Virus record (IMG/VR): IMGVR_UViG_3300033149_001243
Coordinates: 1-21,749 of that record
DNA: 21,749 bases
Source of the DNA: a virus
Reading direction: 5' to 3' (one strand)
The notes beneath the pieces are model-generated. The model was not told the DNA's origin, made no database searches, and saw only the letters and a list, made by a program, of their open reading frames with translations. This document shows, piece after piece, positions 1 through 21,749 of this stretch. Made by a program: the position numbers and the translations under genes. Within the stretch, counting starts at the first letter, position 1. The number at the start of each line of letters is the position of its first letter.

Positions 1-239
1 TTTCTTTTTTTATACCTATTGTTTGATATCACCCAAGTTATCCAAGCTACTTTAGAATTGGTATTATATAAAAAAGCTGCGCACACAGGCGTAGTGTCGT
101 CATATACTATGGCTCCCCCCTCCCCATCTTGCGGTAAAAAATCTCTCTCCGGAGGCATTTCCCATCCCCAATCTTTCCACCATCCAACAAGTGTATTATC
201 ATAATCCTCGTATGATAACGGTCTAATAGTTAATTTCAT
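1..239 (-). CDS. GNAT-like N-acetyltransferase, partial (3' end outside window)
   Basis: I translated this directly from the minus strand. It opens with ATG at 239-237 and stays open for 79 codons to the left edge, so the C-terminus is missing. The N-terminus reads MKLTIRPLSYEDYD, a first strand and helix typical of GNAT acetyltransferases. It is followed by a Trp-rich stretch (GWWKDWGW, residues about 19-26) and two further beta strands (AIVYDDTTPVCAAFLY and KVAWITWVIS). The acetyl-CoA loop (Q/R-x-x-G-x-G/A) should lie beyond the edge and cannot be checked. Small GNAT-like proteins of this type are common in aquatic phages, and their substrate is not known. It follows the tail gene at 259-1050 by 19 bases but has its own near-perfect promoter element (245-252), which suggests expression separate from the structural operon. 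Family call fairly confident; role unknown. Confidence 0.72.
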   Translation of the reverse strand, partial: MKLTIRPLSYEDYDNTLVGWWKDWGWEMPPERDFLPQDGEGGAIVYDDTTPVCAAFLYNTNSKVAWITWVISNNRYKKR

Positions 240-244
240 TACTA

Positions 245-252
245 CAAAGATA
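245..252 (-). promoter_or_regulatory. Bacteroidetes-type -7 promoter element (TATCTTTG)
   Basis: On the minus strand the sequence is TATCTTTG, five bases (TAGTA), then the ATG of the GNAT-like gene. This matches the Bacteroidetes -7 consensus TAnnTTTG. A TG dinucleotide lies 21 bases upstream at the expected -33 position, inside the end of the preceding gene. Initiation a few bases after the element would give an mRNA with almost no leader. Confidence 0.65.
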
Positions 253-258
253 ACAAAA

Positions 259-1050
259 TTAAGGAAAACTTTTCATATAATCAGACTTCACAGCAAACAA
301 CTCTTCTATACCACCCGAGGCATTTGTAAGAGTAAATTCTAAATAATGACCTAGTAATCCATGTGATTCTGCAGTAATTGATTTAGCGTAATAGCTAAAC
401 AATCCCGGTGCAGGCACAGGAGGAGCAGGTATTAGTGTTGCATAATAGTCAACAACAATAGTATTGGTTACAAAATTAATATCTGTTATAAGTCCTGATA
501 TTTGGTTAGTCACATAGAAGGCATCACCTACACTTAACATAGGTGGTAAGTCAATAAGATAAGTTACCACATAACAGTTAGGACAAATTGCAGGGTCAGG
601 GGTAGATGTATCAATGTTACCAATACCACCCATAGACCGTTGCTTATATTGTTCACTACCTGCATCAGTACCCGGGTTAGCTCCCGTAGTTCTTATATAA
701 CTAAAGAAGTCTCCCTCTTTCTTTTCAAAATCTGTAGTGCTAATCTCACCTACATTAGGCAGATCTGTGGTCATCGCCACACTCCATGCCCCTGTCGAAT
801 TTAACTCTAAAGTTTTAAATAGTTTATTGCTCAGTGGTCTTTCATTAATAACACTTGTTATAATAGACGTTCCCGATATACCATAAAAATTATTTCTAGG
901 AACAGATGTACTATTATGTCGCCATAGCGATCCTCCACTAAAAGAATAAAAATAGTTATTCATTCCTACCATCATCTCAGGTTTATAAGTATAGAAAGAA
1001 GGCCACCCTTTTGAGTTTTCGCTAAATGATAATGTATAATATGTTGCCAT
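259..1050 (-). CDS. Conserved tail protein resembling the C-terminal part of crAss-like muzzle proteins
   Basis: 263 residues with no signal peptide or membrane segment. The N-terminus (TLSFSENSKGW, Met-Ile/Val-Gly-Met-Asn-Asn at about 27-32, then SLWRHNS and PRNNFYG at 41-57) and the ending (ELFAVKSDYMKSFP) are patterns I recall from the distal part of crAss-like tail stabilisation/muzzle proteins. There they follow a DPYxNEYVLSL-like motif. Here the DPYMNEYVVSL motif lies in the 1964-residue protein (4190-10084), and this segment is a separate gene two positions downstream. Residues about 161-224 look like an inserted small beta domain also seen in other virion proteins of this window. The ATG at 1050 is preceded by an A-rich, Shine-Dalgarno-free stretch with TATTAAA 9 bases upstream. 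Role inferred: structural tail component partnering the muzzle. The homology is from memory and not searched. Confidence 0.6.
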   Translation of the reverse strand: MATYYTLSFSENSKGWPSFYTYKPEMMVGMNNYFYSFSGGSLWRHNSTSVPRNNFYGISGTSIITSVINERPLSNKLFKTLELNSTGAWSVAMTTDLPNVGEISTTDFEKKEGDFFSYIRTTGANPGTDAGSEQYKQRSMGGIGNIDTSTPDPAICPNCYVVTYLIDLPPMLSVGDAFYVTNQISGLITDINFVTNTIVVDYYATLIPAPPVPAPGLFSYYAKSITAESHGLLGHYLEFTLTNASGGIEELFAVKSDYMKSFP

Positions 1051-1059
1051 AGTTTTTTA

Positions 1060-1066
1060 TTTAATA
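1060..1066 (-). promoter_or_regulatory. TATTAAA box upstream of start codon
   Basis: On the minus strand TATTAAA lies 9 bases before the ATG at 1050. The same heptamer sits 10 bases before two other starts in this window (4183-4189 and 14994-15000). No Shine-Dalgarno sequence is present, so this may be an A/T-rich initiation signal or a variant promoter element. Confidence 0.3.
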
Positions 1067-1070
1067 TTAA

Positions 1071-4000
1071 TTAACACGCCACTAGTTCTGAACAGTCTTT
1101 AATACAGGTTACAATTCCAAACTCATCTACATACATCCACATAGGAGTAAGGGTAATAGGCATAGTGTAATAATAATACCCCGGATCTAATTGAGTTGCT
1201 GCACTATCATCTTTAAATACCATGTCATTTAAGTAGGGAATATCACCGTCTAATGTTCCTGCATTAGAGCACGTATTTGTACCTCCCGCAACACCCGGAA
1301 CACAAGGAGCGGATGTTGTAAGCCCATCATCGTTGTCACCACCAAAAGCATTATGAGCAATATAACAAGGTTCACCGGGGTTAGTTGCAGGTGGACCGCT
1401 CGCACACATACTAGATATAGAGTTTGCATCTGCGCCATTTAATGTGCTCGCTTTATAAACAAGAAGGTTAGCTATTTGAGGTAAAAGTTGTGGGCATTCT
1501 ACTTTAGCAGTAAATTCAGTGTTAGAAGTAATACTTGTAACTTCCAAGTTTAGTCTTTGCTCAACAGCATCGGCTTTATTTATAACACACATTACCCACC
1601 CCGGAGAATCATACAGATCATTAACATTATCTGTTCCGTATAATTGAACTTGTGGAGTAGAAATTCCTATTTGATGATATATTGATGTTTGTATATAAAG
1701 CCCACCACTACCATCATAAAGCCATATTGGATAAGTACAAGTCTGATTACATGCTGTGGTAGTAGCAGGGTAAGTCCATAGGTTATAAGCATTATTTCCT
1801 GTTCCACCCATCCAAATCTCTATTGGACATAAACCAAATAAATCTTCATCCGGAGCAGCAGGACCCACGTAAGTAAATCCATTGCCGGGTAAATTAATAT
1901 TCCCTAATGGATTATAAATACCATTAGCTATTCCTTCCGGAGCAAATCCAACATCACAAGCCGGAGAAGTGATTACGCCTCCCGCTTCAGCTACACATGG
2001 TATCGCTGACGTAGGGTTATTATTGGTATTCATTCCGCCTATATATACAGGTAGGTCAAATAAAGGAAGTTCAACACCACTATCTGAATAAGGAGAACCA
2101 TATTGATCGTAAGAATTAGGATCTTGACCATATACTGTCGTCTGCCCTAAACTAGAACTGTCACAAGCAGTTGGGTCAAGGTAACATGTTGTTCTTGTGG
2201 GTGTTCCGGGAAGCCCTACTCCTGCCTCATAAATCGTGGTCTCCTCAATATAGACACCGTTTGATCCACTTAAATTATAACCACTACCACCGCTGCTAGC
2301 TCCTGAATTATTATTGTTTATAGTTGACATACTGTTGTATGCATATTGAGTATCGCTAAGATCTCCACTTGCATTTTCAGAACCTCTAATAGAAAAGCTA
2401 TTACTTTTTGTCACTACAGTACCATCAGTATTTAGTAATTTAACAAACAAACCTTTAGGATTTTGTCCTGTAAATACTCTCACAATAACTGCTCCTGTGG
2501 CTACACCTAATGAGGCTTGAAGTCTATATATACCACCACCCGCTATACTACTGTCTGTTTGAATTATGTCACCACAAGCTGCAGGCTCAGGAACATAAGC
2601 CACATTTGTTTGTGTAATAATACCATGAGTTATTTCAAATAGTTTAGGGTCTCCATTAGCATCTATATATCTACACCAATATGGTGTAGAAGGGTTACTG
2701 TTATCCCCATAAAGAGGCTGCTCTCCATTCTCATCTTTAAACACTAAATCCCATCTATTAGGAACACCTTCAGTATATTCAGTTAAAGGTGCATATTGGG
2801 GGAAATTAGGACTTACTCCTTGAGCTCCCGGAACATGAAACACTTCGTTAGACATATCTCCACTTGTAAATGCTTGTAGTTGAGTAGGGTAAGGCTCACT
2901 ACACATATATTGAGGTTGAGCTCCCAAAATAGGATAGGATATTCTGCTTAATTTTTTAGGACAATTAGTATTAATAACAATATCAAGACCATTGTCACTG
3001 ATTGGTAGCCCCGGACTTTCAGCATTACACGCAAGAATTTGCAACTTCATTACCGCTCTCGTCATACTAGGGTCAGACTTTGGTAATACTGCAGTATACC
3101 AACCCCTATACCCCCCTTCAGTATTATAATAATGCGTGTTCTGTGTTAATGTGGATAACTGAACCTGATCTCTACTTACCGTTACTGATGCATCTGCGGG
3201 CCCTGCTACCCATTCATACTGAGGCCCTAAATTTGTTGACCATGTCCATGTTGGTATTCCGCCCGGAGGAGCATGGGTAATAGAAGGGTTAGCAATAAAA
3301 GGTATACTAGGAGCAGGAACTGTCGTGGGGGGTCCTCCCGGACAATCAGGACAGTTAACAGCATCATATTCATAATAATTAGGTTTATTGTTAGGTACTT
3401 GCAACCAAGTGGGTGGAGCAGCACAGTTTGTAGGGGGAAAAGGATTATAATAAATACCACCAAATGATGTAGCCGGCGGGCCTCCTTGAAATCTCCCTGC
3501 TCCTCCTACATATAAAAACTTAGTGTCATCTGTTAAGGGATATCCTGCAAGTCCACCTGAAGGATCTCCACCATAATTAAGTGTTCCATCGGGCTGATAA
3601 GTAAGGCTTCTTTGATATCCTCCATCAGGTGCTCCTAAATATGGGAAGCCATCAGGGGGAGTCGGAGCAACACTAGGCGTGCTTCCTGAAGCAGAGAAGT
3701 TGTTGGTAGATATAGTTATGTTTCCAAACTCATCTTCATTGTCTAATAATAATCCACATCCTGCGCCATATTCATTTCTAAAATATACCCTTACAATAAC
3801 CGCCCCTGTCGTACCTGTGCCTGATCCTAAATCAATAGGAATTTTATATGTTCCGTGAAGATCTGTACCTAGTGGGGCTGTGGGAGGATATGCCGCATCA
3901 ACTTTAATTCTAATTGCCTTACTAGCATCTAAATCATTACAAGGAGTAATACATGTCTCACACTCTATAGGGCCTGCACCAAATGCACTCAATGCCCCAC

Positions 4001-4172
4001 TCAATGTTCCATATTGATTAGGAGCTACTCCCTGTACTGTTAGATACCTAACAATAGCACCATCAGAATAATATCCCTGAGGAGCTACAGTAGTTAAAGC
4101 TATGTCAGTAAAAACACATGTCGCTAAGGACAAGTTAGTTGCATCTAAAAAATATTCGGTTGAAGTAGGCAT
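1071..4172 (-). CDS. Large cysteine-rich repeat protein, probable tail fibre/receptor-facing protein
   Basis: 1033 residues, rich in Gly, Pro, Asn, Tyr and Thr, with 29 cysteines, including clusters CETCITPC (71-78), CPDC (274-277), CNQTC (808-812) and CIKDC (1023-1027). There is no signal peptide or membrane segment. Internal duplications are visible. Residues 104-164 and 542-598 share a module centred on the identical octapeptide TGAVIVRV (122-129 and 559-566) and ending N-x-FSxxGS. A second module resembling VF(T/K)D...YY...(R/Y)...G...C recurs near 19-78, 477-520 and 983-1027. Residues about 857-909 resemble a small beta domain shared with other virion proteins here. The gene follows the muzzle gene by 17 bases and precedes another tail gene, so it is probably co-transcribed and part of the tail. 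Repeated beta modules suggest a fibre, spike or peripheral adhesin. That is inference; I recognise no specific family or enzyme. Confidence 0.5.
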   Translation of the reverse strand: MPTSTEYFLDATNLSLATCVFTDIALTTVAPQGYYSDGAIVRYLTVQGVAPNQYGTLSGALSAFGAGPIECETCITPCNDLDASKAIRIKVDAAYPPTAPLGTDLHGTYKIPIDLGSGTGTTGAVIVRVYFRNEYGAGCGLLLDNEDEFGNITISTNNFSASGSTPSVAPTPPDGFPYLGAPDGGYQRSLTYQPDGTLNYGGDPSGGLAGYPLTDDTKFLYVGGAGRFQGGPPATSFGGIYYNPFPPTNCAAPPTWLQVPNNKPNYYEYDAVNCPDCPGGPPTTVPAPSIPFIANPSITHAPPGGIPTWTWSTNLGPQYEWVAGPADASVTVSRDQVQLSTLTQNTHYYNTEGGYRGWYTAVLPKSDPSMTRAVMKLQILACNAESPGLPISDNGLDIVINTNCPKKLSRISYPILGAQPQYMCSEPYPTQLQAFTSGDMSNEVFHVPGAQGVSPNFPQYAPLTEYTEGVPNRWDLVFKDENGEQPLYGDNSNPSTPYWCRYIDANGDPKLFEITHGIITQTNVAYVPEPAACGDIIQTDSSIAGGGIYRLQASLGVATGAVIVRVFTGQNPKGLFVKLLNTDGTVVTKSNSFSIRGSENASGDLSDTQYAYNSMSTINNNNSGASSGGSGYNLSGSNGVYIEETTIYEAGVGLPGTPTRTTCYLDPTACDSSSLGQTTVYGQDPNSYDQYGSPYSDSGVELPLFDLPVYIGGMNTNNNPTSAIPCVAEAGGVITSPACDVGFAPEGIANGIYNPLGNINLPGNGFTYVGPAAPDEDLFGLCPIEIWMGGTGNNAYNLWTYPATTTACNQTCTYPIWLYDGSGGLYIQTSIYHQIGISTPQVQLYGTDNVNDLYDSPGWVMCVINKADAVEQRLNLEVTSITSNTEFTAKVECPQLLPQIANLLVYKASTLNGADANSISSMCASGPPATNPGEPCYIAHNAFGGDNDDGLTTSAPCVPGVAGGTNTCSNAGTLDGDIPYLNDMVFKDDSAATQLDPGYYYYTMPITLTPMWMYVDEFGIVTCIKDCSELVAC
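2379..2549 (-). repeat. Internal module copy 2 of the 1033-residue protein
   Basis: Residues 542-598: Gly-x-Tyr, LG-x-x-TGAVIVRV, L(L/D)NTDG, then N-x-FSxxGS. It matches residues 104-164 encoded at 3681-3863. The two DNA copies differ at synonymous positions around the shared octapeptide, so the duplication is old and not a recent DNA repeat. Confidence 0.7.
3681..3863 (-). repeat. Internal module copy 1 of the 1033-residue protein
   Basis: Residues 104-164: HGTYKIPIDLG, TGAVIVRV at 122-129, LDNEDEFGN, then NNFSASGS. It is the partner of the module at 2379-2549. Confidence 0.7.
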
Positions 4173-4182
4173 AATCTATTTT

Positions 4183-4189
4183 TTTAATA
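4183..4189 (-). promoter_or_regulatory. TATTAAA box upstream of start codon
   Basis: On the minus strand TATTAAA lies 10 bases before the ATG at 4172, within a Shine-Dalgarno-free A/T stretch. The arrangement matches those before the genes starting at 1050 and 14983. Confidence 0.3.
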
Positions 4190-7100
4190 TTAAGTACATG
4201 TTCCCGGCGTGTATGGCACAGTAGGCGTTCCACAATCTGTACAACCTGCCGCATCACCACAGGATTGTATGGTTATATCCACAATACTATCCACTGTCCA
4301 TTGTGATCCATCTGCATTGAAAGGGAGTGAACCGGGGATAAGGTAAGGATAAACACTTGAACACACTGTTATACAGCTACCTTCTTCCTCAGTAACATAA
4401 GGGGGAAGAGTGACTGTATCTGTCGCCGGTGCAGATCCCGGAGTGATAACTGTAAACGTAAAAGGATATTGAGAAGTTTTAGCTTGTAGTCTATAGCATG
4501 TATAATTTCCTGCTCCACAACTACAGTCACAACACACCTCGTTTAGTATTGTAGAGTCTCCGATTGCTCCCGGATCATGGCATAACCACTCGGATTGTCT
4601 TTCTCTTATGTCAACAATTAAATATAAATGCGGATCACTATTAGGAGCTACAGGAGCAGGCATTTGAAACACTCCTTTATATTTTAGTGCCCCATTCTGT
4701 GCAGGAGTAACCCATTGTTGTCCATCCCAACTAAAGAAGTCGGGACCTAAAGGATTTATAGCAACACTATTAGCTAATAAATCTACCGCATCCTGTCGGT
4801 TGGTTCTGTCATAATCAATATTTGTTCTTAAATACCTAAAGCTATGTTTGTTTACATCAAACACAATATTAAGAGCACTGTTAACATTAGTGAACTGAGT
4901 GTCGTCACCCTGAACAATATAACCCAAGTCTGATAAGTCTAGTATCATTTCCACATAATCACCCACATTAGGAGCTTCTGCCCCCTGAACTAATCCTTGC
5001 CATTGGCTATCGTTCCAACCACCCCCTGCATTAGGTGGATTCAACCAACCATCCGGAATAAATGGGTATTGAGGGAAATTATCATTACCTATCGGAGTCT
5101 GATAAATGTCTTGAACAATATTTCCATTACCTAAAGTGGCAGTATTTTCCCAAGCAGAAAAATACTCTATTAATTGTTGATTAACATTTCCTGCTATCAC
5201 TCCATTTTGAGCCTGCCATTGCCAACTTAACAAAGGATTAACTAAACACACCGCATCCGGTCCATTTGCGGGGTCATAATATGTAGCCGTATTAGAAGCG
5301 GGACAGTTTCTTTGAGAAGTGTACAACACTGTATCTACATTTATAGGGGTTGGAGTAGCACAATTTAAAGTGGCATTCACATCAAATGAACCTGCACCGG
5401 TCATAGTAGTAGGATCAGGAGTTATAATTACGTATGCTTGAGTTGGAACAGGAGTATCTTTAGTCCATGTTACAGTATTAGGAGGAGTGTTGCTAGCTAT
5501 TGGAGTTGCGGGAAACAAGTCATTTCCAATTGGCAATTGAACCTGTATAAACGCCTCACTAACAGCACCGGTATCGGTAGGTGTCATATTAAAAGTCCAT
5601 GAAACATCCCCTACTGATCCCTCGCCATCCTCCGGAAACTCTACCCAAAAAACCATAGGAGCTAAATCTCCGGGCGAAGTAAAGGTAGTAGTTGTTCCAC
5701 ATGCTATTACATCTTGCTCTGTTTCAATATCACTTATTACCACATCACATTCTCCGGGAGTAAAAAATAGAGATCGGTCTGTTAACGATACCACATATTC
5801 ATTCATATAAGGATCAAACCCTCCAAGCTTTTGAGTGTATACATTGATAGATGAGGTTAGCTGTCCGTTAAAGGCATCTCTAAACCAACTCCTCATTCCG
5901 TATTCTGATAACACCTGAAGCTGTTCATTTTGTCCTGAAGAGCCTCTAAGGTTTAATACTGCTCCTCGTTTTTCGTCAATGAAAAATTTATCTAACCCAA
6001 ACTCTACATAGCTCTCAGGGTTGTTGCTAATACCAAATCTTTCTGTTCTAGCTATCTGTGTTCCTAAAACTTCAGGAACAGAAGCTACTGTACCACCACC
6101 TGAAGAGTCACTTAATAAATTCTTTCCTGCTAACACATACGATATCTTATCTTCCTGTAAAACAAGAACATCGGTATCTCTACCGCTAAGTATTTGCACC
6201 TTGCCAAAACTATCTTCTAGCGACTTCCAATTAACAAGACCTAAATTAAACTCATTAGACTTATTAATGTTGGTTTCATTATTAATTATTCCACTATATG
6301 TAATATCAGCATAGCGATGTGCTCTTCTGTAGTCCTCATTAGCAGTTGCTGTTACACGTTGACCTAATAAGAAATACCTTCCTGATAAAGAATCATTTAC
6401 TTTATAGCTTTCCACTCCATTGCCAAATGCAAAACAGTTGAAAAAAGATAAATTAAAAACTCCGGTTGTTCCTGTAAGTGCTGTACCCACTACTTGACTT
6501 ACATCGTTATTAGCCGCAATACCTTGGTGAGAGCCTGTAGCTACATCAATGGGGTAGACATCAGAACCTTCGTACCATAAATCAGGATTCGCAGGCCTTC
6601 CTTCTGTCTCAAATGCGACTACCTCTTCTTGAAAGCTAATGTTAAATGCGCATTCAATTTTATTTAACTCACTAGTTCCACCTCCTGCACGAACTAAAAA
6701 CTGTATCTCGTTATCAGGGTCAGTTCCTCCGGCAGGTGTTTGAGACCACCTTAAAAATATAGTACATGGATTAGAGTCACAATCATACTGTGGAGTAGTC
6801 CATGCCGTTGTAGGGTCTGTTAGGGGAGCAAGGGATGGGTCATAATCGATAGTTACACCTCCACTGCAACCAACAAAAAGCTTCTCTCCTTCATTTACCA
6901 TATCTGTGTGAACATCCATTCCGTTAAAAAAATCGATGATATTATTATAGTCTTGATCTGCTATATATCTTTTATGAAATCTCCACTCTACTTGACTATC
7001 TGTTCCTGAACCCACAACCGTATATCCTAGGGCTCCTTTTTTAAACCATCTTAATCCAATGGTGATATTAGTACCTTGAGGTATAGACATAGGTGTATAG

Positions 7101-10084
7101 ATAGGTTCACCGTTTGCGTTTAATCCTGTTGATGTTCCACTTAATCCTCTATAGTATAACTCGGGACAAATATTAGGAATTATTTCTCCATCAGGGAGGA
7201 CAGTAGATACTTTAGTACTTTGAGTTACAGGTATACCTACCACCGGATATGATGGTGCAACATTTGAAGCAGTAGAAAAAGGAAAGTTTGACATCTCCAT
7301 ATACACTCCTGCAGGCACATATAAGTTTTGATTAGGATTAGCAGGATCAGGAACGGTAATAAAGTTTTCTTCCTGAACTTCTTTTCGTAATACCGTAGCA
7401 TATACACATGTTCCTACTGCGCCATTAGCATCCGTTTTTACTAGAAGCTTATCTCCCGCCTCTACCTTTTGAGCGTTCTCTCCTTCTAATAAGAAATATG
7501 TAATTACTGTTCCCGGAGCACCTGATGCTGATTCAGGAGAAGTAAAAGAGTTTTTTGCATATATAGTCTCATACCCTTCTTCACTAGGCTTCATCGCAAA
7601 TTTAAAATGCGTAGCCCATCTTGGTGCAACCATAGTCGATGGCATAGTAACACGAGCTTTATTAACTCTATCAGATAGGTAGCATGGAACAAAAATATTA
7701 CTTCCCGATGAACCGCCTCCTTCAGTGGCAGAAATTTGATTACTTGTTATAGGTGTAGTAGCTCTATTCCAATCATCCATATAAATGATTCCCACCTCAT
7801 ATCCTCTATTACTATGTAAACTTTTATTATCAGCAGCATTAATTATACTTGCTCCTAGGTTAGCAAAATTAGGGACTACAACAGCAAAACTTCCTCCCGG
7901 CATTGATCCTGTAGATCCGGTAGGATTAGATATTACAGGAGGTGGACCTGCATTATTAAGGGGGACGTACACCATAGGATGCAACCATAACTTAAATTTA
8001 TTTGGGTCTGCAGGCATCGAATCAAATCCTACAGCCATAGTAGCTGACCCGGGATCTCCCGGCGCAGGACCTGCAGTAGGAGGAAATACTTCCGAAGCAG
8101 ATAGGTATTTATATCGGTATGTTGGTTGTAATGGAGCATCTTGTACGGTTAATGAATACCGTGCATTAATAAGATTAGTTAAATTGTAACCCCCACTTTG
8201 CCCTGTAGCAATAGCCGATGAAGCATTAAACGGCTGCGCAATACCACCTTCTAAGGCTGTTTGTGTTCCGATTGCTAACTGAAAAGCCACACTTGACACC
8301 ATTTCAGTGACACTACTAAAATCTTGAGGCAAAGTCCACCGAAAGTTTACTAGACTCCCCCCTGCAAATGGAGATGATCCGGGAGGATTAGGACCTGCCC
8401 ATGTGTCAAAAGGAAATCCGGGTATATTGGTCCATTGCCAAAAAGGATTAGCCCATCCTATATTAAAGGTTAAGTTTAAAGTAGATCCTGCCGTTAAGGG
8501 TATATTACCAAAATCTATCTCTACTTCATTATTAGGAATATTTGCATAGGTTTGCCCATACACATTTCTGTCGGCTGCAAAAAATGTAGGAGTGGCCGCC
8601 TGAACTCCTAACTCTTTAGAGGTTAAAACGGTGTCATATATAGGCTTAACAATAGAATCAAACTTATCCACTAAATTATACTGTTCTTGATAATTACCAT
8701 ACATCAATCTATTACCCATAATAGTTTGTGCTTTAGCTACGATAGGAACATTGTCATAAAGCCTAAGGATTTCATACTCAGGAAGCACAGTATAAACTTT
8801 ACTGTTATCAAAAGTAATACTGTATGTGCTATTGTTATTAAGGCCTAATTGATTTTTATTAAATCGATCTATAATTTTAATCAGTGAAGTGTCGGAACTT
8901 TTAAACACCACCTCAATGTCTGTCACTAATTCATTTCCTGTTTCAAACAATACTGTTACTGCATTGTATTTATTAATCATCCCCTCGTTTAAATCACTGT
9001 CTTGGCTATAGAAAAAAGGTTCAGGAGAAAAAGCGATTTCACTAAATGATGATAACGCAGAAAACTCTCCACCTTCATATCTATATCTTGTAGCAAAAGA
9101 AATCATTTTATCTTCTATGTAATTTCTCTCAGTTCCGTTATTGCTTAAAGTGATAGTAGGAGAATTTGTTGGTGGCTCTTTAATAACCATTATCTCTTTA
9201 GCGGTGAAATTATCTCCTTCACCACACACGCCACCACCTCCCGGCGGAATTGGACACGTTGTGGTAGGGTTTGTTTGAGGGCCCACAGGTGGGGACACAC
9301 AAGGCTCTCCGTATTGTTTAGTAACATCTATAACTCGTGGAGGGTTATGGTTGTCAGTAAAAAACAAAAAATTATCTATTAGGTTAACCCCTGTAATTAA
9401 ATTGTTGGGGTTGAAATTTAAAGTGGTATTCCATTGAGTGGTACAGGGAATACAATCATATACACTAATAATATGATATATCAAATTTTGACTGTTCACA
9501 TTATAGGATAATATCATATCCATCCTATGTGTATTTTGATAAATAGTATAAGCAGTTCCCGGTGCAGCAAACATATCTCGTGATAAAACTAATACGGTGT
9601 TACCTGTTATAGACGTTACATAAGCAAAGTTATCAGGGTTAGCATCCTCTACAACAATAGCCCCCACCACTGTTCCGTCAGTTTCAAAGGTAGCTCCTCC
9701 GTCTACTAGCTCATTAGGAGATAAAGCTGTATTTGTTCCTGTAACAATCGCTGCTCCCAACGGAGCCCCATCAGGATAGGGGCCCATCCATGATGGGTCG
9801 TGAACAAACCAATAAATAGTTTCATTAGCTTCGTCTGCATATTTACCTATACATGTAGCAAAAGGGCTTAGGTTGGTAGAGTAGGTTTCTCCCGGCAAAG
9901 GGAACGCTATAGAGGGAGTGAGCTCAATGTTTCCTTTTGCATTTTCAACTGAACCGATCTCTGAATTTTCTGTAGACCCGAGCCTTACATTTTGAGCATG
10001 GACATACTCTCCATTCTGAAGTAACCTTTCATCGATAGACTTATTCATTCTACCGGCCACAAAATTTCTTTGAGTCTTTGCCAT
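4190..10084 (-). CDS. Giant tail stabilisation ('muzzle', P22 gp10-like) protein
   Basis: 1964 residues. The N-terminus (AKTQRNFVAGRMNKSIDERLL, then NGEYVHAQNVRLGSTENSE and VENAKGN to about residue 52) is a hallmark I recall from the tail stabilisation proteins of crAss-like and marine flavobacterial podoviruses, related to P22 gp10, which closes the tail below the portal. A conserved core lies near residues 1300-1420 (VLQEDKISYVL, then FFIDEKRGAVLNLRG, MRSWFRDAFNG, GFDPYMNEYVVSL). Residues about 101-183 look like a beta domain inserted between YWFVHDPS and MDMILSYNVNSQ. After about 1430 come Ig-like, Thr/Pro-rich beta segments, then a domain at about 1706-1825 (VGDYVEMIL to LYLIVDIRERQ), and a cysteine-rich tail (CCDCSCGAGNYTC near 1850, ending CTDCG and CT). 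It starts one base after the ring-protein gene stops, so it is translationally close-coupled. The expected C-terminal continuation of this family appears as a separate gene at 259-1050. Confidence 0.8.
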   Translation of the reverse strand: MAKTQRNFVAGRMNKSIDERLLQNGEYVHAQNVRLGSTENSEIGSVENAKGNIELTPSIAFPLPGETYSTNLSPFATCIGKYADEANETIYWFVHDPSWMGPYPDGAPLGAAIVTGTNTALSPNELVDGGATFETDGTVVGAIVVEDANPDNFAYVTSITGNTVLVLSRDMFAAPGTAYTIYQNTHRMDMILSYNVNSQNLIYHIISVYDCIPCTTQWNTTLNFNPNNLITGVNLIDNFLFFTDNHNPPRVIDVTKQYGEPCVSPPVGPQTNPTTTCPIPPGGGGVCGEGDNFTAKEIMVIKEPPTNSPTITLSNNGTERNYIEDKMISFATRYRYEGGEFSALSSFSEIAFSPEPFFYSQDSDLNEGMINKYNAVTVLFETGNELVTDIEVVFKSSDTSLIKIIDRFNKNQLGLNNNSTYSITFDNSKVYTVLPEYEILRLYDNVPIVAKAQTIMGNRLMYGNYQEQYNLVDKFDSIVKPIYDTVLTSKELGVQAATPTFFAADRNVYGQTYANIPNNEVEIDFGNIPLTAGSTLNLTFNIGWANPFWQWTNIPGFPFDTWAGPNPPGSSPFAGGSLVNFRWTLPQDFSSVTEMVSSVAFQLAIGTQTALEGGIAQPFNASSAIATGQSGGYNLTNLINARYSLTVQDAPLQPTYRYKYLSASEVFPPTAGPAPGDPGSATMAVGFDSMPADPNKFKLWLHPMVYVPLNNAGPPPVISNPTGSTGSMPGGSFAVVVPNFANLGASIINAADNKSLHSNRGYEVGIIYMDDWNRATTPITSNQISATEGGGSSGSNIFVPCYLSDRVNKARVTMPSTMVAPRWATHFKFAMKPSEEGYETIYAKNSFTSPESASGAPGTVITYFLLEGENAQKVEAGDKLLVKTDANGAVGTCVYATVLRKEVQEENFITVPDPANPNQNLYVPAGVYMEMSNFPFSTASNVAPSYPVVGIPVTQSTKVSTVLPDGEIIPNICPELYYRGLSGTSTGLNANGEPIYTPMSIPQGTNITIGLRWFKKGALGYTVVGSGTDSQVEWRFHKRYIADQDYNNIIDFFNGMDVHTDMVNEGEKLFVGCSGGVTIDYDPSLAPLTDPTTAWTTPQYDCDSNPCTIFLRWSQTPAGGTDPDNEIQFLVRAGGGTSELNKIECAFNISFQEEVVAFETEGRPANPDLWYEGSDVYPIDVATGSHQGIAANNDVSQVVGTALTGTTGVFNLSFFNCFAFGNGVESYKVNDSLSGRYFLLGQRVTATANEDYRRAHRYADITYSGIINNETNINKSNEFNLGLVNWKSLEDSFGKVQILSGRDTDVLVLQEDKISYVLAGKNLLSDSSGGGTVASVPEVLGTQIARTERFGISNNPESYVEFGLDKFFIDEKRGAVLNLRGSSGQNEQLQVLSEYGMRSWFRDAFNGQLTSSINVYTQKLGGFDPYMNEYVVSLTDRSLFFTPGECDVVISDIETEQDVIACGTTTTFTSPGDLAPMVFWVEFPEDGEGSVGDVSWTFNMTPTDTGAVSEAFIQVQLPIGNDLFPATPIASNTPPNTVTWTKDTPVPTQAYVIITPDPTTMTGAGSFDVNATLNCATPTPINVDTVLYTSQRNCPASNTATYYDPANGPDAVCLVNPLLSWQWQAQNGVIAGNVNQQLIEYFSAWENTATLGNGNIVQDIYQTPIGNDNFPQYPFIPDGWLNPPNAGGGWNDSQWQGLVQGAEAPNVGDYVEMILDLSDLGYIVQGDDTQFTNVNSALNIVFDVNKHSFRYLRTNIDYDRTNRQDAVDLLANSVAINPLGPDFFSWDGQQWVTPAQNGALKYKGVFQMPAPVAPNSDPHLYLIVDIRERQSEWLCHDPGAIGDSTILNEVCCDCSCGAGNYTCYRLQAKTSQYPFTFTVITPGSAPATDTVTLPPYVTEEEGSCITVCSSVYPYLIPGSLPFNADGSQWTVDSIVDITIQSCGDAAGCTDCGTPTVPYTPGTCT
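9536..9784 (-). other. Inserted beta domain in the muzzle protein
   Basis: Residues about 101-183. The pattern is LVDGGATFETDGTVVG, IVVEDANPDNFAYVTSI, LVLSRDMF and AYTIY. It separates two stretches that I recall as nearly contiguous in relatives. It resembles the segment encoded at 11414-11671 and, more distantly, those at 15964-16149, 1446-1604 and 379-570. Confidence 0.5.
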
Positions 10085-10085
10085 T

Positions 10086-11012
10086 TTATTTTATCCACTT
10101 ATCCCTTCCTCGTAGATTCATAAGTAATCTACCCGGATGAATATTACTAATTCTGATTTTTGCATTTCGTAACAAAGCACTCTTTTCTTTTCGTGCTCGT
10201 GATACTATATATTCTTGAACCCCAAGTCTTGATGACACAATAGCATATCTTATATATGCATAAACAAATTCTTCAAATAATTTATTAACAGAAACCTCTC
10301 CATCATTTCCATTCGCCATACCATCTGAAATATATTCAAGGATACATTCTTCATTGGCCATAGTAGAATCAAAATTAATAACACCTGCTTTCTTGTCAAT
10401 AGTAAATGTAGGATTAGCATTAGCTGTTTCTGTATTTAACCCAAAACGTGCTCGGCTATGGTAGTCAAAATACCATGCTCCATCACAGCAGTAACCATAA
10501 ACCCCATTGAACATAGGATTATTTTTATTTAAATAAATACTTTTTTTACTTCCCATGATTCTATCATGGTCTAGCCCTGAGTATTGAGGCATTAATATCT
10601 CTCCGTTTTGAGAAAATAATATCTTGCCTGTGTCATCCTGTAAGTATTCATGAGCACTTGCCACCTGAATATTCTCTGTTAATGGCCTGATATATCCGTC
10701 TTTATATAAAGATATCCTTACCCAATTAACATAATCCGATGGTAATATAAACCGTAATGCCACGTCTACTGTTAATTGTAGAGCTTTGATTTCTTTAAAC
10801 GCATCATAGTTCAATTCTTGTATTGCTCTCTTAGCGTGGAACAATACCTTGTATCTCTCTTCATTGTTAATGATATTATGATTATCATTATACATTAACA
10901 TAAAGTTATTTACAATGTCTTGTAGTTTTACATACTGATATGACCCCCAATTCTCATCTGTAGGAATCGTGCCACTATTAGTGTAATATTGAAATTGAGA
11001 TAAATACGTCAT
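10086..11012 (-). CDS. Tail tubular / head-tail ring protein (P22 gp4 / T7 gp11-like position)
   Basis: 308 residues. The N-terminal half has a helical segment (LQDIVNNFMLMY, then ERYKVLFHAKRAIQELNYDAFKEIKALQLTV, about residues 30-84). It is followed by LRFILPSDYVNWVRISLYKDGYIRPLTENIQ (about 87-118), a signature I recognise from the crAss-like tail tubular proteins that form rings below the portal. The end is basic and helical (FVYAYIRYAIVSSRLGVQEYIVSRARKEKSALLRNAKIRISNIHPGRLLMNLRGR), suited to interface packing. Its ATG overlaps the stop of the preceding gene by one base (TAATG), and the muzzle gene follows after one base, so the three tail genes form one translationally coupled block. Assignment as a ring/adaptor is good; which ring in the stack is not known. 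Confidence 0.75.
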   Translation of the reverse strand: MTYLSQFQYYTNSGTIPTDENWGSYQYVKLQDIVNNFMLMYNDNHNIINNEERYKVLFHAKRAIQELNYDAFKEIKALQLTVDVALRFILPSDYVNWVRISLYKDGYIRPLTENIQVASAHEYLQDDTGKILFSQNGEILMPQYSGLDHDRIMGSKKSIYLNKNNPMFNGVYGYCCDGAWYFDYHSRARFGLNTETANANPTFTIDKKAGVINFDSTMANEECILEYISDGMANGNDGEVSVNKLFEEFVYAYIRYAIVSSRLGVQEYIVSRARKEKSALLRNAKIRISNIHPGRLLMNLRGRDKWIK

Positions 11013-12016
11013 TATTCTTCACTTTGTGTTTCGTTCATATCTTGTGTAGCTCCAAACTTATATATCTCTACTTCTCTAACTGACATTCCTGCGTACTGAA
11101 GTATAAGAGCTATTAGGTCTACCTGATTATCTTCAGGAACTTCAAAGTCTTGATAGTCAGGAGCACTTGCATTAAAGATTGGAGTTGATGCCACTAGGTT
11201 GTATGTCCATTTAGGAGTTTTAGGATAACGTATATATTGACAAATAACATCTCCCTTTTTATTTATAGTTGATGGATATACCGTTGCTGTCTCGGACACT
11301 CCTTCGCTTAATACATAAGCAGGATAAGTTCTAGTAGGAGCAGTAAGCTGAGAACTTGTCAGATTAAATATTTTATATTGACTAACTTTTTCTATCTCAA
11401 CTATATTGTTAGCATCATATATTCTATAGTCCTGCCCCACATAAGGAATCGCACCTGTAGACATAATGTCCGCACTCAAACTTAATTCCGATACTGAGTC
11501 TACTGCAGTAACATAAGCTGTTAGCATAGGGTCTGTAGGAGCTCCTGTTGGGCTTGTATTAACAACAATACTTCCTACCGGTGGAGACTCGGGAATACCC
11601 GGAGCAGTTATCACAAACTGATTTAACGTAGTATCTACAAGTTTACCCGCAACTTCTGCGGTAGTTGTACCACTGTATAGCAACGTAGGATAGAAATATA
11701 ATTTATTAATAAAGTAATAATCAAGAGGCAGATTGTAAAGATTAGCTGTATTAGTAGTGGCCGCAGGCTGATCTAAAACCTGTGTCTTAGCAAAGATAGC
11801 TATATCTTGCTCTATACCATTTTTTATATCAGCATATCCTATCCCTGACTGCCTCATATTTTCTTTATTTATTTGATGATTATAAGAATAAAAGAAATCT
11901 TCAAATATAGAAAGTTGTGCTTGCGTAGCAAACAAGTTAAAGTCAGCAGGCGTTACATATCCATAATTATTTTTATTTAATACAGAGAGGACTGTACTAT
12001 ACACTTCATCAATCAT
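11012..12016 (-). CDS. Tail ring / adaptor protein, crAss-like
   Basis: 334 residues. The N-terminus (MIDEVYSTVLSVLNKNNYGYVTPADFNLFATQAQLSIFEDFFYSY) is a helical segment I associate with a conserved crAss-like structural protein encoded beside the tail tubular protein. The C-terminal part (GDVICQYIRYPKTPKWTY, then PEDNQVDLIALILQYAGMSVREVEIY) resembles adaptor-type interface helices. Residues about 116-200 appear to be an inserted beta domain (GSIVVNTSPTG, AYVTAVDSVSELSLSADI, YRIYD) related to that in the muzzle protein. It starts the tail transcription unit: a TATCTTTG promoter element lies 4 bases before its ATG, and its stop overlaps the next start. A ring or neck protein is the likeliest role. 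The exact position in the virion is inferred from order only. Confidence 0.62.
   Translation of the reverse strand: MIDEVYSTVLSVLNKNNYGYVTPADFNLFATQAQLSIFEDFFYSYNHQINKENMRQSGIGYADIKNGIEQDIAIFAKTQVLDQPAATTNTANLYNLPLDYYFINKLYFYPTLLYSGTTTAEVAGKLVDTTLNQFVITAPGIPESPPVGSIVVNTSPTGAPTDPMLTAYVTAVDSVSELSLSADIMSTGAIPYVGQDYRIYDANNIVEIEKVSQYKIFNLTSSQLTAPTRTYPAYVLSEGVSETATVYPSTINKKGDVICQYIRYPKTPKWTYNLVASTPIFNASAPDYQDFEVPEDNQVDLIALILQYAGMSVREVEIYKFGATQDMNETQSEE
11414..11671 (-). other. Inserted beta domain in the ring protein
   Basis: Residues about 116-201 of the 334-residue ring protein. Its features (G-x-IVVN, AYVTAVDS, LSLSADI, YRIYD) match the muzzle insertion at 9536-9784 in order and spacing. Confidence 0.5.
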
Positions 12017-12020
12017 AAGA

Positions 12021-12028
12021 CAAAGATA
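12021..12028 (-). promoter_or_regulatory. Bacteroidetes-type -7 promoter element (TATCTTTG) of the tail operon
   Basis: On the minus strand TATCTTTG is followed by TCTT and the ATG at 12016, a gap of only 4 bases. A TG lies 19 bases upstream at the -33 position. It would drive the tail block (12016 to about 259) as a leaderless or nearly leaderless mRNA. Confidence 0.68.
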
Positions 12029-12054
12029 CTAAAAAAAGATATATGGACAGAAAT

Positions 12055-12408
12055 TTAAGGGGGACAGCAAAACTGAGTAACGGTCACCGACCTAATACTA
12101 ATGGGTTGTCCTATTGGATTGAAACAATTAGGTAATTGCTTAGGCATAGAAATAACTTGACTCTCTCCACTTTGCAGTCTTTCTATTTGTTTAGTCAGAA
12201 AAGTTATCACACTATAATCTCCCGCAGCTACTGCATCCGACAAGGTTAGTTCTGCCCGAACATTACCGTGGTAAACTATCTCTACAGCACTAACACCATT
12301 TGGAATAATAGATACAATATTATCAGCACCTACAATTATTTTTGCCGACTTTGAACCTACTCCTGAAGCTGCATAAGTAGAAGTATTAACAATTAAATAT
12401 TTAGACAT
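12055..12408 (-). CDS. Small paralog 6, putative head decoration protein
   Basis: 117 residues. It begins MSKYLIVNTS like its five neighbours, then has beta-rich segments (AKIIVGADNIVSIIP, AVEIVYHGNVRAELTL), a helix at about 62-79 (GDYSVITFLTKQIERLQ) and a C-terminal strand (ISIRSVTVTQF). Unlike the other paralogs it ends in a Cys-Cys-Pro-Pro tail and has a further Cys at 94. It starts one base after the stop of the preceding paralog (TGA, T, ATG), so the pair is co-translated. Family function is unknown to me; an auxiliary capsid or tail role is inferred from position. It is the last gene before the tail operon promoter. Confidence 0.6.
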   Translation of the reverse strand: MSKYLIVNTSTYAASGVGSKSAKIIVGADNIVSIIPNGVSAVEIVYHGNVRAELTLSDAVAAGDYSVITFLTKQIERLQSGESQVISMPKQLPNCFNPIGQPISIRSVTVTQFCCPP

Positions 12409-12409
12409 A

Positions 12410-12787
12410 TCAAGTTATCGTTATAGTTGCTACTGAAACATTAGCCCCTCCAATATCTACAAAGGGAATTGTTGAGGGGTATTGTCCTGTTGCAGGATCT
12501 TTAGGGCCACCGATAGTATTCATTTCAGCCACTGTCTCCCAATCTTCCCCTGCAGTTGTTACCCGGTTATGGGCACTTGCAAATTTTTCTATAAACCAAT
12601 TAGCCCATTTATATTCTTCCGCTATTACTACAGCTCTATTTAAAGTGATAGTAGCTTTTTTTCCATTGGAATAATAAATAAACAAAGTGGTTAGAGTATT
12701 TCTCGTGTCCTGCATAATACCTACTATACCATCTACTGATAAGTATGTAGGATATCCTCCTGTTCCTATTATAAAATATCTTCCCAT
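12410..12787 (-). CDS. Small paralog 5, putative head decoration protein
   Basis: 125 residues, the longest of the array. It begins MGRYFIIGTGG, a relaxed form of the shared start (Arg-Tyr-Phe instead of Lys-Tyr-Leu), followed by LSVDGIVGI, the strand pair TLFIYYSNGKKATITL, a helix at about 54-73 (YKWANWFIEKFASA) and an extended C-terminal insertion (WETVAEMNTIGGPKDP) before the final strand ANVSVATITIT. The start is fixed by alignment to its paralogs and lies 5 bases after a TATCTTTG promoter element. An intrinsic terminator lies just upstream, so this gene opens a separate transcription unit with paralog 6. Function inferred only. Confidence 0.6.
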   Translation of the reverse strand: MGRYFIIGTGGYPTYLSVDGIVGIMQDTRNTLTTLFIYYSNGKKATITLNRAVVIAEEYKWANWFIEKFASAHNRVTTAGEDWETVAEMNTIGGPKDPATGQYPSTIPFVDIGGANVSVATITIT

Positions 12788-12792
12788 AACTA

Positions 12793-12800
12793 CAAAGATA
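12793..12800 (-). promoter_or_regulatory. Bacteroidetes-type -7 promoter element (TATCTTTG) of paralog 5
   Basis: On the minus strand TATCTTTG, then TAGTT, then the ATG at 12787. The sequence from the element to the ATG differs by one base from that before the GNAT-like gene. The U-tract of the terminator at 12803-12827 ends right before it, so terminator and promoter are back to back. Confidence 0.7.
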
Positions 12801-12802
12801 AT

Positions 12803-12827
12803 AAAAAAAGGGGACTAATGTCCCCTT
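12803..12827 (-). terminator. Intrinsic terminator between paralogs 4 and 5
   Basis: On the minus strand the stem AAGGGGAC / GTCCCCTT (8 perfect base pairs, loop ATTA) is followed directly by a run of T residues. It lies 24 bases after the stop of paralog 4 and just before the promoter of paralog 5. Confidence 0.88.
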
Positions 12828-12851
12828 CTTCACCTAAGTAGCGATATAACA

Positions 12852-13172
12852 CTAAGCTACCACAATACCTGTAATAACTGCCGGTGCCCCTGCAGCATCA
12901 ACTAAACCTGATAAACTAACGTCATATTTTGGGTTAGTCCAAGATGTTTGAAGAGCTGCAATTATAGAGTCTTGAACACGGTCTCTTGCGCTGTCGTCAG
13001 AAGCTGCAAATGCTGCACCAAAAGTAATTGTTGCCACATCTGTTGCTGCCGCTGAACCCGCATAAGTTACTGTAACCTCAGTGGTACTAGCTTGTTCAAC
13101 GATTATAACACCGTCTACAGCTAACAACTGTGGTGTTGCCCCGTCAATCGGGAATGATAAATACTTTTTCAT
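12852..13172 (-). CDS. Small paralog 4, putative head decoration protein
   Basis: 106 residues and the most canonical member of the array. MKKYLSFPIDG is followed by LLAVDGVIIVEQA, TEVTVTYAG, VATITFGAAF, a helix at about 58-76 (SARDRVQDSIIAALQTSW), then YDVSLSGL and VITGIVVA. Small proteins with this M-x-KYL...IITGI pattern are, as I recall, frequent next to capsid genes of aquatic flavobacterial phages, where their function is not established. It is a single-gene unit: its promoter element lies at 13214-13221, leaving a leader of about 35 bases, and a strong terminator follows at 12827-12803. Such isolation suits a protein needed in its own copy number. Confidence 0.65.
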   Translation of the reverse strand: MKKYLSFPIDGATPQLLAVDGVIIVEQASTTEVTVTYAGSAAATDVATITFGAAFAASDDSARDRVQDSIIAALQTSWTNPKYDVSLSGLVDAAGAPAVITGIVVA

Positions 13173-13213
13173 AATAAAAAAAATTGAAAAATTTTGTGAG
13201 ACTATTCTCGCTA

Positions 13214-13221
13214 CAAAGATA
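13214..13221 (-). promoter_or_regulatory. Bacteroidetes-type -7 promoter element (TATCTTTG) of paralog 4
   Basis: On the minus strand TATCTTTG is preceded by TG 19 bases upstream. The ATG at 13172 is 41 bases downstream, so unlike the other four TATCTTTG elements this one would leave a real 5' leader. The leader holds a weak 4-bp hairpin (GAGA-ATAG-TCTC, 13198-13209) and a T-rich run before the start. Confidence 0.6.
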
Positions 13222-13235
13222 ATAAAATATATTTA

Positions 13236-13535
13236 CTATGCAGAGACTATATCTCCGATAGCATACTTAGAAGGAATAGGGACATCAATAAAAACCTCAG
13301 TATAGGAAGTTTGCTCTGCTCTTATAATAGCATCGTTAATTATGTCTACCAAAGCTCCGTCAAAATCAATACCATTAACCCCATCTCTTTGAATGTTCCA
13401 CTCTTCGCTTGCTGTTACATAAGGAACAGAACTTGCGTGAATAGTATTCACGTCAAACAATACCACTAGGTCACATGCATTTACATTTAATACCCTGTCT
13501 CCATTCGCTGTTTTAAATATTAAATACTTAACCAT
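13236..13535 (-). CDS. Small paralog 3, putative head decoration protein
   Basis: 99 residues. MVKYLIFKTANGDRVLNV is followed by the strand CDLVVLFDV, a middle that lacks the clear second strand of the others (EEWNIQRDGVNG), then a helix at about 57-75 (DGALVDIINDAIIRAEQ) and the strands VFIDVPIP and IGDIVSA. The helix-turn-strand end closely matches paralog 2 (ITNAIERL, then YVDVEFPG). It starts 4 bases after the stop of paralog 2 and probably shares the mRNA begun before paralog 1. Structural role inferred from position. Confidence 0.6.
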   Translation of the reverse strand: MVKYLIFKTANGDRVLNVNACDLVVLFDVNTIHASSVPYVTASEEWNIQRDGVNGIDFDGALVDIINDAIIRAEQTSYTEVFIDVPIPSKYAIGDIVSA

Positions 13536-13539
13536 CTTA

Positions 13540-13848
13540 TTAATCTACTAAGGTTACTGAATCTATTATTACACCCGGAAACTCTACATCCACATACGAC
13601 TGAGTATATCCTGCTTGAAAGAGTCTTTCTATTGCATTAGTTATGACATTGCGAGTAGCCTGCTCATCAGCACTAAGACTCCCCCCTGAAGTCACAATAA
13701 GTACTTTGGAACTAGCTGCCGAATTGTTCTCTGAAAATAATAAATACATTCCGGCGGGAGAAATAATCTCCATTATGCCTGACAAACTCTCAGCTTTTAC
13801 CAACATCTTGCCTGTAGTAGTTGTATTAAATCTTAAAAACTTACTCAT
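13540..13848 (-). CDS. Small paralog 2, putative head decoration protein
   Basis: 102 residues. MSKFLRFNTTTTGKMLVKA, then the strands LSGIMEIISPAGMYLLFSE and KVLIVTSGG, a helix at about 59-79 (ADEQATRNVITNAIERLFQ) and the C-terminal strands SYVDVEFPG and IDSVTLVD. It starts two bases after the stop of paralog 1 and is closest to paralog 3 in its C-terminal half. No catalytic motif, signal peptide or membrane segment is visible. Confidence 0.6.
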   Translation of the reverse strand: MSKFLRFNTTTTGKMLVKAESLSGIMEIISPAGMYLLFSENNSAASSKVLIVTSGGSLSADEQATRNVITNAIERLFQAGYTQSYVDVEFPGVIIDSVTLVD

Positions 13849-13850
13849 AG

Positions 13851-14210
13851 CTATGTGGCTCTTTGTACTTCGGTTAATACTAGTGTGAATACTACCGGTC
13901 CTATCTTGACCCTAATACCATCTTCATTACCTACATCTGCATACACATCGTTGTTTCCTTCTGCACATAGCTCTGTGATAATGTCCGCAACATAAGACAC
14001 TAACTCGTCAGCCGCACCTCCTAGGTCAGGAGTAAATGTTAAAAGTATTTTAAAATCTTTAGAGTCTCCATAATAAAATACTAAATCAAAATCTCCTCCC
14101 CCCGTATTATCAGAAGTCATCATTGTCATTTTACTTACGTTAATAAGCACATGTTGCGATGAAGCTGCCGGAGCAAGTGATGGGGAATAAAACCTTAAAT
14201 ATTTATTCAT
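13851..14210 (-). CDS. Small paralog 1, putative head decoration protein
   Basis: 119 residues. MNKYLRFYSPS, then HVLINVSKMTMM, FDLVFYYGDSKDFKILLTF, a helix at about 65-84 (AADELVSYVADIITELCAE) and the strands DVYADVGNEDGIRVKIG and FTLVLTEV. It has a longer N-terminal loop and C-terminus than paralogs 2-4. The start is fixed by the shared MxKYLRF motif and lies 5 bases behind a TATCTTTG promoter element. It opens the first array unit (paralogs 1-3). Function inferred from position behind the capsid gene. Confidence 0.6.
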   Translation of the reverse strand: MNKYLRFYSPSLAPAASSQHVLINVSKMTMMTSDNTGGGDFDLVFYYGDSKDFKILLTFTPDLGGAADELVSYVADIITELCAEGNNDVYADVGNEDGIRVKIGPVVFTLVLTEVQRAT

Positions 14211-14215
14211 AAAAA

Positions 14216-14223
14216 CAAAGATA
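14216..14223 (-). promoter_or_regulatory. Bacteroidetes-type -7 promoter element (TATCTTTG) of paralogs 1-3
   Basis: On the minus strand TATCTTTG is followed by five T residues and the ATG at 14210. The element sits 10 bases beyond the stop of the preceding gene. No convincing -33 TTG or TG is visible; a T8 run lies just upstream. Confidence 0.62.
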
Positions 14224-14233
14224 CGAAAAAAAA

Positions 14234-14983
14234 CTATTCGTCTTTGTTTAAAATCTTTTCAAGAAGTTTTAATGATTCAATTCCATCGTCACTCTTTAGA
14301 TAGGCAGATACAATCATATTAACATCTTCTCCCATAGGAACAGTAAGCATTCTTTTTTTGTTTGCTTTAGTGTTGAAATGAATCGCTCCTCCTTTCTTTT
14401 CCACCAATAATCCTTCTTCAAAAAACTGCTGAACTCTTGACTGATGCTTTAAGTCAGGGTCACTTACCACATTTAGAAATTCTTCCGGGTAAGTTCTAGC
14501 ATAAACTAATATATCTCTCTTTAGTTCTGCTGTGCTCATCTTAGCAACATTATGATTAAACAAGACTCTTGAAATGCTTTCCACTTGATCTAAGGATAAT
14601 TGCCTAGCCTCTATTAAAGCATCTACTTCTACATTGAGTTGTTCTACGTGCTCTCCCGCATCTTTTTCTGAATCTAATCTTTCAAATCTTTTTCCGTATA
14701 GGGGATGGTTTTCTAAAAACTGTTGTAACACTTGATTGGTCTTGGGTACTCTTAAAAATCCATCTTCAAAAATAATAGGTTCTAATACCACATGCCCATC
14801 TTGTTCATCAACATAAATACTTTTTTGGTTACGAGCATAACGAAGCTCTCTGTTTACTCCTGTCTCGTCATCAAAATGTAATAAGGGAAATCTGTTTGTG
14901 TGTCTTGTTGGCAGCATATAAGATAAAGGTGCTGCGTTCCTTGTTAGTCTGTAGGTTTTATCTACGAATTTTTCTGTTTTCAT
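14234..14983 (-). CDS. Conserved phage protein of unknown function between capsid and decoration genes
   Basis: 249 residues, charged, soluble. The N-terminal part is beta-rich (FVDKTYRLTRNAAPLSYMLPTRHTNRFPLLHFDDETGVNRELRYARNQKSIYVDEQDG), followed by EPIIFEDGFLRVPKTNQVLQQFL. The C-terminal half is helical, with a short coiled segment (about 105-180), and ends in KKRMLTVPMGEDVN...SDDGIESLKLLEKIL. I recall very similar proteins next to the capsid gene of many marine phages, but know of no assigned function; it is best treated as a structural or assembly protein. It lies behind the terminator that follows the capsid gene and has no TAnnTTTG element, so it is probably expressed by read-through. 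A TATTAAA box is 10 bases before the ATG. Confidence 0.6.
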   Translation of the reverse strand: MKTEKFVDKTYRLTRNAAPLSYMLPTRHTNRFPLLHFDDETGVNRELRYARNQKSIYVDEQDGHVVLEPIIFEDGFLRVPKTNQVLQQFLENHPLYGKRFERLDSEKDAGEHVEQLNVEVDALIEARQLSLDQVESISRVLFNHNVAKMSTAELKRDILVYARTYPEEFLNVVSDPDLKHQSRVQQFFEEGLLVEKKGGAIHFNTKANKKRMLTVPMGEDVNMIVSAYLKSDDGIESLKLLEKILNKDE

Positions 14984-14993
14984 TTTATTTAGA

Positions 14994-15000
14994 TTTAATA
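14994..15000 (-). promoter_or_regulatory. TATTAAA box upstream of start codon
   Basis: On the minus strand TATTAAA lies 10 bases before the ATG at 14983, in an A/T-only stretch downstream of the capsid terminator. Its placement matches that before the genes starting at 4172 and 1050. Confidence 0.3.
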
Positions 15001-15011
15001 TAATTTATAAT

Positions 15012-15046
15012 AAAAAAGAAAAGGATGTCTCGTTGACGAGACACCC
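15012..15046 (-). terminator. Intrinsic terminator after the major capsid gene
   Basis: On the minus strand GGGTGTCTCG pairs with CGAGACATCC (10 pairs including one G-U; loop TCAA) and is followed by TTTTCTTTTTT. It starts 17 bases after the capsid stop codon. Confidence 0.9.
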
Positions 15047-15063
15047 TAATCTTTACATCAATA

Positions 15064-16527
15064 CTATTCTTGGAATAGAACGAAGTTGTTCGCACCCATA
15101 GTACAAACACATCTTTCTGATAAGAAGTTTACAGTCATCGAGTCGAAATTATCTGTCCTTGCGCCTCCTGCAGAACCTGTCAACCATGTTTTGTATCGTC
15201 TGTCTTCAGTTTCTGAAGCACGATATCTAACATGTAAGAAAGGTCTCTTTGCGTTCTTACCTAAGATTTGGTCATAAACAGATGTAGAACCTGCCGGTAC
15301 TAATAATCCATTTACTCGACCTGAGCCTGCACCTGTTGGCAAACCTCCTCTCATTGTTGGGTCATTTAAGTATTTCCAATCAGACTTATAGAAGTCATAT
15401 CCTCTTCGGAATCCTGTGAATCCTAGATTTAATGCCATCTCTTCATCGTTATCGAAAAGACCGTAAGACGTACCACCTGCACCATAAGAGTTTTGAGCTG
15501 CTAACATATCGTCAATATCAAAACCGAAGTTTCGGTCAACGAATACAACATTCTCCTCAATAGCACCTTGGTTGTCTAGTCTACCAATGATCGCATCCCA
15601 ATCAGCTAATGCTGTTGGATTACCACCACCCCAAACATTTCCTCTAGCTCCAACGACAAAGAAGACACCTTCGGAACCTATAAAGTTGTTCGCTGCCGCA
15701 CCTGAACCCGGGGCAGCCGGAACTGCTTCAATCATAGATGTCTCAAGATAATCGTCAAAACGTAATCTTGTTTCATGCTCTGATTTTAGATACCATAGGA
15801 ATCCTGTAGCACCATCTTCTGTGCTGACTTCAATCCATCCGATTTGAGCCATATCAGAACCACTAACTTCATAAGTGTCTTTTAAGATGATAGGATTATT
15901 TTTAAATATATAATCATCAGCTTCTAAAGACCCTACCATTCCTGCAGTTCCTTTTCTAAACTCTGAACCGTAAATAAAGATAGTCGTATCAGAGCTACCT
16001 GCACCTGTACCTGCTGCTACCTGACCACCCGCTTCGTAGTATTCTACAGTAAATGTAGTAGCTGTAGGAACAGCAGTAACAATACCTTTGTTGCTACCTG
16101 CACCATTATTAAAGACAATCATTACTGTTTGCCCTACTCTAATTGATATTTGGTTATCAGCATTGTATGCTGTTGCCGGAGTAGTAACAATACCTGCACC
16201 ACCTGCCGGGAATGCACTATCATTCACTGTCCATGTTGCGTTATTTGCTCCTGCTATCGCTGTTGTACCACACTGTGTAAACTTAGTATGTAACCGTCCT
16301 TGTTCTGACCATTTTATTTGGTCAGAAATAGAAGGTAATTCTGCACCTACTAATCTCAAGAACGATGAGATTGTTCGGTTGCCGTATCTTTCAAATTCCT
16401 TTTCATAAGTATCGGGTAGATACTGATTCAAGAAATCGAAATTCGTAATATAATTGCTATCCGTTGGGGTCTGCGTACTGCTTGGCTGTAAATCCCAACC
16501 CGGCGTAGCTAACATTGAACCTGCCAT
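15064..16527 (-). CDS. Major capsid protein, crAss-like (HK97 fold expected)
   Basis: 487 residues; it forms the icosahedral head shell. The N-terminal region (YLPDTYEKEFERYGNRTISSFLRLVGAELPSISDQIKWSEQGRLH, about residues 36-80) is a clear crAss-like capsid signature, as I recall it. The later regions WYLKSEHETRLRFDDYLETSMIEA, GANNFVLFQE (C-terminus) and LGFTGFRRGYDFYK agree with the family. Residues about 127-188 form a beta-rich segment (VGQTVMIVFNNG, KGIVTAVPTATTFTVEYYE, IFIYGSEF) that looks like an inserted domain related to those in the tail proteins. Position after portal and scaffold-like genes is standard. It is followed by a strong terminator, suggesting that mRNA from upstream ends largely here to favour capsid output. 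The start has no Shine-Dalgarno, only an A/T-rich leader. Confidence 0.92.
   Translation of the reverse strand: MAGSMLATPGWDLQPSSTQTPTDSNYITNFDFLNQYLPDTYEKEFERYGNRTISSFLRLVGAELPSISDQIKWSEQGRLHTKFTQCGTTAIAGANNATWTVNDSAFPAGGAGIVTTPATAYNADNQISIRVGQTVMIVFNNGAGSNKGIVTAVPTATTFTVEYYEAGGQVAAGTGAGSSDTTIFIYGSEFRKGTAGMVGSLEADDYIFKNNPIILKDTYEVSGSDMAQIGWIEVSTEDGATGFLWYLKSEHETRLRFDDYLETSMIEAVPAAPGSGAAANNFIGSEGVFFVVGARGNVWGGGNPTALADWDAIIGRLDNQGAIEENVVFVDRNFGFDIDDMLAAQNSYGAGGTSYGLFDNDEEMALNLGFTGFRRGYDFYKSDWKYLNDPTMRGGLPTGAGSGRVNGLLVPAGSTSVYDQILGKNAKRPFLHVRYRASETEDRRYKTWLTGSAGGARTDNFDSMTVNFLSERCVCTMGANNFVLFQE
15964..16149 (-). other. Beta-rich segment in the capsid protein, possible inserted domain
   Basis: Residues about 127-188 of the capsid protein. 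The order VG-Q-TVMIVFN, G-IVTAVPTATTFTVEYY and IFIYGSEF resembles the 263-residue tail protein (VGDAFYVTNQ, GLITDINFVTNTIVVDYY, FSYYAKS). Confidence 0.45.
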
Positions 16528-16556
16528 AATTTTCTAATTTTTAAATTTTTTAATAC

Positions 16557-17666
16557 TTATTTTCTTTTTGCACTTTTTATTTTCAATCCTCTCCCTGAGT
16601 TTTCACTCAGTGATCGAATCTTCATGCCCCCTTTCGTTGCCACTTCAGGAGCTGTTCGCTCAGACATATTTATATTTTTAGTCTTACGCATAACATCTTC
16701 TGTTCCTGACGACTTACCTTGCTCATAAAAAAACTGAGCAAACTTTTCAGGGTTCATCGCAATAGCTAAAGCTCTATGATATCCTGCCGCATCTTTCAGT
16801 AGTCCGTCTGACCCTATAAATCTATTTATAAAATTATAAGGTGTAGACTGCAACTTCTTAAGTTCAGCCGGCGAGCCCGGAGAATATGTTAATGATGTAT
16901 CACCCATTTTAAATTCAAAACCTTTGAACTCTTGGTTAAATAAATCATCGGTCTTTTTTATAAACCAATCTCTTTTTTTGAGATTCTCCTGCTCAAGAGT
17001 TTTAGACTCTTGCAAGTATTGCCTATAAGCTTTGAGTTCTTCTGAATCGCTTTCAGAAATGGCATCCGTTCTTGACTCAAGGGGTTGCTTATAATATTTC
17101 TTTTGCTCTGCAAAATATTTTTTAGCTTTAGCAATAGCTTTTTTCTTTGCTAATTTGATTTTTCTAATCTCTGCTTCATCATGGTCTTCTTCATTGTGTT
17201 GATAATCCTGCATTAAAACATTTATATCTTCACTATCAAGACCATCTTCCGTAGCGACTAAATACTCTCTTAGCAAACTATCGGAATCCATGTCTTCAAA
17301 GTTTCTGTTTAATTTAACATAGTCTTCAAATCCACGGCCCGTTTCTTGTTTATACTTTAAATAAGCAGAAACATCTTCAGGTAACTCACCTGACTCTTTT
17401 CTTTCCGCAAATAATTCATCTACAGAATTTATCTGCTTATTGTATCTTTTGTTAATATGTGAAAGAACGTCTTCTTCAGTTAATTCAGCGGGTTGTTGCT
17501 CAACAACCTCTTCTTTAACTTCTTCTTGTTCTACTGTCTCTTGTGGAGCTTCAGTAGTTGTTTCTTCAGCGTTAGTTTTTTCTTCATGCTTATCAAGCAA
17601 TTCTTGCTCTAACTCTTGTGGTGATTTTTCAGCCCCACCATCAACGGCTCTTACTTTTATTTCCAT
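16557..17666 (-). CDS. Putative scaffolding protein (acidic, coiled-coil, basic C-terminus)
   Basis: 369 residues between portal and capsid genes, the usual place of a scaffold. Residues about 10-75 are very rich in Glu, Gln, Thr and Val. The middle (about 85-240) is charged and mostly helical (LSHINKRYNKQINSVDELF, ELPEDVSAYLKYKQETGRGFEDYVKLN, IRKIKLAKKKAIAKAKKYF). The end turns strongly basic (MKIRSLSENSGRGLKIKSAKRK), like the basic C-terminal helices by which other phage scaffolds bind capsid subunits. I recall this architecture in marine crAss-like phages without assigned function. A TAACTTTG promoter element lies 18 bases upstream. The scaffold role is inferred from composition and order; a tail or internal head protein is the alternative. 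Confidence 0.58.
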   Translation of the reverse strand: MEIKVRAVDGGAEKSPQELEQELLDKHEEKTNAEETTTEAPQETVEQEEVKEEVVEQQPAELTEEDVLSHINKRYNKQINSVDELFAERKESGELPEDVSAYLKYKQETGRGFEDYVKLNRNFEDMDSDSLLREYLVATEDGLDSEDINVLMQDYQHNEEDHDEAEIRKIKLAKKKAIAKAKKYFAEQKKYYKQPLESRTDAISESDSEELKAYRQYLQESKTLEQENLKKRDWFIKKTDDLFNQEFKGFEFKMGDTSLTYSPGSPAELKKLQSTPYNFINRFIGSDGLLKDAAGYHRALAIAMNPEKFAQFFYEQGKSSGTEDVMRKTKNINMSERTAPEVATKGGMKIRSLSENSGRGLKIKSAKRK

Positions 17667-17683
17667 TAGATTATATTTTTATA

Positions 17684-17691
17684 CAAAGTTA
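17684..17691 (-). promoter_or_regulatory. Bacteroidetes-type -7 promoter element (TAACTTTG) of the scaffold-capsid unit
   Basis: On the minus strand TAACTTTG fits TAnnTTTG and lies in the 51-base gap after the portal gene, with a TTG (17707-17709) 15 bases upstream, somewhat closer than usual. It would start the mRNA for the scaffold-like and capsid genes with a leader of roughly 10 bases. Confidence 0.5.
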
Positions 17692-17717
17692 ATAAATTTT
17701 TTAACACAATTTAGACA

Positions 17718-20180
17718 CTATCTCGGTTCAAACTCTGACATATCAAATCCGTCTAAGCTATCCTCATTTGACTCAAACATCTTTGCTGTAGTTGTTTGTT
17801 CAAAATTTTGAGGAGGTAGGTTATTTTTTCTTTGACTTATGAGTTTACTCTGCTGAGTGTTCTGTTGATTTATTCTTTCTGCTTTAGCAAATTCTCTTTG
17901 GTTTTCTCTCTCCTTTAATGCACGCTCCGATGTGTCTCTTAATTGCATGTTATAACTAAACTCTTTTTCCATAAGTTGAGATTTTAACATAGCCTCTTGT
18001 TTCATCTTCTCTATTTCAAACGCAATCTCTGCTTGTTTTATTTTCATCTTCGATTGAGTTTCTGCCTCCATCTTTTGCATAGCAGTTTGAGCAGCCATCT
18101 GCTGACTCTGTTGATTTATCTGAGCTTGAGCTTGCATCTTTATCATTTCCTGTTGCTCATCCTTTTCTTGTTTCTTTCTTCTTTTAAGTTTTAAAAGCTG
18201 ATTGGCAAGTTTTAAATTTCTAACCTCTCGGATATCAATAGCATCTTCTAAATTAATATCTTGTTTAGATAAAGCCATTTGTATATTTTGCTCCAACTGA
18301 GCTTTCTCTTCTTCATCAGGAGACACTTCAATAAAAATGCCAAAGTCATATAGGTATAACTCTTTTGTGTCGTTTAATATTGACACATTATATTTACCTA
18401 TTTGATTTACAAAGTTTTCTTTAAAGTCCGAATACTCTAATATATCCCCTACCCTATAAGACAATGCCTCTGCTAAACTACGATATATAAATAAACTTCC
18501 ATCTAATATATGCCTCGTGGCAGTATTAGAATTTAATGCAGCTAACTTCTGAATACCAACTAAAGAATTAGGATCAGGTGTGCTACCGTCTCTCGCTTCA
18601 TTTAAGCCGGTTACAGCCCTAATCATGTTAAGATAATGATTATAGTTACCAATTAACATTTGCGTTTTGCTAGCCCCTGAATTAGAGGTTAGCTGAGTAA
18701 TTGGAACTTTACCTTGATTATAGTCTCCATCTTGAGTATAGCTTCTACCTATCACACTACCTGTTTGAAAATATAATCTCAACGCATCTTCAGGATTGTA
18801 AGCATTTCCTGTTCCTAGATCTACTTCATTTAATCCGTCTGCATCAATAAACACACCGTCCGGTACAACTCGTGATATAACTTGTTGAAGTTTTAAATGG
18901 GTAATCTGAATTAAATCAGCAAAAGGAATCATTCGTCTTACCAATGACTCAATAACACCTTTGTACATTCTAGGAGCAACAGCAATGTAATTAGGAATAG
19001 CATATTGATTAGCCGACTTAGGTCTTACCATGTTCTCTGCTAACTCCCATTTTAAAATAATATTAGTTCCCATTACCATTACACCTGTATACCATACGTC
19101 AATAGTTTTTTCTACCTTCTCAAAATTTCCTTCTTCCATCATTTCTTCAGGTGGATTGAATTGGTCGTCTTTCTCTATCATCTTTTCATTACCATTCTCA
19201 TTAATCTTTTTCTTATAAACAAACTTCTTAGTTGTCTTATAATTAAAATACATAACGGTAGCTGTATCTCTATAGAACATAGAGTTTTGATACATTTGAG
19301 CGGTATTAAAATAGTCATACCAACTTTGACTGTATTGAGCTATTTCTTTTAAATCCTCGTTAGTTAGAGTTGGGTCTATTTTCTTTAGCTCAATAATGGG
19401 TAATGTCTTTATTTCACCCCAATAAAAACAATCTTTAAAGTGTGGGTCTTCAGTGTAACTATATACCACATTAGCAGGATCAACATATTCAACTTTTACC
19501 CCATCACCCAACTGAAAGTCATGTTTAGCTATAGCAATTCCTAATACTGTTAGGTCATAATCAAATCTCTTTCTTAGGTCTATATATTTATTGTTGTCCA
19601 ACAAAGTGTTAATAGCCTCTTCTTGAGCTATCTCAATAGCAGGCTTATAGTTTAACTGCATATATAACGCTAACTCTTCATCTGAAGCCGGAAGCTCATC
19701 GGGGTCCATAGAGTAAGGGTTAACATCACCTCTCTTTTGTATAATATCAAGAACAGGTTTAGCAACCATCTGTCCTTCTATCATTCTTTGGTACTTGCTT
19801 CGCTTAGATTGAGAGACCGCATCTTGCGCATAAGCATCTACTTTAAATAATCTATCAGACATTCCATTAACTACAATATCAACAAACTTAGGAAGTATAG
19901 GAACAGGAGTCCAATCTAAATTAAGGTAAGATAAATCTCCATCAATAGCCAACTCGTTTTTATATTTAGCTATTGATTGCTCTCCACGAGCATATAGTCT
20001 TAACCTATTATATTCTCCCCATTGATTATAGAACCTACAGGTATTACTGTCTTTACGAAACCATTCGTATTGTATAGCCTGACCTATTTGAAGGCCAAAC
20101 TCATCAGTAGCTTTTTCTGCATCTGAAACAAATTGACTTGGAAACCCCGCTGCTTGTATGTTTATTTTTATATCTTTCAT
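17718..20180 (-). CDS. Portal protein, crAss-like
   Basis: 820 residues. The portal forms the dodecameric DNA gate at one capsid vertex and docks TerL during packaging. A conserved stretch around residues 515-545 (MIRAVTGLNEARDGSTPDPNSLVGIQKLA) and the clip/stem region before it (RMIPFADLIQITHLKLQQVISRVVPDGVFID, about 415-445) are crAss-like portal signatures. From about residue 618 to 775 a long Gln/Glu/Lys/Met-rich coiled coil follows, as in the extended C-terminal barrel of large podovirus portals; a disordered acidic tail (DGFDMSEFEPR) ends the protein. Its ATG overlaps the TerL stop (ATGA), showing translational coupling. Length and order fit the family. Confidence 0.92.
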   Translation of the reverse strand: MKDIKINIQAAGFPSQFVSDAEKATDEFGLQIGQAIQYEWFRKDSNTCRFYNQWGEYNRLRLYARGEQSIAKYKNELAIDGDLSYLNLDWTPVPILPKFVDIVVNGMSDRLFKVDAYAQDAVSQSKRSKYQRMIEGQMVAKPVLDIIQKRGDVNPYSMDPDELPASDEELALYMQLNYKPAIEIAQEEAINTLLDNNKYIDLRKRFDYDLTVLGIAIAKHDFQLGDGVKVEYVDPANVVYSYTEDPHFKDCFYWGEIKTLPIIELKKIDPTLTNEDLKEIAQYSQSWYDYFNTAQMYQNSMFYRDTATVMYFNYKTTKKFVYKKKINENGNEKMIEKDDQFNPPEEMMEEGNFEKVEKTIDVWYTGVMVMGTNIILKWELAENMVRPKSANQYAIPNYIAVAPRMYKGVIESLVRRMIPFADLIQITHLKLQQVISRVVPDGVFIDADGLNEVDLGTGNAYNPEDALRLYFQTGSVIGRSYTQDGDYNQGKVPITQLTSNSGASKTQMLIGNYNHYLNMIRAVTGLNEARDGSTPDPNSLVGIQKLAALNSNTATRHILDGSLFIYRSLAEALSYRVGDILEYSDFKENFVNQIGKYNVSILNDTKELYLYDFGIFIEVSPDEEEKAQLEQNIQMALSKQDINLEDAIDIREVRNLKLANQLLKLKRRKKQEKDEQQEMIKMQAQAQINQQSQQMAAQTAMQKMEAETQSKMKIKQAEIAFEIEKMKQEAMLKSQLMEKEFSYNMQLRDTSERALKERENQREFAKAERINQQNTQQSKLISQRKNNLPPQNFEQTTTAKMFESNEDSLDGFDMSEFEPR

Positions 20181-21749
20181 CGTATTAATGTACTTAATCT
20201 GCCTGTATTAGTATACCTTGCAAAGTTAACACTTATTTTTGATTGTTTCTTTTGAGGTGAATATAGGTGTCGTTGAGTAGCCATAATAGCTAATCCCGAA
20301 CTAATAGTGGCATCGTGCCTAGTTCTATTTGTTATATCAAATCTTGCCCAATCCTCTAAAGTTTTAGAGAACAACATCATCCCCATTTCATCAGAAGGCC
20401 TGTATGTAGATTCAAAGTCTAACCCTACATACTTTTCAATATAAGACTCTACCGCTGCCGCATGTGCTTGTTTTATATCTTCTGAAGTATTTGGTATACC
20501 TCCTAATTCTTTTTCCGACTTAGAAAGTTTTGATCTATGTTTATCGGGGCGGTTCATCGAGAAACCTCTGTACCCTCTATTCTTTAAATGATAAAGTAAT
20601 CTAGGTTTATTATTCTCAATTAGAATAGGCATTCCATAAAACACACACGCCATTAATACTTCCTCAAAAAATATCTCTGCCGTTTGAGGTCTTGCAATAT
20701 ATTCTAAAAAGAATTGATTACTTGGAGCTTCTTCCATGCTAAATGTAGTTAACCCATGCAGAGCTCCGTTTGAACCACCACCACCTACTGTTCCTGATAT
20801 ATCATAAGAGTCACAACCAAACGCACCTATATGGTCATTGCCGGGAAACTTTACTCCGTTTCTTTCTATAATATTATTTTGTAAATGTTTAGGTGGACTC
20901 CAACTAATTAAAAACCTTCCCCTTTTATTAGGTGTCCATATAACTTTACTATCTTTAATTCCATTAGCCCACGAAAAAGAACCTCGTGTTAAAAAATGTT
21001 CAGGGATTAAAGAATCATTATAATCTATTTGTTGATATATCTTAGTTAAATTAAATAAAGATGATTTACTTTCATCTCTAAATGCATGAGACTCTGTTCT
21101 TGGAAACTGTCGATAAAATTCATTCAGAGCATCAGCATCATTTTTTAACGACTCGACTTCTGCTTCCCAATAATCAATAGCTCCATTCCGTATCCATTCA
21201 CCATCAACTCCTTTTACTTTTTCCTGTGGTTTACGAAACACAGGCTGTCCATATATATCTATAAACCCTTCCATATTATACTCCATAGGAATAAACAAAG
21301 AATACAATCCACTTTTAGTTTGGCCATTTGCGTTTCGAGAAGATAAACTAGAATCTTCAAATAGTTTCTTGAAATTTTCTCCACCTTTGTTTAATGCATT
21401 AGAGGTAGAACCCATCATACATTTACCAATAATCTTACTACCTAATCGTAAACAGGTCTTAGTTACTCTCCAATTATTTAAAATATTATTAGGCTTTATC
21501 CATTTACCACTTTCATCGTGCACTAATAATAATAGTTTCTCTCCATCATAAGAGTTATCATCTGTATTCTTCCAATCAATAGTAGTATCTAATCCTAATA
21601 GTTCTTCATCCGAAACCTCATACATATTCTTCTTCGTAATCTTAGCCGCCGGAACTCTAAAGGCTAATTCTGTTTTAGGTTTATCCATACCATCTTGGAT
21701 GGGTTTAAAAAAGAATGGTAATCGATTTGATATAGGAACAACTTTATCT
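20177..21749 (-). CDS. terL: Terminase large subunit (ATPase/nuclease), partial (5' end outside window)
   Basis: The packaging motor ATPase and headful nuclease. The reading frame stays open to the right edge: upstream of the Met at 21688 it still encodes about 20 family-like residues (SNRLPFFFKPIQDG), so that Met is internal and the Walker A region lies beyond the window. Numbered from that Met, Walker B is KLLLLVHDE (51-59, Asp58-Glu59), the coupling motif III is CMMGSTSNA (90-98), and the RNase H-like nuclease carries its acidic residues at Asp293 (FGCDSYDISG), Glu358 (ILIENN) and Asp459 (TRHDATISS). RVTKTCLRLGSKIIGKCMMGSTSNALNKGGENFKKL is highly characteristic of crAss-like TerL. All visible catalytic positions are intact. 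It is coupled to the portal gene by a 4-base overlap. Confidence 0.95.
   Translation of the reverse strand, partial: DKVVPISNRLPFFFKPIQDGMDKPKTELAFRVPAAKITKKNMYEVSDEELLGLDTTIDWKNTDDNSYDGEKLLLLVHDESGKWIKPNNILNNWRVTKTCLRLGSKIIGKCMMGSTSNALNKGGENFKKLFEDSSLSSRNANGQTKSGLYSLFIPMEYNMEGFIDIYGQPVFRKPQEKVKGVDGEWIRNGAIDYWEAEVESLKNDADALNEFYRQFPRTESHAFRDESKSSLFNLTKIYQQIDYNDSLIPEHFLTRGSFSWANGIKDSKVIWTPNKRGRFLISWSPPKHLQNNIIERNGVKFPGNDHIGAFGCDSYDISGTVGGGGSNGALHGLTTFSMEEAPSNQFFLEYIARPQTAEIFFEEVLMACVFYGMPILIENNKPRLLYHLKNRGYRGFSMNRPDKHRSKLSKSEKELGGIPNTSEDIKQAHAAAVESYIEKYVGLDFESTYRPSDEMGMMLFSKTLEDWARFDITNRTRHDATISSGLAIMATQRHLYSPQKKQSKISVNFARYTNTGRLSTLIR

Follow-up and report, generated by a model that had tools for sequence, protein, structure and literature searches.

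Genes at the locus

Six adjacent genes are located at positions 12055–14210 on the minus strand of the window, which is the whole stretch of 21,749 nt analysed here (IMG/VR record IMGVR_UViG_3300033149_001243, positions 1 to 21,749) and comes from a marine bacteria-infecting virus. Read from 14210 down to 12055 the genes encode products of 119, 102, 99, 106, 125 and 117 residues, all with ATG as start codon and with a spacing of 1–64 nt. The array of 99–125-residue products proposed in the initial annotation is thus borne out by the ORF check, and the start M-x-[KR]-[YF] that it ascribed to the six proteins is indeed common to all of them. Three genes constitute unit A, namely g119 (13851–14210), g102 (13540–13848) and g99 (13236–13535), g106 (12852–13172) stands alone as unit B, and g125 (12410–12787) and g117 (12055–12408) form unit C, all on the minus strand; g119 and g106 were assigned by the family HMM and a structural model, the other four by the HMM. 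The product of g125 has a long insert behind the helix and that of g117 a Cys-Cys-Pro-Pro tail. These extensions are present as annotated but are not unique, since orthologs in the window group share them and a diverged form is found in phage L002, where the counterparts of g125 and g117 score 79 and 19.9 bits respectively.

The upstream neighbour is p249 (14234–14983, minus strand; 249 residues, phrog_34748 with E 1.6e-28), itself located behind the capsid gene, so that the array lies near the capsid gene but not directly behind it as had been annotated. Downstream is conn334 (11012–12016, minus strand; phrog_14543, virion structural protein), here called the connector as a positional label. 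Residues 116–200 of conn334 (11417–11671, E 1.3e-15) contain an accessory domain that is also found in residues 116–182 of a 1964-residue protein (9539–9739, E 4.1e-21), both on the minus strand.

Homology of the six genes

The six array genes are true paralogs. A family HMM built from 52 representatives of 57 members, all from outside the window group, matches the six proteins with E values from 7.4e-7 to 1e-23, and when their first 8 residues are removed the same HMM still matches all six, with 4.2e-5 to 4.7e-20; the similarity therefore extends past the first seven residues. None of 300 shuffles per protein reached the score of the real sequence, either for the trimmed proteins or at full length, where the controls retained the first 8 residues. 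The array proteins score 24.4–79.0 bits, with g106 as the top-scoring member in the window, against 8.1 bits for the best of the non-family ORFs (975 scored of 1057, 80–180 residues) when three judged to be missed members are excepted. Conservation of residues 1–4 is partly by construction, because an internal M-x-[KR]-[YF], if there was one, was taken as the start of members outside the window, and the core set was restricted to proteins with at least a loose version of this start; the trimmed test is free of this bias because the first 8 residues are gone. The HMM overlooks some members, namely a 562-residue protein in L056 and L058 and a 125–128-residue protein in L176, L177 and L180.

The dN/dS ratio is 0.245 for g119 (against L170; the counterpart in L171 is cut by the contig end), 0.219 for g102, 0.230 for g99, 0.287 for g106, 0.217 for g125 and 0.221 for g117, thus 0.22–0.29 for the whole array. 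The capsid gene (0.229) and the gene of the 1964-residue protein (0.237) have about the same values, so that the array genes give no sign of special selection.

Transcription units

The sequence TATCTTTG, corresponding to the Bacteroidota -7 box with the consensus TANNTTTG given in PMC6847099, is located no more than 75 nt upstream of g119 (14216–14223, 5 nt to the start codon), g106 (13214–13221, 41 nt), g125 (12793–12800, 5 nt) and the connector gene (12021–12028, 4 nt), all on the minus strand, and is absent before g102, g99 and g117. The division into groups of three, one and two follows from these boxes. A terminator-like hairpin of 12 pairs is found after g106 (12804–12831, minus strand), followed by a T run and then directly by the -7 box of unit C. 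Both the grouping and the hairpin had been predicted. A scan for sigma-70 promoters was uninformative, giving 26 sites where 19.0 were expected (sd 3.9), and was set aside.

Counted over the loci compared, 70 of 79 first genes have a -7 box within 75 nt, and in 66 of these 70 its distance from the start is 22–41 nt. Later genes have one in 8 of 12 cases when the gap exceeds 35 nt and in 0 of 42 when it is shorter. Boxes precede 125 of 135 connector genes, 4 of 135 p249 genes and 0 of 129 capsid genes, and occur in 29 of 665 shuffled controls. Three of the four boxes in the window are just 4–5 nt ahead of the start codon, and with transcription starting 4–5 nt behind the box the transcripts would be almost leaderless; the majority of the F. 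johnsoniae transcripts described in PMC6847099 have a leader. Separate dosage of the three units is plausible from the arrangement of the boxes, but a doubled block in the relative L085 has none.

Variation of the array in related phages

The site in relatives was delimited by p249 and the connector gene, and their flanking position is therefore no result in itself. Among the matches listed, it holds from 0 to 9 family members in 136 capsid-distinct phages including the window, and no member at all in 56 of them. This set mixes capsid-based and member-based fetches with named phage records, so the capsid-based sample, for which the best 80 matches were kept, gives the fairer distribution; there, 30 of 62 relatives have no members at the site among the matches listed. 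Many of the searched records are fragments, and L278 was left out of the analyses. The members missed by the HMM make the counts for L180 (8) and L056 (3) each one too low. On a quickly built capsid tree with several long branches, at least 21 changes between presence and absence are needed for the 136 phages.

The members are nearly confined to the site. Fetched loci with a complete interval have zero family ORFs outside it (363 family ORFs in 272 partly overlapping sequences), and all family matches in the 57 records whose site is filled (15 + 42) fall within it; two phages, one of them L276, have members elsewhere. An empty site in L004 and a filled one in L006, with matching flanks, display an insertion into the operon between related phages, and terminator-like hairpins are found in this kind of comparison as well as after g106. 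Capsid-protein clusters at 97% identity vary in array size, most clearly L004/L006 and L018/L240, whereas L173/L176, one of the five flagged clusters, is probably an artefact because the HMM misses the 125–128-residue member of L176.

The three-, one- and two-gene groups are real: each opens with a -7 box, and as blocks they are lost, swapped, moved and, in one phage, doubled. That phage, L085, has a second three-gene block matching the first gene by gene with 49.8, 37.6 and 88.1 bits and lacking a -7 box of its own. In L084 a two-gene unit takes the place of unit B between the shared box and terminator, while the remaining five array genes are 98.4–99.7% identical in DNA; both genes of this unit recur in the same order in L048 and L078 and, away from the usual site, in L276. 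Of the suggestions in the initial annotation, duplication in several rounds and a split into separate transcription units are supported, and variability strongly so (0–9 copies, swapped blocks and the doubled one). Genes of other kinds also occupy the site: L063 and L157 encode T9SS-sorted proteins there, L262 has an HNH-type endonuclease gene, and Panino and phi46:3 have unrelated small genes.

Predicted fold and database searches

The models predicted for the member that matches best and for the one that matches worst agree in topology, and their two nearest viral models coincide, although the two predictions are not fully independent since both alignments include other family members. Instead of the annotated beta-beta-helix-beta layout they have five strands, one helix and then two or more strands. 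The mean pLDDT is 94.3 for g106 and 75.4 for g119. The first ten residues of g106 (mean pLDDT 96) constitute strand 1, and conserved positions beyond the start are Trp78, Tyr37, Ile103 and Val35. Some family members have large inserts, placed in the loop after strand 1 and in the segment behind the helix, and those in L050, L076, L056 and L058 contain the same accessory domain as conn334. In a partly redundant set, the ORFs with this domain comprise 65 connector, 7 tail and 1 capsid ORFs.

None of the libraries searched has a name for the family, although it is common, at one fixed position, in a Bacteroidota phage lineage that IMG/VR represents by many contigs. Pfam, PHROGs and NCBIfam gave no significant match, and a sequence search of the PDB with the family profile and two insert-bearing members gave a single hit at E 0.062, named 3fPizza6-SH. 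Foldseek of the array model against the PDB gave 57 matches (best E 0.71), with no solved relative or decoration protein, the Dec protein of phage L included, among the 50 listed. The best Z values from VIA-align, 4.4 for PH domains and 3.4 for a chain of the T7 tail complex, are all under the informative level of the tool. Members from L057, L017 and L022 and g106 had zero tblastn matches in 50,697 phage records at E limits of 0.01–0.1, and the family is absent in the five named relatives searched. No paper found in a literature search names the family or the array, which does not prove that none exists. The BFVD entries A0A516LYE6, A0A516LU06, A0A218MM61 and A0A218MLL6 are uncharacterised and similar in predicted fold, clearly so for the first two, and A0A7S9STV3 (Virus NIOZ-UU157), also uncharacterised, is weakly so; these entries have no function annotation.

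Possible function of the array products

We consider it rather probable that the array is a moron-like cassette locus, occupied almost wholly by one undescribed fold, with optional virion proteins as its products. Blocks of one to three genes, usually headed by a box, are inserted, lost, doubled or exchanged in the interval from p249 to the connector gene while the other virion genes stay nearly constant, and the products would be made late. The conserved fold would then attach to a surface that recurs over the particle, with the capsid as first choice and the neck or tail as second, and the loop that follows strand 1 and the stretch behind the helix might point outward and vary by phage, for instance sticking to particular surfaces or altering particle stability. 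With its own promoter each unit would be made at its own level. The products are possibly capsid decoration, a role inferred from the site among virion genes, the absence of the array in phages with a near-identical capsid protein and the insert domain common to virion proteins; lying near the capsid gene and missing in close relatives, the array is placed as decoration genes are.

Array presence was strongly associated with columns of the capsid protein, p249 and the connector prior to correction for kinship. After it, 46 column states prefiltered by uncorrected p gave at best 5.9 one way and 0.2 the other over 16 pairs (7 rows dropped), which we judge unlikely to survive correction for the number tested, and array-bearing and array-less phages cannot be told apart by how long the three neighbour proteins are. 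We count against optional virion proteins this missing capsid-column link, the absence of the family in the five named relatives and of a solved decoration protein among the matches listed, the other genes at the site, the ectopic members, the near-leaderless boxes, the capsid-like dN/dS and the lack of a morphogenesis role for morons as described in PMC2629481.

Hoc and Soc of T4 and gpD of lambda are small proteins that are added late and are wholly or partly dispensable, Hoc having outward domains. They differ from the array in having one or two types per phage with known binding sites. Dec of the P22-like phage L is an optional decoration protein on the outside of the particle (PMC8022706); as that source describes it, its gene is an extra major virion protein gene separating L from P22, with the assembly genes otherwise similar, but it is a single gene and the array has 0–9 paralogs in units with their own boxes. 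More tentatively, and with considerable doubt, the particle could serve as a platform for display, its surface a mosaic in which as many as nine paralogous decoration proteins take part; exchange of cassettes where promoter and terminator sequences match would then reshuffle the surface chemistry with the capsid gene untouched.

Accessory neck or tail proteins, such as small fibre adaptors or receptor-binding modules, overlap with optional virion proteins as far as the place in the particle is left open, and we regard a placement there rather than on the head as unlikely. The array genes precede the connector and tail genes, and nearly all ORFs that share the insert domain are of the connector or tail kind (65 and 7, as against 1 capsid ORF), but nearly half of the capsid-based sample (30 of 62, among the matches listed) has no members at the site, and we know of no receptor-binding set consisting of 0–9 diverged copies of a domain of about 100 residues.

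Less likely still are classical morons, with products outside the particle acting in or on the infected cell (superinfection exclusion, counter-defence) and the site as a tolerated insertion point. Morons as described in PMC2629481 are inserted in an operon, usually expressed independently and without a role in morphogenesis or lysis, and the ant moron of P22-type phages, which is usually independently expressed, resembles the array site in keeping to one position, there within the late operon, and in a gene content that varies from absence to six genes. The empty and filled sites and the -7 boxes are moron-like, and the T9SS-sorted proteins, the endonuclease gene, the small genes of Panino and phi46:3 and the two ectopic cases fit as well. 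The ant moron genes described there are, however, of different kinds, for immunity or exclusion, whereas a single fold makes up nearly all filled sites of the array, with up to nine diverged copies per genome, and shares its insert domain with connector and tail proteins; PADLOC, a library of defence rather than counter-defence, gave no match.

Proteins inside the head that are packaged and ejected, as in T4, where they combine a conserved N-terminal targeting sequence with a variable body, are quite improbable: the strong M-x-K-Y start, the variable bodies and the site between the capsid and connector genes would suit them, but the start belongs to the fold as its strand 1, conservation also includes the four positions from Val35 to Ile103, and the bodies are not unrelated, the trimmed profile matching all six and conserved columns running through the fold.

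If the products are virion proteins, as we favour, the array would be a natural modular system for altering the particle surface, and L004/L006 and L018/L240, with a near-identical capsid protein and differing arrays, would be a ready comparison for the role of optional virion proteins; if they are not, the family would add a considerable number of new proteins that act on the host. In both cases the unit of exchange would be a short run of genes bounded by a promoter box and a terminator. The insert repeats of the members of 562 and 504 residues have a pattern that may recall carbohydrate-binding modules, but Pfam gave no significant match and we do not claim the likeness.

Gene order and paralogy of the six small genes

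On the minus strand of the 21,749-base IMG/VR virus record the order of the main genes is terminase, portal, scaffold-position gene, capsid protein, p249 (a 249-residue protein), six small genes, and connector and tail genes, where the labels scaffold, connector and tail are assigned from position, and capsid is based on phrog_13704 (virion structural protein) and a VirFam note in the Calle_1 record. The small genes run from 14210 to 12055 as g119, g102, g99, g106, g125 and g117, numbered by residues. A search of 50,697 phage records with the capsid protein gives 85 matches (68 Flavobacterium, 15 Cellulophaga, 1 Maribacter and 1 uncultured), and from the Flavobacteriia infected by the relatives and the contigs present in Bacteroidota assemblies we infer a similar host. 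Group contigs L254, L255, L263 and L264 are in bins labelled Aenigmatarchaeota, Aliivibrio, Maricaulis and Woesearchaeota; the archaeal, Aliivibrio and Maricaulis labels probably reflect mis-binned phage DNA.

The initial annotation took the small genes for diverged paralogs, an observation that is right and richer than first reported. Pairwise similarity within the genome is weak (the best match of g119 is not below E 0.79), and paralogy was therefore tested with a profile of 52 representatives out of 57 members, i.e. proteins of the array family, all from outside the window group. It matches all six (E 7.4e-7 to 1e-23), also when they are trimmed by their first eight residues (E 4.2e-5 to 4.7e-20), so the similarity extends past the start residues, and none of 300 shuffles per protein attains the real score. 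In a second control the six score 24.4–79.0 bits, against at best 8.1 among 975 scored ORFs of comparable length from outside the family, a maximum that sets aside three higher-scoring ORFs that look like missed members. The AlphaFold2 models of two of the six, g106 (mean pLDDT 94.3) and g119, the most difficult one (75.4), have an identical order of strands and helix and the same top viral-model matches, A0A516LYE6 and A0A516LU06. No significant family match was found for any of the six in Pfam, PHROG, NCBIfam or PADLOC, and no significant relative among the matches listed from solved structures (PDB, by structure and sequence). All six genes are under purifying selection, with dN/dS of 0.22–0.29 compared with 0.229 for the capsid gene (reference: the relative L170).

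Promoter elements

The Bacteroidota -7 box, given as TANNTTTG in a passage of PMC6847099, precedes g119, g106, g125 and the connector gene, with none before g102, g99 and g117, which bears out the suggested units of three, one and two genes. The window contains TATCTTTG six times, on the coding strand only: four before g119, g106, g125 and the connector gene, a fifth within the connector gene itself and the last close to the window end. The expectation is 1.59 (both strands), and at least six were obtained in 1 of 100 shuffles. In the relatives the frequency of a box at a distance of up to 75 nt is 70 of 79 for first array genes, 125 of 135 for connector genes, 4 of 135 for p249 genes and 0 of 129 for capsid genes (shuffled control 29/665). 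For later array genes it is 8 of 12 after a gap above 35 nt and 0 of 42 where the gap is shorter. The box-to-start distance is 22–41 nt in 66 of the 70 boxed first genes, and less regular in the window (5, 41, 5 and 4 nt for g119, g106, g125 and connector), where spacings of 4–5 nt would leave nearly no leader behind three of the four boxes.

Copy number and turnover at the site

The p249–connector interval, here called the site, is complete in 68 of the best 80 loci found by capsid similarity, or 62 once near-identical p249 are merged; it has no member in 30, one in 23, two in 4, three in 4 and four in 1. Among all fetched loci, 136 capsid-distinct phages with the window included, in which members are over-represented owing to member-based fetches, there are 0 copies in 56, 1 in 58, 2 in 12, 3 in 4, 4 in 1, 6 in 1 (the window), 8 in 1 and 9 in 3. 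The profile has no match in five whole named records: the uncultured podovirus MW202828, an Elemovirus and Callevirus Calle_1 (Calle is called podovirus-like in a passage of PMC8776804), where the gap is 83–86 nt, and Maribacter phage Panino and Bacelvirus phi46:3, where other small genes occupy it.

On the capsid tree at least 21 presence/absence changes and at least 37 copy-number changes are required. Five capsid-protein clusters with identity of 97% or more are mixed in array size; one of these probably reflects a missed member. Loci L004 and L006 of one cluster are closely alike in flanks, terminator hairpin, connector box and connector start, and L006 has an extra box, leader and one gene behind p249; L150, which belongs to this cluster too, has another member there. 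A second lineage (L066, L173, L175, L176, L179 and L180) has eight- or nine-gene arrays with much the same gene-length series; identity to the query member is 100% in L066, L173 and L175 and 65–72% in L176, L179 and L180, indicating that large arrays can also be stable.

The pieces that change are the box-delimited blocks. L084 has a two-gene unit in place of the one-gene unit, and identity in 40-nt bins is 95–100% up to the box, 32–72% across the replaced stretch and 95–100% from the terminator onward. L002 has counterparts of g106, g125 and g117 only (35.7, 79.0 and 19.9 bits), and L085 has the three-gene block twice with gene order kept, with no separate box ahead of the second copy. The one-gene unit of L083 is a diverged allele (87.9% DNA identity; other array genes 95.5–99.7%). 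The array genes have diverged more quickly than the genes around them, as in L171, with 42–81% identity for array proteins versus 87% for the connector and 93% for the next gene.

By analogy, the locus works like a moron locus: the insertion between related phages is observed, and independent expression of the units, also a moron feature, is so far only indicated by the sequence. The decoration role is inferred; the locus is plausibly comparable to an optional decoration system, for example Dec of phage L. What is new is the family, a site given to one fold in 0–9 copies, and a small gene block as the exchanged piece.

Large members and the virion

Outsize members are found in L050 and L076 (about 285 residues) and in L056/L058 (562 and 504 residues). 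We read the extra sequence as lying between strand 1 and the remaining fold; the profile aligns to three insert-bearing frames only from position 10–12 onward. The insert domain, of which L050 and L076 have two copies each and the 562-residue protein of L056 and L058 one, recurs in connector (65), tail (7) and capsid (1, in L046) ORFs of the partly redundant fetched set. In the window it is in the connector (11417–11671, E 1.3e-15) and a 1964-residue protein (9539–9739, E 4.1e-21). No name was found for this small domain of virion proteins and array members. Mainly because of this recurrence the family is tentatively placed in the particle, and the distribution points to connector and tail more than to the head. 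A search for capsid, p249 or connector residues tracking array presence gave nothing convincing once kinship was corrected.

Members away from the site and other genes at the site

In the 57 filled-site records family matches are confined to the site, as checked by coordinates. Among 33 empty-site IMG/VR records taken whole, many of them fragments, two have members elsewhere. The phage of L061 (L275 5729–7773) has a lone member, preceded by a separate -7 box and followed by a hairpin, directly upstream of a chaperonin gene (Cpn60_TCP1, E 6.4e-57). The phage of L252 has, some 13 kb away from its capsid gene, a two-gene unit collinear with those of L084, L078 and L048; its two proteins score 67.6 and 39.2 bits against their L084 counterparts.

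At the array site, L063 (2597–3859) and L157 (727–2034) encode 420- and 435-residue proteins that carry a type IX secretion sorting domain at the C-terminus (PF13585, E 4.6e-14 and 4.2e-15; TIGR04131), a feature suggesting that these phages encode proteins destined for the surface of the host. In L262, a phage contig binned with Lacinutrix, the site has no array but contains a NUMOD4/HNH endonuclease-type gene (9297–9944, 215 residues, PF07463 E 9.7e-14), which could be a homing gene driving exchange at the site.
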